Positions 1 to 64,000 of a stretch of DNA of 64,000 nucleotides are shown in pieces; positions within the stretch are counted from its first letter, which is position 1, and each line of letters starts with the position of its first letter. The position numbers and the translations under genes were made by a program. This DNA is from Cytophagales bacterium. Its GTDB lineage: Bacteria > Bacteroidota > Bacteroidia > Cytophagales > Spirosomataceae. Where the stretch lies: positions 1 through 64,000 of the forward strand of contig JAAFKE010000012.1 of the NCBI GenBank assembly GCA_013298215.1, in the 5' to 3' direction. Below the pieces are notes generated by a model. That model had not been told where the DNA came from and ran no database searches. It saw only the letters and a list, made by a program, of their open reading frames with translations.

Positions 1-124
<124 letters not shown>

Positions 125-296
125 AAATTCCTATAATTGTATTCTTGTTCTTCTAATGCTTATTCGTTATGCACCAATATGTCAATGAACTCGGTGGCCA
201 GACCGTTGTCTGACCAGTGTGAAAGAAAACGTCTGCCGTCTTGATTCTGTACGCTAACCCTCAAATACTCTTTCTCTCTTGCCCCGTTTGGGACTG

Positions 297-328
297 CAAA
301 GGTAGCACATTTGCACCCCCTTTGTCAA
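297..328 (-). promoter_or_regulatory. rRNA operon promoter (Bacteroidota type)
   Basis: On the minus strand there is TTGACA (328-323), a 21-base gap after the TTG, and then TACCTTTG (304-297). This fits the primary-sigma consensus of Bacteroidota, TTG, 19-21 bases, TAnnTTTG. Transcription would start near 290 and leave a leader of about 165 bases before the 16S gene. No other gene lies between this promoter and the rRNA. Confidence 0.85.
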
Positions 329-399
329 GCATTATTTTTGATATCTATGAAATATTCAACTAAATACCTAAAAATCAAGTCAGTATGAATTGAAAAAAA

Positions 400-774
400 T
401 TAATGGAAAGATAATTCATCCCTAAAATATTGAATAATGTAGGTTCTCAGCAGGGTTTCTTGGGACGTTACATCGAAATGAGGGAGCTTACTGATGAGCT
501 TCCAGTGCGGCCAGCCGTCTTGATCTGTGCCTTCGAGCTGGTAGAATCCGCCGAGACTTAGTACTTTGCAAATGGCAATGTGCATCAAATCTTGCTTTTG
601 TTCTTTGGTAAAATGCAAAATACCCTTACCGAGCTCTTGGACACCGATCAGAAACAAGACCGCGTTTGTATCGGCGGGGCGTTTGCCGAGCGTTTGTTCG
701 AGGGCGTTGAGAAGCTGACTCCACTCGTTGTCGGTGTTGTTCACAAACGGGTTTACGGTATTTGACTGGTTCAA
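400..774 (-). CDS. conserved Bacteroidota hypothetical protein
   Basis: A 124-residue protein without signal peptide or membrane segment. It resembles a small conserved cytoplasmic family of Bacteroidota that I cannot link to a function. Visible motifs are a central hydrophobic stretch (VLFLIGVQELGKG, about residues 39-51), a KEQKQDLMHIA helix and an acidic GWPHW segment near residue 88. The only usable start is TTG at 774: the frame is open upstream to a stop at 862-864 but holds no ATG or GTG, and the sole in-frame ATG lies well inside the conserved part. It lies just upstream of the rRNA promoter on the same strand. Being a real gene is fairly sure; the start is less sure. Confidence 0.7.
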   Translation of the reverse strand: MNQSNTVNPFVNNTDNEWSQLLNALEQTLGKRPADTNAVLFLIGVQELGKGILHFTKEQKQDLMHIAICKVLSLGGFYQLEGTDQDGWPHWKLISKLPHFDVTSQETLLRTYIIQYFRDELSFH

Positions 775-899
775 GGGGTTGCGAATTTGTTTTGTTTCTG
801 TACAACAAAATTGGCAGTACAGATGGTTCTTTTGAGACGTGGCTTTTGTAGAATAAAGTTTCTACGTAGATTGAGCCAAAATCCAAACTCAAAAGTAAG

Positions 900-2267
900 A
901 TGAAAAAGATTATTTTGTTTTCAATTTTATTTACGTTTCAGGCTCAAGCTCAAAAACTACGGCGTGCGGGGACGTTGGGCATTCAATTTGAGCAGGCCAC
1001 AGATTCGCTCATGCGGTCGCTGCGGGTGCCCGATACGCAGGGAATTGTTGTAAAAAAAGTGCAGGTGGGTTCTACGGCCGCTCAGTTGGGCATAGAACCT
1101 GATGACGTTTTGGTGGCCATTAACGAAACTGATTCTTTGTACTTGTACGATTTCCAGAAAGCAACAAAAAAACTGCGCGAAAACGAGAATATTTCGCTGA
1201 CGTTTGTGCGCAAACGCCAAAAAAGCAGGGTTGTGGGAAGTGTGGTGGGCAAAACCAGGGAGGCATCGGTTGGCGAAGTTATCTACGGTGAGGTGGCGTT
1301 CAGGAGTGGTTTTTTGCGGAGTATCGTACACCGACCAACTGGCGTGACGCGCGCACCCGCCGTTTTTTTTATCCAAGATATGTCATGTAATTCGATTGAT
1401 TATGCCGAGCAGCCTTATCATCCTTTCAAACAATTGGTGGACGGCCTGGTGCGGGCGGGGTATGCAGTGTGCCGGGTTGAAAAACCTGGCGTAGGCGAAA
1501 GCGAGGGTACGGCGGACTGTTCGCGCACAAATTTCGACGATGAGGTTGATGCCTACGCCAGCGGACTGCGGACTTTTAAAAAGTACGACTTCGTGGATTC
1601 GTCGCGGGTATTTTTGTTTGGGCACTCGGTTGGTGGCATGGCCGCTCCTCTAATTGCCAACAAGGTGAGGGTTAAGGGGATGGCCGTTTATGGCACGGTT
1701 GCCAAAACTTGGTTCGAACACTTGATTGATTTGCAAAGAAAACGGTCGGCCATCGAAAAAGTGCCTTTCGACGTGATCGAGGAGAACGTGAGGGTGCTGA
1801 CTCCTTTTTATTATGAGTGGTTGGTAGAAAATAAAACCATCAATGCACTGCTCCAAAACCCGCAATACGAGGCCATTATGACGGCCAAAAACAATCCGCT
1901 GCAGTATGAGCAGGGTAAGTTTTCGGGGAGGGCGGGGAGTTATTTTTCTACCCTCAACCAAAAAAACCTAACCGCAGCCTGGGGCAGTGCGGGCTTGCCA
2001 ACGCTTGCACTGCACGGCGAATACGACATAGACGGTGGTGGAGCGGACAACGCCAAGACGATTGCCGACGTGGTGACTGAGCGCAGCCCAGGCCGCGCTC
2101 AGTATAAAGTTGTTCCCAAAACAGAACACAATTTTACCAAATTCGCTTCTATGGCGGAGTGCTTGGAGGCCAGAAAAGACCGCCGCTTCAACCAATCGTA
2201 CAACGAACAAAACTTCAGTTCGGCGGTGGTTGAACTATTGGTTGGTTGGATGAACGCTGTGCGTTAG
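900..2267 (+). CDS. secreted PDZ-domain alpha/beta hydrolase
   Basis: A 455-residue protein with a clear Sec signal peptide (about residues 1-17, ending AQA). Residues about 25-105 look like a PDZ domain (GIVVKKVQVGSTAAQLGIEP, then DDVLVAIN). The rest is an alpha/beta hydrolase: the nucleophile elbow is GHSVGG with Ser243, the likely acid is in HGEYDIDGG near residue 375, and the base His is in KTEHNF near residue 410. This suggests a periplasmic or surface esterase/peptidase of the acyl-aminoacyl-peptidase-like type. The gene stands alone and converges with the DUF4270 gene. Substrate is unknown. A PDZ domain placed before the hydrolase is uncommon but known in Bacteroidota. Confidence 0.85.
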   Translation: MKKIILFSILFTFQAQAQKLRRAGTLGIQFEQATDSLMRSLRVPDTQGIVVKKVQVGSTAAQLGIEPDDVLVAINETDSLYLYDFQKATKKLRENENISLTFVRKRQKSRVVGSVVGKTREASVGEVIYGEVAFRSGFLRSIVHRPTGVTRAPAVFFIQDMSCNSIDYAEQPYHPFKQLVDGLVRAGYAVCRVEKPGVGESEGTADCSRTNFDDEVDAYASGLRTFKKYDFVDSSRVFLFGHSVGGMAAPLIANKVRVKGMAVYGTVAKTWFEHLIDLQRKRSAIEKVPFDVIEENVRVLTPFYYEWLVENKTINALLQNPQYEAIMTAKNNPLQYEQGKFSGRAGSYFSTLNQKNLTAAWGSAGLPTLALHGEYDIDGGGADNAKTIADVVTERSPGRAQYKVVPKTEHNFTKFASMAECLEARKDRRFNQSYNEQNFSSAVVELLVGWMNAVR

Positions 2268-2312
2268 AAATTCATTTACGTCCGTACCAACTACGACAAC
2301 CACTCCGCGATT

Positions 2313-3671
2313 CTACCTTACGTTGGTGTAAAAAACGACCAACTTGAACGTCTCTGGCTTGCTTTCGTACACCATCTGGTCGAAACGCTGATTGAGCACA
2401 TACGTAAAATTACCGTTGCCAACATCGATAGGCTGAGAGGGCGACAAAAGTAGTCCGTTGTTTTTCTTAAAACCAGTAATGAGTGCCTGCAAGTACGTAC
2501 CCATCTGGAACGTGTAGGTTCTAAAACGGGGGTCAAAGGCGGCGGCTTGTTGGCCTGGGAAAGACGAAAACGTGGCGGCATCGTTGGGCAAAAACAGCAC
2601 CTGCCCCAAGTTATTGCGGGAAATTCGGTTGCTGGCATCGCTTTGGACCAGCGTCAAAATGGGTCTGATTACTGCACTTGTGGCGTTTAGAAAAACGGGT
2701 TTGATGCTCAGTTCGGCGCGATTGACGGCTATTTGACCATTTTTATACAAGTTGGCAAAATGCGGAAACTCTATCTTGGTCATAATTCCGATGGCATCTT
2801 GCACATACAAACGTCCCTGCGAGTCTTTCGGCGAAATGGGCGTGAGCGGTCTTAGGTTACTCAGCACAGTGCCACGCCGGTCGGCATTGATGGTGTTGAA
2901 GCGCGGCGGGCTGGTGGTTTGTGAAAAACTCTGCGGGGTTGGCTCCATCGACAGCGATAGCACGCGGCGGGTATCTGTGCCCGTGATGTGCGAATAAATA
3001 TCGACCCCAGTGCCGCTCGTCGCGGGCAAAAATCCGAACAAAGCCGTGTTTCGAGGGCTTGGCACGAGGGCGTAGCCTTTCATGAAATTGCGGAAGGCGG
3101 CGGCGGTGGTAGTATCTCCTTTGTAGGCAAACACGGTCTGCCCAAGCTCGTCGGGAAGTTTGCCAACCAATACGCTTCTGCCCTGATTTGGCACAAACTT
3201 AATGCTCCCGAGCGGCTTAGGGTCGTAGTCGAGGGTGTTGGTGCTGTAATAGGTTTTGTTGGTTTGCAACGTGTCGCGGGTGCGGTGCAAAAAAAACTCC
3301 TGCGTTTGGGAGGTGTCTCCGAAAGCATACGCAAACCGCAAGAAAAGGTACGTGGAGTCGTATACGGAATTGGCGGCAAAAGTGAGTTTGCGCGGCGAAA
3401 ACTCGAAGAAAGAAACCGCCGAGACAGTGCCGAAGTTAGCGTCTTTGAAGCCCCCCGACATCAAAAACTGGCCGTTGTTGGTGCGCACAGAGTCGGTCAA
3501 AACGGTTGATACTTTCACGGTGATGGTGTCGGTAAAAACAATTCCGATCTCGTTGGCGGGCGTTATTCCGACCTCGCTGGGTGGCTCGCAAGCCGACAGA
3601 ACAAATGCTATTAGTGTACCAAAAAAAAGCAATGAACCAACCAACCGCGTTTTATTAACCAACCAATTCAT
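2313..3671 (-). CDS. DUF4270 family lipoprotein
   Basis: About 452 residues. I choose the ATG at 3671 because it gives a lipoprotein signal (MNWLVNK, hydrophobic run, lipobox LSAC with Cys28); a longer frame to 3749 only adds translated sequence from inside the upstream gene. The body is beta-rich and matches the DUF4270 pattern of Bacteroidota outer-membrane lipoproteins (DTITVKVSTVLTDSV near the N-terminus, YDSTYLFLRF, VNRAELSIKP). No enzyme motif is visible. It overlaps the 3' end of the starch-synthase-like gene by 17 bases, so the two are very probably co-transcribed. Family members occur beside panC/glgA/glmS-type genes in related genomes (recalled, not checked). Confidence 0.8.
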   Translation of the reverse strand: MNWLVNKTRLVGSLLFFGTLIAFVLSACEPPSEVGITPANEIGIVFTDTITVKVSTVLTDSVRTNNGQFLMSGGFKDANFGTVSAVSFFEFSPRKLTFAANSVYDSTYLFLRFAYAFGDTSQTQEFFLHRTRDTLQTNKTYYSTNTLDYDPKPLGSIKFVPNQGRSVLVGKLPDELGQTVFAYKGDTTTAAAFRNFMKGYALVPSPRNTALFGFLPATSGTGVDIYSHITGTDTRRVLSLSMEPTPQSFSQTTSPPRFNTINADRRGTVLSNLRPLTPISPKDSQGRLYVQDAIGIMTKIEFPHFANLYKNGQIAVNRAELSIKPVFLNATSAVIRPILTLVQSDASNRISRNNLGQVLFLPNDAATFSSFPGQQAAAFDPRFRTYTFQMGTYLQALITGFKKNNGLLLSPSQPIDVGNGNFTYVLNQRFDQMVYESKPETFKLVVFYTNVR

Positions 3672-4470
3672 TGTAAATATTGTAGTATGTATCCGTGAAA
3701 TTTTCGTCCTCTTCGGCCACCAATTCGAGTTTCTTTTGGGGTAATTCATCTAAAATTTTGTTTAATCGCTCACTCAAATCTTCATCGGCGTTCACCACCA
3801 CATCGGCGTAGGCGCAACCCATTCTGATAAACCCATCAAAATCTGCCGACCTCAAATGGGCCAACATATCGTCTTGAACGTCCATCGATTTGGCTTTGTC
3901 TAAGATTGTCTCGCCGTCGAATTTATGTTCAAAAGAATTATTATAGACCGTAAAAACGCACTTTGTGTCTTTAAACATCGGGTCATTTTTGTAGGTCGTT
4001 TTTAGGTAGAGCGGAATAAGCCCCGTCATCCAGTCGTTGCAATGAACAATATCTGGCGACCACCCCAATTTTTTGACCGTTTCGAGCGCTCCCTTGCAAA
4101 AGAAAATGGCGCGCTCGTCGTTATCGTCATAAAACTTGTTTTCCTTGTCCACAAAAACGTACTTCCGATGAAAATAGTCTTCGTTGTCGATAAAATAAAC
4201 TTGTAGCTTGGCGGCGGGTATAGATGCCACTTTTATGAGCAAGGGTTTCTCCTCGTCGCCAACGGTTATGTTTATTCCTGAAAGTCTGACAACTTCGTGG
4301 AGGCGATTTTTGCGCTCGTTGATGAGTCCAAAACGGGGCACTAAGATTCTGATTTCCATGCCTCTTTCTTGCATGGCTTGGGGCAATTTGCGGACGTAGT
4401 CGGCTACACCAGTTGTTTGTAAGAAGGGATTGATTTCGCTTGCGACGTACAATATGCGTAGTTTGCTCAT
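3655..4470 (-). CDS. glycogen/starch synthase-like protein, N-terminal domain only
   Basis: 271 residues matching the N-terminal Rossmann domain of family GT5 starch/glycogen synthases: RILYVASEINPF at the N-terminus, then a DIVHCNDWMTGLIPLYLK segment near residue 142 that corresponds to the conserved HDW(H/Q)TG region, and the FTVYNNSF strand. Normal GlgA is about 480 residues; the C-terminal nucleotide-sugar domain is absent. The KxGGL motif that contacts ADP-glucose in true synthases reads QTTGV here (about residues 18-22), so the key Lys is missing. The reading frame is intact, and short homologues are annotated in Bacteroidota, so this is a stable family rather than a broken gene. Catalysis by itself is doubtful; a regulatory or partner role is possible. 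It is the first gene of a unit with the DUF4270 gene. Confidence 0.8.
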   Translation of the reverse strand: MSKLRILYVASEINPFLQTTGVADYVRKLPQAMQERGMEIRILVPRFGLINERKNRLHEVVRLSGINITVGDEEKPLLIKVASIPAAKLQVYFIDNEDYFHRKYVFVDKENKFYDDNDERAIFFCKGALETVKKLGWSPDIVHCNDWMTGLIPLYLKTTYKNDPMFKDTKCVFTVYNNSFEHKFDGETILDKAKSMDVQDDMLAHLRSADFDGFIRMGCAYADVVVNADEDLSERLNKILDELPQKKLELVAEEDENFTDTYYNIYNELVG

Positions 4471-4581
4471 TATGATAGTCCTCGGTTTGAGGAGATTTTA
4501 AAAAAGTTTGCAAAATTATACAATAAAAACGCAGATTTCAACCATCTTCACGAATAAAAAGCAGAAAATCATCGTTTCGAT

Positions 4582-5940
4582 ATGGCCAAAAGTATTGTAA
4601 TAATAGGAAACGGCATCAGCGGGATCACAACGGCACGGCACATTAGAAAGTTAGACGACACGTGCCGCATCACGGTGATTTCGGGCGAAACACCCCATTT
4701 TTTTTCCCGAACGGCTCTCATGTATGTTTACATGGGACACCTAAAATTTGAACACACCAAGCCCTACGAGGACTGGTTTTGGGCCAAAAACCGCATCGAC
4801 CTCGTCCAAGGCTGGGTTACAGAATTTGACTTTAACCAGCAAAAAATTGCCGTCAATGGCCAGAGCAACTCGGTGATCGAGTACGACACTTTGGTGCTGG
4901 CGTTGGGGTCTAAACCTAATTTTTATGATTGGCCAGGGCAAGATTTGCGCGGCGTGCAGGGTTTGTACTCAAAACAAGACTTAGACACCATGGAGCGCGA
5001 CACGGCGGGCGTAACCCACGGCGTGATTGTGGGCGGCGGGCTGATTGGCATCGAAATGGCCGAAATGCTGCGCTCGCGCGGAATTGGAGTCACGTTTTTG
5101 GTGCGCGAAAGCAGCTTTTGGAACAACGTGCTACCCGCCCAAGAATCGGTGCTCATCAACGAGCACATTGCCCAACACCACGTAGATTTGAGGTTGGGCA
5201 GCGAACTATCCGAGATACTACCCGGCCAAAACGGGCGCGTTGGGGCCGTGGTGACAAAAGACGGGGAAACGATCGATTGCCAGTTTGTGGGGCTCACCGT
5301 TGGCGTGAGCCCAAACGTGTCGGTGTTTAAAAACCAAAACAACACCCTACTCGGCACCTTGGAGATCGATCGGGGCATATTGGTCGATGCCTTTTTGCAG
5401 ACCAACCAGCCCCACGTGTATGCCGTCGGCGACTGCGTTCAGCACCGTATGCCGCCGCCGGGCCGCCGGGCTGTGGAGCAGATTTGGTACACGGGGCGCA
5501 TCATGGGCGAAACCCTGGCGCAAACCCTGTGCGGAAAACCAACCGCTTACCAACCAGGTGTGTTTTTTAATTCGGCCAAGTTTTTTGACATTGAATACCA
5601 AACCTACGGCGACCTACCCGCCCAACTTCCCGCTGGCTGCGCCACTTTCTACTGGGACAAACCTGGCAAAAACACTGCCGTCAGAATTAATTATGACCAA
5701 GCATCGGGCGCAGTATTGGGCATGAACGCCTTCGGGATCAGGCAGCGGCACGAGGTTTGGGACGGGTGGATAGCACAGAAAAAAACAATCCAGCACGTAC
5801 TGCAACACTTACCCGAAGCTAATTTTGACCCCGAGTTTTTTAAGCAGCACGAGGGCGAGATTATTGGGCAGTTCAACGCCCAGACGGGCAGCCGCTTGGC
5901 CGTCAAATCCAAAAAGGGTTTGGCGCGTATGTTTTCATAA
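4582..5940 (+). CDS. NAD(P)/FAD-dependent oxidoreductase
   Basis: 452 residues of the pyridine nucleotide-disulfide oxidoreductase fold. The FAD-binding GxGxxG motif is GNGISG (residues 8-13), the second dinucleotide motif is VGGGLIGIE near residue 151, and the FAD-closing motif is VYAVGDC near residue 280. There is no redox-active CxxxxC pair, which places it with ferredoxin/rubredoxin-reductase or NDH-2-like flavoenzymes rather than disulfide reductases. It has no signal peptide and no membrane segment. The next gene, 33 bases downstream on the same strand, encodes a membrane iron-sulfur protein, so this enzyme probably feeds electrons from NAD(P)H to it. The gene is transcribed divergently from the starch-synthase-like gene. 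Confidence 0.87.
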   Translation: MAKSIVIIGNGISGITTARHIRKLDDTCRITVISGETPHFFSRTALMYVYMGHLKFEHTKPYEDWFWAKNRIDLVQGWVTEFDFNQQKIAVNGQSNSVIEYDTLVLALGSKPNFYDWPGQDLRGVQGLYSKQDLDTMERDTAGVTHGVIVGGGLIGIEMAEMLRSRGIGVTFLVRESSFWNNVLPAQESVLINEHIAQHHVDLRLGSELSEILPGQNGRVGAVVTKDGETIDCQFVGLTVGVSPNVSVFKNQNNTLLGTLEIDRGILVDAFLQTNQPHVYAVGDCVQHRMPPPGRRAVEQIWYTGRIMGETLAQTLCGKPTAYQPGVFFNSAKFFDIEYQTYGDLPAQLPAGCATFYWDKPGKNTAVRINYDQASGAVLGMNAFGIRQRHEVWDGWIAQKKTIQHVLQHLPEANFDPEFFKQHEGEIIGQFNAQTGSRLAVKSKKGLARMFS

Positions 5941-5973
5941 ACTCAACGATCATTTTTTATCCCTACCCTCACC

Positions 5974-7506
5974 ATGAAAACAATTCAGCGCATTGGTCTT
6001 TTTACATTTCTGGGGGGCTTTGCGGCTTTTCTGTGTTTGCTCACGGTGGGCCAATACACCCTCACCGATAACATACTAAAAACCAACCTCAAAGCCGAAC
6101 ATTATGCCGTGCTTCAGCCCAGCTTAAAAAATATGGTGGGCAAAACGTACACCGATCAGTTTAGTTTTGTGGCCGATTTCAACGCGCCCATCAACGCCCT
6201 CAACGACGGCTACCGCGCCAAACAAGAATGGAGCAAGGTTATTTACGACAAATACGCCTTTGCCGTCGCGAAGGCATCCAGCGGCGGCTTTGCGTGGAGT
6301 TGGTGGTTTTTGGTGAGCTTCGGTTTGGCCGTGGTGGGGGCATTGACGTATATTTTGCCCACCACGCGGTGGCTTCCGGGCATTAAAAACAATGGTGTTT
6401 TTCGAGAAGCTGCCACCTCACGGGGATGGGTGGGTATTTCGGTTGGGGTGTTTTTGGTGTTATTTTACGTTGTTCTATATTTCAGTCCCGAGTACATCAC
6501 CAATTGGGTTCTACTCGTCGATCCGATTAGCAAGGCATTGAGTGGCAACGCCGCCACCCAGTGGTTTCTGTACGGTTTTTTGTACTGCCTCTGCGTGGTC
6601 ATCATGGGCATCAGGATGCTCATCAAATACCGCCACAGCCCCTACCAGATGCTTCGCACGGGGTCAGTCATGTTTTTTCAGCTTGCCATTGCCTTCATTT
6701 TGCCCGAACTTTTGCTGCGGTTCAACCTACCGTATTTCGATTTTAAAAATATGTGGCCCTTAGACTACGATTTTTTCTTCGACTACAACCTCAACACGCT
6801 GCTTGCGAGCGGTAAGATCGGTATTTTTATGCTCGGCTGGGGCATTGCGCTCTTTGTGGTGGGGGTGCCAATAATGACCTACTTTTTTGGCAAACGTTGG
6901 TATTGTTCGTGGGTGTGCGGGTGCGGCGGCCTGGCCGAAACCCTCGGCGACCCGTTCCGCCAGCTATCCAACAAAACCCTAAAAGTCTGGAAAATAGAAC
7001 GCTACCTAATTCATTTTGTGCTTGCTTTCGCCGTCATAATGACCTCGTTGGTGCTTTACACATATTTTACGGGGCGCTCGTCGGTTTTGTTTTTAGACAG
7101 TTACTCGGTGCGTTCGTGGTATGGTTTCTACGTGGGGGCCATTTTTTCGGGCGTGGTTGGTACGGGTTTCTACCCCGTGATGGGCAACCGGGTTTGGTGC
7201 CGTTTTGGGTGTCCGTTGGCGGCCTACCTGGGTTTGGTTCAAAAATACCAGTCGCGGTTTAGAATTACTACCAACGGCGGGCAGTGCATTTCGTGCGGCA
7301 ACTGCTCTACCTACTGCGAGATGGGCATTGATGTGCGTGCCTACGCCCAACGCGGGCAGGACATCGTTCGGTCGTCGTGCGTGGGTTGCGGGGTTTGTTC
7401 GTCAGTATGCCCCCGGGGAGTTTTAAACTTAGAAAACGCCGACCCCAAATCGCGCGTGCTACTTGCCCCCAACTACCCACTGGGGCATTCGGCCGTTAAA
7501 CTCTAA
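5974..7506 (+). CDS. membrane-bound 4Fe-4S polyferredoxin (NapH/NosR/CcoG-like)
   Basis: 510 residues with about eight hydrophobic segments. After the first segment (residues about 8-28) comes a loop of some 75 residues, then several membrane spans. Two cysteine motifs typical of NapH/NosR-like proteins follow transmembrane helices: CSWVCGCGGLAE near residue 311 and CRFGCPLAAYLG near residue 409. The C-terminal tail carries two 4Fe-4S sites, CISCGNCSTYC near 437 and CVGCGVCSSVCP near 469. The likely role is moving electrons across or along the inner membrane, with the preceding FAD enzyme as partner. No FMN-binding SGAT-type motif of NosR is seen, and no nitrous oxide, nitrate or cytochrome-oxidase genes are nearby, so the electron acceptor is open. 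Confidence 0.87.
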   Translation: MKTIQRIGLFTFLGGFAAFLCLLTVGQYTLTDNILKTNLKAEHYAVLQPSLKNMVGKTYTDQFSFVADFNAPINALNDGYRAKQEWSKVIYDKYAFAVAKASSGGFAWSWWFLVSFGLAVVGALTYILPTTRWLPGIKNNGVFREAATSRGWVGISVGVFLVLFYVVLYFSPEYITNWVLLVDPISKALSGNAATQWFLYGFLYCLCVVIMGIRMLIKYRHSPYQMLRTGSVMFFQLAIAFILPELLLRFNLPYFDFKNMWPLDYDFFFDYNLNTLLASGKIGIFMLGWGIALFVVGVPIMTYFFGKRWYCSWVCGCGGLAETLGDPFRQLSNKTLKVWKIERYLIHFVLAFAVIMTSLVLYTYFTGRSSVLFLDSYSVRSWYGFYVGAIFSGVVGTGFYPVMGNRVWCRFGCPLAAYLGLVQKYQSRFRITTNGGQCISCGNCSTYCEMGIDVRAYAQRGQDIVRSSCVGCGVCSSVCPRGVLNLENADPKSRVLLAPNYPLGHSAVKL

Positions 7507-7632
7507 TATAATGGTAAATTAGGTGGGTAGACGTTCCACAAACACCAGCAACAAGATTATAAAAGTCGGAATATTACGATACGGCAAGCGGCAGGGCTGT
7601 GCGCGGGGTTTCTTTCGTAAGGTTATTGTCGG

Positions 7633-7640
7633 TACTTTTG
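7633..7640 (+). promoter_or_regulatory. candidate -7 element for pyrF
   Basis: TACTTTTG fits the TAnnTTTG consensus and lies 28 bases before the pyrF start. The expected TTG at about -33 is not a clean match (TTT/TTC in the right place), so this is a moderate call. Confidence 0.45.
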
Positions 7641-7668
7641 CCGTACCAATATCAAGATAAATTTACGT

Positions 7669-8499
7669 ATGAACCGCCACCAACTCGTTGAGCAAATCTT
7701 CAAAAAAAAATCGTTTCTATGCGTCGGCCTCGACACCGACCTGCGCAAGATCCCGCCCCATTTGCTCAACGATCCTGACCCCATATTTGCGTTCAACAAA
7801 CAGATCATCGACGCCACCGAGCCCTTTGCGGTGGCATACAAACCCAACATTGCCTTTTACGAAGCCCTCGGCCCACGCGGTTGGGCAAGCCTGCAACGTA
7901 CCATTGAGTATATTCCAAAGCACTGTTTTACGATTGCCGATGCCAAGCGGGGCGACATCGGCAACACATCGAGCCTGTACGCACAGGCGTTTTTTGACGA
8001 AAAATCGTCGGGGCTGAACTTCGATTCGGTGACGGTTGCCCCCTACATGGGGCGCGACTCGGTGACTCCGTTTCTGGAGTTTGCCGACAAGTGGGTAATC
8101 TTGTTGGCACTAACGTCGAACGAAGGCGGCGCGGACTTTCAATTATCGACCGACCAAAGCGGCGAGTATCTGTTCGAGAAAGTCTTGCGGGTGTCTCAAA
8201 CTTGGGCGCACGCCAACCGCCTCATGTACGTGGTTGGCGCCACCCAAACGCAGTGGCTGGCGCAGGTGCGGCGCATCGTTCCCGATGCTTTTTTGCTCGT
8301 GCCAGGCGTGGGCGCACAAGGCGGCAGCCTGGCCGAGGTAGCCAAGCACGGACTCAACGCCGACGCTGGACTGCTGGTAAATGCCTCGCGGTCAATAATT
8401 TATGCTTCAAACGAACCCGACTTTGCCGAAGCAGCACGCCACGAAGCGCGGCTCATGCAAGCCGAGATGGCCGTTTGTTTGGCGCAGCTTCGGCGTTAG
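7669..8499 (+). CDS. pyrF: orotidine 5'-phosphate decarboxylase
   Basis: 276 residues. It converts OMP to UMP, the last step of de novo pyrimidine synthesis, in the cytoplasm. The N-terminal [12 protein letters not shown] and the active-site [12 protein letters not shown] segment (about residues 87-98, with the catalytic Lys and Asp) are diagnostic, and the length and sequence fit the longer type 2 enzyme (about 270 residues) found in Bacteroidota, Actinobacteria and some Proteobacteria. The VPGVGAQGG phosphate-binding loop is near residue 210. The gene is monocistronic and its 3' end overlaps the convergent DinB gene by four bases. Confidence 0.95.
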
Positions 8500-8984
8500 G
8501 CTCGCTGCCTGATGGCTAGGTTTTTGAGCATTTTCATCTCGCCGAAGTGTTCGGTTTCGTGGATAATAAAAAAATGAAGAAGCCCTCCTACCGTTGCGGG
8601 CAGGTTAGGAATCTGAACCCCGCTTTGGGCACCCAGTTGTGGGTCTGTGGCGGTGGCCAACCAAGCCGACACCTGCGCACCGCGTGCTTCGAACGATTGG
8701 AGCAAGGCGCTCAAATCAGGGTAAACTTCGTTGGGTTGGATAGCCGAACCTGGGCCAAAAATACCGCGTTCGTTTTCAAACGATGTGAGTGGCGTGTTCG
8801 AGTCAATAACGCGCAACATCGTGTTGCGAACCATCGCCAAATGGCCAGCAGTCCACACAAAATGATTGACGCTTTGGTAGGGTCTAAAAAAAACTTCGTC
8901 ACCAACGAGCGTCTCGGCAATTTTTAGAAACCGCTGGGTGTTCAGAGTTAGGTGGTCGATAAGGTTTTGGGGGGCAGAATTCAT
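8496..8984 (-). CDS. DinB family protein
   Basis: 162 residues forming the four-helix DinB fold. The expected metal-binding histidines are visible in TAGHLA (near residue 47) and in the pair [12 protein letters not shown] near residue 140. Proteins of this family are often thiol-dependent transferases or metal-binding proteins of unknown substrate; in bacteria with bacillithiol some act as bacillithiol S-transferases, which fits the ytxJ gene at 26.7 kb, but this is only a suggestion. It converges on pyrF. The ATG at 8984 gives the normal family N-terminus. Confidence 0.85.
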
Positions 8985-9077
8985 GCGCTTGGGTCAAAGA
9001 ATGAGACCATAAAAGTACTTAAAAATAGTTAGAAATAGCCTCACGAAAGGATAATGGGCCATCAACTGGTTTTTTTG

Positions 9078-9107
9078 TTGATGTTGGATTAATTTTCACT
9101 AAATTTG
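9078..9107 (+). promoter_or_regulatory. dnaN promoter
   Basis: TTG at 9078-9080, a gap of 19 bases, and TAAATTTG at 9100-9107 match the Bacteroidota primary-sigma consensus exactly. It lies 43 bases before the dnaN start. Confidence 0.75.
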
Positions 9108-9150
9108 TTTTCTATAACCGAACAAAAATCACTAATTAAATATAGCTAAA

Positions 9151-10275
9151 ATGAAATTCATCGTCTCATCTTCTTCGCTTCTGAAACAGCTGGCAACCAT
9201 CAACGGTGTTGTATCTACCAACCCAATTGTGCCAATTTTAGAAAATTTTTTGTTTCAGCTCGACGGTAACACCCTCACTGTTACCGCCTCCGACCTCCAA
9301 ACGGTGATGGTGACAGAGATCGAAGTGGAGAGTACCGACAAGGATGCCGTCGCTATTCCAGCAAAATTGTTGTTGGACACCCTGCGCGGCCTACCCGAGC
9401 AACCAATCACGCTCAAAATCGATACCGAGACCTTCGGAACTGAGATTATATCGAACAACGGCCGCTACAAACTGTCGGGCGAGAACCCAATTGACTTCCC
9501 AAAAATCCCGTCCGTCAGCCGCAGCATGCACGTTGAGCTCACGGCGCGGTCGCTCGGCGAGGCCATCGGGAATACTATTTTTGCCACCAGTACCGACGAT
9601 CTGCGCCCCGCCATGACGGGTGTTTACCTGCAACTGACCGCCCAAAACGCCACTTTCGTGGCCACCGACGGCCACCGACTGATCCGCTACCGCCGCTCCG
9701 ACATTAAGTCTGACAGCGACAGCTCGATGATTATTCCGCGCAAGGCCCTGAACTTGCTCAAAAGTTCGCTGCCCGCCGACGATACACTGGTGAAGGCCGA
9801 GTTTAGCCCGTCGAACGCCTTTTTTAGTTTTGCCAACATTAAAATGATCTGCCGACTGATAGACGAGCGGTATCCCGATTACGAAAATGCCATTCCGACC
9901 AACAACCCAAACACGCTGACAATCAATCGTTTGGATTTGTTAAATTCCCTCAAACGAATAGCAATATACTCGAACCGCACCACGCACCAAATTAGGTTGA
10001 AGATGCAAGTGAACGAGCTGATGATCTCGGCCGAAGATTTGGATTATAGCAACGAGGCCGACGAGAAACTGATGTGCGAGTTCAACGGCGACGACATGGA
10101 AATTGGTTTCAATGCCAAGTTTTTGATCGAGATGCTCACCAATTTAGATGCTAAAACTGTAACTTTCGAGCTCTCTGCGCCCAACCGCGCGGGGCTGCTT
10201 TTGCCCGCTGAGAAAAACGAAAACGAGGATATACTCATGTTGGTAATGCCCGTGATGCTCAATACTTACGCGTAG
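9151..10275 (+). CDS. dnaN: DNA polymerase III beta sliding clamp
   Basis: 374 residues, the normal clamp length. The N-terminus MKFIVSSSSLLKQLATINGVV, the segment TDGHRLIRYRR near residue 170, and the C-terminal MLVMPVMLN, matching the M-P-(M/V)-(R/K)-L tail of clamps, identify it. The dimeric ring holds polymerase and repair factors on DNA. It has its own promoter and is followed at 17 bases by the small DUF4834 gene, so it likely heads a unit dnaN-DUF4834-nfu. dnaA is not adjacent here. Confidence 0.96.
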   Translation: MKFIVSSSSLLKQLATINGVVSTNPIVPILENFLFQLDGNTLTVTASDLQTVMVTEIEVESTDKDAVAIPAKLLLDTLRGLPEQPITLKIDTETFGTEIISNNGRYKLSGENPIDFPKIPSVSRSMHVELTARSLGEAIGNTIFATSTDDLRPAMTGVYLQLTAQNATFVATDGHRLIRYRRSDIKSDSDSSMIIPRKALNLLKSSLPADDTLVKAEFSPSNAFFSFANIKMICRLIDERYPDYENAIPTNNPNTLTINRLDLLNSLKRIAIYSNRTTHQIRLKMQVNELMISAEDLDYSNEADEKLMCEFNGDDMEIGFNAKFLIEMLTNLDAKTVTFELSAPNRAGLLLPAEKNENEDILMLVMPVMLNTYA

Positions 10276-10292
10276 AACAACACCAAGAAGCC

Positions 10293-10517
10293 ATGAAATA
10301 CGTACTCTTTGCCATTTTAATAATTGCTTTTGTGCCTCCCGTGCGCCGCTTTTTTTTCTGGCTTTTGGTGGGACGACAACTCGTAAAACAACAAAAGCAC
10401 GCCAACCAACGCGCCGACCAGCAGCGCGAGGGCGAAATTAAAGTGAACAACGCCCAAACCAAAGACGGCTCGCGCTTCAAAGGCGGCCAGTACGTCGATT
10501 ACGAAGAAATTAAATAA
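10293..10517 (+). CDS. small membrane protein, DUF4834-like
   Basis: 74 residues. One N-terminal hydrophobic helix (about residues 3-25, with VPPVRRFFFWLLVG) is followed by a charged, Gln/Lys-rich cytoplasmic tail ending in GGQYVDYEEIK, which is the typical end of DUF4834 proteins of Bacteroidota. Function is unknown. It sits 17 bases after dnaN and 10 bases before nfu on the same strand. Confidence 0.75.
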   Translation: MKYVLFAILIIAFVPPVRRFFFWLLVGRQLVKQQKHANQRADQQREGEIKVNNAQTKDGSRFKGGQYVDYEEIK

Positions 10518-10527
10518 AACCAAGGCC

Positions 10528-11121
10528 ATGTATCCGCAACCAATTTTTGTTTATACCGAACAAAGTCCCAACCCAAACTCGATGAAGTTCGTGCTCAATT
10601 TTGAGTTAGTACCCGAGGGGCTCTCGTTCGACTACCCAGACGTGGCCGCCGCCACGACCAACGGCAAGGCATCGCCGCTGGCAGCCGACCTGTTTCAGTT
10701 TCCGCACGTGCAGCGGGTTTTTATTGCCTCCAACTTCGTGACCGTCACCAAAGACGATGCCACCGACTGGGGCGCGGTGCTGTACGACACCAAGCAGTTT
10801 TTGAAAATATACTTCGACCAGAATCAGCCCATCTTTGCCAATCAAACCGTCGATTCTAACACCACCTTGGTAGATACCGACACCGAGACTATCCGCAAGA
10901 TCAAGGCGGTGCTCGACCAATACGTGCGCCCAGCGGTGGAGTCAGACGGCGGGGCAATTAATTTTCACTCGTTCGACGACGAAAGCGGCACGGTGAAAGT
11001 ACTCTTGCAGGGCTCGTGCAGCGGTTGCCCTTCTTCTACAATTACCCTCAAGGCGGGCATCGAAAACCTGCTCACGCGGATGGTTCCCGAAGTAAAAACA
11101 GTATTGGCAGAGGGTGTTTAG
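10528..11121 (+). CDS. Nfu-type iron-sulfur cluster scaffold/carrier
   Basis: 197 residues with two domains: an N-terminal Nfu_N domain (TEQSPNPNSMKFV near residue 9) and a C-terminal NifU-like domain with the cluster-binding CSGC motif in LQGSCSGCPSSTITLK near residue 160. Proteins of this layout carry 4Fe-4S clusters to target enzymes; the polyferredoxin at 6-7.5 kb is a possible client but there is no direct link. The gene follows DUF4834 by 10 bases. A weak stem (AGAGGT / ACCTCT, 11120-11153) followed by Ts may end transcription. Confidence 0.9.
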   Translation: MYPQPIFVYTEQSPNPNSMKFVLNFELVPEGLSFDYPDVAAATTNGKASPLAADLFQFPHVQRVFIASNFVTVTKDDATDWGAVLYDTKQFLKIYFDQNQPIFANQTVDSNTTLVDTDTETIRKIKAVLDQYVRPAVESDGGAINFHSFDDESGTVKVLLQGSCSGCPSSTITLKAGIENLLTRMVPEVKTVLAEGV

Positions 11122-11346
11122 AGGTTATTTGGGCACTAATCAAAGACACCTCTTTTTACGACCTTGAAAGTGATAAGCCGCCCACAATGGGTGGTCCTAT
11201 CAGCCGATCTTGGCTGAATAAACAAACCCTTTTTTACCTAAAATTAAACCCAGATATGTCGTTTTGAGGATCATTATTTGTGGCCAACAAAGATAGAATT
11301 TAGGGATAAAATCGTAACTTTACGTAACAAAAACTCACTAACGAAG

Positions 11347-12429
11347 ATGGCACAATCGGATAAAAAAGAAGAAAAATCGGCAGTATTAGAAAAATTAAAG
11401 GCACTCAGCACAACGATAGAAAAGCTGGACAAAGCCTACGGTAAAGGCACGGTTATGCGCTTGGCCGACAGTAAAATCATGGACATTGCCGTGATCTCAA
11501 CGGGCTCAATAGGCTTAGACTTAGCGTTGGGTATTGGAGGAGTGCCACGTGGACGAGTTGTGGAGGTGTACGGTCCCGAATCGTCGGGCAAAACTACCTT
11601 GGCCATGCACTGCATTGCCGAAGCACAAAGAGCAGGGGGTTTAGCCGCATTTATTGATGCCGAACACGCCTTCGATCGGAGCTACGCCGAAAAATTGGGC
11701 ATAGACACGGCCAACTTATTAATATCGCAGCCCGACAACGGCGAGCAGGCCCTCGAAATAGCCGAACACCTCATTGCGTCGGGTGCAATTGATATTTTGG
11801 TGATCGACTCGGTAGCGGCCCTTGTTCCCAAAGCCGAGTTAGAAGGCGAAATGGGCGAAAGTAAAATGGGGCTTCAAGCCAGGCTCATGTCGCAGGCATT
11901 GCGCAAACTGACTGGTGTGATAAGCCGCACGAACTGTTGCTGCATTTTCATCAATCAGTTGCGCGAAAAAATCGGTGTCATGTTCGGAAACCCCGAAACA
12001 ACAACGGGTGGAAACGCACTGAAATATTACTGCTCGGTTCGTTTGGATATTCGACGGATTGGCCAAATAAAAGAAAGTGCCGACAATATTACAGGAAACC
12101 GCACGCGCGTGAAGGTAGTAAAGAACAAGCTGGCTCCACCCTTTAAGGTTATCGAGTTCGATATTATGTACGGCGAGGGTATCTCGCGGGTGGGTGAGAT
12201 CATCGACTTGGCCGTCGAGCTCGAAATTGTTAAGAAAGCGGGTTCATGGTTTAGTTACGACGGCAACCGCCTCGGCCAGGGTCGAGATGCAGTAAAAAAT
12301 ATTTTGAAAGATAACCCCGAATTGGCCGACCAAATAGACGCAAAAATACGCGCCAAAGTACGCCAAGACGATAGTGCGCTGTTGGATACCTTAGAACCCA
12401 ACGTGGAGGAAGAGGGGTCGCCAGACTGA
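11347..12429 (+). CDS. recA: recombinase RecA
   Basis: 360 residues. The ATG at 11347 ([10 protein letters not shown]) is chosen because it gives the family N-terminus; an in-frame codon at 11278 only adds leader sequence. Walker A is GPESSGKT, Walker B is [10 protein letters not shown], the L1/L2 DNA-binding loops are present ([34 protein letters not shown]), and the tail is acidic (EEEGSPD). RecA forms filaments on single-stranded DNA for recombination and SOS induction. No LexA box was recognised. A partial -7 element, TAACTTTA, is at 11315-11322. The 11122-11346 leader holds two small hairpins around 11176-11220 of unknown meaning. A strong terminator follows. Confidence 0.97.
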
Positions 12430-12461
12430 AAACTGACGGAGCAAAGTGTCGTGTACCCAAT

Positions 12462-12504
12462 AAAAAATGCCAGCCTTTCAATACTCGACAGGCTGGCATT
12501 TTTT
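12462..12504 (+). terminator. rho-independent terminator of recA
   Basis: ATGCCAGCCT and AGGCTGGCAT form a perfect 10-bp stem with a 13-base loop. The stem is preceded by six As and followed by a run of Ts, so it can be read on both strands. Confidence 0.9.
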
Positions 12505-12610
12505 GTTGAACAAACCACCAGTGCCATCTCCTATGCCCAGCTTATTTTTGCGGTTTAGTACGGTATTTTTGCTTTGAGATTTACTGCAAGTATGTTCTGC
12601 GAACACCATT

Positions 12611-12644
12611 TTATTCTTGAAATTTTGATAAATTACAAGAATAA
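12611..12644. other. hairpin / palindrome upstream of the SWIM gene
   Basis: TTATTCTTG and CAAGAATAA pair over 9 bp; inside, after one A-A mismatch, AATTT and AAATT pair around a TGAT loop. It lies about 150 bases before the SWIM gene in a gene-free stretch (12505-12795). It could be an operator or an RNA hairpin; there is no T-run after it, so it is not a terminator. Nothing else is recognised in this stretch. Confidence 0.5.
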
Positions 12645-12795
12645 GAAATCAGCTACTGTTTAGCATTACCGAATTTTCGTGGCGAAATGAGCAGAATTAT
12701 GGGCATTAGTTTCCCCAGGAATACAAACATAGCCGCAACATTGAAATAATTTCGCGCTAAACATCTTAAATTAGCCGCTTTAAAACGTCAAAAAT

Positions 12796-14610
12796 ATGTT
12801 TATCGAGCAACAAATTAAACAGTTGGCCAACAGCGCGAGCTATCAGCGCGGAGTGGAATATTTTGAAGGCGGCGCGGTGCGAAAAATCACCCGTCAAGGC
12901 AACACCTTCGAGGCCAAGGTATCGGGGTCGTCCCAATATCGGGTTAGTTTAGAAATTGAAAAAAGTGGCGATTTGGATTTTGAGTGTTCTTGTCCCTACG
13001 ACCACGACGGCATCTGCAAGCACAGTGTGGCGTTGGGCTTGGCCGTCTTGTCCGAATTTGGCGACTCTTTTAAGGACAGCCAAAAATCCACCGAAACGCC
13101 TATAAGTGAGCCTATTACTGATTTTGCGCGTATTTTTGAAAAAACAAAATCCAAAGAAAAACTACAATTTTTGCAAGGTTTGCTCCAAAAAGACTCCAAC
13201 CTACAACAACAATTTGTGCGTTTTATGACGCCCGTTGCAAAGGCCAAAAAAACAACAGAAAAACCAGTAGTTCAGTCTAAAACACGGGTCGAAATGTTGA
13301 GTACGGGGGTGTACGAAAAACTGTCAAACTTAACATTTGACGACAAACATTTGGCCAAATATGCCCGAAAATATGGCTACGATTTCGACGAAATGCTATA
13401 TGACGAAGGCGATATGCTGTATGATTTGGGCAATGAAATCATGACCGATTTGTTGAAACCCTACGCCGATAAGCTGCTCAAAGTGCTGCAAGAGGGCAAA
13501 ATCTTGGAAGCCACCGAAATGTGGTTGGGCGTGTATGAGGGTTGTATTTCGGCCACCGAACCCCAAGCCGACGAATACGACATGATGGGCGACTTTGTAG
13601 AAACCAGCACTGAGGCTTGGTTCTCGTTTTTAGCGTCTGCCTATACCATCATCGAAAGGACGCTTTTTGCCCCCGTCGAAATCCAACAAACCATTAATTT
13701 ACTGGTCGAACGCTGTAAATATTTGGACAAAGAAGCCGAGAAGCACGACGACGAAGTAATGGGCGTTTATGAACTCAAAGTTTTTGAGCCATTTTTGATG
13801 GCTTTGTCTGCCGACCCCGAAACAGCCAAGTACCTGTACAAGTCGCTAAAAACGAACGATTTATTGGACATAAACGTGGCTTTTGTTGTCTTGAAAATTG
13901 CCAAAATTACCAACGACGACAAACTCCACGTTGAAACCGCCGAGTATTTTGCCGACAGCGACCCCGACATTGCCGTGCAACTGCTGCAAAAATACATGGG
14001 CCAAAACGACCGCCCAAACTTGCTGCGCGTGGCCAACAAAGTGTGGCCGCGTTTCAAAGACCGTTTCAATGATTTCGTTATCGCAAACATTTCGGCGCAA
14101 GAAGATGCCCCCCTGCACCTGCAAGCCCTCGAAAGCCGCTGCGTGGGCAAAATAAGTCTAACCGACTATGACAGCCTGCGAAAATATTGGAACGAGAAAC
14201 AGCGCAACGGCTTTATTGATGAACACAAAATACAGTGGAAAAACAACGGCAACCACCTGTTTTTGAGCCAGTTGCTGGAACTGGAAAACCGAGTTTCTGA
14301 AATAAAAGATATGTTGGAGCAAATGAACTGGGACTACTCCCGCAACTTGCCCGAAATGTTGCAAATTACGGCCAAATACTATCCCATTGAATGTTCAAAG
14401 ATGACCACGAAACGCGCGGATGCCGCCTTGGCAAACGGCCAACGCGGCCGCGATTTATACCAGCGCATTGCTTCGTGGTTGGAAGCGTTGCACAAAATAC
14501 CTGAGCTGCAACAAAATACGTTGCAATTTGCCGACTACTTAGCCACCGAATATTCGCGGCTGAGTGCCTTGCGCGAAGAACTGCGAAACGTGAAATTGTG
14601 GAGGAAATAA
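12796..14610 (+). CDS. SWIM zinc-finger protein
   Basis: 604 residues. A SWIM zinc finger (CxCxnCxH) is complete: Cys64, Cys66, Cys74, His76 in ECSCPYDHDGICKH. The remaining 500 residues are helical and charged, with no helicase or nuclease motif visible. SWIM domains bind DNA or protein, and in bacteria large SWIM proteins often accompany SWI2/SNF2 helicases; none is present here. Mutually close repeats of helical pairs suggest a TPR-like scaffold in the middle. The gene stands alone, flanked by gene-free DNA on both sides, and a rearranged 3'-part copy lies 2 kb downstream at 16537-16656. Function is unknown. Confidence 0.8.
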   Translation: MFIEQQIKQLANSASYQRGVEYFEGGAVRKITRQGNTFEAKVSGSSQYRVSLEIEKSGDLDFECSCPYDHDGICKHSVALGLAVLSEFGDSFKDSQKSTETPISEPITDFARIFEKTKSKEKLQFLQGLLQKDSNLQQQFVRFMTPVAKAKKTTEKPVVQSKTRVEMLSTGVYEKLSNLTFDDKHLAKYARKYGYDFDEMLYDEGDMLYDLGNEIMTDLLKPYADKLLKVLQEGKILEATEMWLGVYEGCISATEPQADEYDMMGDFVETSTEAWFSFLASAYTIIERTLFAPVEIQQTINLLVERCKYLDKEAEKHDDEVMGVYELKVFEPFLMALSADPETAKYLYKSLKTNDLLDINVAFVVLKIAKITNDDKLHVETAEYFADSDPDIAVQLLQKYMGQNDRPNLLRVANKVWPRFKDRFNDFVIANISAQEDAPLHLQALESRCVGKISLTDYDSLRKYWNEKQRNGFIDEHKIQWKNNGNHLFLSQLLELENRVSEIKDMLEQMNWDYSRNLPEMLQITAKYYPIECSKMTTKRADAALANGQRGRDLYQRIASWLEALHKIPELQQNTLQFADYLATEYSRLSALREELRNVKLWRK

Positions 14611-15079
14611 ACCTAAAATAGGAACAATATGAAGCGATTGATTAGAGTTTGTTTTGGAATTATAACTTATTGATAATGAATAAATTGCAACTTTTCTATT
14701 AATTTCAAACCTCTGACAATCTGATAAATGCAAAATATTTTCTGGTAGCGTATTTCTACTTAATTCTGAGAGCGAAAAAAATAAATATTTACAAAGAAAA
14801 TATGTTAAAAATCTGATTATCAGCAGTTTAAAAATCCAAAACAAACTCTTACATCCTTTCTTTTAACACTTTTGGTGGCTTGCCAGAGTTACAGATTTAT
14901 GCCATTTGCGCCACAGTATGTAACTATCTGATAGTAAGAATTTTCTAATTATTCAATCGTTACCCTTAATTCGCCCTCCTACTTACCTGGACATAAATAA
15001 TCGACAAATTTATCTTTATTAATGTGCTAATTATCAGATAATTACCTCTGAGTCTCGCGTCTACTTACTTGGTATGATA
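14611..15079. other. AT-rich gene-free stretch with short palindromes
   Basis: About 470 bases, strongly AT-rich, with no convincing reading frame. It holds three odd-length palindromes: CTGATTATCAG (14813-14823), ACTATCTGATAGT (14933-14945) and TAATTATCAGATAATTA (15028-15044). Parts of 14936-14990 and 15028-15075 (TTACC... CTACTTAC) weakly resemble the dispersed repeat described at 16867, which suggests decayed copies. Confidence 0.5.
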
Positions 15080-16240
15080 CTAATTTTTTGTATCAGTTTT
15101 TTTTAGCCTTTTCCCCAATTCGATTGAAGGCAACTCTACAAATAGATATAATGTATAGGACAAACAGAAAATGATACAAAAGACGATTATCAGATCTAAC
15201 ACCGCAAAAATACCGTACCGATTAGATAATCCTAAAAAACTAATCATTTTGTAAAAAAAATCGAGCAGGGGTTGGTGAAAGAGATACATGCTATAACTAC
15301 ATAATCCTATTGGTGCCAATATTTTCTCGAGGATATTAAAGTTATTTCGGGGAGCGTATAAATATTTTTCGAGTAGGATAGCCCCAAGCACTGCAAATGC
15401 AAAATGGAAGAAATATTGATAAAAACTTGACCACAACAATAGTAGAAAAAGAAGACCCAAAAGACTTAACCAACCCCAGCCTATTTTATTAAAAACTGGG
15501 GTATTGTTCAAGTGATTTTCAGCTAAAAATGCACCCAAAACCCATATGACCCAGCTTTTGCCCAAAGAAAGTGTCCACGTAATTTGGTGATTAAGGTATA
15601 AAATTTCGATGATTACTGATACAATATATACAAATAATGTTAGCCAAAATGTAAATTCCATCCCCTTTTTCTTCCTTACCATCAAGATGAGCGGATACAC
15701 CAAATAAAGCTGACATTCTAATGCCAAACTCCAAAAAGAAGAATTAATTTGATAAAAATGACTTTCTATGAGATTATAAGTAAACGTAAGGTGGGTTAAG
15801 AAATAAGCAATATGATTTGTAGTGGAGTTGCCTGTATTTTGAACGAAACAAAACGTAAAAAAGCATAGTGCTAATAAATAAGGTGGATATATTCTCCAAA
15901 ACCTGCGGTTGAAGAATCCTTTCCAAGTAAAGTTTTTTTCATTGATTAAATAAGAATGGTGGATAAGAAACCCGCTAATGAGTAAGAATAATTGCACTCC
16001 ACCTGAACCATAAAACAAAGGGGAGAAAAGCATAAACCAGCCTTTTAATGTAAGAATACTAAAATCGATGAGGTAGCCTTTATAACTAAATTGATTAGGT
16101 AGTTTCCCTAAACTTCCAAAAGATAAAAAACTATGATAGCTAAAAACGAGAAGAATACTAAACCCACGAAGTACATCAAACTTTTCTATTTTGGTTGTTA
16201 AATTCACGATTAATTTTTCTGGGTTGAACAAAATGCTCAC
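15080..16240 (-). CDS. acyltransferase family 3 membrane protein
   Basis: 386 residues with about ten hydrophobic segments. The family hallmark is at the N-terminus (FDVLRGFSILLVFSYHS, with the RxxA/G-like start of helix 1 and the catalytic-type His in YHS), followed by FLLISGFLIHHSY, RRFWRIYPPYL and SFWSLALECQLYL. These enzymes O-acylate surface or exported sugars. The gene is strikingly AT-rich with many AAA/TTT codons, unlike neighbours near 50% GC, so recent acquisition is likely. It is isolated between two gene-free stretches that carry repeats and gene fragments. A second, normal-GC member lies at 56283. Confidence 0.85.
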   Translation of the reverse strand: MSILFNPEKLIVNLTTKIEKFDVLRGFSILLVFSYHSFLSFGSLGKLPNQFSYKGYLIDFSILTLKGWFMLFSPLFYGSGGVQLFLLISGFLIHHSYLINEKNFTWKGFFNRRFWRIYPPYLLALCFFTFCFVQNTGNSTTNHIAYFLTHLTFTYNLIESHFYQINSSFWSLALECQLYLVYPLILMVRKKKGMEFTFWLTLFVYIVSVIIEILYLNHQITWTLSLGKSWVIWVLGAFLAENHLNNTPVFNKIGWGWLSLLGLLFLLLLWSSFYQYFFHFAFAVLGAILLEKYLYAPRNNFNILEKILAPIGLCSYSMYLFHQPLLDFFYKMISFLGLSNRYGIFAVLDLIIVFCIIFCLSYTLYLFVELPSIELGKRLKKTDTKN

Positions 16241-16293
16241 AAACTTACATTTTTTTTCAAAAAATACCTTATCAGGTAGTGTGTTTAATGAAG

Positions 16294-16357
16294 CTGTTTA
16301 AACTTTTTTCTAAACTGATTTTCAAGGATTTAATCAAACCAATGTTCAGACAAATTC
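16294..16357 (+). repeat. 64-bp repeat, copy 1
   Basis: This stretch aligns without gaps to 54109-54172, with 51 of 64 positions identical by my count. In this copy an ATG at 16288 opens a short frame (MKLFKLFSKLIFKDL...) that soon loses any resemblance to a protein I know; the other copy has an in-frame stop in the same phase. Both copies are in AT-rich, gene-poor DNA. It may be a remnant of a duplicated gene or element. Confidence 0.55.
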
Positions 16358-16536
16358 ATATTCATCAAAACCTGATGGTCGTATTTTGTTCAAAATCGGT
16401 TGGCATCGGCCAAGCCATCCTGCTAACGCTAACTATTTGGTTGTTCTACAAGAAAATTGTTCAAAAAAACTGCTCATCGACCGCAAAAGCTACACCTTTC
16501 AGGTGTTTGTGCTCATCCCGGCGGTTGCTTTAACCA

Positions 16537-16656
16537 TGGACACAAACGTGGCTTTTGTTGTCTTGAGAATTACCAACGACGACAAACTCCACGTTGCAAC
16601 CGCCGAGTTTATGAAATAAAAGATATGTTGGAGCAAATGAACTGGGATCACTCCCG
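16537..16656 (+). pseudogene. rearranged fragment of the SWIM zinc-finger gene
   Basis: 16537-16608 matches 13865-13945 of the SWIM gene (3 mismatches and one 9-base deletion), and 16605-16656 matches 14291-14342 (3 mismatches). The two parts are fused at a shared GAGT, so 349 bases were lost by a microhomology deletion, which shifts the frame into a TAA stop. No 5' part of the gene is present. High identity indicates a fairly recent duplication followed by decay. Confidence 0.85.
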
Positions 16657-16673
16657 AAAAACAAAAAGTACAG

Positions 16674-16812
16674 CTACCTATTTTTAGGCACCGAACTACC
16701 AGCTCTTTCGACCTTGACGGTTTTTCCCTCTGGATTTGATGCCTCCACGTAGAAAGCAAGCCACGAAAGCATTACAAGAACAACAAGCAATTGTCTTAAA
16801 CCATTTGTCCAT
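16674..16812 (-). pseudogene. possible frameshifted small membrane/secreted peptide gene
   Basis: From ATG at 16812 the frame reads MDKWFKT; a shift of one base near 16790 continues into LLVVLVMLSWLAFYVEAS and a polar tail ending at a TAG at 16674-16676. Joined, this would be a basic start, one hydrophobic helix and about 20 polar residues. Without the shift a TTG at 16790 could start a 38-residue peptide. I recognise no family. It could also be chance. Confidence 0.3.
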
Positions 16813-16866
16813 GATCTGAATTAGTTAGGCAACAATGATGAATTTTGAATGAATGACCAGGCAGCT

Positions 16867-16948
16867 CGTGCGGTAGTAGAGCAAGTATTTGATAGCCAAA
16901 TAGTTACAAAATAAAGAATAGCAATTATTTAGTTACATTCACTTACCC
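16867..16948 (+). repeat. dispersed intergenic repeat, copy A
   Basis: One of three related stretches in the window (others 24981-25066 on the plus strand and 60312-60232 on the minus strand). Shared blocks in order are a GC-rich start (CGTGCGGTAGT here), TTGATAG..AAATAGTTAC, AATAAAGAAT, ATTATTTAGTTAC and a CACTTA-like end. Each copy contains TAGTTAC-like heptamers twice, about 31 bases apart. This copy ends three bases before the stop of the esterase gene. No open frame is conserved. Confidence 0.65.
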
Positions 16949-16950
16949 AC

Positions 16951-17829
16951 TTATTGATGGAAACTGCTGCTCACAAATTTTAGTACTTCGGGCAGTGCCG
17001 TGCGCCAGTATGTCCACGTGTGGCCGCCCTCGCGTACCCTAAACTCATGCGGTATTTTCTTGTCTATCATGGCCGCGTGGAGTGCCATGTTGCCTTTTAT
17101 GAGGAAGTCATCGTCGCCGCAATCGATGTAGAAGCGTACTTTTCGGAGTTCGGCGGTGTTGGCTGTTTCCATTATTTTGATGGGTGCGTTTTGGTAATAA
17201 TGCGCCGTGAGGCGGCTTTTGCCGACCAACCCTTTGCCGTAGAGGTCGCCGAATGTGGTGTCCCAACTGGCTTGGTCGGTAGAGTTGCTCACCACCTCGT
17301 CGTCGGTCCAAACGGCCGCACTGAGCGGGGCGGCGGCGGCAAAGAGCTCGGGGTGTTTGCCCACAAAAAGCAGCGCACCCAAGCCACCCATAGAGAGCCC
17401 CGCAACGGCCCGAAAGCGTTTTTGGGCGCGGACGCGGTAGGTTTTTTCGATGAATGGCATGAACTCAGTAACGAAAAAATCTTCGTAGCGCGTCTTGCCG
17501 TCGTGGCTGTTCATGTACCACGCCACGCCGCCGTCGGGCATGGCAATCACCATGGGGGTGGCATCGCCCGCATCGATGGCCTTATCGGTTATCTGCTGCG
17601 TTTCGCCAAACTGCGTCCAGCCCGTTTCGTCGTCGGTGTAGCCGTGGAGGAGGTACAAAATGGGGTAACTTCGGTTCGATTGCTCATAACCAGCGGGCAG
17701 GTAAATACTATACCGAACGTCTTTGCCCAAAATGGCACTTTTTATAGTTAGACTTTCTTTGAGGGTGCTTTGCTGGGCATAACCTACTGACAGCAAGCAT
17801 ACAAGCACGAAGGTAAGTAGTTTTTTCAC
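16951..17829 (-). CDS. secreted esterase (esterase D / feruloyl-esterase-like family)
   Basis: 292 residues with a signal peptide (residues 1-18, ending GYA). It belongs to the putative-esterase alpha/beta hydrolase family: LLHGYTDDETGW (oxyanion region, residues 60-71), nucleophile elbow GLSMGG with Ser146, acid in DCGDDD near residue 236, and base His in EGGHTWTYW near residue 270. All three catalytic positions are present. Members act on carbohydrate esters, S-formylglutathione or mycolates; as an exported protein, deacylation of plant or surface polysaccharides is plausible. It is 32 bases downstream of the glycosyltransferase gene and may share its transcript. Confidence 0.88.
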   Translation of the reverse strand: MKKLLTFVLVCLLSVGYAQQSTLKESLTIKSAILGKDVRYSIYLPAGYEQSNRSYPILYLLHGYTDDETGWTQFGETQQITDKAIDAGDATPMVIAMPDGGVAWYMNSHDGKTRYEDFFVTEFMPFIEKTYRVRAQKRFRAVAGLSMGGLGALLFVGKHPELFAAAAPLSAAVWTDDEVVSNSTDQASWDTTFGDLYGKGLVGKSRLTAHYYQNAPIKIMETANTAELRKVRFYIDCGDDDFLIKGNMALHAAMIDKKIPHEFRVREGGHTWTYWRTALPEVLKFVSSSFHQ

Positions 17830-17861
17830 GGAGGAGAAGGAAGGTTTAGTTCGAACGATTG

Positions 17862-19205
17862 TTAGATTTCAAAAGCAGTATGCTGCGGCGTTTTACTGTT
17901 TATTGAGATTTCTTTGTAGGCCACAAACCCCACAACGGCGTATTCGAGCAGTACGAGCCAGAGGTTTTCGTGGTAGGGCTGGGTGGAGTAGGCCGCGTAG
18001 GTGAGCGGTAAAAGTGCCGCCCAGACCACTGGAAAACGAAAGTTGGTGGCACTCGACAACGCCACCAGCGTGGCCACGTACCACGGATGCACGGTGGTGG
18101 CGCACGCAAAATAAATGGTTAAGACGAACACTGCTTTTTGGTGAAAACGCCATTTGCTTTTCGCGAAGGAGACCAGCAAAATACCCGACAGCGCCAACGC
18201 CGACAGTGCAATCCCTGCCTTAGCAATGATGTTGTAGCCAACGTACCAGTAGCCCACTTGCCTCACAAGGTAGTAAAGGCTGGCGTTGAACTCGAATTTT
18301 TGGAAGTATAAATTAATACTCGATGCCACGTTTTGGAGTAGTTCTTGGCTAAAAAAGGGACTAAACAAAACCAGGTTTATCCCGCCCACCACCGCGCCAT
18401 ACGCGAGGCCCTTACGCCAGCCGATTCTGCTCACTATCAGCGGCAAAAACACCAGCGGTAGTAATTTAGTGGCCACGGCCAAGGACATAAAAACTGCCGA
18501 CAGCCACACCATTTGGCGGCGTAATAATGCAAATGCCACCAACAAAAAACCGATCATCGCGCCCTCAAAGTGCAGATTGCCAGTTAGTTCTACTATTACC
18601 AGCGGATTGAGGACATAAAATAGCAATAAACCTCGAACGGGGTACTTGAAATAGACTAAAACCAAAAAACAAGCGGCCTCGGCTGCCAGCAAAAATACGC
18701 GTATCAGCAGGATGTTTGCCCACAAACTGCCGTTGGAAAGCCACGCCGACACGCCAAAAACAAGCTGATTGAGCGGCGGGTAAACACTATAATACTGGGG
18801 CGAATTGAGGTGCGAAAATAGCTCGGTGAGGTGGATATTTTGCGCCAGTGCCGTGCCGTAAAAAACCGACGGCAGCACCAAATACGGGTTCATGCCAGCT
18901 GCCGCCAAACGACCATCCCACACAAACCGAAAGTAATCGTCGGATAGCGCAGGCGTGGATGCAAGCAAGATGAGCCGGAACGCCAATGCCCAAAAAACCA
19001 ATGTTTTTAGCGGTGGTTGCTGCCTTATAATGAGCGCATAGGCTCCAAAGGTAGCCGCAAAACAAAACAGAAACAGCCCAAAAGCATCGCGCTCTACGCA
19101 GTACCCCAGCGCGGCGTAGCCAAGCACCGAAGCACACCCCAAAAATACCGTAACGCGCTGGTTCATTGTGAGTTTCGTGGGTAATTTGGGTCTCGGTGTT
19201 TGCAT
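17862..19205 (-). CDS. membrane glycosyltransferase (GT87 / GT-C mannosyltransferase-like)
   Basis: 447 residues with about eleven hydrophobic helices. The first loop contains LSDDYFRFVWDGRLAAAGMNPYL (about residues 87-109), in which the acidic pair and DGR-N-PY pattern is typical of polyprenyl-phosphate-sugar dependent GT-C enzymes. It probably transfers a sugar such as mannose from a lipid carrier on the outer face of the inner membrane. The ATG at 19205 is used; ATG at 19166 (MNQRVTVFLG) is an alternative that starts just before the first helix. It follows the Dabb gene by 12 bases on the same strand. Confidence 0.75.
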   Translation of the reverse strand: MQTPRPKLPTKLTMNQRVTVFLGCASVLGYAALGYCVERDAFGLFLFCFAATFGAYALIIRQQPPLKTLVFWALAFRLILLASTPALSDDYFRFVWDGRLAAAGMNPYLVLPSVFYGTALAQNIHLTELFSHLNSPQYYSVYPPLNQLVFGVSAWLSNGSLWANILLIRVFLLAAEAACFLVLVYFKYPVRGLLLFYVLNPLVIVELTGNLHFEGAMIGFLLVAFALLRRQMVWLSAVFMSLAVATKLLPLVFLPLIVSRIGWRKGLAYGAVVGGINLVLFSPFFSQELLQNVASSINLYFQKFEFNASLYYLVRQVGYWYVGYNIIAKAGIALSALALSGILLVSFAKSKWRFHQKAVFVLTIYFACATTVHPWYVATLVALSSATNFRFPVVWAALLPLTYAAYSTQPYHENLWLVLLEYAVVGFVAYKEISINSKTPQHTAFEI

Positions 19206-19217
19206 GTCAGGGGAGAG

Positions 19218-19529
19218 CTACTGCCCCAAATACGGCACCGCGTCGTACACCTGCACTTTGCTCCAGGTATGGGCGCAATTTTCGATGAATTTTTTGTGGT
19301 CGGGGTGCTCTTGGTATATGTCTTGGTGTTGCGGCGTTTCAAAAATAAATGTAATCGAAAAATCGTAGGTCGAGTCGATGACGGGGCGGCGCGTGTCGGC
19401 GGCCACGCCCACGTAGGCGGTTTTAATTTCGGCAATGGTGGCCAGCTCTTGCAAGCCAGCGTACAAGGCGGCGCGTTGGCTGGTGCTTTCGGAGTCTTTG
19501 AGCCAGAAAAAAACGGTGTGTACAAACAT
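19218..19529 (-). CDS. Dabb family (stress-responsive A/B barrel) protein
   Basis: 103 residues of the dimeric alpha/beta barrel type: MFVHTVFFWLK at the N-terminus (conserved His in the first strand), a central DFSITFIFETPQHQDIYQEHPDH segment, and a C-terminal VQVYDAVPY strand. Family members range from stress proteins to polyketide cyclases; no specific role can be given. It sits between the tolC and glycosyltransferase genes, all leftward, with short gaps of 12 and 37 bases. Confidence 0.88.
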   Translation of the reverse strand: MFVHTVFFWLKDSESTSQRAALYAGLQELATIAEIKTAYVGVAADTRRPVIDSTYDFSITFIFETPQHQDIYQEHPDHKKFIENCAHTWSKVQVYDAVPYLGQ

Positions 19530-19566
19530 GATTGTCGAAAATTTTAGTGCATTTTTTGAGATTATC

Positions 19567-20907
19567 CTACCAGAACCGCGTTCCGATGAGTCGGTTTATT
19601 TCGAGGGAGGCCAGCGTCATTTGGTATTTGTATTGGAGTTGGCCAAACTGCGCCTCGCGGAGCGAATTCTGAGCCGTGTCGATCTCGATGCTGGTTGCCA
19701 CCCCGTTTTTGAAGCGCACTTCGGCCAATTTGAGGGCATACTGGGCCTGCAACACCGTTTGCTCGGAAGAGACCAGCCGCAACTGAGCCGCGCCGAGGTC
19801 GTTTTGGGCAGCCTCAATGTCCCGTTTCAAGGTTTGATTGGCGGCATCGGTACTGTATTTGAGCAGTGTGCGGTTTATTTTGGCCACTTCGGTTTGGTAC
19901 GCGCCCCGGTGGCCCGTATAAATCGGAATGGTGAGCCGAACGCCGATGTTGGTGCCGAACCTAAAATCGTCGGCTATGGCGGGTACTTCGCCGTTGATGC
20001 GGGGCAGGTATCCGTTTCGCAGCCCCACCGAGGCCACCGCTGCCAGCGTGGGCAGGCTGGCTTTTTGCGAAATCAGCACGTCGCGCTCGGCTATTGCGTC
20101 GCGGTCTCTGATCGTTTTTAGGTCTAAATTACTACTTTGTGCCTGCGCCAAGGCAGCGCCCGCGCCCATGCTGGTTGCGCCCACGTCAAAATCAGCGTCG
20201 GCGGGTATGTCGTTTCTAACGTCTTTGCCAACCAGCGCGGCCAGGTAAATATACTGGCGTTCTAACTGACTTCGGAGGTCTTCTAAGCGACTTTCGGCGT
20301 TTTTGTAGCGCACGCCCACGCTCACTTGGTCGTATTCGAGGGCGTCGCCCGTCTTCAAACGATCGGCCACTAACTTGGCGTTTTCTGCTACCAACTTTAC
20401 CTGTTCTTTTTGCACGTCCATGCCCCGTTGTAGGTACACAATGCCGTAGTAGAGCGTGGCCACTTGGTAGGCGTAGAGGTTTTTGAGGCTCTCCACGTTG
20501 TTTTTCGACAGTTCGGTTTCGAGCCTAATCTTCTCCAAATTCACTGCCTGCCGCCCCCAGTCGTAGAGCACGTAGCTTGCGCTCACGTTGGCGTTGTAGG
20601 CCATATTAGGCTGAAACTGCAGCGTAACTGGCACGGGGCCGAAGGGCAACGTGGCTTTGGCCATCGGGTCGGTGCGGCTTATGCTGGCCTCGCCCTGCAC
20701 CTGCGGCTTGGCGGCAGTTTGCTGAATTTTCGTTTTGTAATCACCCATCAAAACGATCTGCTGCTGTTCTTTTATTTTGGGGGCGTATTCAATGGCCAAT
20801 CTGACGAGCTGGTTGAGGCTCTCGGCGGGTTTGGTTTGGCAATATACCGCCGCACCTTGGCGCAGGATCAATGAAATGACAAGGGCAAATGTGAGCGTAT
20901 TTTTCAT
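19567..20907 (-). CDS. TolC family outer-membrane efflux protein
   Basis: 446 residues with a signal peptide (about 1-24) and two repeats of the outer-membrane efflux protein pattern: long helical coiled-coil stretches rich in Ala, Gln and Glu, separated by beta segments (YNANVSASYVLYDWGRQ near residue 100, RLTIPIYTGHRG near residue 325). It forms the trimeric exit duct for a tripartite pump. The two genes upstream on the same strand encode the DHA2 transporter and the membrane-fusion protein, which completes an EmrAB-TolC-like system. The 64-base gap to the transporter gene suggests one transcript. Confidence 0.92.
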   Translation of the reverse strand: MKNTLTFALVISLILRQGAAVYCQTKPAESLNQLVRLAIEYAPKIKEQQQIVLMGDYKTKIQQTAAKPQVQGEASISRTDPMAKATLPFGPVPVTLQFQPNMAYNANVSASYVLYDWGRQAVNLEKIRLETELSKNNVESLKNLYAYQVATLYYGIVYLQRGMDVQKEQVKLVAENAKLVADRLKTGDALEYDQVSVGVRYKNAESRLEDLRSQLERQYIYLAALVGKDVRNDIPADADFDVGATSMGAGAALAQAQSSNLDLKTIRDRDAIAERDVLISQKASLPTLAAVASVGLRNGYLPRINGEVPAIADDFRFGTNIGVRLTIPIYTGHRGAYQTEVAKINRTLLKYSTDAANQTLKRDIEAAQNDLGAAQLRLVSSEQTVLQAQYALKLAEVRFKNGVATSIEIDTAQNSLREAQFGQLQYKYQMTLASLEINRLIGTRFW

Positions 20908-20971
20908 TTAACTATTTTTTGGGTAATTCTCTTGGGTTATGAAAATGGGCTAAAGGCCACAAAAGCCATTT

Positions 20972-22537
20972 TTAATGGCTTTCGGCGGCGGCCTTGGCTA
21001 CTTCGGCGGCTTCTTGGGCCGTTACTTTTTTTGTTTTTAGCAGGAAAACAAAAGGCAAAATGACGATAAAAAAGATTGAAATGAGCCTAAAAGTGTCCAG
21101 ATAAGCCAAATAATAGGCCTGCTTCACTACGCTCAGTTCCAACTGTTTGTAGGCCATGGTGGTGGCACTGAAAACGTCGCCGGTGCGGGCCACTATGCCG
21201 TTGGCAATTGCCGTAACGCGTTCGTTGAAGATCGGGTTGTCGGTGGTCATGTTGGCCATGAGGTCGGAGCGGTGCTGGGCGGCGCGCGCGGTGGCGTAGT
21301 TGTTGGCCAGGGCAATGCCAAAGGCTCCACCCAGCTGCCGAATCATGTTGGTGAGGGCAATGCCAGCGGGGTATTCTTTGGGCTGGAGCCCCGCCACGGC
21401 TTGGCTTATGAGTGGCAGTTGCAGCAGCGCCACTCCCAGCACGCGGCAGAGTTGCATCGGAAAAAAGTCCCAGCGGCCCATGTAGGCGGTGGCTGTTCCG
21501 CTATAAAATCCAAAACTGATAAAAAACAAAATGCCCGCAATCATGAACGGCAGCGGCGACGCGCCCGCGCCCATGCGCTTGCCAATGACAGGAAACAGTA
21601 CTACGGCCGCCAAGGTGGGGTACATGAGCGACAGACCGGTTTCGAGGGGTGTGAAACCGTTGATGCGTTGCACCAAAACTGGGTACACAAAAACCGACGT
21701 GAACAACCCAAAGCCCGCCACGAGCGTGAAAATAGACGATGTAGCGAAAATTCGGTACCTGAAAATTCGCAGATTTACCACTGGGTGATCCGTAGTAAGC
21801 TCGCGCCAGATGAAACCCACGATGCCCACTGCGGCCAAGATTGATATAACCACAATTTGCCGCGACTGAAACCAGTCCTCCGATTCGCCCTTTTCTAAGA
21901 CGTATTGCAGCGACCCAATGCCCAGCACCAGCAGCATAATGCCCCAATAATCGATCTGGATTTGTTGTTTTTGCTGGCCCTCGCCCGCTTTGCGGTCGAT
22001 GAACAACACCGTGAGGATGGTGGCCAGCATACAAATCGGAATATTGACGTAGAATATCTGAGACCAGTCGTAGTATTCAATAATGAAGCCCCCCAAAACG
22101 GGGCCGAGCGTGGGGCCGAGCACGATTCCCATCCCGAAAAGCCCCGAGGCCAGGCCACGGTCTTTGGTATCGAAGGCATCGAAGAGTATGGCCTGCGACG
22201 TAGACAGCAAAGCTCCGCCGCCAATGCCTTGGATAAATCGCCAAAAAACCAACTCCCACAGGCTTTCGGATGCTCCGCAAAAATAAGATGCCACCCCAAA
22301 CAAAACCATCGACGATAGGTAGTAAGTCTTGCGCCCAAAGTACTCGCCCAAAAAACCAGTCATCGGAATAATAATTACGTTGGCGATGGCATAAGACGTA
22401 ATAACCCAGGCGATGTCTTCGATGGTTGCACCCAAGGCCCCCGAAATTTGGTTCAAGGCCACGTTCACGATGGTTGTGTCGAGGAGCTCCATAATGGCCG
22501 CCGACACCGTGGTGAGCACGATGATGTACTTTTTCAT
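20972..22537 (-). CDS. DHA2 family drug:H+ antiporter (EmrB-like)
   Basis: 521 residues with 14 predicted membrane helices. Hallmarks are LDTTIVNVAL in helix 1 (near residue 19, DHA2 motif D1), the GYFG-like loop LGEYFGRKTYY near residue 63 (motif A), RFIQGIGGGALL near residue 99, and GPTLGPVLGGFI near residue 141 (motif C of antiporters). It exports hydrophobic compounds using the proton gradient. Its ATG overlaps the stop of the membrane-fusion gene by one base (TGATG), which implies coupled translation. Confidence 0.94.
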   Translation of the reverse strand: MKKYIIVLTTVSAAIMELLDTTIVNVALNQISGALGATIEDIAWVITSYAIANVIIIPMTGFLGEYFGRKTYYLSSMVLFGVASYFCGASESLWELVFWRFIQGIGGGALLSTSQAILFDAFDTKDRGLASGLFGMGIVLGPTLGPVLGGFIIEYYDWSQIFYVNIPICMLATILTVLFIDRKAGEGQQKQQIQIDYWGIMLLVLGIGSLQYVLEKGESEDWFQSRQIVVISILAAVGIVGFIWRELTTDHPVVNLRIFRYRIFATSSIFTLVAGFGLFTSVFVYPVLVQRINGFTPLETGLSLMYPTLAAVVLFPVIGKRMGAGASPLPFMIAGILFFISFGFYSGTATAYMGRWDFFPMQLCRVLGVALLQLPLISQAVAGLQPKEYPAGIALTNMIRQLGGAFGIALANNYATARAAQHRSDLMANMTTDNPIFNERVTAIANGIVARTGDVFSATTMAYKQLELSVVKQAYYLAYLDTFRLISIFFIVILPFVFLLKTKKVTAQEAAEVAKAAAESH

Positions 22538-23559
22538 CAGTCTTTGATAAGCACCGATACCTCCAGCGACAACCCCGCCCGCAGTATGTCGCGGTGCTTG
22601 GCTACGTCTAAGATTTCGATTTTGACTGGCACGCGTTGGGTCACTTTCACAAAATTTCCCGAGGCGTTGTCGGGTGGCAGCAATGAAGTTTTTGCGCCCG
22701 TTGATTCTGCAATCGACAATATTCGGCCTTTGAGTGGTGCGTTGGGGTAGGCATCTAACTTCAACTCGGTTTCGGCCCCAATTTTGAGGCGGTTCACCTG
22801 GGTTTCTTTAAAATTGGCCACCACCCAAAACACAGAGTCTTTCACGATGGTCATTAGCGGCTGGCCTGCCTGCACAAACTGCCCCGCCTCGATGCTTTTA
22901 CGGCCAATTTTCCCCGAAATGGGTGCGTAAACTTTGGCGTAAGTAAGTTTTAGTTTTTGCTGCTGTATTTTTACTCTTTTCACGTCTAACATGGCCGTTG
23001 TTTTTCGGGAGGCCGCCGTCAGAATAGGCATCCGCGAGCGGGCGGCGGCTAAGTCGGCTTGGCCGCCTTCGTACTGCGCCACCAAAATGTCGTAGTTAGA
23101 GCGGCTGTCGTCGGCTTGTTTTCGGGTAATGGCGTTGTCGGCCAGCAGAACGGCATCGCGGTCGGCATCTTTTTTGGCTTTGTCGCGTCTGAGGGCGCTT
23201 GTTTTCAGGTTGGCCTCGGCCGAGCGCAGGGTGGCGTTTAGGTTGTCGATGGTGGCGCTGGCGTTTTCTACGTCGGTGTTCGACTGCGCCAGGTCGGCCT
23301 CCAATTCGGCCAGGGTCAATTTTCCTTCCTCGGTGTCGATCTCGGCCAAAACCTCATTTTGGCTCACCTGGTCGTAATCTTTCACGGCTACCGTTTTCAC
23401 GTAGCCCGCTATTCGTGGCAACACTGGCACGAAGTAGGTTTCTATTTGGGCGTTGTCGGTGTCTTCGTGGGTTTTGTTGTAGCTATATTTTTGGTAGCCC
23501 ACGTAAGCCGCAGTGCCAAGTACCAGTAACAAAATAAGTTTGGGCAAATGTTTTTTCAT
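22537..23559 (-). CDS. HlyD/EmrA family membrane-fusion protein
   Basis: 340 residues with one N-terminal membrane anchor (about 7-23). The split lipoyl-like domain is visible (VLPRIAGYVKTVAVKDYDQVSQNEVLAEID near residue 48 and APISGKIGRKSIEAGQFVQAGQPL near residue 210), separated by a coiled-coil hairpin of some 120 residues rich in Ala, Asp and Lys. It bridges the DHA2 pump and TolC. It is the first gene of the emrA-emrB-tolC unit. No dedicated regulator lies next to it; mnmA ends 56 bases before it. Confidence 0.94.
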   Translation of the reverse strand: MKKHLPKLILLLVLGTAAYVGYQKYSYNKTHEDTDNAQIETYFVPVLPRIAGYVKTVAVKDYDQVSQNEVLAEIDTEEGKLTLAELEADLAQSNTDVENASATIDNLNATLRSAEANLKTSALRRDKAKKDADRDAVLLADNAITRKQADDSRSNYDILVAQYEGGQADLAAARSRMPILTAASRKTTAMLDVKRVKIQQQKLKLTYAKVYAPISGKIGRKSIEAGQFVQAGQPLMTIVKDSVFWVVANFKETQVNRLKIGAETELKLDAYPNAPLKGRILSIAESTGAKTSLLPPDNASGNFVKVTQRVPVKIEILDVAKHRDILRAGLSLEVSVLIKD

Positions 23560-23615
23560 TGAATTTTGGTTTAGGTTTCCCGCTATCGCTCAAAACGACA
23601 AGAGAGTGGCAAAAA

Positions 23616-24743
23616 TTAATTAAAAGCAGCATTGTCACTATCTTGCTGGAAACTTTTGGTGATCCAGCCACCGCCCACCACGTCGTTTCCTTCGTAGAAT
23701 ACGGCCGCTTGACCAGGTGCAATGGCGCTCACGCCTTCGTGGAAAAGCACCCGCATTTTATCCCCAAATTGCTCAATGGTGGCAGCCGTGCCAGCGTCTT
23801 TGTAGCGCACCTTGGTTGTGGTTTCGAGGGGCATCTCGCCGAGGTTTTCGTATTTTTGCATATTGAGTTTGCCCACCCACATGGCGTCGCGGTACAGTTG
23901 GGGCAGGTCGCCAAGCACCACTTCGTTGGTTTCTTTGCGTATTTCGGTCACAAAAATGGGTCTGCCCAGGGCAATTCCCAACCCCTTGCGCTGGCCAATG
24001 GTATAAAATGGGTAGCCTTCGTGCTGGCCCACCACGGTGCCGTCGGCCATCACAAAATTACCGCCCGCCACCTGCGCCTCCAACGTCGGAATGCGGTGTT
24101 TGAGAAAGCCTCGGTAGTCGTTGTCGGGCACAAAACAAATCTCGTAGCTCTCCGCCTTATTGACCAGCTCCATAAATCCCCGCTGCCGAGCCATGTCTCT
24201 AATTTCCGTTTTGTGGAGATGGCCAAGCGGGAGTTTGGTGCGCGCCAAGCTGGCCTGCGAAACCCCCCAAAGCACGTAAGACTGGTCTTTGGTGGAGTCG
24301 ATGCCCTTAGAAATAACGTGCCGGTTGTTGGCCTGTCGAATGTTGGCGTAGTGGCCAGTGGCTATAAACTCGCAGTCGAGGCTGTCGGCGCGGCGTAGTA
24401 GGGCATCCCATTTTATGTGGGTGTTGCAAAGCACGCAGGGGTTGGGCGTGCGGCCTTCGAGGTACTCGCCCGTAAAATGGTCGATAACCGAGTCGCCAAA
24501 CTCGGCCCTAATGTCTAAAATATAGTGCGGAAAACCCAACTGCACCGCCACATTGCGGGCATCGTTTATGGAGTCTAAGGAGCAGCAACCCGTTTCTTTT
24601 TTGGATGCACCGCTGCTGGCATAGTCCCAGGTTTTCATTGTCATCCCGATTACCTCGTAGCCCTCGTCGTGCAGCATTACCGCCGCCAAAGAACTATCTA
24701 TGCCACCGCTCATGGCCACTAAAATACGTCCGTTTTTGCTCAT
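23616..24743 (-). CDS. mnmA: tRNA 2-thiouridine(34) synthase
   Basis: 375 residues. MnmA adenylates and thiolates U34 of tRNA Lys/Glu/Gln. The PP-loop SGGIDSS (residues 13-19), the first catalytic Cys in NPCVLCNTHIKWD (near residue 102) and the second in SYEICFVPDNDYR (near residue 200) are all present, followed by the C-terminal beta-barrel with GQRKGLGIALG. The length is normal. It is probably its own unit, with the efflux genes downstream on the same strand. Confidence 0.96.
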   Translation of the reverse strand: MSKNGRILVAMSGGIDSSLAAVMLHDEGYEVIGMTMKTWDYASSGASKKETGCCSLDSINDARNVAVQLGFPHYILDIRAEFGDSVIDHFTGEYLEGRTPNPCVLCNTHIKWDALLRRADSLDCEFIATGHYANIRQANNRHVISKGIDSTKDQSYVLWGVSQASLARTKLPLGHLHKTEIRDMARQRGFMELVNKAESYEICFVPDNDYRGFLKHRIPTLEAQVAGGNFVMADGTVVGQHEGYPFYTIGQRKGLGIALGRPIFVTEIRKETNEVVLGDLPQLYRDAMWVGKLNMQKYENLGEMPLETTTKVRYKDAGTAATIEQFGDKMRVLFHEGVSAIAPGQAAVFYEGNDVVGGGWITKSFQQDSDNAAFN

Positions 24744-24980
24744 TGCTATCTAACAAGGTTCAAAGCCTTGCGACTGTGTTTGGTTGCGTGCAAAAGCACA
24801 ATTGAAACAATAAATCAGGCGAAAACTCAGCATCACGTGGCTGTATTCGGCCTTCGTTTTACCAAACCTGACTCGGATCAAAACAACCCTTGCCGCAAAC
24901 AAGTTCCTAACCAAAAACAATTCAAAACCAGCCCGAAAGTGCATTTTGGCGGTTGGTACTGGCCATGGTGCCAGACATGA

Positions 24981-25066
24981 CCGCGCGGTTGTTTAATAAA
25001 TACCTGATAGTTAAATAGTTACGAAATAAACAATGTCGATTACTTGGTTGCAGCTACTTAAATCTA
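24981..25066 (+). repeat. dispersed intergenic repeat, copy B
   Basis: Related to 16867-16948 and to the complement of 60232-60312. Blocks seen here are CCGCGCGGTTGTTTAATAAA, CTGATAGTTAAATAGTTAC, AAATAAACAATG, GATTACTTGGTTGC and CTACTTAAATC. Over the first 30 bases, 22 or so match copy C by eye. It occupies the end of the gene-free stretch 24744-25108, 43 bases before the NIPSNAP gene; the rest of that stretch shows nothing I can name. Confidence 0.65.
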
Positions 25067-25108
25067 CATAAAATACTAAATTAGTGCTTCAATCAACTAA
25101 AACTCCCA

Positions 25109-25855
25109 ATGAAATCCATCAAAAAATACACCCTAAGCCTTGTTTTGCTCCTTGCCTGCAACCTGTGCCAAGCCTCTACCGACGGCAGGGTATACGAAAT
25201 GCGCACGTACTACGCCGAACCTGGCAAGTTGGACGCACTCGTGGCGCGGTTTAGAGACCACACAGCCGCTTTCTTTAAGCAGTTTGGAATGACAAACGTT
25301 GGCTACTGGATACCCGCCAACAATCCCGACAATAAACTGATTTATATTTTGTCGTATCCCAGCCAAAAAGCCCGCGAGGCAGCTTGGAAAACTTTCGCAG
25401 ACAACCCCGAGCGAATTAGGGTGTTTGAGGCAAGCGAGAAAAATGGCAAATTGGTGGCTAAAATTGAGCAAATATTCATGCAAACCACCGATTTTTCGTA
25501 CCGCGTCAAGAAAAAAAACGTGGGTAAGCAGCCGCGCGTTTTTGAGATGAGAACCTACAAAACGCTACCCAACAAACTGCCCGACTTGTTGAGCCGTTTC
25601 AGAAACCATACCACCAGACTTTTAGAAAAACACGGGATGACCAACATTGCTTATTGGGTACCCACCGACCGCAACGACGAGCTAATTTATATCTTATCCC
25701 ACAAAGACGAGGCAGCCGCTAAGGCTTCTTTCGCCGCTTTTGGCAAAGACCCCGACTGGATTGCGGCCCGCAACGCTTCGGAGACAAACGGCAAAATTGT
25801 CGAAAAAATAGAATCCGTCTTTATGAACGCCACCGATTTTTCGCTTATCCGGTGA
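25109..25855 (+). CDS. exported protein with two NIPSNAP domains
   Basis: 248 residues with a signal peptide (about 1-23, ending CQA). Two tandem NIPSNAP (ferredoxin-like A/B barrel) domains are obvious from near-repeat sequence: VYEMRTYYAEPGKLDALVAR then VFEMRTYKTLPNKLPDLLSR, each followed by HGMTN/FGMTN(I/V)(A/G)YW and (L/E)IYILS. The family is widespread but its biochemistry is unclear; some members bind small hydrophobic ligands. The BadF-type kinase gene follows at 31 bases. Confidence 0.9.
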   Translation: MKSIKKYTLSLVLLLACNLCQASTDGRVYEMRTYYAEPGKLDALVARFRDHTAAFFKQFGMTNVGYWIPANNPDNKLIYILSYPSQKAREAAWKTFADNPERIRVFEASEKNGKLVAKIEQIFMQTTDFSYRVKKKNVGKQPRVFEMRTYKTLPNKLPDLLSRFRNHTTRLLEKHGMTNIAYWVPTDRNDELIYILSHKDEAAAKASFAAFGKDPDWIAARNASETNGKIVEKIESVFMNATDFSLIR

Positions 25856-25886
25856 TTTTCGCCTAAACTATTTAGCCACACACACC

Positions 25887-26723
25887 ATGATTTTGATTGC
25901 AGACAGCGGCTCAACAAAAACCGATTGGCGGTTTATCGACTCCCAAAACCATGTTTCGCAGGGACGAACGGCGGGATTTAATCCTTTTTTTCAGACCTCC
26001 CAGGCCATTTATGAGCAGATGTGCGCCAGTCTTTTGCCGTTGATAAAAGAACGAGTTAGCCACGTCTATTTTTATGGTGCGGGATGCGCGGGCGCGGGAT
26101 CGGCGGTGATGCGCGACGCGCTCAACCAAGCTTTTGAGGGCGCGCAAATAGAGGTAGAAAGCGATATGCTGGGAGCAGCGCGCGGAGCCTGCGGGCGCAC
26201 GGCGGGCATAGCCTGCATTTTGGGAACTGGCGCCAACAATGGCCTCTACGACGGCAGCAACGTGGTGGCCAATGTGCCGTCGCTGGGGTTTTGGCTCGGC
26301 GACGAAGGTAGTGGCGGATACCTCGGCAAAACCCTCGTAGTGAGCTACTTGCACCGCGAACTACCAACCGACTTAATGACGGCCTTTGAAAAACGATTTT
26401 CGGCCATCGACCGCACTGAGGTGTTGGAAAATGCCTACCAAAAGCCGTTTCCAAACCGCTATTTCGCTTCGTTTTCAAAGTTTTTGTTCGACCACCGCTC
26501 CCACCCTTTTGCCTACCAGATGATCTACGATGCGTTTGCGGTATTTCTTGAAAAATACGTTTGCAAACACCCCCAACACGAGACTTTGCCCGTGAGTTTT
26601 GTGGGGTCGGTGGCGTTTTATTACAGCGACATTTTGCGCCAAGCGGCGGCAGACCAGGGAGTTTCGGTAAAAAACATTTTGGAAGCACCCATCGCTGGGC
26701 TAACGCTCTACCACCAGGGTTAG
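25887..26723 (+). CDS. BadF/BadG/BcrA/BcrD-type ATPase, probable N-acetylglucosamine kinase
   Basis: 278 residues of the ASKHA (actin-like) sugar-kinase fold. The phosphate-1 loop is IADSGSTKTDW (residues 4-14), the phosphate-2 region is CILGTGANN near residue 111, and a GDEGSGGYLG motif near residue 137 is typical of GlcNAc kinases of this group. It would make GlcNAc-6-phosphate in the cytoplasm for cell-wall recycling. The product name follows the common annotation of Bacteroidota homologues; the substrate is not proven by sequence. It converges with ytxJ, ending one base before it. Confidence 0.85.
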   Translation: MILIADSGSTKTDWRFIDSQNHVSQGRTAGFNPFFQTSQAIYEQMCASLLPLIKERVSHVYFYGAGCAGAGSAVMRDALNQAFEGAQIEVESDMLGAARGACGRTAGIACILGTGANNGLYDGSNVVANVPSLGFWLGDEGSGGYLGKTLVVSYLHRELPTDLMTAFEKRFSAIDRTEVLENAYQKPFPNRYFASFSKFLFDHRSHPFAYQMIYDAFAVFLEKYVCKHPQHETLPVSFVGSVAFYYSDILRQAAADQGVSVKNILEAPIAGLTLYHQG

Positions 26724-26724
26724 C

Positions 26725-27063
26725 TTAGGCGAGTTGCTTGGTTATTTCGTCAAAAACAATGTCGTAGTGCGACGCATCGTACTGGCTCTCACCGTTTTGA
26801 ATAATTAATACCTGCGGCGACTGGTGCTGCACCCCAAAAGTTTCGGCCACTTGGTTAGACACCGCGCGGTGGGCCTTCAAATCTAAATAATACGGTTTCA
26901 ACGCGCCCGCGTCGGCATCGTTCCATTTGCGCTCCAAACGCGCCAGTGCCGTGGTGCTGATACTACACGTGGTGCTGTGCTTGAAGATTAAAACGGGGCG
27001 TTCAAAAGATTCAGCTTTGATTTGCGCCAATTGCGCCTCGGCATTGAGTGGGTTCCAATTCAT
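26725..27063 (-). CDS. ytxJ: bacillithiol system redox-active protein YtxJ
   Basis: 112 residues with a thioredoxin-like fold. The redox motif is TTCSIS near residue 32 (single Cys, monothiol glutaredoxin-like), with FKHS before it and the cis-Pro segment HQSPQVLII near residue 80. Start ATG at 27063 (MNWNPLNAEAQ) gives the family N-terminus; the frame open to 27129 is leader. YtxJ is thought to act on bacillithiolated proteins, so the cell probably makes bacillithiol; the synthesis genes are not in this window. Confidence 0.87.
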   Translation of the reverse strand: MNWNPLNAEAQLAQIKAESFERPVLIFKHSTTCSISTTALARLERKWNDADAGALKPYYLDLKAHRAVSNQVAETFGVQHQSPQVLIIQNGESQYDASHYDIVFDEITKQLA

Positions 27064-27221
27064 GGACAATAGATAAAAAATAATTGAAAATACGAAATTC
27101 GGCACGTGTGCACCAAGGTTGGTCTGCAATGGTTTTTAGCGTTTTGCACCCACCGTACAAACAAGCAAAAAAGTACCAAAAAAGTTTCGGCAAATGCCTG
27201 CGCAACCAACGCCACGCTAAA

Positions 27222-29036
27222 TTATGGGCAGTTGCTGCGCTGGTACCAGACCTCCACACAAAACAGCGCATACAGCAAACGGGCGCGTTTTTCAGGCGAC
27301 TCGCGGGGCTGCCTATCTTGCAAAAGTGCCTCAATTATCCGGGGCTCAATCAGCCGACCGACCAACTTGGGGCAACTGAGGTAGTCGTGCATGATGGGTT
27401 TCAAAGCGCCATTTACCCAGTCTTTGAGCGGTATTTCGAAGCCGCGTTTGGGCTGGTTTACAATTTGCTCGGGTAGGTATTTTTGGGCTATTTTTCGGAG
27501 TAAGTACTTGGTGGTAAGTCCCTTTATTTTGTAGGCATCGGGCAGCGCGGGGGCAAATTCTAACAGCTCTTTGCTCAAAAATGGGCTGCGCGCTTCGAGT
27601 GCGTGGGCCATGGTGGCAATGTCTATTTTGGGCAGCAAATCGTTGGGCAGCAGGTGTTCAAAATCGAGCAGCTGCATCCGCTGAAGCGCAGTTAGGCGCG
27701 TACTCGGGTCGGCGAAATGGTGGTTTGGTGCCAATAAATTTGGCTCAAAAAGGTCGGTGGTGGCGGCGAGGTACTGTGGCAGGCCCGTGGTTTTTAGCAG
27801 TTCGAGCAGCCTGTATCCAAAGTCATACGCGTTGCGTTTGCCGTTGGGCGGTGGCAAGGTGTTTTGCACTTTTTGAGCCACTGCCCTACTCCACGGGGGC
27901 AAGCTCGCAAAATCGATGTGCGCAAAAGGCACGTAGCGGCGGTATCCCGCAAAGAGCTCGTCGGCTCCGTCGCCGTTCAAGACCACCGTCACGTGTTTTT
28001 TGGCTTCTTTGGCCACGTAAAAACTCAAAATGGCCGAGCTGTCAGCAAAAGGTTCGCCGTATTGGCACAAAATATTTTCGAGGTCGTGGCTCAGATTCTC
28101 GAACGAAACCTCAATTTGGGTGTGCCTTGTGCCGTAGCGTTCGGCTACTTGTCGAGCCAGCGGGGCCTCATCAAAAGCCGCGTTGGCGGGCATCGACACG
28201 GTGAAAGTCTGCAACTTAGCTTGCCGCTGGGCAGCCATGGCCGTAACGAGACCGCTGTCTATACCGCCACTCAAAAATACGCCCACCTCGCGGTCGGAGG
28301 CCTGCAAACGCCTGTCCACGGCCGTTTGCAGATACAACTCGGTTTGGGCGCAAGCGTCGGCGAGTGGCATTTGGGTGGGTTGCAAATAAAAGGATTCCGC
28401 GCGCCACCAAAAAGTTTTTTTTACCTCAAAATGTTCATAATCAATAACATAAAACTGGCCTGGCAGTACTTTTTCGACGCGCTGGTAGGGCGAGGTGTGA
28501 CCAGGAAAGTAGCCGAACGCCAAAAACTGCCCCACCGTGCGCTCATCTACCAACAAGCCCAAAGCACCCTGGAGCGCGCCAAGCTCAGAACTAAACGCCA
28601 GCTGCGCCCCGCTTTGGTAAACGTAGAGCGGCTTCACACCAGCACGGTCGCGAGCCAGCAACAACTTGCGGGCGCGGGTGTCGGCAATGGCAAAAGCAAA
28701 CATTCCGTCGAGCTCGTCGAGCATTTGCACGCCCATTTTTTCGTACAAATGCAGGAGCGTCTCGGTGTCGCTTCCCGAGGTACAGGCGAGGTTAAATTTT
28801 TTGCGCAGAGCCAGGTGGTTGTAAATCTCCCCGTTGAAAACAACCACCAAATGCTGGTGCTGCATGGGCTGCGCACCGCCATCTGACAGTTCTTGAACGG
28901 CCAAACGGGTGTGAAACAACTGCACATTTTGCAACTGCCAGCGTCCAGAAGCGTCTGGCCCACGGTGCGCCAACGCATCGAGTACTTTTTGGGGGTTGGC
29001 CACGGACAAATTTATCGTCCCGAATATTCCGCACAT
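27222..29036 (-). CDS. asnB: asparagine synthase (glutamine-hydrolysing)
   Basis: 604 residues. Cys2 of MCGIFG is the Ntn nucleophile of the glutaminase domain (residues 2 to about 200, with RLAVQE and VFNGEIYNH). The synthetase domain has the PP-loop VFLSGGIDSG near residue 247 and GDGADELFAGYRRY near residue 347, all as in active AsnB. It converts Asp, Gln and ATP to Asn, Glu, AMP and PPi in the cytoplasm. The start is fixed by Cys2. A candidate -7 element (TATTTTTG, minus strand 29064-29057) lies 20 bases upstream. This is the more canonical of two AsnB-like genes here. Confidence 0.92.
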   Translation of the reverse strand: MCGIFGTINLSVANPQKVLDALAHRGPDASGRWQLQNVQLFHTRLAVQELSDGGAQPMQHQHLVVVFNGEIYNHLALRKKFNLACTSGSDTETLLHLYEKMGVQMLDELDGMFAFAIADTRARKLLLARDRAGVKPLYVYQSGAQLAFSSELGALQGALGLLVDERTVGQFLAFGYFPGHTSPYQRVEKVLPGQFYVIDYEHFEVKKTFWWRAESFYLQPTQMPLADACAQTELYLQTAVDRRLQASDREVGVFLSGGIDSGLVTAMAAQRQAKLQTFTVSMPANAAFDEAPLARQVAERYGTRHTQIEVSFENLSHDLENILCQYGEPFADSSAILSFYVAKEAKKHVTVVLNGDGADELFAGYRRYVPFAHIDFASLPPWSRAVAQKVQNTLPPPNGKRNAYDFGYRLLELLKTTGLPQYLAATTDLFEPNLLAPNHHFADPSTRLTALQRMQLLDFEHLLPNDLLPKIDIATMAHALEARSPFLSKELLEFAPALPDAYKIKGLTTKYLLRKIAQKYLPEQIVNQPKRGFEIPLKDWVNGALKPIMHDYLSCPKLVGRLIEPRIIEALLQDRQPRESPEKRARLLYALFCVEVWYQRSNCP

Positions 29037-29056
29037 TTGCTTGAGGTATTTTTTCT

Positions 29057-29064
29057 CAAAAATA
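29057..29064 (-). promoter_or_regulatory. candidate -7 element for asnB
   Basis: On the minus strand TATTTTTG fits TAnnTTTG and lies 20 bases before the asnB start. No TTG is found at the right distance, so the call is weak. Confidence 0.35.
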
Positions 29065-29223
29065 GGGTTTATCTTGTCTTTATCGCTACCTAAAACCCCT
29101 ACTTCATTTTAAGTAGCCAAATAATATACAACCAATAAAATGAAACATTTCAGCAATGCCCTTAGAAAGCAGTTAGAATCACAGGTTCGACCGTTCTACA
29201 TTGTTTTGCACTTGAATATAAAA

Positions 29224-29262
29224 AAATCTCCGCCCACCGAGTTGTTCGATGAGCGGAGATTT
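29224..29262 (-). terminator. rho-independent terminator of the reprolysin-like gene
   Basis: On the minus strand AAATCTCCGC and GCGGAGATTT form a perfect 10-bp stem with a 19-base loop, followed by a run of Ts. It lies 37 bases past the stop of the protease gene. Confidence 0.88.
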
Positions 29263-29298
29263 TAGGCAATTAATTATTCATTTCACACAAGCAGTATT

Positions 29299-32200
29299 TT
29301 ATGGGCAACCGCCAATCTTGGCCAAGAAAAAGCCCGAAGCAGTAGCCGTTATAACAGTATTTGGTTCGAGAAGTACGTAGGTTTTGGCATCGAGGGTAGT
29401 CTGAGCCGATGCCATATTAGAAGCATTGGTTTTGGTATTTATCCAGGTGCCCGTTTGAGTTACTCCTCCCGCAATTGATGCTGTGTAGGTTTGGTTGGCG
29501 GCGCAGTTGCTCACCACCACCTGAATAAGAGCGCGTGGTCCCACGCAGGTGCTTACAGTCTGCGAAACGTAGTGCGTCGATACTGGGTTTCCTAACACGG
29601 CCGTCGAAGGTGTTGGCGCGGTAGCGCTACCCACGCCTCCCGTTGGAGTAGTGTACCAGAGCAATCCAGTCCCCGTGGCTGTGAGCGGACTTGCCGCCGC
29701 ATTTTGAGCATAGTTTACGGGACTCACCACCGTTGGGGCGGCTGGAGTAGGCGTTACATTCACGGCGATGGTAGCACGCGGGCTCTCGCAACCGCCAACC
29801 GTTTGCGACACGTAATGCAGCGCAGCAGGCGAGCCCGCCGTGGCCGTTGCTGGCGTAGGAGCAGTGACACTGCCAACGCCTCCGCTCGAAACAGTGTACC
29901 ATTTCAAAGCTGCCCCCGTTGCCGTCAAGGCGACGGCAACGGCATTTTGGCAATATACCACTGGGGTGGTTACTGTTGGGGAGGCGGTTGGGTTGGCAGT
30001 TGTCATCACGACAATGGTAGCGCGGGGGCTTTCGCAGCCGCTCACTGTTTGCGACACGTAAAAATTGGTCGTTCCAAGGTTGGTGGTCTCGGGTGTGGGC
30101 GCGGTGGCACTGCCCACGCCTCCCAACGGCACAGCGTACCATGTTAGGGCAGTACCCGTGGCAGTGAGAGCTGTTGCGGTAGTATTGATGCAATAACTAA
30201 CGGTAGGTGCGACGGTGGGCGCAGCTGGTGGCGACGGACAGGTTACGTTCACCGTCACGGTATTGTCGCTAAATTTGCCACAGGCAGTGGTATTTAAAAA
30301 AGTGCTTTGCAGGGCAGCAAAAGAGCCACCCACAAAACTGCTTAAATTAATACTGGACGCAAACAATAGCCCATATACATCGTACCTACCCGCTGGAAAA
30401 GCGCCCGCGTTCGATAAATTAGCAGTCGCACTTATTGTTTTCACCAACCCCGTTGCCGCATCTACTACCACGTAATTATAACTAAAACCCGCTGGTAGGG
30501 CAGCCGCATTGAATAAATTGCCTGGGCCAGTGTACGAAATATTGTAGTTTGGGTTGTTGCCACTAAACGAATACTCCCAAACCACGAGCGTGTAGCTTGT
30601 TCCCGCATTTAAAGTGACCGCCGCGCTCCCCATACTAAAACTGTATGACCCTCCACCAACTGACGTGGCAGTGATGTTGGATGCCAGCCAGTTTGTGCAG
30701 TGCGCGCCTCCGCTACTGTTGTAGCTGGGCGAATAAATTGTGTACGCATTTGCGCCGTTGAAGGTATATGACCCAGTAGTGAGAACGGTAAAAGTAATGG
30801 CCTGAAATTTGTAATTGCCAAAAGACCCTAAACAACCACCCGTATTGAGTTTTACGGACATACCCGATGTAGTTGCACCCGATGGTATCGAGCCAATGAG
30901 TGGGCTGTTGAGGGTTGAGCCATAGCTGGGTGTGAGGCTCAAATTGAGCGTCGATGCCCCCACATTGGCCGTTACCGACGCTGCGGGAGCGATCACCGAA
31001 CTAACCGCCACGCACGTATTTGTGACCGTGAAGTTGGCATTGTTTATATCAAAAAATACATTGCCAACCGACTCAATCTTCAACCTTCCGAGAGACGTTG
31101 CCAAATTGGGAACAACGAGTGTTTCGGTGCCGTCGTTGGCGGTGCTACTGGCCAGCACGTGTGGAAAACTCAACCCACCATCAGCAGAAAACAATATTTT
31201 GACATTGGCGCAGTTTACGGGAGCCACATTTGTGCCATTGACCGACCACGTGACCACAAACGTGTTGGTGCCATTGGCCACCAAGGCAGGCGGCGCGGCG
31301 TTTTGCGAAGTCACCAAAAACGGACCCGAGGCATCGACAGTCAGGCGGGTTTCGTCCGAATCTACCCCGCCCCCGCCCGCACGGTTGTCGCGAACGGTAA
31401 ACCTAAATTTCATTGTTCTGGCCGCCTGGGGCAGCTCTTCGCCCTCGCTGTCGGCGGGGTTTACTGAGGTGGCAGGATTACTGGCATCGGCCAATATCAG
31501 GTTCCAGGCAGGGAACGTTCGCACTGGTGTGGTTTGCAAACGGCTCCTAAAAAGAGGGGCAGATGCCGTACTGTTCACAGCCGAATAGCCACCAGTACCC
31601 AAAACACCCGTTCCAAAAGCTCCTTTATCGTTGGCCGTTGCCACGTCGTACTGCTCCCAGGCGTAGGTCATGGCATCGTTGTTGAGGTCGGCGGCGGTAC
31701 CCGTCAGCGTAAAAGCCGTTCCCTTCGGAATCGTAAAATCTGCGCCCGCACTGGCCACGGGCGGGGTGTTTCCGGTGGCCGTGAGTGTGCCACAACCCGC
31801 CGTTCCTACCGACCTGAAACCGTTGCTGTTTATGATACTCTCCAAACTTTTGGTGTGAAAGTAATTCTCTGAGTTGGGCGCTGTTAGCACATAATTAGTC
31901 GGAAACGAACAATTGCCACCGTAGCCCATCAACGTACTGCCACTCCCAGGTTCAATGGCACTGGTACTACTCCAGCCACCTGTACAAAAAGTAGTACTTG
32001 TTGAACTTCCTCCAACGGCGTTGTAGGTGTGCCATGCCTCAAACTGATGCCCCACCTCGTGCACAAACAAATTAACCACCGCACCCAGTACCGCCGACGT
32101 TACCATTTCGGTCCATCCCCGCGCTTTGGACGAATTAACGCACGGATTTGGCCCAGCCGTTCCTTGAATGTACCCGCCCGTAATAACGTGGAAAGTATGC

Positions 32201-33060
32201 CCTACGTCGTAGTTAGCATACGGCAAAGTTGCGTTGGTGTTTAGGGTATTAAAGCCAACCTGTGATTCGTTCGCATCAGCAAAGTCTGGATCAGGTGCAA
32301 AAGGGTCAGTTGCGGCGTTCGAGAATACGATTGTGCCCCCCGTGGTGGCGGCCGTTAAAGTAAAACGCACGGCTACCTCCGACTCGTAAATAAGGTTAGT
32401 GGCATTGATAATATTCTGAATTTGAGCAATGGCCCCTGCCGAACCCCCAAAACCAGCAGTAAACTCGCCCGTGGCGGCGGCGGCAAGCCTAAACGTGCGC
32501 AACTGCGAGCCATTATTGAACGGATTTGCGCCCAACAACCGACCATTTCGGGGCGTTTGTCCGAACGCCGCCGCGCCACCTTCCTTGCAGTTAAAACTCG
32601 GCGACTCGGCCATGTTGTAGAAACGATACTGGCTGGGCTGGTCTTTAATGGGTTCGATAATATAATAGCCAAGCGGCATTTTGACGATTCCATTCAGGCC
32701 GTTTACACCCACCGAAAACCGCGCCGATACCTCTCTACGGGTGGTGCTGACCCCATAATACGTTTTGGCCAAAAAATTATTTGTGCCTAACGCCTGATCT
32801 ACCACCGGCGACTCAACGATCTTAAAATCCTCGAAACGCCCACCTGGCACTGGCAAACTAACTGTTGGCAAGTCGGTCTGGGTAAAAATAGACGCTTTGT
32901 CGCCAGATTCTAAGGGCGCACTTCCCAGCGATTTTTGCATTGCGGGTAGGTCTATCGTGATCGTTTGACCTAATTCGGTAGAGGCGATGTTTTGGGAAAC
33001 CCCCAAAAATTGAACTAAACTGGCGAGCACAATGCCAACTGACAGGAAGATATTTTTCAT
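29299..33060 (-). CDS. secreted reprolysin-like metalloprotease with Ig-like repeats
   Basis: 1,253 residues using ATG at 33060 (MKNIFLSVGIVLASLV, a signal peptide); the frame open to 33120 is leader. The zinc motif HEVGHQFEAWH, in the reprolysin/pappalysin HExxHxxGxxH style, lies near residue 335 within a catalytic domain of about residues 185-420. Beta-rich domains follow, then three near-identical Ig-like repeats of about 85 residues (each with ALTATG..L.WY and HYVSQTV..C..PRA), and a C-terminal beta-solenoid-like end (TGTWINTKT... IGGC). It is probably exported and attached by type IX secretion or a similar route. It stands alone with its own terminator. Substrate is unknown. Confidence 0.85.
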   Translation of the reverse strand: MKNIFLSVGIVLASLVQFLGVSQNIASTELGQTITIDLPAMQKSLGSAPLESGDKASIFTQTDLPTVSLPVPGGRFEDFKIVESPVVDQALGTNNFLAKTYYGVSTTRREVSARFSVGVNGLNGIVKMPLGYYIIEPIKDQPSQYRFYNMAESPSFNCKEGGAAAFGQTPRNGRLLGANPFNNGSQLRTFRLAAAATGEFTAGFGGSAGAIAQIQNIINATNLIYESEVAVRFTLTAATTGGTIVFSNAATDPFAPDPDFADANESQVGFNTLNTNATLPYANYDVGHTFHVITGGYIQGTAGPNPCVNSSKARGWTEMVTSAVLGAVVNLFVHEVGHQFEAWHTYNAVGGSSTSTTFCTGGWSSTSAIEPGSGSTLMGYGGNCSFPTNYVLTAPNSENYFHTKSLESIINSNGFRSVGTAGCGTLTATGNTPPVASAGADFTIPKGTAFTLTGTAADLNNDAMTYAWEQYDVATANDKGAFGTGVLGTGGYSAVNSTASAPLFRSRLQTTPVRTFPAWNLILADASNPATSVNPADSEGEELPQAARTMKFRFTVRDNRAGGGGVDSDETRLTVDASGPFLVTSQNAAPPALVANGTNTFVVTWSVNGTNVAPVNCANVKILFSADGGLSFPHVLASSTANDGTETLVVPNLATSLGRLKIESVGNVFFDINNANFTVTNTCVAVSSVIAPAASVTANVGASTLNLSLTPSYGSTLNSPLIGSIPSGATTSGMSVKLNTGGCLGSFGNYKFQAITFTVLTTGSYTFNGANAYTIYSPSYNSSGGAHCTNWLASNITATSVGGGSYSFSMGSAAVTLNAGTSYTLVVWEYSFSGNNPNYNISYTGPGNLFNAAALPAGFSYNYVVVDAATGLVKTISATANLSNAGAFPAGRYDVYGLLFASSINLSSFVGGSFAALQSTFLNTTACGKFSDNTVTVNVTCPSPPAAPTVAPTVSYCINTTATALTATGTALTWYAVPLGGVGSATAPTPETTNLGTTNFYVSQTVSGCESPRATIVVMTTANPTASPTVTTPVVYCQNAVAVALTATGAALKWYTVSSGGVGSVTAPTPATATAGSPAALHYVSQTVGGCESPRATIAVNVTPTPAAPTVVSPVNYAQNAAASPLTATGTGLLWYTTPTGGVGSATAPTPSTAVLGNPVSTHYVSQTVSTCVGPRALIQVVVSNCAANQTYTASIAGGVTQTGTWINTKTNASNMASAQTTLDAKTYVLLEPNTVITATASGFFLAKIGGCP

Positions 33061-33098
33061 ATTACGGGTATAGAAAATGAGTACATAGATTGCCAGTA

Positions 33099-33106
33099 CA
33101 AACGTA
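33099..33106 (-). promoter_or_regulatory. candidate -7 element for the protease gene
   Basis: Minus-strand TACGTTTG fits TAnnTTTG, 38 bases before the chosen start. A TTG exists upstream but at 11 bases instead of 19-21, so only the -7 part is supported. Confidence 0.35.
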
Positions 33107-33271
33107 CTAAAAACTACCAATAAATGTTTACTTCGTGCCCAAATATTGAGACTTTTCTTTTCAAGCGGATAATTAATTCATATAGAAATATTTTATGTTA
33201 GGAATTAATGTAAATATCTGATTAACAAAAGGTAAGCATCAGTAGCTTTTTCCAGTTAATAGTAACGAAAA

Positions 33272-34363
33272 TTAATTCATTATGTACGTACCCTCAATGG
33301 GGTTATGGTCCGAAAAAACAACGTTTCGGTAGGTTTTTAGCTCGACGGCCTCGAATTTTTGGGGGTCATAAAACTGGTTGTCGATCCTAATAAACCTGGG
33401 AGCTTTGTTGTAAGTAAAGCCAAAGCCCACGCCCGCGTTCTCAAAAGTGTTGTTGAGGTATCGGCCAACCCGCCCGTAGGCCAAGCCGTAGGGAATTTCG
33501 TTGAAGTCTCCGCACAAAATAATGGGGTAGGGGCTTTTTTTGATCCATTCTTCCATTATCTCAACGTGGTTGGCGCGTTTTTCAAAGCCCGATTTTAGTA
33601 TCTTCAACGCACTTTTTGTTTCAGCTTTGGCAACTTGGTATTCTTTTTCTTTCAGAACCTTGTTGATCCGCAGCGCCATTGAGCGCAGGTGCACGTTGAT
33701 GATCCTGACGGTGTCTTTTCCAATTTTAATATCGGCGCGGAGCAGGCCGTTGAGACCCGCAAAAACCACCTCCTCGCGTGCCACAATGGGGTATTTTGAA
33801 AATATTGCCAGCCCGAAAAAATTCTCCTCGTTTTGGGCCGCCAGTGGGTGCAACGCCGCCATGTAGCGGTATCCCTGCGCCTTTATCTGTTGCGTAGTAT
33901 TAAAATTGGGGCGCGAGTCTAAGTTATAAAACTCCTGAAAGCACTTTACGTCGGCGTCGTTGTTTTTGGCCCAGCTCACCATGTCCAAAGCACTTTGGGG
34001 GTTTATATTGTCCAAATACCCCTGCACATCGAACGACATAACATTGTAACTCAGCACCCGCAATGTTTTTTGTTGCTCGGATGCTTGCCGTGCTTTGGGT
34101 GTTCTATCAAACTGGTAAGTACGCCCAAAAAGAGGGAAGCCCACTGCCAAAATCAGCACCGATAGCAACGCCCGGGGTGGTTGCACCAAAAGCCAGTACA
34201 ACACAAAAAGCGCATTGATGGCCCAAACCACTTGCAGCGACATCATCATGAAACCCGCCAGCCAGTGCGTTGCCCAGGTAGAGTACACCAAACAATACAC
34301 CACGATGCAATAAACGAAGAGTAGTTTGTTCAACAACCAAAACACAGAACGGAATAAGGACAT
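33272..34363 (-). CDS. endonuclease/exonuclease/phosphatase family protein with membrane anchor
   Basis: 363 residues. Two or three hydrophobic helices (about residues 5-75) are followed by the EEP domain: LSYNVMSFD near residue 99 (metal Asn), CFQEFYN near 140 (metal Glu), RIINVHLRSM near 219, LCGDFNEIPYG near 283 (catalytic Asp and Asn) and VFSDHNPIEG at the end (catalytic Asp-His). All catalytic positions are present. Targets in this family include DNA, RNA, inositol phosphates and sphingomyelin; the membrane anchor favours a lipid or surface substrate, but this is inference. It is divergent from nhaD. Confidence 0.85.
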   Translation of the reverse strand: MSLFRSVFWLLNKLLFVYCIVVYCLVYSTWATHWLAGFMMMSLQVVWAINALFVLYWLLVQPPRALLSVLILAVGFPLFGRTYQFDRTPKARQASEQQKTLRVLSYNVMSFDVQGYLDNINPQSALDMVSWAKNNDADVKCFQEFYNLDSRPNFNTTQQIKAQGYRYMAALHPLAAQNEENFFGLAIFSKYPIVAREEVVFAGLNGLLRADIKIGKDTVRIINVHLRSMALRINKVLKEKEYQVAKAETKSALKILKSGFEKRANHVEIMEEWIKKSPYPIILCGDFNEIPYGLAYGRVGRYLNNTFENAGVGFGFTYNKAPRFIRIDNQFYDPQKFEAVELKTYRNVVFSDHNPIEGTYIMN

Positions 34364-34423
34364 AAACAGATTTTATTTGCAGGGATTTTAGCCGTTATTT
34401 GACCCGAAATATACGGACAAAAT

Positions 34424-35695
34424 ATGTTAGTGGGCATTATTGTTATTTTTATAATCGGTTACTTGGGCATTGCCTTCGAGCACCTCATTCGCATTGATAA
34501 AACCGCCATTGCGCTCCTAACGGGGGTTTTGTGCTGGGCTTGCTACGCGCTCAATACCGACGCGGCGGTGTTTTTGCCCGAGCTGTCGCACCACCTGGCG
34601 GGGGTTGCCGAGATCCTATTTTTTTTACTCGGGGCCATGGTTGTTGTAGAACTAATGGACGCGCATGGTAGTTTCGACCTCGTCACCGACCGCATTAGTA
34701 CCCGTGATCCTCGGGCCTTGCTATGGATTATTTCTATTTTGGCGTTTTTTCTATCTGCCCTGCTCGACAACCTCACGACGGCTATTGTGATGGTGTCGTT
34801 GCTCCGAAAATTAGTGTCCGATCTGGGCGTTCGGCGGCTGATGGTGGGCGTGATCGTGATTGCTGCAAATGCGGGCGGGGCCTGGTCTCCGATCGGCGAC
34901 GTAACCACCACCATGCTCTGGATCGGCGGGCAGATTACGGCGGAAAACATCATCAAAACACTCTTTTTGCCGAGTTTGGTTTGCGCGGCGGTTCCCGTTT
35001 TGTGCCTTTCTTTGAGCAAAACCCTCCGCAACGCCCCCACTGCCGCCATGCCAGTTGCCGAAATCATAAGCCCCCGCGACCACCTGGAGCGGCGCATTAT
35101 GATGGCCGTGGGTTTGAGCGGCCTGATCTTTGTGCCTGTTTTTAAGGCAGTTACCAAACTACCGCCGTACATGGGAATGATCTTGGTGCTCGGTGTTATT
35201 TGGGTGGTTTCGGAGGTGCTTCACCGCAAAAAAGACCACGACGACCGCCTGCCCCTAACGGCCTCTTACGCCCTGAGCCGAATAGACTCGCCGAGTATCT
35301 TGTTTTTTTTGGGTATTCTCCTGGCGGTGGGTAGCTTGGAGGTCACGCATTTGCTGCCCAACTTGGCCCGCTGGCTCGACCAATCGGTTGGCAACCAAAG
35401 TTTAATCGTACTGCTGATCGGATTGTCGTCGGCGGTTTTAGACAACGTACCGCTGGTAGCTGCCACCATGGGAATGTACGAACTGGGCACCTACCCAACC
35501 GACGATTTTTTGTGGGAGTTTGTGGCCTACTGTTCGGGCACGGGCGGCAGTATTCTTATTATTGGTTCGGCGGCGGGAGTGGCCGTGATGGGCATGGAGC
35601 GCATCGACTTTGTGTGGTACGTAAAAAAAATTAGCTCACTGGCGCTTCTTGGGTACTTGGCGGGGGCGGGAGTGTATTTGTTAGTGCGGGGCTGA
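34424..35695 (+). CDS. nhaD: NhaD-type Na+/H+ antiporter
   Basis: 423 residues with about twelve membrane helices of the ion-transporter superfamily. Diagnostic stretches are DNLTTAIVMVSLLRKLV near residue 106, NAGGAWSPIGDVTTTMLW near residue 142 and AVLDNVPLVAATMGM near residue 340, which carry the conserved Asp/Asn and Ser/Thr residues of NhaD. It expels sodium in exchange for protons. It is monocistronic; the 35696-35895 stretch to recN holds a short duplicated string (TTTGATTTGG twice) and no gene. Confidence 0.9.
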   Translation: MLVGIIVIFIIGYLGIAFEHLIRIDKTAIALLTGVLCWACYALNTDAAVFLPELSHHLAGVAEILFFLLGAMVVVELMDAHGSFDLVTDRISTRDPRALLWIISILAFFLSALLDNLTTAIVMVSLLRKLVSDLGVRRLMVGVIVIAANAGGAWSPIGDVTTTMLWIGGQITAENIIKTLFLPSLVCAAVPVLCLSLSKTLRNAPTAAMPVAEIISPRDHLERRIMMAVGLSGLIFVPVFKAVTKLPPYMGMILVLGVIWVVSEVLHRKKDHDDRLPLTASYALSRIDSPSILFFLGILLAVGSLEVTHLLPNLARWLDQSVGNQSLIVLLIGLSSAVLDNVPLVAATMGMYELGTYPTDDFLWEFVAYCSGTGGSILIIGSAAGVAVMGMERIDFVWYVKKISSLALLGYLAGAGVYLLVRG

Positions 35696-35895
35696 GGCCA
35701 ACACCTATACGAACCGACATTTTTCACAGCTAATAAAAGGCTGAAAAAGCTATCTTGCCGAGGGATTCTTGGCCTGTTTTCTAATTTGATTTGGAATAGT
35801 GGCGCCGTTTTCTTTTAATTTTTGTTTGTTCCAGTCAAATAACGGTCTGGTTGCCAGGCGGGCGGGTTTAAAAACTCAGAATAGTTTGATTTGGC

Positions 35896-37566
35896 TCAGG
35901 CTTGGCCGTTGCTTTTTTGGTCGAGGAGTTCGCGGGCGTTTTGGAGGATAGTCTCCGAAGGTCGCCGCCCGCCGATCATCTGGGCAATCTCCGTCACCCG
36001 TTCTTCAAAACTGAGCTTGCGAATGCGGCTCACGGTTCTGGCGGCGCTGTGGTCTTTATACACAAAATAGTGTGCCGTGCCCTGGGCGGCAATCTGGTGC
36101 AGGTGCGTAATGGCAATGACCTGGTGGGTGCGGGCCATGTCGAGCATCATGTTGCCCATTTTAATGGCAATCTCGCCCGAAACCCCCGTATCTATCTCGT
36201 CGAAAACAATGGTTGGTAGCTTCCGTTTGGTGGCCAAGATGTATTTTAGGGCCATCATCAACCGCGAAAACTCCCCACCCGATGCCACATTTTTGAGCTG
36301 CTGGGGCTTCATGCCTTTGTTGGCACTAAACAAAAACGAAACCGCATCCGTGCCGTCGGAGGTGGGTGGGCTCGTTTGATTGGTAATCTCCAAGGCCGCG
36401 TTGGGCATTCCCAAATCGGTGAGCAGTTTATGTATCTGCTTTTCGATCGGTTTCAGAACGGCCTCCCGCGACTTTGTGAGCGTCTGGGCGGCTTTCATCA
36501 TTTTTTCTTTGGCCTTTTCTGCATTCTGGCGGGCAGTTTCAATGTCGGCATCTGAGTTCAGAACCATACTTACTTTGCGCTCCAATTCGGCCTGAATGTC
36601 CAGCAGGTCCACGACCTTACGAACTTGGTGTTTTTGTTGCAGGTTATAAATCGTGTTGAGTCGCCCCTTAATTTCTTCGGCCCGCTTGTCGTCAATGTCC
36701 ACTACTTCTTCGGCCGCGTTTACCTCGTCGGCCAGGTCACGAAATTCTATTAAACCGCTTTGAATGCGCTCGCGGAGGGGTTCGTACTGCTGCGAAATCT
36801 TACTGAGGCCATTGAGCTGACCGAGCACATTTTTCAGGTAAGCAATAATCGATTGTTCGGGGTCGTCGAGGTATTGGTACGCCAATTGGAGTTTTTCGCG
36901 CACCTCCGTGGCATTCTCGAGTACGTTCAATTCTTGCTCCAGCGCCTCCTGCTCGTCGGGCTGGAGTTTGGCCTTAGCGAGTTCCTGAAACAAAAAATGG
37001 TTGTAGTCGAACTCCTTTTTAATTTGCCCTGCCTGGCGGCGCAGCTCGTCGTACTCGGTTTGTAGTTGGCGGTATTCTTTGAAACTTTCGCGGTATTTTT
37101 TCAGTGTTTCCTCGTTGCCCGCGTATGTATCAACAATTTGCAGCTGATACTCGTTAGACCCCAGCAACGACGAATCGTGTTGGGAGTGAACGTCCATGAG
37201 CTGGCTCGTAATGCGCCGGAGGGTGTCTAAGTTCACGGGGGTGTCGTTCACAAACGCCCGCGATTTGCCGCTGGGACTAATCTCGCGCCTAATCACACAA
37301 CTGGTGGAGTAGTCTAAATCTTCTTCCTCAAAAATATGTTCTACCACGTACCCAGATATATCGTAGCTACCTTCGATCACGCACTTTTCGTCGGGGTTGT
37401 AGAGAATCTTGGTATCGGCTCGGTTGCCCATCAAAAGGCCAACTGCACCCAGCATGATCGATTTTCCCGCGCCAGTTTCGCCCGTAATGATGTTTAGGGC
37501 GCGGTCTGGTGCGAGCTCGGTTTGTTCAATTAAAGCGTAGTTTTTAATCAGCAAATGCGCGAGCAT
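35896..37566 (-). CDS. recN: DNA repair protein RecN
   Basis: 556 residues, the normal RecN length. Walker A GETGAGKS is at residues 30-37, two long coiled-coil stretches fill about residues 160-370, and the C-terminal part has ASGGEFSRLMMALK (signature) and FDEIDTGVSGEIA (Walker B). RecN is an SMC-like ATPase in double-strand break repair. It is the last gene of a leftward row after the tail-specific protease (gap 15 bases), so co-transcription is likely. Confidence 0.95.
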   Translation of the reverse strand: MLAHLLIKNYALIEQTELAPDRALNIITGETGAGKSIMLGAVGLLMGNRADTKILYNPDEKCVIEGSYDISGYVVEHIFEEEDLDYSTSCVIRREISPSGKSRAFVNDTPVNLDTLRRITSQLMDVHSQHDSSLLGSNEYQLQIVDTYAGNEETLKKYRESFKEYRQLQTEYDELRRQAGQIKKEFDYNHFLFQELAKAKLQPDEQEALEQELNVLENATEVREKLQLAYQYLDDPEQSIIAYLKNVLGQLNGLSKISQQYEPLRERIQSGLIEFRDLADEVNAAEEVVDIDDKRAEEIKGRLNTIYNLQQKHQVRKVVDLLDIQAELERKVSMVLNSDADIETARQNAEKAKEKMMKAAQTLTKSREAVLKPIEKQIHKLLTDLGMPNAALEITNQTSPPTSDGTDAVSFLFSANKGMKPQQLKNVASGGEFSRLMMALKYILATKRKLPTIVFDEIDTGVSGEIAIKMGNMMLDMARTHQVIAITHLHQIAAQGTAHYFVYKDHSAARTVSRIRKLSFEERVTEIAQMIGGRRPSETILQNARELLDQKSNGQA

Positions 37567-37581
37567 ACATTCAATTTTAAA

Positions 37582-39666
37582 CTACCGATTGGCCAAGCTC
37601 GATGCCTTGCCCACGGTAGTGAGGTCGATTAAAACCCGGCCACACTCGGTTAAATAAATATCTTTTTTCTTCTTTGTTTTGTCTTTTACGGCCACCGCGC
37701 CGTCTTCGGCCTCCACCTCGGTGTTTAGTTTCATGATGGCCTTGCGCTGGCGTTCGTTCTCCTCGTTTTCTTTTCTACGCTTGCTTTCCAACAACGACAC
37801 CGTCGTGTTTTCTTTGGCCTTGCGTGCGCGGTCGAGTTCGGCCACCAGTTGTTTTAGTTCGATGTCGGTTTTCAGCCGCTGCTGGTAGCGGTCGCGGAGT
37901 CTGGCGGTCACTTTGTCGGTCATCACCTTGGTGGCATCGTAGCGCGTAGCCCCGATCTGATCCCAGGGCAGTGCGCTCAACTGCGAGTCTTCGCCGTATT
38001 CGGATGCCGCAAAAAACGACGGTAGCTCCACGTCGGGGGTCACGCCTTTTCGTTGGGTGCTGCTGCCGTTGATGCGGTAAAACTTCTGCACCGTCAGTTT
38101 AAGCTGTCCCATTGGTTCTTTTTCGCGGGCAAACTGGTTGAGGTCAATCAGCGTTTGTACTGTTCCTTTGCCGTAGGTTTGTTCGCCCACTACCACGCCG
38201 CGCTTGTAGTCTTGAATGGCGGCGGCAAAAATCTCCGATGCTGACGCGCTAAACCGGTTCACTAAAACCGCCAGCGGGCCGTCGTACAGCACCGTTGGGT
38301 CGGGGTCGTTCTGCGACTCTATCTCGCCGCTTTGCTCCTTCACTTGCACCACTGGCCCGCGCGAGATAAACAAGCCCGTCAGCGATACCGCCTCCGTCAG
38401 CGAGCCGCCGCCGTTGTTGCGGAGGTCTATCACGAGGCCATCCACGTTTTGGGCTTTGAGTTCTTCCACCAATTTTTGCACGTCGCGGGTGGTACTCGCA
38501 AAATCTTTGTCGCGTTGGCGCGCGCCTTCAAAGTCTCGGTAAAACTCGGGCAGGTTAATTACCCCAATTTTGTAGTCTTTTTTGTTTTGGTTAATCGTCA
38601 CGATCTCCTTTTTGGCACGGCGGTCTTCCAACTTTATTTTCTCGCGCACTATTTTTATTTCTTTGGGCGGCGTGTTGGGCAACGAGTTGGCTGCCAGAAT
38701 TTGCAGCCGCACCGTTGTGCCTTTTGGCCCTTTGATGAGTTTCACGGCATCGTCCACAAACCAGCCCACAATGTCTTGAAACTTGCCGTTTTCGCCCTGA
38801 GCCACGGCCACAATTTTGTCTTCTTTGTGCACTTGGTCGCTCCTAAAAGCTGGCCCTCCCGCCACTACCTCCACAATTTTTATGTAGTTGCCTTCCTCCC
38901 TCAAAATGGCCCCGATGCCCTCCAACGACTGCGACATTTCTTGGTTGAAGCGATCAGACGTTTTTGGGTTCATGTAGCTTGTGTGTGGGTCGAGGGCCTC
39001 GGTGTACGAATTGACGTACATCTGAAACACGTCCTCGCTGCGGACTCTTTTCAAGAAAAACTTGTCGCGGCTCGCGTACCGGTCGCGCATGGTGCTCACG
39101 ATGGCGGTGTCGGCTTTTCCCGCAATTTTCAGTTCGAGGGCTTCATTTTTTATCATTTTGCGCCACAAATCGTTCAACTCTTCGGGCGTTTTGGCAAACT
39201 CGGCCTTCTCCCGGTTGGTGTTGAGGGTCTCGTCGGTATTAAAATCAAGCGGCTTTTTTAGTTCATCTTGAATAAACGTGCTGCGCTCGCGGTAACGTTT
39301 ACGAAACAGGTTGTACATCTCGTAGGGCGCATCCAAGTTTCCATTGGCCAAAAAGTCGTCCATTTCGTTGCGGTACTTTTCAAACCCAGCTGCGTCCGAA
39401 GCCAGCAGGTACATTTTGTTGCCGTCCACGTCTTTGAGGTAATTATCAAACACAACCGACGACAGCGAGTCGCTCAGTTTGACTTTCCGAAAGTGGTAGT
39501 TCGACAACAAATTAGAAACCAATACCTCCACTTTTTCTTGCGACAAACTGGGTTTCAGGTCGTCGTCGGCGTAGACTACCGTTGGTGCTTTTTTTTGCGT
39601 TGCCGCGCTGTCGGGGTTGAGGCTCAACATAAACAACGGAGCCAGGCAAATGAGGTATTTTTTCAT
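37582..39666 (-). CDS. tail-specific (carboxy-terminal processing) protease
   Basis: 694 residues, family S41, of the long Prc/Tsp type. A signal peptide spans about residues 1-22. The N-terminal helical domain is followed by a PDZ domain (about 245-330, LEGIGAILREEGNYIKI), the S41 core with LVNRFSASASEI (catalytic Ser) near residue 470 and GEQTYGKGTVQ (catalytic Lys) near 496, and a C-terminal helical DUF3340-like domain with charged coiled-coil sequence. It degrades or trims periplasmic proteins from their C-termini. It lies between fkbp and recN genes with gaps of 34 and 15 bases. Confidence 0.92.
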   Translation of the reverse strand: MKKYLICLAPLFMLSLNPDSAATQKKAPTVVYADDDLKPSLSQEKVEVLVSNLLSNYHFRKVKLSDSLSSVVFDNYLKDVDGNKMYLLASDAAGFEKYRNEMDDFLANGNLDAPYEMYNLFRKRYRERSTFIQDELKKPLDFNTDETLNTNREKAEFAKTPEELNDLWRKMIKNEALELKIAGKADTAIVSTMRDRYASRDKFFLKRVRSEDVFQMYVNSYTEALDPHTSYMNPKTSDRFNQEMSQSLEGIGAILREEGNYIKIVEVVAGGPAFRSDQVHKEDKIVAVAQGENGKFQDIVGWFVDDAVKLIKGPKGTTVRLQILAANSLPNTPPKEIKIVREKIKLEDRRAKKEIVTINQNKKDYKIGVINLPEFYRDFEGARQRDKDFASTTRDVQKLVEELKAQNVDGLVIDLRNNGGGSLTEAVSLTGLFISRGPVVQVKEQSGEIESQNDPDPTVLYDGPLAVLVNRFSASASEIFAAAIQDYKRGVVVGEQTYGKGTVQTLIDLNQFAREKEPMGQLKLTVQKFYRINGSSTQRKGVTPDVELPSFFAASEYGEDSQLSALPWDQIGATRYDATKVMTDKVTARLRDRYQQRLKTDIELKQLVAELDRARKAKENTTVSLLESKRRKENEENERQRKAIMKLNTEVEAEDGAVAVKDKTKKKKDIYLTECGRVLIDLTTVGKASSLANR

Positions 39667-39700
39667 CTTCAGAACTTAAAAGTGCGGCAAACGCCTGGTG

Positions 39701-40444
39701 TCATTTCAAAATCTCTAACAACTCGACCTCAAAAACCAGGGCCGAGTATGGCTTAATGGCCGCACCAGCGGAGCGCTCGCCGTAGGCAAGGTTATAGGGA
39801 ATAAACAGCTTCCATTTAGAGCCTACGGGCATCAGTTGCAGGGCTTCGACCCACCCCTGAATGACCCCACCGACGGGAAACTCGGCGGGCTGGCCCCGAT
39901 CTACCGAACTGTCGAACACCGTTCCGTCGATGAGCGTGCCGTGGTAGTGCGTCCGTACTTTATCGTTCGCCGAGGGCTTGGGGCCGTCGCCCATTTTCAT
40001 GATCTGGTACTGCATTCCGCTTGGTAGGGTCACTACGTCGGTTTTCTTTTTGTTTTCGGCCAAAAATGCCTCGCCCGCCTTCCGATTGGGCTCACTGCTT
40101 TTGGCGGCCTCGGCGGTTTTGGCGGCCTGCATTTTTTGGAAGTGCGTGTTCAAAACAGCCAGTGCGGCCTGGTCGTTAAAAAGCACTTTTCCATCTTTTT
40201 TGAGCGACTCACTCATGGCTTTCGACAGCAGTGTCACGTTTATGTCGCCCATATTCTGCATTTTTAGGCTCTGGGCTATGTTTATTCCCAGGCTGTAGGA
40301 AACCGAATCCATGTTGGTTTTCAATGCGTTGGCCACGGGTGCGGCGGCTTTTGGGGTGGGTTTGGCGACCGTTTTTTTGGTTTGAGCGGTGGCATTGAGC
40401 GCGACGACCGCAAGCGATGCGGCAATAATGGTTTTTAACTTCAT
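39701..40444 (-). CDS. FKBP-type peptidyl-prolyl cis-trans isomerase
   Basis: 247 residues. A signal peptide (about 1-21) is followed by an FkpA/Mip-type N-terminal helical dimer domain (DSVSYSLGINIAQSLKMQ near residue 47) and a C-terminal FKBP domain (HYHGTLIDGTVFDSSVDRG, GVIQGWVEALQLMPVGSKWKL, IPYNLAYGER), with active-site residues intact. It assists folding in the periplasm. It is the first gene of the row fkbp-prc-recN. No -33 element was found. Confidence 0.93.
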   Translation of the reverse strand: MKLKTIIAASLAVVALNATAQTKKTVAKPTPKAAAPVANALKTNMDSVSYSLGINIAQSLKMQNMGDINVTLLSKAMSESLKKDGKVLFNDQAALAVLNTHFQKMQAAKTAEAAKSSEPNRKAGEAFLAENKKKTDVVTLPSGMQYQIMKMGDGPKPSANDKVRTHYHGTLIDGTVFDSSVDRGQPAEFPVGGVIQGWVEALQLMPVGSKWKLFIPYNLAYGERSAGAAIKPYSALVFEVELLEILK

Positions 40445-40531
40445 TGTGTTTTTTGACGATTGAAAGACTGTACTATCTGGTGGTGAGCGGAATATCTCGA
40501 TGCCAAATAAACGAATTTTATCACAAAAAAA

Positions 40532-40578
40532 GTTTATCGGTAGCCATAATCTTCGCGAGGTATGTGCTACCGATAAAC
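40532..40578 (-). terminator. rho-independent terminator of the desaturase gene
   Basis: GTTTATCGGTAGC and GCTACCGATAAAC pair perfectly over 13 bp with a 21-base loop; on the minus strand the stem is followed by seven Ts. It lies 38 bases past the stop of the acyl-ACP desaturase gene. Confidence 0.9.
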
Positions 40579-40615
40579 TCTTAGTAGTTCTGGTGGTATC
40601 GACTATGCGGCTCGC

Positions 40616-41593
40616 CTACCGTATCCAGCTAAACTGGTACTCCAACGATGGCGTTTGGAGGCGCTCGGCCACGCGGGCCAGGCGGACGGGTAGTTTAAGA
40701 ATAAAATCGCGCGCTTTTTCGGCTTCGGACGTGAGCGAGGTAACGGTTTCTAAGTTCCATTTGCGGCTAATCTGCGTCAAAATGTCAATGTAATCTTGGG
40801 CAGTGTAAACGCCAATTCGCTGGGCGGCATCCGAGAAATGCTCATAAACCGATCCTTTAAGTCCCTCCACTTCGCGCAGAAAGTGGGCGGGCATGATGAT
40901 TTTCTTTTTCATCATGTCAGCAAAGGCAATCATCATTTCGGAAGGATCTTCGGTAAATATTTTTTCCACAAAGCCTTGGTACATCCTGGCGTGGCGGGCT
41001 TCGTCGGCGGCTATGAGTGCGCAAATGCGCGCCAGCGTGTCGTCGCCAGCTTGTTTAGAGAGTGTTCCCACGCGGCGGTGCGATATTTGGGTGGCCACCT
41101 CCTGAAAAGACGTGTAAACAAAGGTGCGGTAGGGATCGTTGGCTGTTTGAATATCGAAGCCATCCGAAATTAAGTGCTGCACCGACTGCTCCATGGCTTT
41201 CATGTTCACGCGGCCGCTGAGGTACAAATACCGATTGAGAAGGTCGCCGTGGCGGTTCTCTTCGGCGGTCCACATCCGCGACCACTGCCGCCAGGGGTTC
41301 TCGTCGGCGTTGTCGTTCATGCCTTCCAACGAAAACAGGTGGCTTTCGTAGGTTGGCAGGGCTTCCTCGGTTATGGTGTCGCCAATCAAAACCGCCAATA
41401 AGTCGTAAGGCAACTCCTTGGCTTTGGCTTGCAGTTCGCGAACGCGCTGCACAAAGCCGTCTAAATCAGACGCATCGGGCAAAATATCGCTGGGCTGCCA
41501 ATAGGTTTCTACGGGTTTGTAGAATACCTCAATTTGGTTCGTCACGAAGGAATCAAGTCCTTGCATCACTTCCTTACGTTGGAAAATATTCAT
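40616..41593 (-). CDS. acyl-ACP desaturase
   Basis: 325 residues of the ferritin-like diiron fold. The two iron-ligand motifs are visible: EENRHGD near residue 131 and DEARHARM near residue 218, each EExxH-like. The N-terminal VFYKPVETYWQPSDILPD segment is typical. It inserts a cis double bond into acyl-ACP, which adjusts membrane fluidity, and needs ferredoxin electrons and oxygen. It is a single-gene unit with its own terminator. The ATG at 41593 fits the family. Confidence 0.92.
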   Translation of the reverse strand: MNIFQRKEVMQGLDSFVTNQIEVFYKPVETYWQPSDILPDASDLDGFVQRVRELQAKAKELPYDLLAVLIGDTITEEALPTYESHLFSLEGMNDNADENPWRQWSRMWTAEENRHGDLLNRYLYLSGRVNMKAMEQSVQHLISDGFDIQTANDPYRTFVYTSFQEVATQISHRRVGTLSKQAGDDTLARICALIAADEARHARMYQGFVEKIFTEDPSEMMIAFADMMKKKIIMPAHFLREVEGLKGSVYEHFSDAAQRIGVYTAQDYIDILTQISRKWNLETVTSLTSEAEKARDFILKLPVRLARVAERLQTPSLEYQFSWIR

Positions 41594-41799
41594 CAGGTCA
41601 GTTAAAGTATAAGCTGTGTTAATTCGATAAAACTACGCAATTTAGTAAAATTAGCTGATTACCTGTTGGTATTCAGCGTTTTGCTTGCACGGACCACGTC
41701 AAAAACAGATCGCGCACGTTGGGTTTTGTTCCACTTTCTACCTCACGTAACGTTTCTTGGCGGGCGAAGGTTTGAAACGAATCAAAATCAGTACAAAAA

Positions 41800-41835
41800 A
41801 CGAAATCCGTAGTTCAAATGCCCCACGGATTTCGT
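41800..41835 (-). terminator. rho-independent terminator of pdhA
   Basis: ACGAAATCCGT and ACGGATTTCGT pair perfectly over 11 bp with a 14-base loop. On the minus strand a run of Ts follows. It lies 33 bases after the pdhA stop. Confidence 0.9.
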
Positions 41836-41867
41836 CATGTTTTCGATGCGTTATCTCAGGGCGCACG

Positions 41868-42884
41868 TCATTCCATCAAAATCGGAAAGTCTTTTTGCAC
41901 GTAGTTGTCAGTAAACGCCTCGGCAGGATCGGGAAATGGCGATGCCTCGGCAAACTTTACGGCCTCTTCCACTTTCGCTTTGATGCTGGCATCAATGGCA
42001 TCCAGGTCTTCTTGGGTGGCAAACCCATTTGCCAAAAGGCTGTCGCGAACCTGTTCGATGGGATCGCGCATTTTGTATTGTTCAACTTCTTCTTTGGTGC
42101 GGTATTTTTGGGGGTCCGACATGGAGTGCCCACGGTAGCGGTAGGTTTTAAACTCCAAAAAAGTGGGGCCTTCGCCAGCGCGGGCGCGAGCGGCGGCGCG
42201 GGTCACAGCCTCGTGCACGGCCTCTACGCTCATGCCATCGACGGGCTCGGAGGGTATGTCGTAGCCTTCGCCCAGGGTGTATAGCTCGCGCACGTTTGAG
42301 CTCCGTGCCACGGACGTACCCATGGCGTAGCCGTTGTTTTCGACCACAAAGATTACGGGTAGTTTCCAGGTCATGGCCATGTTAAGTGCCTCGTGGAAAG
42401 CCCCCTGGCGGATGGCCCCGTCGCCGAAGTAACAAATGCAGACTTTGCCCGTTTTATTGTATTGTTCGGCAAATGCAATGCCTGCGCCCAGCGGAATTTG
42501 CGCGCCCACAATGCCGTGGCCGCCAATAAAACCCACCTCTTTGTCAAAAATGTGCATCGATCCTCCCTTGCCTTTGGTTGTTCCCGTGGCTTTGCCGTAG
42601 AGCTCGGCCATGATGGCGTTTGGCGACGTGCCAAGGGCCAACGGGTGGCCGTGGTCGCGGTAGGCAGTAATGTACTTGTCGCCTTTTTCTAACGCCGACA
42701 CCGTGCCAGACGAACAAGCCTCTTGACCAATATAGAGGTGTAAGAAACCCCTAATTTTTTGTTGCTGATACAATTGGTACGCCTTCTCCTCAAACTTGCG
42801 CTGCAACTGCATAGATTCGTACCAGTACAGATGGCGTTCTTTGGAGTGGATTGTTTTGGCGGCGGTGGCTTTGGTTTTTGCCAT
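41868..42884 (-). CDS. pdhA: pyruvate dehydrogenase E1 component, alpha subunit
   Basis: 338 residues from the ATG at 42884 (MAKTKATAAK); a frame start at 42896 adds only four residues. The thiamine diphosphate motif GDGAIRQGAFHEALNMA...VVENN is at about residues 164-198, YRDHGHPLALG near residue 79 and the RYRGHSMSDPQKYR loop near residue 255 are typical of E1 alpha. It joins E1 beta in pyruvate decarboxylation. The gene has its own terminator and no pdhB or pdhC next to it, so the complex is encoded at several loci, as in related bacteria. Confidence 0.93.
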   Translation of the reverse strand: MAKTKATAAKTIHSKERHLYWYESMQLQRKFEEKAYQLYQQQKIRGFLHLYIGQEACSSGTVSALEKGDKYITAYRDHGHPLALGTSPNAIMAELYGKATGTTKGKGGSMHIFDKEVGFIGGHGIVGAQIPLGAGIAFAEQYNKTGKVCICYFGDGAIRQGAFHEALNMAMTWKLPVIFVVENNGYAMGTSVARSSNVRELYTLGEGYDIPSEPVDGMSVEAVHEAVTRAAARARAGEGPTFLEFKTYRYRGHSMSDPQKYRTKEEVEQYKMRDPIEQVRDSLLANGFATQEDLDAIDASIKAKVEEAVKFAEASPFPDPAEAFTDNYVQKDFPILME

Positions 42885-43148
42885 GGATATAAACAAGTAA
42901 GTCTAAACTCGGATTAGCGTTATGAAATCACTGCGCGAAACTACGCAGAAAACGCCATTTATAAAAAAACGAAGTCGTTCAATTAGAATACATCGTCCAA
43001 CAAAATAAATCTGCGTATTTTTACCGCTGTCATTTGTGGGCACGAGCGGCGGTAATTGCAAAATAACTCGACCATCAATAAACGGATCAGTCCCACAATT
43101 GGTCTTTAAGCAAAGGGTTTTTCAGGTACCTTAATCTACGTCTTCACA

Positions 43149-44699
43149 ATGAACCGCAAGGAGTTTTTACACAATTTGGGTCTGCTCACGGGCGGCTTTG
43201 CGTTTGGGCTCAACGGCGTTCCGCTGAAAGCCTACGCCCACAATCCATTCGCGATCGATATGGAGGGTACGAACGGGCAGATTTTGGTTCTCGTCCAACT
43301 TTCGGGGGGCAACGACGGCCTCAACACGTTCATTCCCTACGAAGATTCGGTGTACCACAACAAACGGCCAAATGTAAGCATCAAGAAAGAGAGCGTCATT
43401 GCGCTCAACGACAAAATGGGCCTGCACCCAGCCATGGGTGCATTCAAACAATTGTACGACGACAGTAAGCTGACGATAGTGCAAAACGTGGGCTACGAGA
43501 ATTCGAGTCGTTCGCACTTTCGGTCGACGGATATTTGGCTCACAGCCTCCGACCCGCGCGAGTACCTGTACGAAGGCTGGGTGGGGCGGTATTTGAGCAA
43601 ACAGTTTCCTAATTTTCCGGTCAAAGCCCCCGAGCAACCAATGGCCATTCAGATCGGTGCGGTAGAGTCGATGCTGCTGCAAACTGACGTGGCTTCTTTC
43701 GGAACGGTTTTCGACAGCCCTGATACTTTTTTTCAGTTGGTAAAAGGCACAACTGCCGACTCTGACCCGCTCCCCGATAGTTTTGCGGGCGAGGAGCTGA
43801 AATTTATGCGCCAGGTAGCCGCCCAGTCTATTGCGTATTCGGACATTATTAAAAAGAAAGCCGACATCGGTAAAAACACCCTCACCTACCCCAACACAGG
43901 GCTGGGGCGGCAGCTTTCTATTGTGGCCGATCTGATCTCGGGCGGCCTCGAAACCCCCGTTTATCTCACAACCATTGGTGGTTTTGATACCCACGCCAAC
44001 CAAGTGGCTGGCAACAACGACCCCGCTGGTATGCACGCCAACCTACTGCGCACAGTCTCGGAGGCTGTAGCGGCGTTTCACAAAGATTTGCAAAAGCAGG
44101 GGCTTTCTGACAAAGTAACCATTATGACGTTTTCGGAGTTTGGGCGCCGCGTCAATCAGAACGGCACCATGGGAACCGACCACGGTACGGCCGCGCCGCT
44201 TTTTGTGGTTGGAGACACTGTGCGCGGTGGCATCATTGGCCGAAACCCCAATTTAGTAGATCTGGACACCCAGGGAGACCTCAAACCGCAGTTCGACTAC
44301 CGCCAAATTTACGCCAGTGTGCTTCAAGACCACCTGGGCGTGGAGGCAGCGGGCGTAAGAAGTATATTGGCCAACAAAGACTTCACAACATTACCCATCT
44401 TCAAAACCACCACCCCGCCAACGGTTGCCGAAAGCAGCCCCGATTTTGTGCTGGAACAAAATTTCCCCAACCCGTTTTTTGCCGCCACCACCATCAGGTA
44501 TACCCTAAACACCCGTACTTATGCCAAGTTGAGCGTTTTTGATATGCTCGGCCAACAGGCAAGAATAATCCGCGAAGGCACGCAGGATCAGGGCAATTAC
44601 ACCGTGTCGTTCGACGGCTCGGGGTTGCCAGCGGGCCAATATTTGTTGAGCCTGCAAACCGATAGCGGCCAAAAAATACACCGAATGATTCGGGTGTAG
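43149..44699 (+). CDS. DUF1501 protein with T9SS sorting domain
   Basis: 516 residues. An N-terminal export signal (MNRKEFLHNLGLLTGGFAFG, residues 1-30) has the look of a Tat-like signal but with RK instead of RR. The DUF1501 domain (sulfatase-like fold) includes LVQLSGGNDGLNTFIPY, SRSHFRSTDIW, GGFDTHANQ and FSEFGRRV...GTDHGTAAPLFV. A type A C-terminal sorting domain begins near residue 428 (LEQNFPNPFFAATTIRY) and ends GQKIHRMIRV. So the protein is probably displayed or secreted by type IX secretion. The often-linked DUF1800 gene is absent here. Confidence 0.9.
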   Translation: MNRKEFLHNLGLLTGGFAFGLNGVPLKAYAHNPFAIDMEGTNGQILVLVQLSGGNDGLNTFIPYEDSVYHNKRPNVSIKKESVIALNDKMGLHPAMGAFKQLYDDSKLTIVQNVGYENSSRSHFRSTDIWLTASDPREYLYEGWVGRYLSKQFPNFPVKAPEQPMAIQIGAVESMLLQTDVASFGTVFDSPDTFFQLVKGTTADSDPLPDSFAGEELKFMRQVAAQSIAYSDIIKKKADIGKNTLTYPNTGLGRQLSIVADLISGGLETPVYLTTIGGFDTHANQVAGNNDPAGMHANLLRTVSEAVAAFHKDLQKQGLSDKVTIMTFSEFGRRVNQNGTMGTDHGTAAPLFVVGDTVRGGIIGRNPNLVDLDTQGDLKPQFDYRQIYASVLQDHLGVEAAGVRSILANKDFTTLPIFKTTTPPTVAESSPDFVLEQNFPNPFFAATTIRYTLNTRTYAKLSVFDMLGQQARIIREGTQDQGNYTVSFDGSGLPAGQYLLSLQTDSGQKIHRMIRV

Positions 44700-44735
44700 G
44701 GCGGGTAGCCACCATTTGAAAAATACTACAATTTG

Positions 44736-44793
44736 GTGGCCAACACCAAGTAAATCAGCAACTTTACTGACTTGTGGGCTTGGTGTTGGCCAC
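44736..44793. repeat. 15-bp perfect inverted repeat
   Basis: GTGGCCAACACCAAG (44736-44750) and CTTGGTGTTGGCCAC (44779-44793) are exact complements around a 28-base loop that itself holds a small TCAG/CTGA pair. It lies 36 bases after the DUF1501 stop. No T-run follows on either strand, so it is not a standard terminator, although it may still end or protect the DUF1501 transcript. Confidence 0.75.
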
Positions 44794-44868
44794 AAATAGT
44801 GCAAAATTGTGCGCGGTTTATGGCCGTAGGATAGTTTTTGTCCTAAATAATAAATAATTCATATTTTA

Positions 44869-44902
44869 GTATTAGTTTTGTGCAATTATTAGTTTTGTAC
44901 AA
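44869..44902 (+). promoter_or_regulatory. direct repeat with paired palindromes upstream of the AraC gene
   Basis: The string TATTAGTTTTGT occurs twice in a row. Each copy contains TAGTTTTG, a match to the -7 consensus, and is followed by the palindrome or near-palindrome TTGTGCAA (44878-44885) or TTGTACAA (44895-44902), 17 bases apart centre to centre. It lies about 50 bases before the AraC-family gene and may be an operator for it or its own regulator. Confidence 0.5.
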
Positions 44903-44953
44903 ATTTTAAGCTAAATGTGTAGTTAGTTTAGCGCACACACAAATTCCTGTCCG

Positions 44954-45874
44954 ATGGAAGATTACAATAAAATTATAGAGTCGCTTGGCGTTAAGTTCAT
45001 CAAAGCGCGGCACATTCAGATCACCCAGCCAATTACGATCAATAACTTTTACGACGTCGAAAACTCACTCTTGATTTTGTATCACGGGGCGGTGTCGTAT
45101 GGCGACCAAAAGGTAGAAGAGGGCGATATGCTCTTTATTCCAGGTGGCAAACACGCCACCGTGACCTACGGCGATGCGTCTAACCCAAAAATAGTGTCGA
45201 ACGAGGAGTTTATGACCCGCCGCGAAACCTACTGGCACGCCCAGCGAGATGCCGCCCAGATTGGGCACTTAGAGAACTCGTTTGGCTACGTTTCTTTTGA
45301 GGCAAAGGTCTTCGATTCGGTCAATTTCTTTACATCGCTCGACATTCCTCCCTTCATTATTAAAAAAGATGAGAAATTAGGGCGCGTCATCACCGACATT
45401 TTGGTCGAAGAAATCACCGATTACGTGGGCAAGGGTCGGATCATCAAAATAAAAACCGAGGAAGTCGTCATAGATATTATCCGTTATATTTTGAAGTACC
45501 GCCTTTTTGTGGAGCAATTAGTAACCAACAGTACGTACTTCAAAGACCCCCGCCTGATCGATATTTTTGCGTACATCAAAGACAACATCGGCGGCGACCT
45601 CTCCAATAAGGTGCTGGCCAACGTTGCCAATGTGTCGGAAGACTACGTGGGGCAGTATTTCAAGATGCTCACGGGCATAAACCCACAAGACTACATCGAG
45701 TACCAGCGCATGGAAGCGGCCGTAAATTTGCTACGTACCTCCAAAAAGAGCATTCGGGCCATTGGTGTGGAGGTTGGCTACAAAGACACGGCCTATTTTT
45801 GCCGCCGTTTCAAAATGATGTTCGGGATTCCAGCGGGCAAGATGCGCCGCCGCGAGTCGCTGATGAACGTATAA
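44954..45874 (+). CDS. AraC family transcriptional regulator
   Basis: 306 residues. The N-terminal half looks like a cupin-type sensor (YHGAVSYGDQKVEEGDMLFIPGGKHATV, residues about 37-66). The C-terminal 100 residues are the double helix-turn-helix of AraC (VLANVANVSEDYVGQYFKMLTGINPQDYIEYQRMEAA, then IGVEVGYKDTAYFCRRFKMMFGIPAGKMRR). Proteins of this type are conserved in Cytophagales, but the effector is unknown. The gene is alone, with a repeated palindromic site in front of it that may be its operator, and it converges with the M28 peptidase gene. Confidence 0.9.
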   Translation: MEDYNKIIESLGVKFIKARHIQITQPITINNFYDVENSLLILYHGAVSYGDQKVEEGDMLFIPGGKHATVTYGDASNPKIVSNEEFMTRRETYWHAQRDAAQIGHLENSFGYVSFEAKVFDSVNFFTSLDIPPFIIKKDEKLGRVITDILVEEITDYVGKGRIIKIKTEEVVIDIIRYILKYRLFVEQLVTNSTYFKDPRLIDIFAYIKDNIGGDLSNKVLANVANVSEDYVGQYFKMLTGINPQDYIEYQRMEAAVNLLRTSKKSIRAIGVEVGYKDTAYFCRRFKMMFGIPAGKMRRRESLMNV

Positions 45875-45885
45875 TTTGGTGGTGT

Positions 45886-47475
45886 TCAAGGCTTGTTGCT
45901 ATCTACTTTTATGCGGTCGTTGCGGTTGGTAAGCTCCCAGGCAGTATAAAAAACCAGCTTCACAATGTCGGCTTGTTTGTCGAAGAGTATCTTTTCTACG
46001 TCATCGCCTGGGCGGTGGTAGTCCTCGTGCACGCCCGTGAAATAGAAAATGACGGGTATTTTGTTTTTGGCAAAATTGTAGTGATCCGACCGGTAGTAGA
46101 AACGGTTGGGGTCGGCGGGGTCGTTGAAGGTATAATCTAAATCGTATTTTACCGACTTTGCGTTGGCCTCCTCGCTAATTCGGTGGAGATCGGACGACAA
46201 CTTGTCTGATCCGATCAAATACACGTACTTGGAGTTATTTTTGTGGGCATCGTCCACGCGGCCAATCATGTCAATATTCAGATCGCAGACCGTCTGAGCC
46301 AGCGGAATGAGCGGGTTTGCGGTGTAGTATTCCGAGCCAAAAAGTCCTTTTTCTTCGCCCGTTACGGTCATAAACAAAATGCTCCGGCGCGGGCCTTTGC
46401 CCTCGGCGCGGGCTTTGGCAAAGGCTTCGGCCAGCTCCAAAACCGACACCGTTCCCGATCCATCGTCGTCGGCACCGTTGTTTATCTCGCCCTTGCTGGT
46501 AATGCCGATGTGGTCTAAGTGCGCCGTAATAACGACCACCTCGTCTTTTTTGTCGCTGCCTTCCATAAAACCCGCCACGTTCATGCCCTCAATGATTTGG
46601 GTGGCGCGGGGAGCCAGCAATTGCACGTTTTCTTTGCTTACAATGCCAGCGGTTGGCTGGCCAGTTTCAGCTATTTGCTTGGCGGCGGCCACAAAGTCTG
46701 GTTCGGGCACGCCCAGCAGGTCGGATGCAATGGCCTTTGAGATCACAAAGACGGCGTTTCCGCTCGTTGTTTCGGCGTATTGGTTGAGCGACACCCGAAC
46801 GAATCGGTCTGACATTACCTTTTGGCGGCGCAATGCCAAGGCAAAATCCTCCTCCGCCGACACCATCAGAACGTATTTTGCCCCTTTGTTTTTGGCCAGC
46901 GTAATCTTCCGTTGCCAGCCGTCAGACTCGCCCCACCTCGATGTTTTCGTGGAGGCCGTCACCAAATATGTGCCATCTGCCTTTTGGGGTTCTCCCTCCA
47001 AAATAATGACCATTTTATTGGCCACATCAACCTTGTCGTAGTCGCTGTACCGCTGGCTTTCGATGCCGTATCCCGCAAAAACCACGGGCAGGCTTTGGGC
47101 GGAGTCCACGTTTATAACGCCCTTTATAAAAAAGTCTTGGTCGTTGTCGAACCGTTTTTTGCTATTTTTTAAGTACGTTTCGCCGTAGCCTTTGTTGTAG
47201 AGCGGGTATTTTTGCAGAAAACTCGCCGCGCCATCTTTTTCTTTGGCAATGGGGGTAAGTCCCAGTTTTTGAAAATGCTTTGTGACGTAATCGGCGGCTT
47301 TTTGGAGACCCTCCGACCCCATGTCGCGCCCGCCCAAACTGTCGGAGGCAATGATGGTCAGGTGGCGTTTTAGGTCAGCGGCTGTAATGGTCTGAGCGAA
47401 GGTGTGGGCATCGGTTTGGCTCTTTGCAGTGAGCCCAGATGCAATCAAAAAACTAAAAAGCAGTATTTTTTTCAT
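45886..47475 (-). CDS. secreted M28 family metallopeptidase
   Basis: 529 residues with a signal peptide (about 1-19). A protease-associated (PA) domain fills about residues 105-270. The M28 zinc ligands are in order: HLDHIG near 323, NNGADDDGSG near 337, TGEEKGLFGS near 375, NIDMIGR near 402 and a late His in EDYHRPGDD near 495. The fold matches aminopeptidases that remove N-terminal residues from peptides, probably in the periplasm or outside. A -7 element TACTTTTG (minus strand 47506-47499) is 24 bases upstream. Confidence 0.92.
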   Translation of the reverse strand: MKKILLFSFLIASGLTAKSQTDAHTFAQTITAADLKRHLTIIASDSLGGRDMGSEGLQKAADYVTKHFQKLGLTPIAKEKDGAASFLQKYPLYNKGYGETYLKNSKKRFDNDQDFFIKGVINVDSAQSLPVVFAGYGIESQRYSDYDKVDVANKMVIILEGEPQKADGTYLVTASTKTSRWGESDGWQRKITLAKNKGAKYVLMVSAEEDFALALRRQKVMSDRFVRVSLNQYAETTSGNAVFVISKAIASDLLGVPEPDFVAAAKQIAETGQPTAGIVSKENVQLLAPRATQIIEGMNVAGFMEGSDKKDEVVVITAHLDHIGITSKGEINNGADDDGSGTVSVLELAEAFAKARAEGKGPRRSILFMTVTGEEKGLFGSEYYTANPLIPLAQTVCDLNIDMIGRVDDAHKNNSKYVYLIGSDKLSSDLHRISEEANAKSVKYDLDYTFNDPADPNRFYYRSDHYNFAKNKIPVIFYFTGVHEDYHRPGDDVEKILFDKQADIVKLVFYTAWELTNRNDRIKVDSNKP

Positions 47476-47498
47476 AAATTGTTGTTAAACTGGTGCAA

Positions 47499-47506
47499 CA
47501 AAAGTA
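47499..47506 (-). promoter_or_regulatory. candidate -7 element for the M28 peptidase gene
   Basis: Minus-strand TACTTTTG fits TAnnTTTG and lies 24 bases before the gene start. The -33 site reads TTC rather than TTG. Confidence 0.45.
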
Positions 47507-47633
47507 ATAATTACTTGTTTGATAAGAAATATTTTTTATATTGTGCCTCAGAATGCGTGTAGACACTATTTCTGAGCCGTTTTTTCATAATTTTGCAATC
47601 CAAAAAAATTTACCACTTAATAATCAATTAAAT

Positions 47634-47855
47634 ATGTACTGGACACTCGAATTGGCCTCATACTTAGAAGACGCCCCCTGGCCCGCTACCAAAGACGAAC
47701 TGATCGATTTCGCCATCAGAACGGGCGCTCCGTTGGAGGTTGTAGAAAACCTGCAAGAACTCGAAGACGACGGCCAGCCCTACGAAAGTATCGAAGAGAT
47801 TTGGCCCGATTACCCAACCAAGGACGATTTCTTCTTTAACGAGGACGAATACTAA
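47634..47855 (+). CDS. small acidic DUF2795 protein
   Basis: 73 residues from ATG at 47634 (MYWTLELASYL); the frame open to 47541 crosses the promoter region and is not coding. The DUF2795 pattern is visible in WPATKDELIDFAIRTGAPLEVVENLQELEDDG. The C-terminus is very acidic and aromatic (DDFFFNEDEY). Function is unknown. It is a single-gene unit: a -7 element TAATTTTG lies at 47588-47595 and a strong terminator follows. Confidence 0.85.
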   Translation: MYWTLELASYLEDAPWPATKDELIDFAIRTGAPLEVVENLQELEDDGQPYESIEEIWPDYPTKDDFFFNEDEY

Positions 47856-47862
47856 AAAAAAC

Positions 47863-47898
47863 AAAAAGTGCGGTCAGGACACCCTGGCCGCACTTTTT
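47863..47898. terminator. bidirectional terminator between DUF2795 and Do protease genes
   Basis: AAAAAGTGCGG(T)CAGG and CCTG(G)CCGCACTTTTT pair over about 16 bp around an ACAC loop. A-rich and T-rich flanks are on both sides, so it can serve both convergent genes. Confidence 0.92.
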
Positions 47899-47911
47899 GT
47901 TTACTAACCAA

Positions 47912-49456
47912 TTAGAAATTCACCCTGAACGAATAAATGTCTGATGGGTATTCGGGATACAGACCCTCGATCTGCGCCTGCGACTTACCCGCCAGCGCGT
48001 CGCGGAGTTCCTTGACCGACTTCACAGGTTTTTCGTTCACTTTTGTAATCACAAAACCCGGCTCTACCCCGTAGCGGGCCAGTTTGCCTCCCTCTACTTC
48101 GGTTACTTTTACGCCGCCCGCAATGCGCGAACTGGCCAAGTTGTTTTTTTCGCGCTGGTTTAGGTCGCTAAATTGTCCGCCGAGCGCGGCCATGGCTGCC
48201 TCCGAATCGTCGGCTTTCACTATTTCGTTGCCACCTTTCAAATTGCGCAGCGTTACCTTGAAGTCCTTGATGCTGCCGTCCCGATTCACGGTCAAGTTCA
48301 CGTTTTCGCCTGGGCGTTTGCGGCCAATTAGTTCCCTAAATTTGGGTTCAGAGTCAATCATCTCGCCGTCCACCTTCACAATCACGTCGCCTACTTTAAT
48401 GCCCGCTTCTTTGGCCGCGCTGCCTTCGCCACCAAACGCCCGCACATACACACCCGAATTTATTTTAACGCCGTATTCGTCGGCTTTTTTGCTGTCCAAT
48501 TCGTCGGGTTCAATGCCAATATAGCCCCGCTGCACGTTGCCAAACTTCAAAATGTCGCTCGACACTTTCTTAACAATACTCGCTGGCACGGCAAAGGCGT
48601 AGCCCGCAAAACTACCCGTGGGGCTGGCAATGGCCGTATTTATGCCGATCAGCTCGCCGCGTAAGTTTACCAGCGCGCCGCCACTGTTTCCAGGGTTCAC
48701 CACGGCATCGGTCTGGATAAACGACTCTAACGGGGTGTCGGCGGCGCGTCCAGTGCGTTGCTGTTGTTGCTTGAACCGTTCGTTCAGAATACCAATTCCG
48801 CGCCCTTTGGCACTCACAATCCCCGCCGTAACGGTAGATTCTAAGTTGAACGGATTGCCAACCGCCACCACCCACTCGCCTACTTTTATGGCATCGGAGT
48901 TGCCGAAGGCCAGCGTTGGTAGCCCACTGGCCTGAATCTGAATCACCGCAATGTCGGTCGATGGGTCGGTTCCGATCAGTTTGGCTTTTAGTTTGCGTTT
49001 GTCGTGGAGGGTTACTTCCAGCTCTTCGGCTCCTTCTATGACGTGGTTATTGGTCACAATGTAGCCATCGTTGCTAATAATAACGCCCGAACCCGAAGAC
49101 TCCTGCGGACCTTGTTGGCCTTGGCGGAAGGGATCCTCGCCGCCGAAGAAGTCTCTGAATATGTCCATTCCGCCCATGTTGCCACCGCCCGACCGCGAGG
49201 AGCGTCCAGCGGTGTTTTTGATGTGAACCACGGCGGGTGTAGATACGTCGGCGGCGTAGGTGAAGTCGCCAGGAACACCCGAAGGCAACGGCCCACCGCC
49301 CGACGGATCTGAGGTTAAGCGCATGGCTTGGTTGGCGGCGGCGTCGTTGAGGATCACATCGCGCGTTTCGCCGATGCCCAACAACTTGACCCCGCCGATG
49401 GTTGCGGCACTTGATACCAAACCGACCAGTGCCAACGATTTCCAATTATTAATCAT
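47912..49456 (-). CDS. Do-like serine protease (HtrA/DegP family)
   Basis: 514 residues from the ATG at 49456 (MINNWKSLALVGLV), which gives a signal anchor; the frame open to 49522 is leader. The catalytic triad is visible: His in TNNHVIEGAEE near 131, Asp in DPSTDIAVIQ near 161 and Ser in VNPGNSGGALVN near 246. Two PDZ domains follow (about 300-390 and 430-514). It degrades or refolds damaged proteins in the periplasm. It sits opposite ileS. Confidence 0.93.
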   Translation of the reverse strand: MINNWKSLALVGLVSSAATIGGVKLLGIGETRDVILNDAAANQAMRLTSDPSGGGPLPSGVPGDFTYAADVSTPAVVHIKNTAGRSSRSGGGNMGGMDIFRDFFGGEDPFRQGQQGPQESSGSGVIISNDGYIVTNNHVIEGAEELEVTLHDKRKLKAKLIGTDPSTDIAVIQIQASGLPTLAFGNSDAIKVGEWVVAVGNPFNLESTVTAGIVSAKGRGIGILNERFKQQQQRTGRAADTPLESFIQTDAVVNPGNSGGALVNLRGELIGINTAIASPTGSFAGYAFAVPASIVKKVSSDILKFGNVQRGYIGIEPDELDSKKADEYGVKINSGVYVRAFGGEGSAAKEAGIKVGDVIVKVDGEMIDSEPKFRELIGRKRPGENVNLTVNRDGSIKDFKVTLRNLKGGNEIVKADDSEAAMAALGGQFSDLNQREKNNLASSRIAGGVKVTEVEGGKLARYGVEPGFVITKVNEKPVKSVKELRDALAGKSQAQIEGLYPEYPSDIYSFRVNF

Positions 49457-49611
49457 AGTCAATTTTGTTTTACTGAAATGTGGTTTTAAGTTTTGTCTTT
49501 TACGAGCAAACAGATAACGCAAAGTTGAGCCATAAGTTTTCGCAATGTACAGTTTATTAACAAATTTTAACGGGGCAAGGTTTTACAGGATTCAAAAAAC
49601 CAAAATTTCTG

Positions 49612-49619
49612 TAAATTTG
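49612..49619 (+). promoter_or_regulatory. candidate -7 element for ileS
   Basis: TAAATTTG fits TAnnTTTG, 43 bases before the ileS start, the same distance as in dnaN. A TTC lies 18 bases upstream in place of TTG. Confidence 0.55.
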
Positions 49620-49662
49620 CGCAATATCAGGCCATCAAAAGCTGATTTTTTACCAAAAAACG

Positions 49663-52600
49663 ATGAATTACAAAGAGTATAAAAGTTTGAATTATGCCGA
49701 AGTGGCAGACGAAGTACTAGCGTTTTGGAAGAACGAAAAAATCTTCGAACAATCGGTTGAAGTACGCCAAGGCCAGCCATCTTTCACGTTCTACGAAGGG
49801 CCACCGTCGGCCAATGGTACGCCTGGTATTCACCACGTGATGGCACGGACGATAAAAGATATTTTTTGCCGCTATAAAACATTACGAGGGTTTCAGGTGA
49901 AACGAAAAGGCGGCTGGGACACCCACGGCTTGCCCATTGAACTCCAGGTTGAAAAAGAACTGGGTATTAAAAAAGACGACATTGGGGTTTCGATCAGCAT
50001 AGAAGAGTACAACCAAAAATGCCGCGAGACAGTGATGCGTTTTACCGACCAGTGGAACGACGTGACCGAAAAAATGGGCTACTGGGTTGATCTGTATGAC
50101 CCATACATTACCTACAAAAACGAGTACATTGAGTCGGTTTGGCACTTGCTCAAAAAGTTTTATGACAAAGGATTACTCTACAAGGGCTTCACGATCCAGC
50201 CGTTTTCGCCAGCGGCGGGCACTGGCCTGAGTTCGCACGAACTCAACCAGCCAGGCACCTACAAAGATGTGAAAGACACCAGCATTGTGGGGATGTTTAG
50301 GGTGCAAAGCCACGACCTAAAAATGATGGGGAGCACCGAATCAGCCCCGAAAACGTATATTTTGGCCTGGACTACTACGCCCTGGACGTTGCCCGCCAAC
50401 TCGGCCCTCACGGTGGGCGCGGGCATTACGTACAGCTTGGTGCGTACTTTCAATCCGTACACCTACGAAGCTGTGCAGGTGGTTTTGGCCCAAGATTTGA
50501 TCCCCAAGTACTTTGTATCCAAGGGCCAAGACGGCGATTTCGGCGGTTTTGCGGCATCCGACAAAAAACTCGTGCCGTGGTCGGTGGTGGGTACCTGCAA
50601 AGGTGCCGACCTGGCGGGCCTGCAATACGAGCAGATGATCCCTGCGGTGCGGGTGGACGGAAATGCTTTTCGGGTAATTTTGGGCGATTTTGTGACCACC
50701 GAGGACGGCACTGGAATTGTACACACGGCACTTACTTTTGGTGCCGACGACTACCGCGTGGGGCGGCAAAACGCCATTACCCCCGTGATGGTGCGCGACG
50801 AAAACGACAAGGAGGTGCCAATTGTGAACCGCCAGGGGCGGTTTGTGGACGAGGTAGGCGAGTGGCTGCTGGCCAAAGCCGAACAGCACGGTGTGAAAAC
50901 CCATAAACCGCTCAACAAAAGTGATTTTTGGGTAAAAAACTACACCAACGAAAACGAAAAAGCCGACAACTATAAAACCACCGACGAGATCATTGCCATT
51001 GTTCTCAAATCGGAGGGGCTGGCGTTCAGAGTAGAGCGCTACGAACACACGTACCCCCACTGCTGGCGAACAGACAAACCTATTTTGTACTATCCGCTCG
51101 ACAGTTGGTTTATCAGAACCACGGCCATGAAAGACCAGTTGGTGGCCCTCAATAAGACCATTAATTGGAAACCCGAAAGCACGGGAACGGGGCGTTTTGG
51201 AAACTGGCTCGAAAACTTGGTGGACTGGAACCTGAGCCGGAGCCGTTTTTGGGGAACGCCCCTGCCGATCTGGCGCAGCGAAGACCACGAGGAGGTCTGC
51301 ATTGGCTCGGTTCAAGAACTCACAAACGCGGCCACCCACGCCCTCAAAGACAACGTACTTACGGAGCCTCAACGCGCCAAAAACCAGGCTTTTCTCGATG
51401 CCGTGGTTCGGAATGATTTCGATTTGCACCGCCCTTTCGTGGACGAGGTTTATTTGGTGTCGGCATCGGGCAAATTGATGATCCGCGAAACGGATCTGAT
51501 CGATGTGTGGTTCGACTCGGGTGCGATGCCCTACGCCCAGTGGCATTACCCGTTCGAGAACCAAGACGTTTTTAACGGTGCATACCCCGCCGATTTTATT
51601 TCTGAGGGGGTAGATCAGACGCGCGGTTGGTTTTTTACGCTCCACGCCATTGCTGGAATGTTGTTCGACAGCGTGGCGTTTAAGAACGTGGTTTCGACGG
51701 GTTTGGTGTTGGATAAAAATGGCAATAAAATGTCCAAACGCCTCGGCAACGCGGTAGATCCGTTTGAGACCATTGCCAAATACGGCCCCGATGCCACCCG
51801 GTGGTACATGATTACCAACGCCGAACCGTGGGACAACCTGCGTTTCAACTTAGACGGAATTGCCGAGGTGCAACGCAAGTTTTTTGGTACACTTTTCAAT
51901 ACCTACAATTTTTACGCACTCTATGCCAACTTAGACGGCTACAAAATCGAGCAGTTCGACCGCGTGCCACACCAAAACCTGACCGAACTCGACCGCTGGA
52001 TTTTGTCTAAACTCGTCACGTTGGTGGGCCAAGTTCAGGAGCAGTTCGACGACTATAATCCTACCAAGGCGGGGCGTTTGGTGCAAGACTTCGTGTGCGA
52101 CGATCTTTCTAATTGGTACGTGCGCCTCAACCGCCGGCGCTTCTGGAAAGGCCAACTCACCGACGACAAACGAGCGGCCTACGAAACGTTGCAGCATTGT
52201 TTGTGCGCAGTGGCGCAGTTGATGTCGCCGATCGCACCCTTTTTTGGCGATTGGCTCTACCGCAGTCTTACCCAGCACGTTCGAGACGAATCTAAACTCA
52301 AAAATACGCCCTTTCAACACGAATCGGTGCACCTGACCAACTGGTATGCTGGTTCGTTGGAGTGGATAGATGCCGACCTGGAGCAATCAATGCAACTGGC
52401 GCAAGACGTGTGCTCGTTGGTTCATTCGCTCCGAAAAAAGAACGCAATCAAAGTGCGGCAGCCGCTTTCGAGGGTATTAATCCCCGTTTTGAACGAAAAA
52501 ACGCGCCAGCAAATCCAACGCGTTGCCGCCATTATTTTGTCGGAAACCAACCTCAAGACCGTCGATTTTTTGGATGAAACCAGTGCAACGGATATTTTAA

Positions 52601-53133
52601 AGAAAAAAGTGAAGCCTAATTTTAAGGCACTCGGCCCAAAATACGGCAAAAACATGAAGGCCGTGGCCGATGCAATCGGGGCAATTAGCAACGACCAGTT
52701 GGCCATTGGGCGGTTAGAAAAAGAAGGGGTGTTGTCTATAATCGGAACGGCGTTCACGATTCAACTGTCTGACGTTGAAGTGCTTACCGAAGACGTTTCG
52801 GGTTGGCTGGTGGCCAGCGAGGGCGGCCTAACGGTGGCCTTAGACATTACCATCACCGACGAGCTACGCCAAGAAGGCATTGCCCGCGACGTGGTGAACC
52901 GGATTCAGAACCTGCGCAAAGACCGCAATTTTGACGTGACCGATCGCATTAAGCTCACCATAGAAAACAACAACCCGCAGCTTGCCCAGGCCATAGATGC
53001 CCAGCACGCTTATATTTGCGAAGAGGTGCAAGCAGAAACGCTACGCTTGGAAGCGAGCCTCGGCTTGGAGGCTACCGATATTGAAATGGACGATTTTACG
53101 TTGCGCCTAACCGTTGAGGTGGTGGCTCAATAA
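49663..53133 (+). CDS. ileS: isoleucine-tRNA ligase
   Basis: 1,156 residues. The class I signatures are the HIGH-like PSANGTPGIHHV near residue 48 and the KMSKR loop in NGNKMSKRLGN near residue 688, with the CP1 editing domain between (TTTPWTLPANSALTVG near 230, and DGTGIVHTALTFGADD). The C-terminal anticodon-binding and tail domains are long. The length is in the range of the longer, eukaryote-like IleRS rather than the 940-residue E. coli type; such enzymes are often less sensitive to mupirocin, but that is family knowledge, not shown here. It is a single-gene unit. Confidence 0.96.
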   Translation: MNYKEYKSLNYAEVADEVLAFWKNEKIFEQSVEVRQGQPSFTFYEGPPSANGTPGIHHVMARTIKDIFCRYKTLRGFQVKRKGGWDTHGLPIELQVEKELGIKKDDIGVSISIEEYNQKCRETVMRFTDQWNDVTEKMGYWVDLYDPYITYKNEYIESVWHLLKKFYDKGLLYKGFTIQPFSPAAGTGLSSHELNQPGTYKDVKDTSIVGMFRVQSHDLKMMGSTESAPKTYILAWTTTPWTLPANSALTVGAGITYSLVRTFNPYTYEAVQVVLAQDLIPKYFVSKGQDGDFGGFAASDKKLVPWSVVGTCKGADLAGLQYEQMIPAVRVDGNAFRVILGDFVTTEDGTGIVHTALTFGADDYRVGRQNAITPVMVRDENDKEVPIVNRQGRFVDEVGEWLLAKAEQHGVKTHKPLNKSDFWVKNYTNENEKADNYKTTDEIIAIVLKSEGLAFRVERYEHTYPHCWRTDKPILYYPLDSWFIRTTAMKDQLVALNKTINWKPESTGTGRFGNWLENLVDWNLSRSRFWGTPLPIWRSEDHEEVCIGSVQELTNAATHALKDNVLTEPQRAKNQAFLDAVVRNDFDLHRPFVDEVYLVSASGKLMIRETDLIDVWFDSGAMPYAQWHYPFENQDVFNGAYPADFISEGVDQTRGWFFTLHAIAGMLFDSVAFKNVVSTGLVLDKNGNKMSKRLGNAVDPFETIAKYGPDATRWYMITNAEPWDNLRFNLDGIAEVQRKFFGTLFNTYNFYALYANLDGYKIEQFDRVPHQNLTELDRWILSKLVTLVGQVQEQFDDYNPTKAGRLVQDFVCDDLSNWYVRLNRRRFWKGQLTDDKRAAYETLQHCLCAVAQLMSPIAPFFGDWLYRSLTQHVRDESKLKNTPFQHESVHLTNWYAGSLEWIDADLEQSMQLAQDVCSLVHSLRKKNAIKVRQPLSRVLIPVLNEKTRQQIQRVAAIILSETNLKTVDFLDETSATDILKKKVKPNFKALGPKYGKNMKAVADAIGAISNDQLAIGRLEKEGVLSIIGTAFTIQLSDVEVLTEDVSGWLVASEGGLTVALDITITDELRQEGIARDVVNRIQNLRKDRNFDVTDRIKLTIENNNPQLAQAIDAQHAYICEEVQAETLRLEASLGLEATDIEMDDFTLRLTVEVVAQ

Positions 53134-53140
53134 AGATACA

Positions 53141-53752
53141 CTACTGCCGCCTGCTGGTGGTGGCTACAATGCACTTTTTGGAGGCTTCGTTGATAACAAC
53201 GGAGCCCCTGCCGCGCGTTTGGCTCATACATCCGCTTTCTACAACGCGGCTTTGGGCGTAGTAGTTGCCCGTGTTTGTGGGCAAAAACCTATCTTTGGCC
53301 ACCGCCAGTTGGTTGCCTCCCGTGGGCGAGTCGTACCAGTCTACCACTGCTTCTGGTTGAACGAACGCTACGAGAGCTGGAATGGCCGAATCGCGACAAA
53401 TGATCTCACTCGTCACCAACGGCTCGGTCGGAATGAACGGGTCGCAGAGAGGTAAATTAATGGTAGTATCTTTAACCGAGGCATCGGCAAAGGTTACTTT
53501 TATCGTCACCTTATTGCTCGGAAAAGCGCGGATACCAACGATGCTGTCGCCAATTACTGTCCCGCTTTCGGGTAGTAGCGCAGCACCAATGGGTAGTGAA
53601 AAAGCAATTTTGTAGGTACTTTCGCCTAAGCATACTTTTGGGCAAACAACTTGCCGAACAGCGATTTTTTTTTGTAATGCAACTTGCGAGACGGAACAGG
53701 TAGGAGATAACGAAAAGCAAACGAAGCAGGTCACGGGGATAAGCCTATTCAT
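53141..53752 (-). CDS. small secreted protein with an Ig-like domain
   Basis: 203 residues from ATG at 53752 (MNRLIPVTCFVCFSLSPTCS, a signal peptide); the frame open to 53785 is leader. The second half has the pattern of the Ig-like repeats in the large protease at 29.3-33 kb: CRDSAIPALVAFV then VDWYDSPTGGNQLAV and YYAQSRVVESGCMSQTR. There is no clear sorting domain at the C-terminus. It starts 7 bases after ileS in opposite direction. Function is unknown; a short surface protein or a shortened relic of a larger one. Confidence 0.7.
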   Translation of the reverse strand: MNRLIPVTCFVCFSLSPTCSVSQVALQKKIAVRQVVCPKVCLGESTYKIAFSLPIGAALLPESGTVIGDSIVGIRAFPSNKVTIKVTFADASVKDTTINLPLCDPFIPTEPLVTSEIICRDSAIPALVAFVQPEAVVDWYDSPTGGNQLAVAKDRFLPTNTGNYYAQSRVVESGCMSQTRGRGSVVINEASKKCIVATTSRRQ

Positions 53753-53833
53753 AACTAAAAATAATCTTACGGGGTTAGTGAGCAATTGATTTGTACCAAT
53801 AAGTAGACGCTGAAAGGGTTTAAAAGGTTCTAA

Positions 53834-54025
53834 ATCAGCGTCCTTTTCGATTTGGCGTACTACAATTTTATTATTGAAGATACACCTAATTTTCCGAATG
53901 AGTCATTTTGGGAAGCATCAATTAGAAGTTTTTTAGAACATAAGTATACATTCAAAATATTGGAAATCGTGTTGTTCTTGTGGAAATCAAACAACACAAA
54001 TATGAGTAAACAACTTGAAAATTGA
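53834..54025 (+). pseudogene. remnant reading frame without a start
   Basis: Between a TAA at 53831-53833 and a TGA at 54023-54025 a frame of about 63 codons reads like ordinary protein (DLAYYNFIIEDTPNFPNE, then SFWEASIRSFLEHKYTF), AT-rich, with no usable start except a late ATG. It looks like the 3' end of a lost gene. I recognise no family. Confidence 0.4.
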
Positions 54026-54108
54026 CAGCATAAGCCACCCTGCAATCCTCAGCACGGTGCAATATCTGATATTTTTCTCTAAATGCACTACGCTGATCTA
54101 TATTGATG

Positions 54109-54172
54109 CTGTTCAAACTTTTTGCTAAACAGGTTTTCAAAGTCTTAACTTAACCAGTATTCAGTCAAATTC
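54109..54172 (+). repeat. 64-bp repeat, copy 2
   Basis: Gapless match to 16294-16357, 51 of 64 positions identical. The short frame seen in copy 1 is broken here by an in-frame TAA after 15 codons. It lies between two remnant reading frames in the gene-poor stretch 53753-54376. Confidence 0.55.
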
Positions 54173-54176
54173 GTAA

Positions 54177-54335
54177 AACACGCCCGCGATTTTTGGCTAT
54201 AACTACCCAGCCCAGCACGTAGAAAACTGCCTAACCCAAAGCCACACCGAAAACTCCGCTTGGGCGCTTCAAAATAGCCTGGAACTCACCGAGTTGTTGG
54301 ATCAAATACGGGTAAAAATCGCTTTTTCTGACTAA
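54177..54335 (+). pseudogene. remnant reading frame, 3' end of a lost gene
   Basis: After a TAA at 54174-54176 a frame of 52 codons with GC content like the host reads FGYNYPAQHVENCLTQ and then SAWALQNSLELTELLDQIR, ending in TAA at 54333-54335. There is no start codon in the first two thirds. It appears to be the C-terminal end of a deleted gene; the family is not recognised. Its stop codon overlaps the promoter of the next gene. Confidence 0.4.
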
Positions 54336-54340
54336 CTTTG
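54333..54340 (+). promoter_or_regulatory. candidate -7 element for the second asnB-like gene
   Basis: TAACTTTG fits TAnnTTTG and lies 36 bases before the TTG start. No TTG is at the right -33 distance. Confidence 0.5.
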
Positions 54341-54376
54341 CCTCTCAGAAATGTGTGAACTTAACCTCTCTTTATT

Positions 54377-56305
54377 TTGTGCGGAATTGTAGGCGTTGTT
54401 GGTCCTGATGCGGGGCAATATATTCAAAAACTGACCGATATTATTGCCCATCGCGGCCCCGACGACGCGGGTATTTTCAGCACCGATCGGCTGGCATTTG
54501 GCCACCGGCGGCTTTCGATCTTAGACCTGTCGCCGAACGGCCACCAACCCATGTTGTCGGCAGATGGCCGCTACGTGATGGTTTTCAACGGTGAAATTTA
54601 CAACCACACCCAAATTAGGGCCGAGTTTCGTGATAAATACACCTTCAAATCGTCGTCAGACACCGAGACGATCCTGTACGGCTTTGCGGAGTACGGCCCG
54701 CAAATATTTGAACGCCTAAACGGTATTTTTGCCCTGGCTATTTTTGATACGCTCACGCAGACGCTCACGGTGGCACGCGACCAGTTCGGCATCAAACCAC
54801 TTTATTACTACCACCAAAACGGCCAGTTTATTTTTGGCTCGGAGATCAAGTCTATTGCGGCTTTTCCGGGTATTAACAAATCGCTCGACTACACCGCACT
54901 GGTTAATTACCTGCATTTTTTGTGGTCGCCAGCCACCCAAACACCCTTTGAACACGTCCGAAAACTACTGCCTGGCCACTACGCGCAGCTGAACGTGCAA
55001 AACCCCCAAAAACTCACTTTTACCAAATATTACGAAATACCCTTCGCTGGCAAATATGCCCACAACACCGAGGCCGAGCTAATCGACGAGCTCGATGCGC
55101 GTCTGTACCGTGCCGTGGAGCGGCAGCTGCTTTCGGACCGTCCGCTGGGCTTTTTTCTGTCGGGAGGCTTAGATTCGAGTGCCATCGTGGCCATGGCCAA
55201 ACGCATTTCGCCAGGTGTGCGCTGGCCCTGCTACACCATCAAAACGGGCGACGCTGACGGCGACTTTGAGGGCTTTGCCAACGACCTGCCCTTTGCCCGC
55301 AAGGTGGCCAAGCACTTAGATGTGGAGCTGATTGAGGTGCAAGCACAGGCCGATATTGTTCGCGATTTTGACTTGATGATCTGGCATTTAGACGAACCCC
55401 AGGCCGACACTGCGCCGCTCAACGTATTGAATATTTGCCAACAAGCCCGCGCAAACGACCACATTGTGCTGTTGGGTGGTACGGCTGGCGACGATGTGTT
55501 TTCTGGCTACCGCCGCCACCAAGCCATGCGATATGAACCCATTTTAGGACTCATACCGCGCCCCGTGGGTCGGATTTTACATACCATGGCGGGCTTGCTG
55601 GGTACGCAAAACGCCACTGCGCGGCGCATTCAGAAAGTGGCCTCGGGGCTGGCGTTGGGCCAGAAACAACGAATGGCGAGCTACTTTGGGTGGCTACCGC
55701 TGCAAACCAACAAAGATCTGTTCAGCGACCGCGTCCGTGCGTTGATCGGAGACTACGACCCGTCGCAGGTTTTGATTGACTGCCTGAAAGACATCCCCCA
55801 AGAAAAAAAATTACTCAACCAAATGTTATTTTGGGACTTAAAGTACTTTTTGACCGACCACAACCTAAACTATACCGACAAACTCAGCATGGCCACGGGG
55901 GTTGAGGTGAGGGTGCCATTTTTGGATTTGGAGCTCGTAGAATTTAGTACCCTCATTCCGCCGCACCTCAAACTGAAAGGGACAACGACCAAATATCTGC
56001 TCAAAAAAGTAATGGAACGCTACCTGCCCCACGACGTTATTTACCGCCCCAAAACGGGTTTTGGCGCACCCCTGCGCGAATGGTTTGGAGCGGGAAAATT
56101 AGACGATATGACGGCGGCATACCTGTCGGCTGAGGGTATTAAAAAACGGGGGATATTCAATGCCGATGCCGTGCAAGAACTCATAGAAAGCAACCGAAGC
56201 GGCAAAATCGACGCGTCCTACACCGTGTGGGGCCTGATGGCCGTAGAGTCGTGGATGCAGCAATTTATTGACAACACCACCCATGAGCCGGCAAAACAAC
56301 TTTGA
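54377..56305 (+). CDS. asparagine synthase-like amidotransferase
   Basis: 642 residues. The start codon is TTG at 54377: it must be so because the next codon is Cys2 of MCGIVGVVG, the glutaminase nucleophile. The PP-loop is FFLSGGLDSS near residue 258; the later motif reads LGGTAGDDVFSGYRRH, with GTAGDD in place of the GDGADE of normal AsnB. That pattern fits AsnB-like enzymes found in polysaccharide or natural-product loci, which amidate sugars or other acids. It overlaps the following acyltransferase gene by 23 bases, so the pair likely modifies one surface glycan. It is the less canonical of two AsnB-like genes in the window. Confidence 0.88.
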   Translation: MCGIVGVVGPDAGQYIQKLTDIIAHRGPDDAGIFSTDRLAFGHRRLSILDLSPNGHQPMLSADGRYVMVFNGEIYNHTQIRAEFRDKYTFKSSSDTETILYGFAEYGPQIFERLNGIFALAIFDTLTQTLTVARDQFGIKPLYYYHQNGQFIFGSEIKSIAAFPGINKSLDYTALVNYLHFLWSPATQTPFEHVRKLLPGHYAQLNVQNPQKLTFTKYYEIPFAGKYAHNTEAELIDELDARLYRAVERQLLSDRPLGFFLSGGLDSSAIVAMAKRISPGVRWPCYTIKTGDADGDFEGFANDLPFARKVAKHLDVELIEVQAQADIVRDFDLMIWHLDEPQADTAPLNVLNICQQARANDHIVLLGGTAGDDVFSGYRRHQAMRYEPILGLIPRPVGRILHTMAGLLGTQNATARRIQKVASGLALGQKQRMASYFGWLPLQTNKDLFSDRVRALIGDYDPSQVLIDCLKDIPQEKKLLNQMLFWDLKYFLTDHNLNYTDKLSMATGVEVRVPFLDLELVEFSTLIPPHLKLKGTTTKYLLKKVMERYLPHDVIYRPKTGFGAPLREWFGAGKLDDMTAAYLSAEGIKKRGIFNADAVQELIESNRSGKIDASYTVWGLMAVESWMQQFIDNTTHEPAKQL

Positions 56306-57371
56306 TATTATTCGTCTTTTGGCGGCGTTGCAGGTGGCGTTTTTCCACGCCAAAGGCCACCTAAAAGTAGCCGAAAGCCCAGTTGAAGTCTTCATTGATT
56401 TTTTTAAGAACTTTCCTGGCGTACCCATATTCTTTACCGTCAGCGGCTTTCTTATTTATCAATCGTATGCCCGCAACAGCCAAAACTTGCGGCAGTACGT
56501 CGTCAATCGGGCCTTGCGCATCTACCCAGGCTTGTGGGTGTGCTTGGCCGCCACGGTTTTGCTGTTGTTTGTTTTTCGTATCATCGACCTGAGCGCCTTG
56601 ATGCGCCTCCCTTTTGGGCTGTGGTTGCTGGCTCAACTCACTTTTTTTCAGTTCTTCACGCCCGACCTCCTGCGCGGTTGGGGCGTGGGCACACCCAACG
56701 GCGCACTCTGGACGGTGAGCGTAGAGTTGCAGTTTTACGCGCTTGTTCCGTTGGTCTTTTGGTTGTTAGACCGCCCATTTGGCGCAGCCCGACCCAGCAA
56801 GTGGCTCGTTGTGGCGGCACTTTTTGGATTATCGGTGCTAAGTTATGCCTTTTTAAACACCCAGCCCCCCGATTCTTTGTTGGCAAAATTAGGGGCCATT
56901 GCCGTGCTACCGTATTTGTACTGCTTTTTGGTTGGTATTGTCTTTGCGGTATGGTGGCCCGCACTAAGGCCGTTTATTGAAGGTAAGTTTTGGGGCTGGT
57001 TGGTGGGGTACGTGGCTTTTTGCTTGGTGTTTTCAAACGGATTGGGTTTGTACAAAGCCCACTACTGGCCCAACGCTTACGGCCTGGTGGCCAACGTTTT
57101 GCTGGGCGTTGTCACGCTGTCGGGGGCGTATAGTGCTACGAGCCTGAGCCAAAAACTACTTCGTGGGTTTGATGTTTCCTACGGTGTTTACATCTACCAA
57201 ATGCTCATTATAAATACCTACGTGGCCATGGGGCGGGTGGGCAGCTACCAATTTTTGTTTGAGGTCATTGTGCTGTCGGCCGTTTGCGGGGCATTGTCTT
57301 GGCATTTCGTGGAGCGCAAAGCCCTCGGTGCCAAACAACTGTTCGTGGGCAAACAACGGCGTAGTTCTTGA
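56283..57371 (+). CDS. acyltransferase family 3 membrane protein
   Basis: 362 residues from the ATG at 56283 (MSRQNNFDIIRLLAAL); an in-frame TTG at 56268 adds five residues. About ten hydrophobic helices. Family motifs: NNFDIIRLLAALQVAFFHAKG (helix 1, His), FFTVSGFLIYQSY near residue 58, RALRIYPGLW near residue 80 and LWTVSVELQFY near residue 145. It transfers acyl groups to exported or surface sugars. It overlaps the upstream AsnB-like gene by 23 bases, so translation is coupled. GC content is normal, unlike the related gene at 15080. Confidence 0.9.
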   Translation: MSRQNNFDIIRLLAALQVAFFHAKGHLKVAESPVEVFIDFFKNFPGVPIFFTVSGFLIYQSYARNSQNLRQYVVNRALRIYPGLWVCLAATVLLLFVFRIIDLSALMRLPFGLWLLAQLTFFQFFTPDLLRGWGVGTPNGALWTVSVELQFYALVPLVFWLLDRPFGAARPSKWLVVAALFGLSVLSYAFLNTQPPDSLLAKLGAIAVLPYLYCFLVGIVFAVWWPALRPFIEGKFWGWLVGYVAFCLVFSNGLGLYKAHYWPNAYGLVANVLLGVVTLSGAYSATSLSQKLLRGFDVSYGVYIYQMLIINTYVAMGRVGSYQFLFEVIVLSAVCGALSWHFVERKALGAKQLFVGKQRRSS

Positions 57372-57372
57372 C

Positions 57373-58134
57373 TTACGCTTCGATGGTTTTGAACTGCGCC
57401 ATCAGTGCGCCGATGGCGGGTAGTAGGGAGGGATTTTGCTCAATTCCGTTGCCGATCACAATCACATCCGCGCCCGCTTGCAGGGCAGTTTGGGCTTTTT
57501 GGGGTGTATTAATACCCCCACCCACAATAATGGGCAGGTCCACCGTCTGGCGAACGGCGGCAATCATCTCGGGCGTTATGGGCAAGTGCGCCCCGCTGCC
57601 CGCGTCCATGTAAATGAGCTGAAGCCCGAGCATCTCGCCCGCCAACGCGGTGCAGGCAGCCACGCTGGGCTTGTCGCGCGGAATGGGCGTGGTGTTGCTG
57701 ATGTAGGACACCGTGGTGGCACGGCCACTTTCAACGAGCATATAACCAGTTGGCAAAATCTCTAACTTACTTTTCTTTAAAATCGGGGCCGCAATAACGT
57801 GTTGGCCAATCAAAAACTCTGGGTTGCGGCCAGAGATCAGCGACAGCAACAAAATGGCATCGGCCGATGCTTCCACGTGTAGGCTATTGCCAGGAAAAAG
57901 CACTGCGGGCAGGTCGGTGTGCTGGTGAATGGCGGCGATGATTTCGTCGGTAGCGTAGGTTGTGATGAGGCTCCCGCCCACAAAAAAAAGATCGACGTGG
58001 TTTTGAACACATGCGTGTAAAAACGCAGGAAAGTGCTCCAACTCCACTTTATCGGGGTCGAGCAGCACAGCAAAAGCCTTGCGGCCTTCGGCGCGGTATT
58101 TATGCAGGACTGGAAGTATCTTCTTGCGTTGCAT
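57373..58134 (-). CDS. geranylgeranylglyceryl/heptaprenylglyceryl phosphate synthase (PcrB/GGGPS family)
   Basis: 253 residues forming a TIM barrel. Diagnostic parts are AVLLDPDKVE near residue 22, FVGGSLITT near 51, LFPGNSLHVEASADAILLLSLISGRNPE near 80, and the phosphate loop IVGGGINTPQKAQTALQAGADVIVIGN near residue 198. It joins a polyprenyl chain to glycerol-1-phosphate, as in archaeal ether lipids; the bacterial purpose is poorly known. Its 5' end overlaps the upstream small membrane-protein gene by 35 bases, so the two form a unit. It converges with the acyltransferase gene, one base apart. Confidence 0.92.
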   Translation of the reverse strand: MQRKKILPVLHKYRAEGRKAFAVLLDPDKVELEHFPAFLHACVQNHVDLFFVGGSLITTYATDEIIAAIHQHTDLPAVLFPGNSLHVEASADAILLLSLISGRNPEFLIGQHVIAAPILKKSKLEILPTGYMLVESGRATTVSYISNTTPIPRDKPSVAACTALAGEMLGLQLIYMDAGSGAHLPITPEMIAAVRQTVDLPIIVGGGINTPQKAQTALQAGADVIVIGNGIEQNPSLLPAIGALMAQFKTIEA

Positions 58135-58525
58135 GGGGCTGGTCGTGAGTCGCTAAATAATCGGATAGTTTTTGTTTGGCCAAGCCGAGCAAAAACGACA
58201 CTGCGTAGCCCGCTACGGCCTTGGTGATAACCGAACTTTCTTGTTTTTCTACCATGATGGGCCGCTTTTTTTTGCCTTTTGGGGTTTCGTCGTCGGCATC
58301 TTCGTCGGGCAATATGGCTTCCAGGAGCAAATATACTGCCAAAACGCTCCCGCCAATGATGAGTGCCGTCTTGCCAGCATGCGTCGCATCGGTGCGCAAG
58401 CTCTCTAATTTTGAGTCGAGCGATTCTTTCAGCGCATCGGCAGTGCTGGCCAACGACTCTTTGCGGGCGTTTGTGTCGGCAAACGGCTCAGTGAAGTTCA
58501 ATATTTTGGTCAGAATGGCAGACAA
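58100..58525 (-). CDS. small conserved protein with hydrophobic segments
   Basis: 141 residues. An amphipathic start with Ser/Lys-rich repeats (DALKESLDSKLESLRTD, residues about 30-46) precedes a membrane helix (TALIIGGSVLAVYLLLEAIL, about 52-71), a lysine-rich link (GKKKRP) and a second weaker hydrophobic stretch (AVAGYAVSFLLGLA, about 102-115). No known domain is recognised; similar proteins occur in Bacteroidota. The 35-base overlap with the GGGP synthase gene suggests co-expression and perhaps a role with its membrane product. Confidence 0.75.
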   Translation of the reverse strand: MSAILTKILNFTEPFADTNARKESLASTADALKESLDSKLESLRTDATHAGKTALIIGGSVLAVYLLLEAILPDEDADDETPKGKKKRPIMVEKQESSVITKAVAGYAVSFLLGLAKQKLSDYLATHDQPHATQEDTSSPA

Positions 58526-58922
58526 ATCGTTGGCGAAGTGAGGTTTAAAACGTGCAAATTTAGCACGAATAACCGATAGTGGGCAATAAATTAGTTATAA
58601 ACAATGTCGCCCTTTATCGAAAAGGTCACATTGTACGCACTTTTAACGCTTAATCATCATTTTTAATGGCTATGATAATTGAGTGAGTAGTGCGTTTTCA
58701 ACCGCAAAGTTGGTGGTTTTATTAGGTTGGGTTTAGGGCAAAGACGCACCCAATTTGGTGGGCAAAAGGGCTCACACGTTGTTGGTATTGGTCACTCAAA
58801 AAACTGATTCAAAATCTGGTGCGCTTGTTCTGTTATTAACCAAAATGAACTTTTTGTTGGTAACGCCAAAAGTAATATTGTCATTTTTCGTTTCCCAGCC
58901 GACTTTTCTTTTTGGTTAATTT
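58526..58922. other. gene-free stretch between two leftward genes
   Basis: About 400 bases without a convincing frame. A minus-strand TACTTTTG (near 58880-58870) fits a -7 element, too far (about 345 bases) from the next gene to assign with confidence. A loose inverted pair ACCAA/TTGGT is seen near 58840-58862. No repeat copy was found here. Confidence 0.5.
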
Positions 58923-60077
58923 TCACACGCCTTCCAAATAATTTTTGGGCGATGTTCCCGTAAATTTTTTGACGGCGCGGTTGAAAGTAGCTTTTGAGTT
59001 AAAACCCGAGTCGAGCGCGATGCCCAGCAGGCTTAGGTGCTGGTTTTCAGGGTCTTTGCGCCGCCGTTTGAACTCCTCCACCCGAAACTCATTCACAAAA
59101 TCGTTAAAGTTTTTGCCGTAGCCGCCGTTTATGACTCCCGACAACACCGATACGTTGGTTTTGAGGCGGTTGGCCAAATCCGACAGCGTGAGTTCGGGTT
59201 CGAGATACACTTTGTCGTCGCGCATGAGTTTGTCAATTTTGGTTTTCCAAACGGCATAATTCACCTCCGTCGGGAGAGCCGCCACGCCGTCTTTTGCGGT
59301 ATCGTCGGGCAAATGTTGCGCGGGCAAATGCGTTGCTTCGAGCGCGGCTTGGTCGAAAACGAGCTTTTTGGGTTGCGGCTGCGCGTAGCCTTTTATACCC
59401 ACGTAGGTAATAATGGCCACCGTGAACAAATTCCACCACCAATCTTGCTCAAAAGGCAGGTCGTCCAAGGCTTTATCGGCAATACTCCAGCCCAATTTAA
59501 ATACTTCGCCCGCGATGATGAGATAAATGAAATTGCGAAGCCAAATGAAGCTAACCAGTTCAACGTCAGAAAATTGCGATTCAGTCCAACTGCGATAGGC
59601 GCGATAAATACGGAGCGATTGGTAAAAATAATAAATGTAAGAAGCCCAAATGGCCGCCGTTTCGAGCCAGCTCAACCAATGGGCCAAAGTGGAAACGCGA
59701 AACTGGTGCAGCGCGGTTTTGCCCTGCACAAAAACGGCGAAGCTGATTGAAAAGTAAAGAAAATAAGGTACGTAATGCAGCAAATGAGCGGCCTTTAAGC
59801 GAAAATCGCGGTTGATTTGGGCGTTGAGGTACAAAAAAATGGTGGGCGCAAAAGCCAGCGTAAAATAACGCGGAAAGCCGTCGAATTTTTCCCAGAGAAT
59901 GTTGATGCCCGCAAAACCGAAGGTGTAATCTTGGATTTCCATGGCCAAAAAAAACAAAATCCAGCCCAGTAATTTGTCCGAAAGCCGTTCTTCGCGCCAG
60001 CCTCGGTACCAGAGTAAAACTGCAAAAAGTAGGGCCAAAAAATAGCCAAATTGCAACGGGGTGGTGTAATAAGTCAT
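58923..60077 (-). CDS. membrane-anchored AraC-type regulator
   Basis: 384 residues. The N-terminal 240 residues hold about seven hydrophobic helices (FGYFLALLFAVLLWYRGW, ... NLFTVAIITYVGIKGY). The C-terminal 100 residues are an AraC-type DNA-binding domain (YLEPELTLSDLANRLKTNVSVLSGVINGGYGKNFNDFVNEFRVEEFKRR, then LGIALDSGFNSKATFNRAVKKFTGTSPKNYL). This layout, a seven-helix sensor fused to an AraC output, is common in Bacteroidota; ligands are mostly unknown. No target gene is evident nearby. The upstream stretch 60078-60488 holds repeat copy C and the DUF952 promoter. Confidence 0.9.
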   Translation of the reverse strand: MTYYTTPLQFGYFLALLFAVLLWYRGWREERLSDKLLGWILFFLAMEIQDYTFGFAGINILWEKFDGFPRYFTLAFAPTIFLYLNAQINRDFRLKAAHLLHYVPYFLYFSISFAVFVQGKTALHQFRVSTLAHWLSWLETAAIWASYIYYFYQSLRIYRAYRSWTESQFSDVELVSFIWLRNFIYLIIAGEVFKLGWSIADKALDDLPFEQDWWWNLFTVAIITYVGIKGYAQPQPKKLVFDQAALEATHLPAQHLPDDTAKDGVAALPTEVNYAVWKTKIDKLMRDDKVYLEPELTLSDLANRLKTNVSVLSGVINGGYGKNFNDFVNEFRVEEFKRRRKDPENQHLSLLGIALDSGFNSKATFNRAVKKFTGTSPKNYLEGV

Positions 60078-60231
60078 TTTCAGAGGTTGTTGTTTTAGAA
60101 AGCTATCTACTGCTGTTTCTGTTTGGTGTCTTACATTTTTCGTAATAGTTTAGCAGGCTTTCCAATCAGATTGATTTTGGGAAACTTCTTGGGGTGGTAG
60201 AAATGGACTTAGCCCTTGTTTTCTTACAGTT

Positions 60232-60312
60232 GAGATAAGTAGAGGTAACGAAATAATTGATATTTTTTTACAACTATTTAACTATCAAATGCTTATTCAA
60301 TAACTGGGCGGC
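60232..60312 (-). repeat. dispersed intergenic repeat, copy C
   Basis: Read on the minus strand from 60312: CCGCCCAGTTATTGAATAAG, then TTTGATAGTTAAATAGTTG, ATATCAATTATTTCGTTACC and CTACTTATCTC. This is the same block order as copies A (16867-16948) and B (24981-25066). It lies in the gene-free stretch 60078-60488, divergent promoter space between the AraC-type and DUF952 genes. Confidence 0.65.
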
Positions 60313-60452
60313 TCCGTCAGAATTTAACATTATTACTTAACCGTCCTATTGCAAAACAAAGATGCTGTTTTTTTTATTCCCAGTACAGCAATTTTTATCT
60401 CAATTTTACCACCTCCCGCAGTATGAACTGCTGTGCGAGCCCACCGTAACCC

Positions 60453-60469
60453 TAAGTTTGCTACATTTG
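60453..60469 (+). promoter_or_regulatory. candidate -7 elements for the DUF952 gene
   Basis: Two strings fit TAnnTTTG: TAAGTTTG at 60453-60460 and TACATTTG at 60462-60469. The second lies 19 bases before the gene start. No TTG is at the right distance. Confidence 0.4.
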
Positions 60470-60488
60470 CGGTACTTTAAAACAAAAA

Positions 60489-60794
60489 ATGAGCCCAATG
60501 ACTGTCTACCACATTGTTGCTGCCGCCGACTGGGATAAATTTGCGGGCGACCACACCTACCAAGCCGCTGGATACTCCGCCGAGGGGTTTATTCATCTTA
60601 GCACTGCCGACCAGGTGGCGGGGGTATTAGAACGCTACTACACTGGCGCTACCGACCTGCGACTGCTGAATATAAACACCGATTTACTAACGGCCCAACT
60701 CAAATGGGAAGCCGCCTCCAACGGGGAACTGTTCCCGCATTTGTACGGGCCGCTCAATAAAAATGCCATCGAAAAAATAGAGATTATTCCATGA
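60489..60794 (+). CDS. DUF952 domain protein
   Basis: 101 residues. The family pattern is clear: VYHIVAAADWDKF at the N-terminus, GFIHLSTADQVAGVL near residue 35, the LNINTDLLTAQLKWE strand and FPHLYGPLN near residue 83. DUF952 proteins are cytoplasmic and of unknown function, with a conserved His that suggests an enzyme. The stop overlaps the start of the next DinB gene by four bases, so they are one unit. Confidence 0.93.
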   Translation: MSPMTVYHIVAAADWDKFAGDHTYQAAGYSAEGFIHLSTADQVAGVLERYYTGATDLRLLNINTDLLTAQLKWEAASNGELFPHLYGPLNKNAIEKIEIIP

Positions 60795-61312
60795 CCAAGC
60801 ACGATCTACCCTTTTTGCCCGTTTTTTTTGACCGCTACATTGTTTATGCCAACGACAACGCCCTACAAACGCAGTTGGAAGAGTCATTGGTAACTTTGCA
60901 AACGCTTGACTTGGAGCCGTTTGAAAGATTGGGAGACTATGTATACGCTCCAAATAAGTGGACAATGCGCGATATTTTTCAGCACATCATAGACACTGAG
61001 CGGATTATGGCCTACCGCGCCCTGCGGATGGCACGCCACGATAAAAATAACCTGCCAGGGTTTGAAGAAAACGACTTTGCCCAAAACGCCCAAGCCAACA
61101 ACCGCACCCTGCGCGATTTACTGGACGAATGGACGGCGGTGCGCCAAACTACGGTGCTGCTATTTAGACCCCTCAGCCCCCAGATGCTCCTGCAAGTTGG
61201 CACGGCCAGCGGCCAGCAAATCACTCCACTTGCACTGGGTTTCGTAATTTTGGGCCATCCAGTCCACCATTTTAAAGTCATTCAAGAACGATACTTGGAT
61301 GCGCGCAAATAG
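60791..61312 (+). CDS. DinB family protein (DinB_2)
   Basis: 173 residues, the second DinB-type four-helix protein in the window. The metal-ligand histidines are in DIFQHIIDTERIMAYRALR (near residue 62) and the pair in GHPVHHFKVIQERYL at the C-terminus. YAPNKWTMRDIFQH is typical of the family. Thiol transfer is likely but the substrate is unknown. Its start overlaps the DUF952 gene (ATGA), and the ArsC-like gene follows at 18 bases, so DUF952-dinB-arsC form one unit. Confidence 0.9.
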   Translation: MTKHDLPFLPVFFDRYIVYANDNALQTQLEESLVTLQTLDLEPFERLGDYVYAPNKWTMRDIFQHIIDTERIMAYRALRMARHDKNNLPGFEENDFAQNAQANNRTLRDLLDEWTAVRQTTVLLFRPLSPQMLLQVGTASGQQITPLALGFVILGHPVHHFKVIQERYLDARK

Positions 61313-61330
61313 ACAAAACAAATACCCCTA

Positions 61331-61684
61331 ATGGTAAAAATATACGGCATTCCGAACTGCGACACAGTCAAGAAAGCAACCAACTGGCTTGCGACTAATG
61401 GCATAGTTTATGAGTTTCATGATTATAAAAAAAAAGGAATCTCTGAGCAAAAAATAATGGAGTGGCTGGGGCAATACCCGTGGGAAAAACTGATTAACAG
61501 GGCGGGTACAACCTGGAAAAAAATGTCCGACCAACAAAAGGCGGCAGTTGTTGACAACGTCACGGCCACCGAACTAATAATCAACAACACATCGCTCATT
61601 AAACGCCCGCTATTAGAAACCGACCGAATCTTGGCTTTAGGGTTCGACGCCACCGAATACGCGAAAATTTTTGTGCCACGCTAA
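61331..61684 (+). CDS. ArsC/Spx-family protein (YffB-like)
   Basis: 117 residues with a thioredoxin-like fold. The N-terminal MVKIYGIPNCDTVKKATNWL holds the single conserved Cys (Cys10). The later RPLLE segment near residue 95 is the usual family end. This group (YffB/ArsC-like) is generally a glutathione-dependent reductase-like protein; true arsenate reduction is not supported because no ars genes are nearby. It is the last gene of the DUF952 unit. The 61685-61921 stretch to the next gene shows nothing clear. Confidence 0.88.
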   Translation: MVKIYGIPNCDTVKKATNWLATNGIVYEFHDYKKKGISEQKIMEWLGQYPWEKLINRAGTTWKKMSDQQKAAVVDNVTATELIINNTSLIKRPLLETDRILALGFDATEYAKIFVPR

Positions 61685-61921
61685 AATTGGTTTAAAATAA
61701 TGGTCAACCACTTGGTAATTATTTTATTTTAGGCACGATTATTGAAGATTCCTAAGTTTTCCGAATAGTACCAAAAAATGAGAACGAAAACGTAGATAAC
61801 TTACACTTGTGAAAAAATAAATGTATTGACAAACAGGTAGTTACATAGCATCGTGCAATTTAGGCACCATTTTTGTAGTAATTTTAGGAATAAACTAAAG
61901 TTACCCCAAAAATCTCGATTA

Positions 61922-64000
61922 ATGAAACTACTCCGCCCATCTCAACTGAGATCGTTGCGCGTGCTCTGCTGTGCACGTTCGCTCATTACGCCGCTTTTTA
62001 TTGTACTTCTCATTACAACGTCTCTCTCAACAAGCGTTGAGGCGCAAACCAGCACCTGTCCCTCCACTATTTCTAACCCGATACCCGCCGCAGTGAGCAT
62101 AGCGAGCGGCCAGGTTATTCCGTCGCTTGGCGTAAGCACCAACGCTACGGGAACGGATGCGATCCGGTTTCGGTATTTTGTCTCCCCACAAACCGCCTCG
62201 GCTGCCTACGGAAGTGGGTTTGGAATCGGCCTGGCGACCCCTACGGGCGGCACGGCCACAGTAACGAACGTATCGTTTCCAGCCAACAATACCAATGCCG
62301 ATGTTGTCTATTATGTCTATTCGGTTTTGAACACCATCCCCGCCGATGCCACCTGCCGTCCATTTGCTCAAATAGTTGTTACGGTAAGACCTGTTGCTTG
62401 CCCCACCATAACTGGTCCATTGCCAGCCACAGAAATTAGCCTTTGCTCGGGCGACAGGATTCCGTCGCTCCAAGTTTCAACGTCGGCCACGGGAACGGAT
62501 GCCGTCCGGTTTCGGTATTTTTCTACCCCACAAACGGGTGCTGGTGCGTATGCCAGTGGTTTTGCCATAGGGCTGGCCACGCCTGCGGGCGGCACGGCCA
62601 CAGTAACCAACGTGGCTATTCAGACCAACAACACCGCCGCCGATGTGGTGTATTATGCCTACGCAATCCTAAACTCGATTCCAGCCAACGCCAATTGTCG
62701 CCCATTGGCCGAATTTGTGATACGGGTGAAACCCAAACCCAGCGTTGTGAACTCAACCCGTAGTTTTTGCGACGACGGCGCAGATAACAGAGAAATAGTC
62801 AACCTCACATCGCTCAACAACGTAGTGAACGCCAACACCACAAACGCCGTGGTTTGGTACAGCGATTCCCTCAACACGACCATCAGCGCGCCGAGTGCCT
62901 TCGTGGCTCCAGTCGGCACAACTACTATATTTGCCAAAATAACGAGTACGAATGGCTGTTTCAATGTGGCCAGGGTTACACTGAGAGTGGCTGCTGCTCC
63001 CGTTGTGAGTGCAACCGCTAAATTAGAACAGTGCGCTGTGGGAGCCTCCGCAGTTTTCAATTTGCCCGATGCCAACCCGCAAATTGCCACGGGAACTGGC
63101 CTGACGTTCAGGTATTTTGCCACCCAAGCCAACGCCAGCGCAAACACAACACCTATTGCCAACACCTACACTGGCGGCAGCACCGTGTTGTATGTGCGGG
63201 TGAGCAACGGTGGTGGTTGCGATGCCATTGCACCGCTGGAAATAGCCGTAAACCCCAAGCCCAACGCTGGAATTGACCAAACTACCATTTGCGTCGATAA
63301 CACTCCTGCCACCTCGGCCACTCTGACGGCCACGTCTACTGATGCTGGAACATGGACGAAATTGTCGGGTGGAACTGCCAGTATTGTTGCCGCCAGTAGC
63401 AAATCTACCAGCGTAACTGGCCTGAGTGTAGGCGTTTACGAATTTGTTTTCACAACTGCCAAAAACTGCACAGATACCGTAAAAGTAACTGTACAAAGCT
63501 GCGGCACGACCATCGTGTGTCCTACTATCAGCATTGCCAGCCCGACAGCTACGTTGTGTTCGGGTTCTTTCGGCCCAGGCATTTTAGCACAAACTACCGC
63601 TACACAAGCCATTAAATTTGTTTATTTTACTACCCGACAAACAGGTACGGCCATGTATACGGGCGGTACGCTCATCCAAGTTTCGCAGCCAAGCAGCAAC
63701 GGAAGTGTGGGTGCTCCCAACGGATTACCAGGCTTACAATTACCGGCCAACAACGGAAGTGCCCCCGTAGATTACTATATCTATGCCATTCTCGACGCGC
63801 CCACCCTTGCGAATTGCCGCCCTTTTGCCGAAAAAATTTACACCGTCTCACCGCTGCCTACCTACACAGTTGCGGCCATACCTGTGTGCAACCCAGCTAC
63901 AAGATACCGAGTAAGGCTAAGAATAAATTCGCCAGGAACTTACAAAGTAGAGGTAGGCACAAGGCTCTCAACTGTTGATGGTGGTTTTATGGTGGGAGGC
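61922..64000 (+). CDS. large secreted tandem-repeat protein (partial, adhesin-like)
   Basis: The frame is open from ATG at 61922 to the window end, 693 codons with no stop, so the gene is incomplete. A signal peptide covers about residues 1-42. Three related repeats of about 110 residues are seen at about 46-157, 160-270 and 533-645; each starts with CP(S/T)I(S/T), has (I/V)(R/K)F.YF..(P/R)QT and ends NCRPFAE-like. The first two are close even in DNA (period 342 bases). Between repeats 2 and 3 there are Ig-like segments with KPKP or NPKPNAG linkers. Such proteins in Bacteroidota are surface adhesins, often with a gliding-motility C-terminal domain; the C-terminus lies beyond the window. Confidence 0.85.
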   Translation, partial: MKLLRPSQLRSLRVLCCARSLITPLFIVLLITTSLSTSVEAQTSTCPSTISNPIPAAVSIASGQVIPSLGVSTNATGTDAIRFRYFVSPQTASAAYGSGFGIGLATPTGGTATVTNVSFPANNTNADVVYYVYSVLNTIPADATCRPFAQIVVTVRPVACPTITGPLPATEISLCSGDRIPSLQVSTSATGTDAVRFRYFSTPQTGAGAYASGFAIGLATPAGGTATVTNVAIQTNNTAADVVYYAYAILNSIPANANCRPLAEFVIRVKPKPSVVNSTRSFCDDGADNREIVNLTSLNNVVNANTTNAVVWYSDSLNTTISAPSAFVAPVGTTTIFAKITSTNGCFNVARVTLRVAAAPVVSATAKLEQCAVGASAVFNLPDANPQIATGTGLTFRYFATQANASANTTPIANTYTGGSTVLYVRVSNGGGCDAIAPLEIAVNPKPNAGIDQTTICVDNTPATSATLTATSTDAGTWTKLSGGTASIVAASSKSTSVTGLSVGVYEFVFTTAKNCTDTVKVTVQSCGTTIVCPTISIASPTATLCSGSFGPGILAQTTATQAIKFVYFTTRQTGTAMYTGGTLIQVSQPSSNGSVGAPNGLPGLQLPANNGSAPVDYYIYAILDAPTLANCRPFAEKIYTVSPLPTYTVAAIPVCNPATRYRVRLRINSPGTYKVEVGTRLSTVDGGFMVGG

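Follow-up and report, generated by a model that had tools for sequence, protein, structure and literature searches.

A lineage-specific family of intergenic repeats in a Cytophagales genome, most probably miniature transposable elements in decay

The 64,000-nucleotide stretch of DNA analysed here (the window) carries in three gaps between genes a repeat that an earlier, sequence-only reading had described as about 85 bp long and possibly a REP- or MITE-like element or a regulatory RNA or site, which raises the question of what kind of sequence it is and how it was dispersed. As a non-circular test, an nhmmer profile was built from 27 copies of the family (family A), all of them outside the window, with 60 dinucleotide shuffles of the whole window (3.84 Mb) as the control. 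The three copies scored 58.0 to 65.3 bits with this profile, compared to a shuffle maximum of 10.8 bits, so the repeat stands in the very comparison that had been proposed as its refutation; the alignment and the outside-window profile also confirmed the number of copies, their orientations and their shared ordered blocks. The loci had been placed correctly, with extents that were too short at the ends, since the 5' part TAAGTAATAATGTTGAATTTTGA and the GC-rich module also belong to the element. The features in the window are as follows:

16826..16945, plus strand: family A copy 1, full length, 120 bp (E 3e-24; 65.3 bits)
~24951..25060, plus strand: family A copy 2 (E 5.5e-21, model positions 11-120; 58.0 bits)
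60236..60339, minus strand: family A copy 3, 104 bp (E 4.5e-20; 59.0 bits)
60332..60339, minus strand: left terminus of copy 3, TAAGTAAT (alignment)
60236..60243, minus strand: right terminus of copy 3, TCTACTTA, inverted with respect to the left terminus (alignment)
16855..16873, plus strand: degenerate form of the optional GC-rich module, within copy 1 (alignment and genome-wide module search)
14987..15044, minus strand: candidate remnant of a family A copy, strongly decayed and of low confidence (4.9 bits, in the shuffle range; by blastn of the weak 14.9-15.1 kb region, 51 bp at 78% to a further copy, L100)

The stop of a convergent minus-strand frame, on the side of the esterase gene (16951-17829, minus strand), falls exactly at the 3' boundary of copy 1. 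Copy 2, lying between a tRNA methyltransferase (tRNA_Me_trans) gene (23616-24743, minus strand) and a NIPSNAP gene (25109-25855, plus strand), has lost the first ~25 bp of its 5' terminus to erosion and retains an intact 3' terminus, CTACTTA. Both termini are intact in copy 3 (TAAGTAATAATG ... TCTACTTA), which is found between an AraC-type regulator gene (58923-60077, minus strand) and a DUF952 gene (60489-60794, plus strand). Two decayed copies suspected at 14936-14990 and 15028-15075 could not be upheld as described; the sole trace is a weak one from the opposite strand, where the matches at 14987-15044 and 14915-14962 (5.3 bits) are both inside the shuffle range. In the same neighbourhood, segments of a 604-aa ORF (12796-14610), at 13865-13945 and 14289-14345, recur with 93-98% identity at 16537-16659, and this rearranged ORF remnant sits just upstream of copy 1; comparison of the duplicated segments (13865-14345 and 16537-16659) gave no empty site for copy 1.

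Genome-wide, family A comprises ~40 recognisable non-coding copies, 86-128 bp in length when near-complete. Using copy 1 as the query, blastn found ~12 further places in the 3.55-Mb genome, and a model of the sequence alone (R1) returned 39 matches at E<1e-5, including two that are members of a sister family, B (C13:53214 and C28:11341). The many intergenic copies that had been named as support are present, with ~37 copies of A at E<1e-5 on many contigs in addition to many end fragments. The full element, ~90-128 bp, starts with TAAGTAATAATGTTGAAT and finishes with TTTACTTA, its order being TAAGTAATAATGTTGAATTTTGA, an optional GC-rich module GACGGGGCCGCCCGCGCGG, and then ATTATTGAATAAGTATTTGATAGTTAAATAGTTACAAAATAAAGAATGTCGATTATTTAGTTACATTTACTTA; the terminal inverted repeat is ~7-8 bp and imperfect (TAAGTAAT / ATTTACTTA). 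The ends are sharp, the flanking sequences are unrelated between copies, and TA is nearly invariant at both borders. The left end alone has 65 matches at <=3 mismatches, compared to 2+3 for a reversed control pattern, and about a dozen of these are fragments without the rest of the element. A retro-element with a constant left end and many right truncations was considered and rejected; the truncations come from both sides, and decay by deletion is thus enough to explain the fragments. Mean pairwise identity within the family is ~70%, indicating that it is probably old. No reading frame is kept across the copies, in agreement with the initial view that none of them encodes protein: the short chance frame of one subtype is broken in the other copies, and a coding reading of the GC-rich 5' part (a DGAARAANELLNKYLI-like frame) was discarded since 8-nt length differences between subtypes break the frame.

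The family is confined almost entirely to the spaces between genes. Of the 78 A and B records examined, among which a few loci appear under both families, 76 have their midpoint outside any ORF of 100 aa or more, and such ORFs cover ~87% of the window. Copies of A occur upstream of genes, downstream of genes and between convergent genes alike, with no consistent orientation to them. In an observed 15 of 44 copies, the stop of an adjacent frame of 80 codons or more falls in the terminal bases of the element. Both ends of A read TAA inward, so that a stop would be kept after insertion at a TAA or TAG stop codon.

The sister family, B (~27 copies), has an interior related to that of A and other ends, GGAATGAG.../...GTTCC. 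Its consensus reads GGAATGAGTTTTGAAT...CAACTACTTATTTATTTYAYGTTCC with TWA on either side, and its terminal inverted repeat is GGAAYG / CRTTCC. The kinship is seen in both directions: the B consensus matches an A copy (C31:29225) by blastn over 46 bp at 89% (E 1e-10), and the A model matches the B copy at C13:53214 at E 2.7e-7. When family B was aligned (28 records, 23 with both ends), identical 3-bp flanks were found in 17 of the 23 copies, whereas 2000 shuffles of the pairing averaged 7.5 and never exceeded 15; the pairs are TAA/TAA, TTA/TTA and, once, ATA/ATA. These 3-bp TWA flanks are a target-site duplication. The right end of one A copy, at C11:15831-16016, is split by a B copy; once B and a single TAA are taken out, the A element reads through without interruption to its end, ...GCATTTACTTA. 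B therefore still moved at a time when A was already in position. Another B copy (L281) is itself interrupted by a small MITE with TA borders, whose ends resemble those of an IS630-type insertion sequence in L208. As a separate observation, a decayed IS630-type element with AGTTTTG ends and TA borders (L211, ~950-1725; G000:C12:62421 onwards) apparently inserted in an A copy, having TAAGTAATGATGTTG just to its left and CTGATAATGAGCTA, similar to the interior of A, just to its right.

For A, a scan for direct duplications at other boundaries gave nothing consistent, and no flank duplication varying from copy to copy was found, so the TA could be part of the element and not a duplication; it is the only feature of the borders, and a shuffle test within one genome cannot separate it from the element.

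Overall, these results make it very probable that the repeat is a MITE-like family, made up of miniature non-autonomous DNA transposons, specific to this lineage and now mostly decayed. Family A is shorter than ~300 bp, lacks coding capacity, is present in multiple dispersed and mostly intergenic copies and carries terminal inverted repeats, as MITEs do, and the MITE-like option raised from the sequence gains further from the target-site duplications of the sister family and from its nested insertion with a readable empty site. The defined ends, dispersal and intergenic position of A, together with the duplications of B and the nested insertions, speak for MITE-like elements mobilised in trans by transposases; the mechanism and enzyme by which A itself transposed we infer. 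With TAAGTAA.../...TTACTTA as the short inverted ends that it recognised, a DDE-type transposase encoded elsewhere would have placed the A copies into AT-rich intergenic sites containing TA; the TA on either flank is a possible 2-bp target duplication. Insertions at stop codons would have been tolerated because ends that begin with TAA on both strands leave the stop in place. Family B moved with its 3-bp TWA duplications and remained mobile after the spread of A. It is conceivable, if rather doubtful, that A and B are one miniature element with swapped termini, its common interior with the GC module having been mobilised by a TA-targeting transposase first (A) and a TWA-duplicating one later (B), and thus with a switch of the mobilising enzyme.

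No autonomous parent of A or B and no linked transposase family, which the sequence-only reading had listed as a further support, were found in the 65-contig draft assembly, in a search that covered isolated ends and the IS630-type (DDE_3), DDE_Tnp_1 and Y1_Tnp loci, all of which have other ends. The extra isolated ends examined as possible traces of a parental IS were truncated copies or at chance level. Since repeat ISs often fall in assembly gaps, the parents may lie in such gaps among the 65 contigs, or may have been lost, or may belong to other transposase families than those scanned. The best reading is therefore a decaying, lineage-specific MITE-like pair whose moving transposases were not found in the draft genome.

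Of the other explanations, we consider it quite unlikely that the family is a structured RNA with a regulatory role, or a 3'-UTR element, dispersed through the genome, in which a transcribed hairpin of the 3' half terminates or stabilises mRNAs. Stop codons adjoin many copies, the 3' half is a weak palindrome able to fold into a hairpin of ~22 pairs, many of them G-U, and in 36 copies 83% of the hairpin cells pair, versus 25-48% with the partner strand slid. However, the compensatory changes expected in support of an RNA did not exceed those in shuffles (8 pairs with double changes in 36 copies versus 8.1), and a weaker hint of covariation in 24 copies vanished with 36. RNAalifold predicted no consensus pairs, folding z-scores of single copies ranged from +0.2 to -2.1 with unremarkable energies, an Rfam search of the A and B loci matched only an unrelated tRNA, and the copies are without a consistent orientation relative to genes. 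Even less probable is a REP/BIME-like origin, in which the GC-rich module would be the REP unit and a RAYT (Y1) transposase would have dispersed the palindromes. The module does recur 16 times in the genome at <=1 mismatch, several times within family B and with variants outside A and B, and the genome encodes one RAYT-like Y1 transposase (L212, G000:C8:23242); yet many A and B copies whose ends are intact lack the module, each copy is AT-rich over most of its length, the gene is flanked by palindromes of the type GGGCGACCACAAGGGTCGCCC, unlike A and B, and the stem-loop with a GTAG or CGTC tag (PMC3733652) is not formed at the expected place. It can scarcely be maintained that the two TAGTTAC-like heptamers, which are present as first noticed but ~29 bp apart (not ~31) and in many copies have a spacing of some three helical turns, are operator-like protein-binding sites under selection, since their blocks are no better conserved than the rest (~0.79-0.80 versus 0.89-0.90 at the 5' end), the copies lie in every arrangement to genes, and none was found in the related genera searched.

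Two side observations concern the module and the RAYT-like gene. A free-standing GC-rich repeat, CGGGGCCGCCCGTGCGG, which is a variant of the A/B module, occurs at unrelated places (L194, L195, L197, L199, L201 and L205), once paired 66 bp apart and once within a duplicated segment. The RAYT-like gene is preceded by several palindromes of the GGGCGACC...GGTCGCCC type and apparently lies between genes for restriction-modification specificity and restriction subunits.

The host belongs to the Runella/Emticicia group; the best relatives of one protein of the window, from Runella and Emticicia, are ~65-70% identical to it. Searching 58 relatives and 222 genomes of the family with the A model gave nothing convincing (best E outside the host ~4.5e-5, versus 1.9e-26 at home), which is what a lineage-specific expansion would give. 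In Runella, Emticicia and Lacihabitans, the loci related to one of the flanking genes held no convincing copy, and a plasmid collection searched with A and B gave no match. As far as can be tested among these genomes, in which no other genome of the host genus was listed, family A is genus- or species-specific.

Typical MITEs have a terminal inverted repeat longer than ~7-8 bp, and in IS5-family elements of the IS1031 group the target duplication is a 3-bp TNA. Family B resembles the latter in its TWA duplication, unlike them in that the DDE_3, DDE_Tnp_1 and Y1_Tnp loci scanned yielded no transposase of the IS5 type bounded by GGAATGAG.../...GTTCC. The TA at both borders of nearly every A copy is as in MITEs derived from IS630/Tc1-mariner elements, and the host has IS630-type transposases besides the small MITE inserted with TA in the B copy of L281; however, the ends of A do not match the IS630 copies present. 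Prokaryotic MITEs are the subject of a review (PMC10969869). Like prokaryotic MITEs such as Nezha, RUP, NEMIS and MITECca01, A is short, non-coding, dispersed and intergenic with terminal inverted repeats, and it shares with them a lineage-specific burst and the lack of a transposase inside. In contrast to MITECca01 of Cardinium, a Bacteroidota endosymbiont, for which the parental IS982-family element is known (PMC9769881), A has a terminal repeat of ~7-8 bp and a parent that was not found. REPs, defined as GC-rich palindromes of 20-40 bp with a GTAG or CGTC tag and linked to RAYT, and BIMEs (PMC3733652) are likewise small, intergenic, partly palindromic and often near stop codons, whereas A is longer, mostly AT-rich and not made of tagged stem-loops, and the host RAYT has other palindromes.

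No description of family A was found in the open-access literature searched, and in a full-text search the term 'miniature inverted-repeat transposable element' did not occur together with 'Cytophagales' in any paper. Family A is real, new and lineage-specific, of an element kind that is well known, and together with B it brings to the Cytophagales a pair of MITE-like families specific to one lineage. With an IS630-type MITE inserted in B, and B in A, the insertions form layers from which a relative chronology within a single genome can be read, and the ends beginning with TAA show how a small element can insert at stop codons without removing the stop. The most unusual aspect of the pair is the relation of A to B, a case in which a change of transposase by a non-autonomous element can be put to the test. 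The window also holds another MITE-like element (14645-14848, ~204 bp) with inverted ends of ~34 bp (GAGTTTGTTTTGGA...TCCAAAACAAACTC) and TTA on both sides (14642-14644 and 14849-14851), and its right part has a 97-bp identical copy at the start of contig C33, adjoining an IS630-type transposase fragment (L210).
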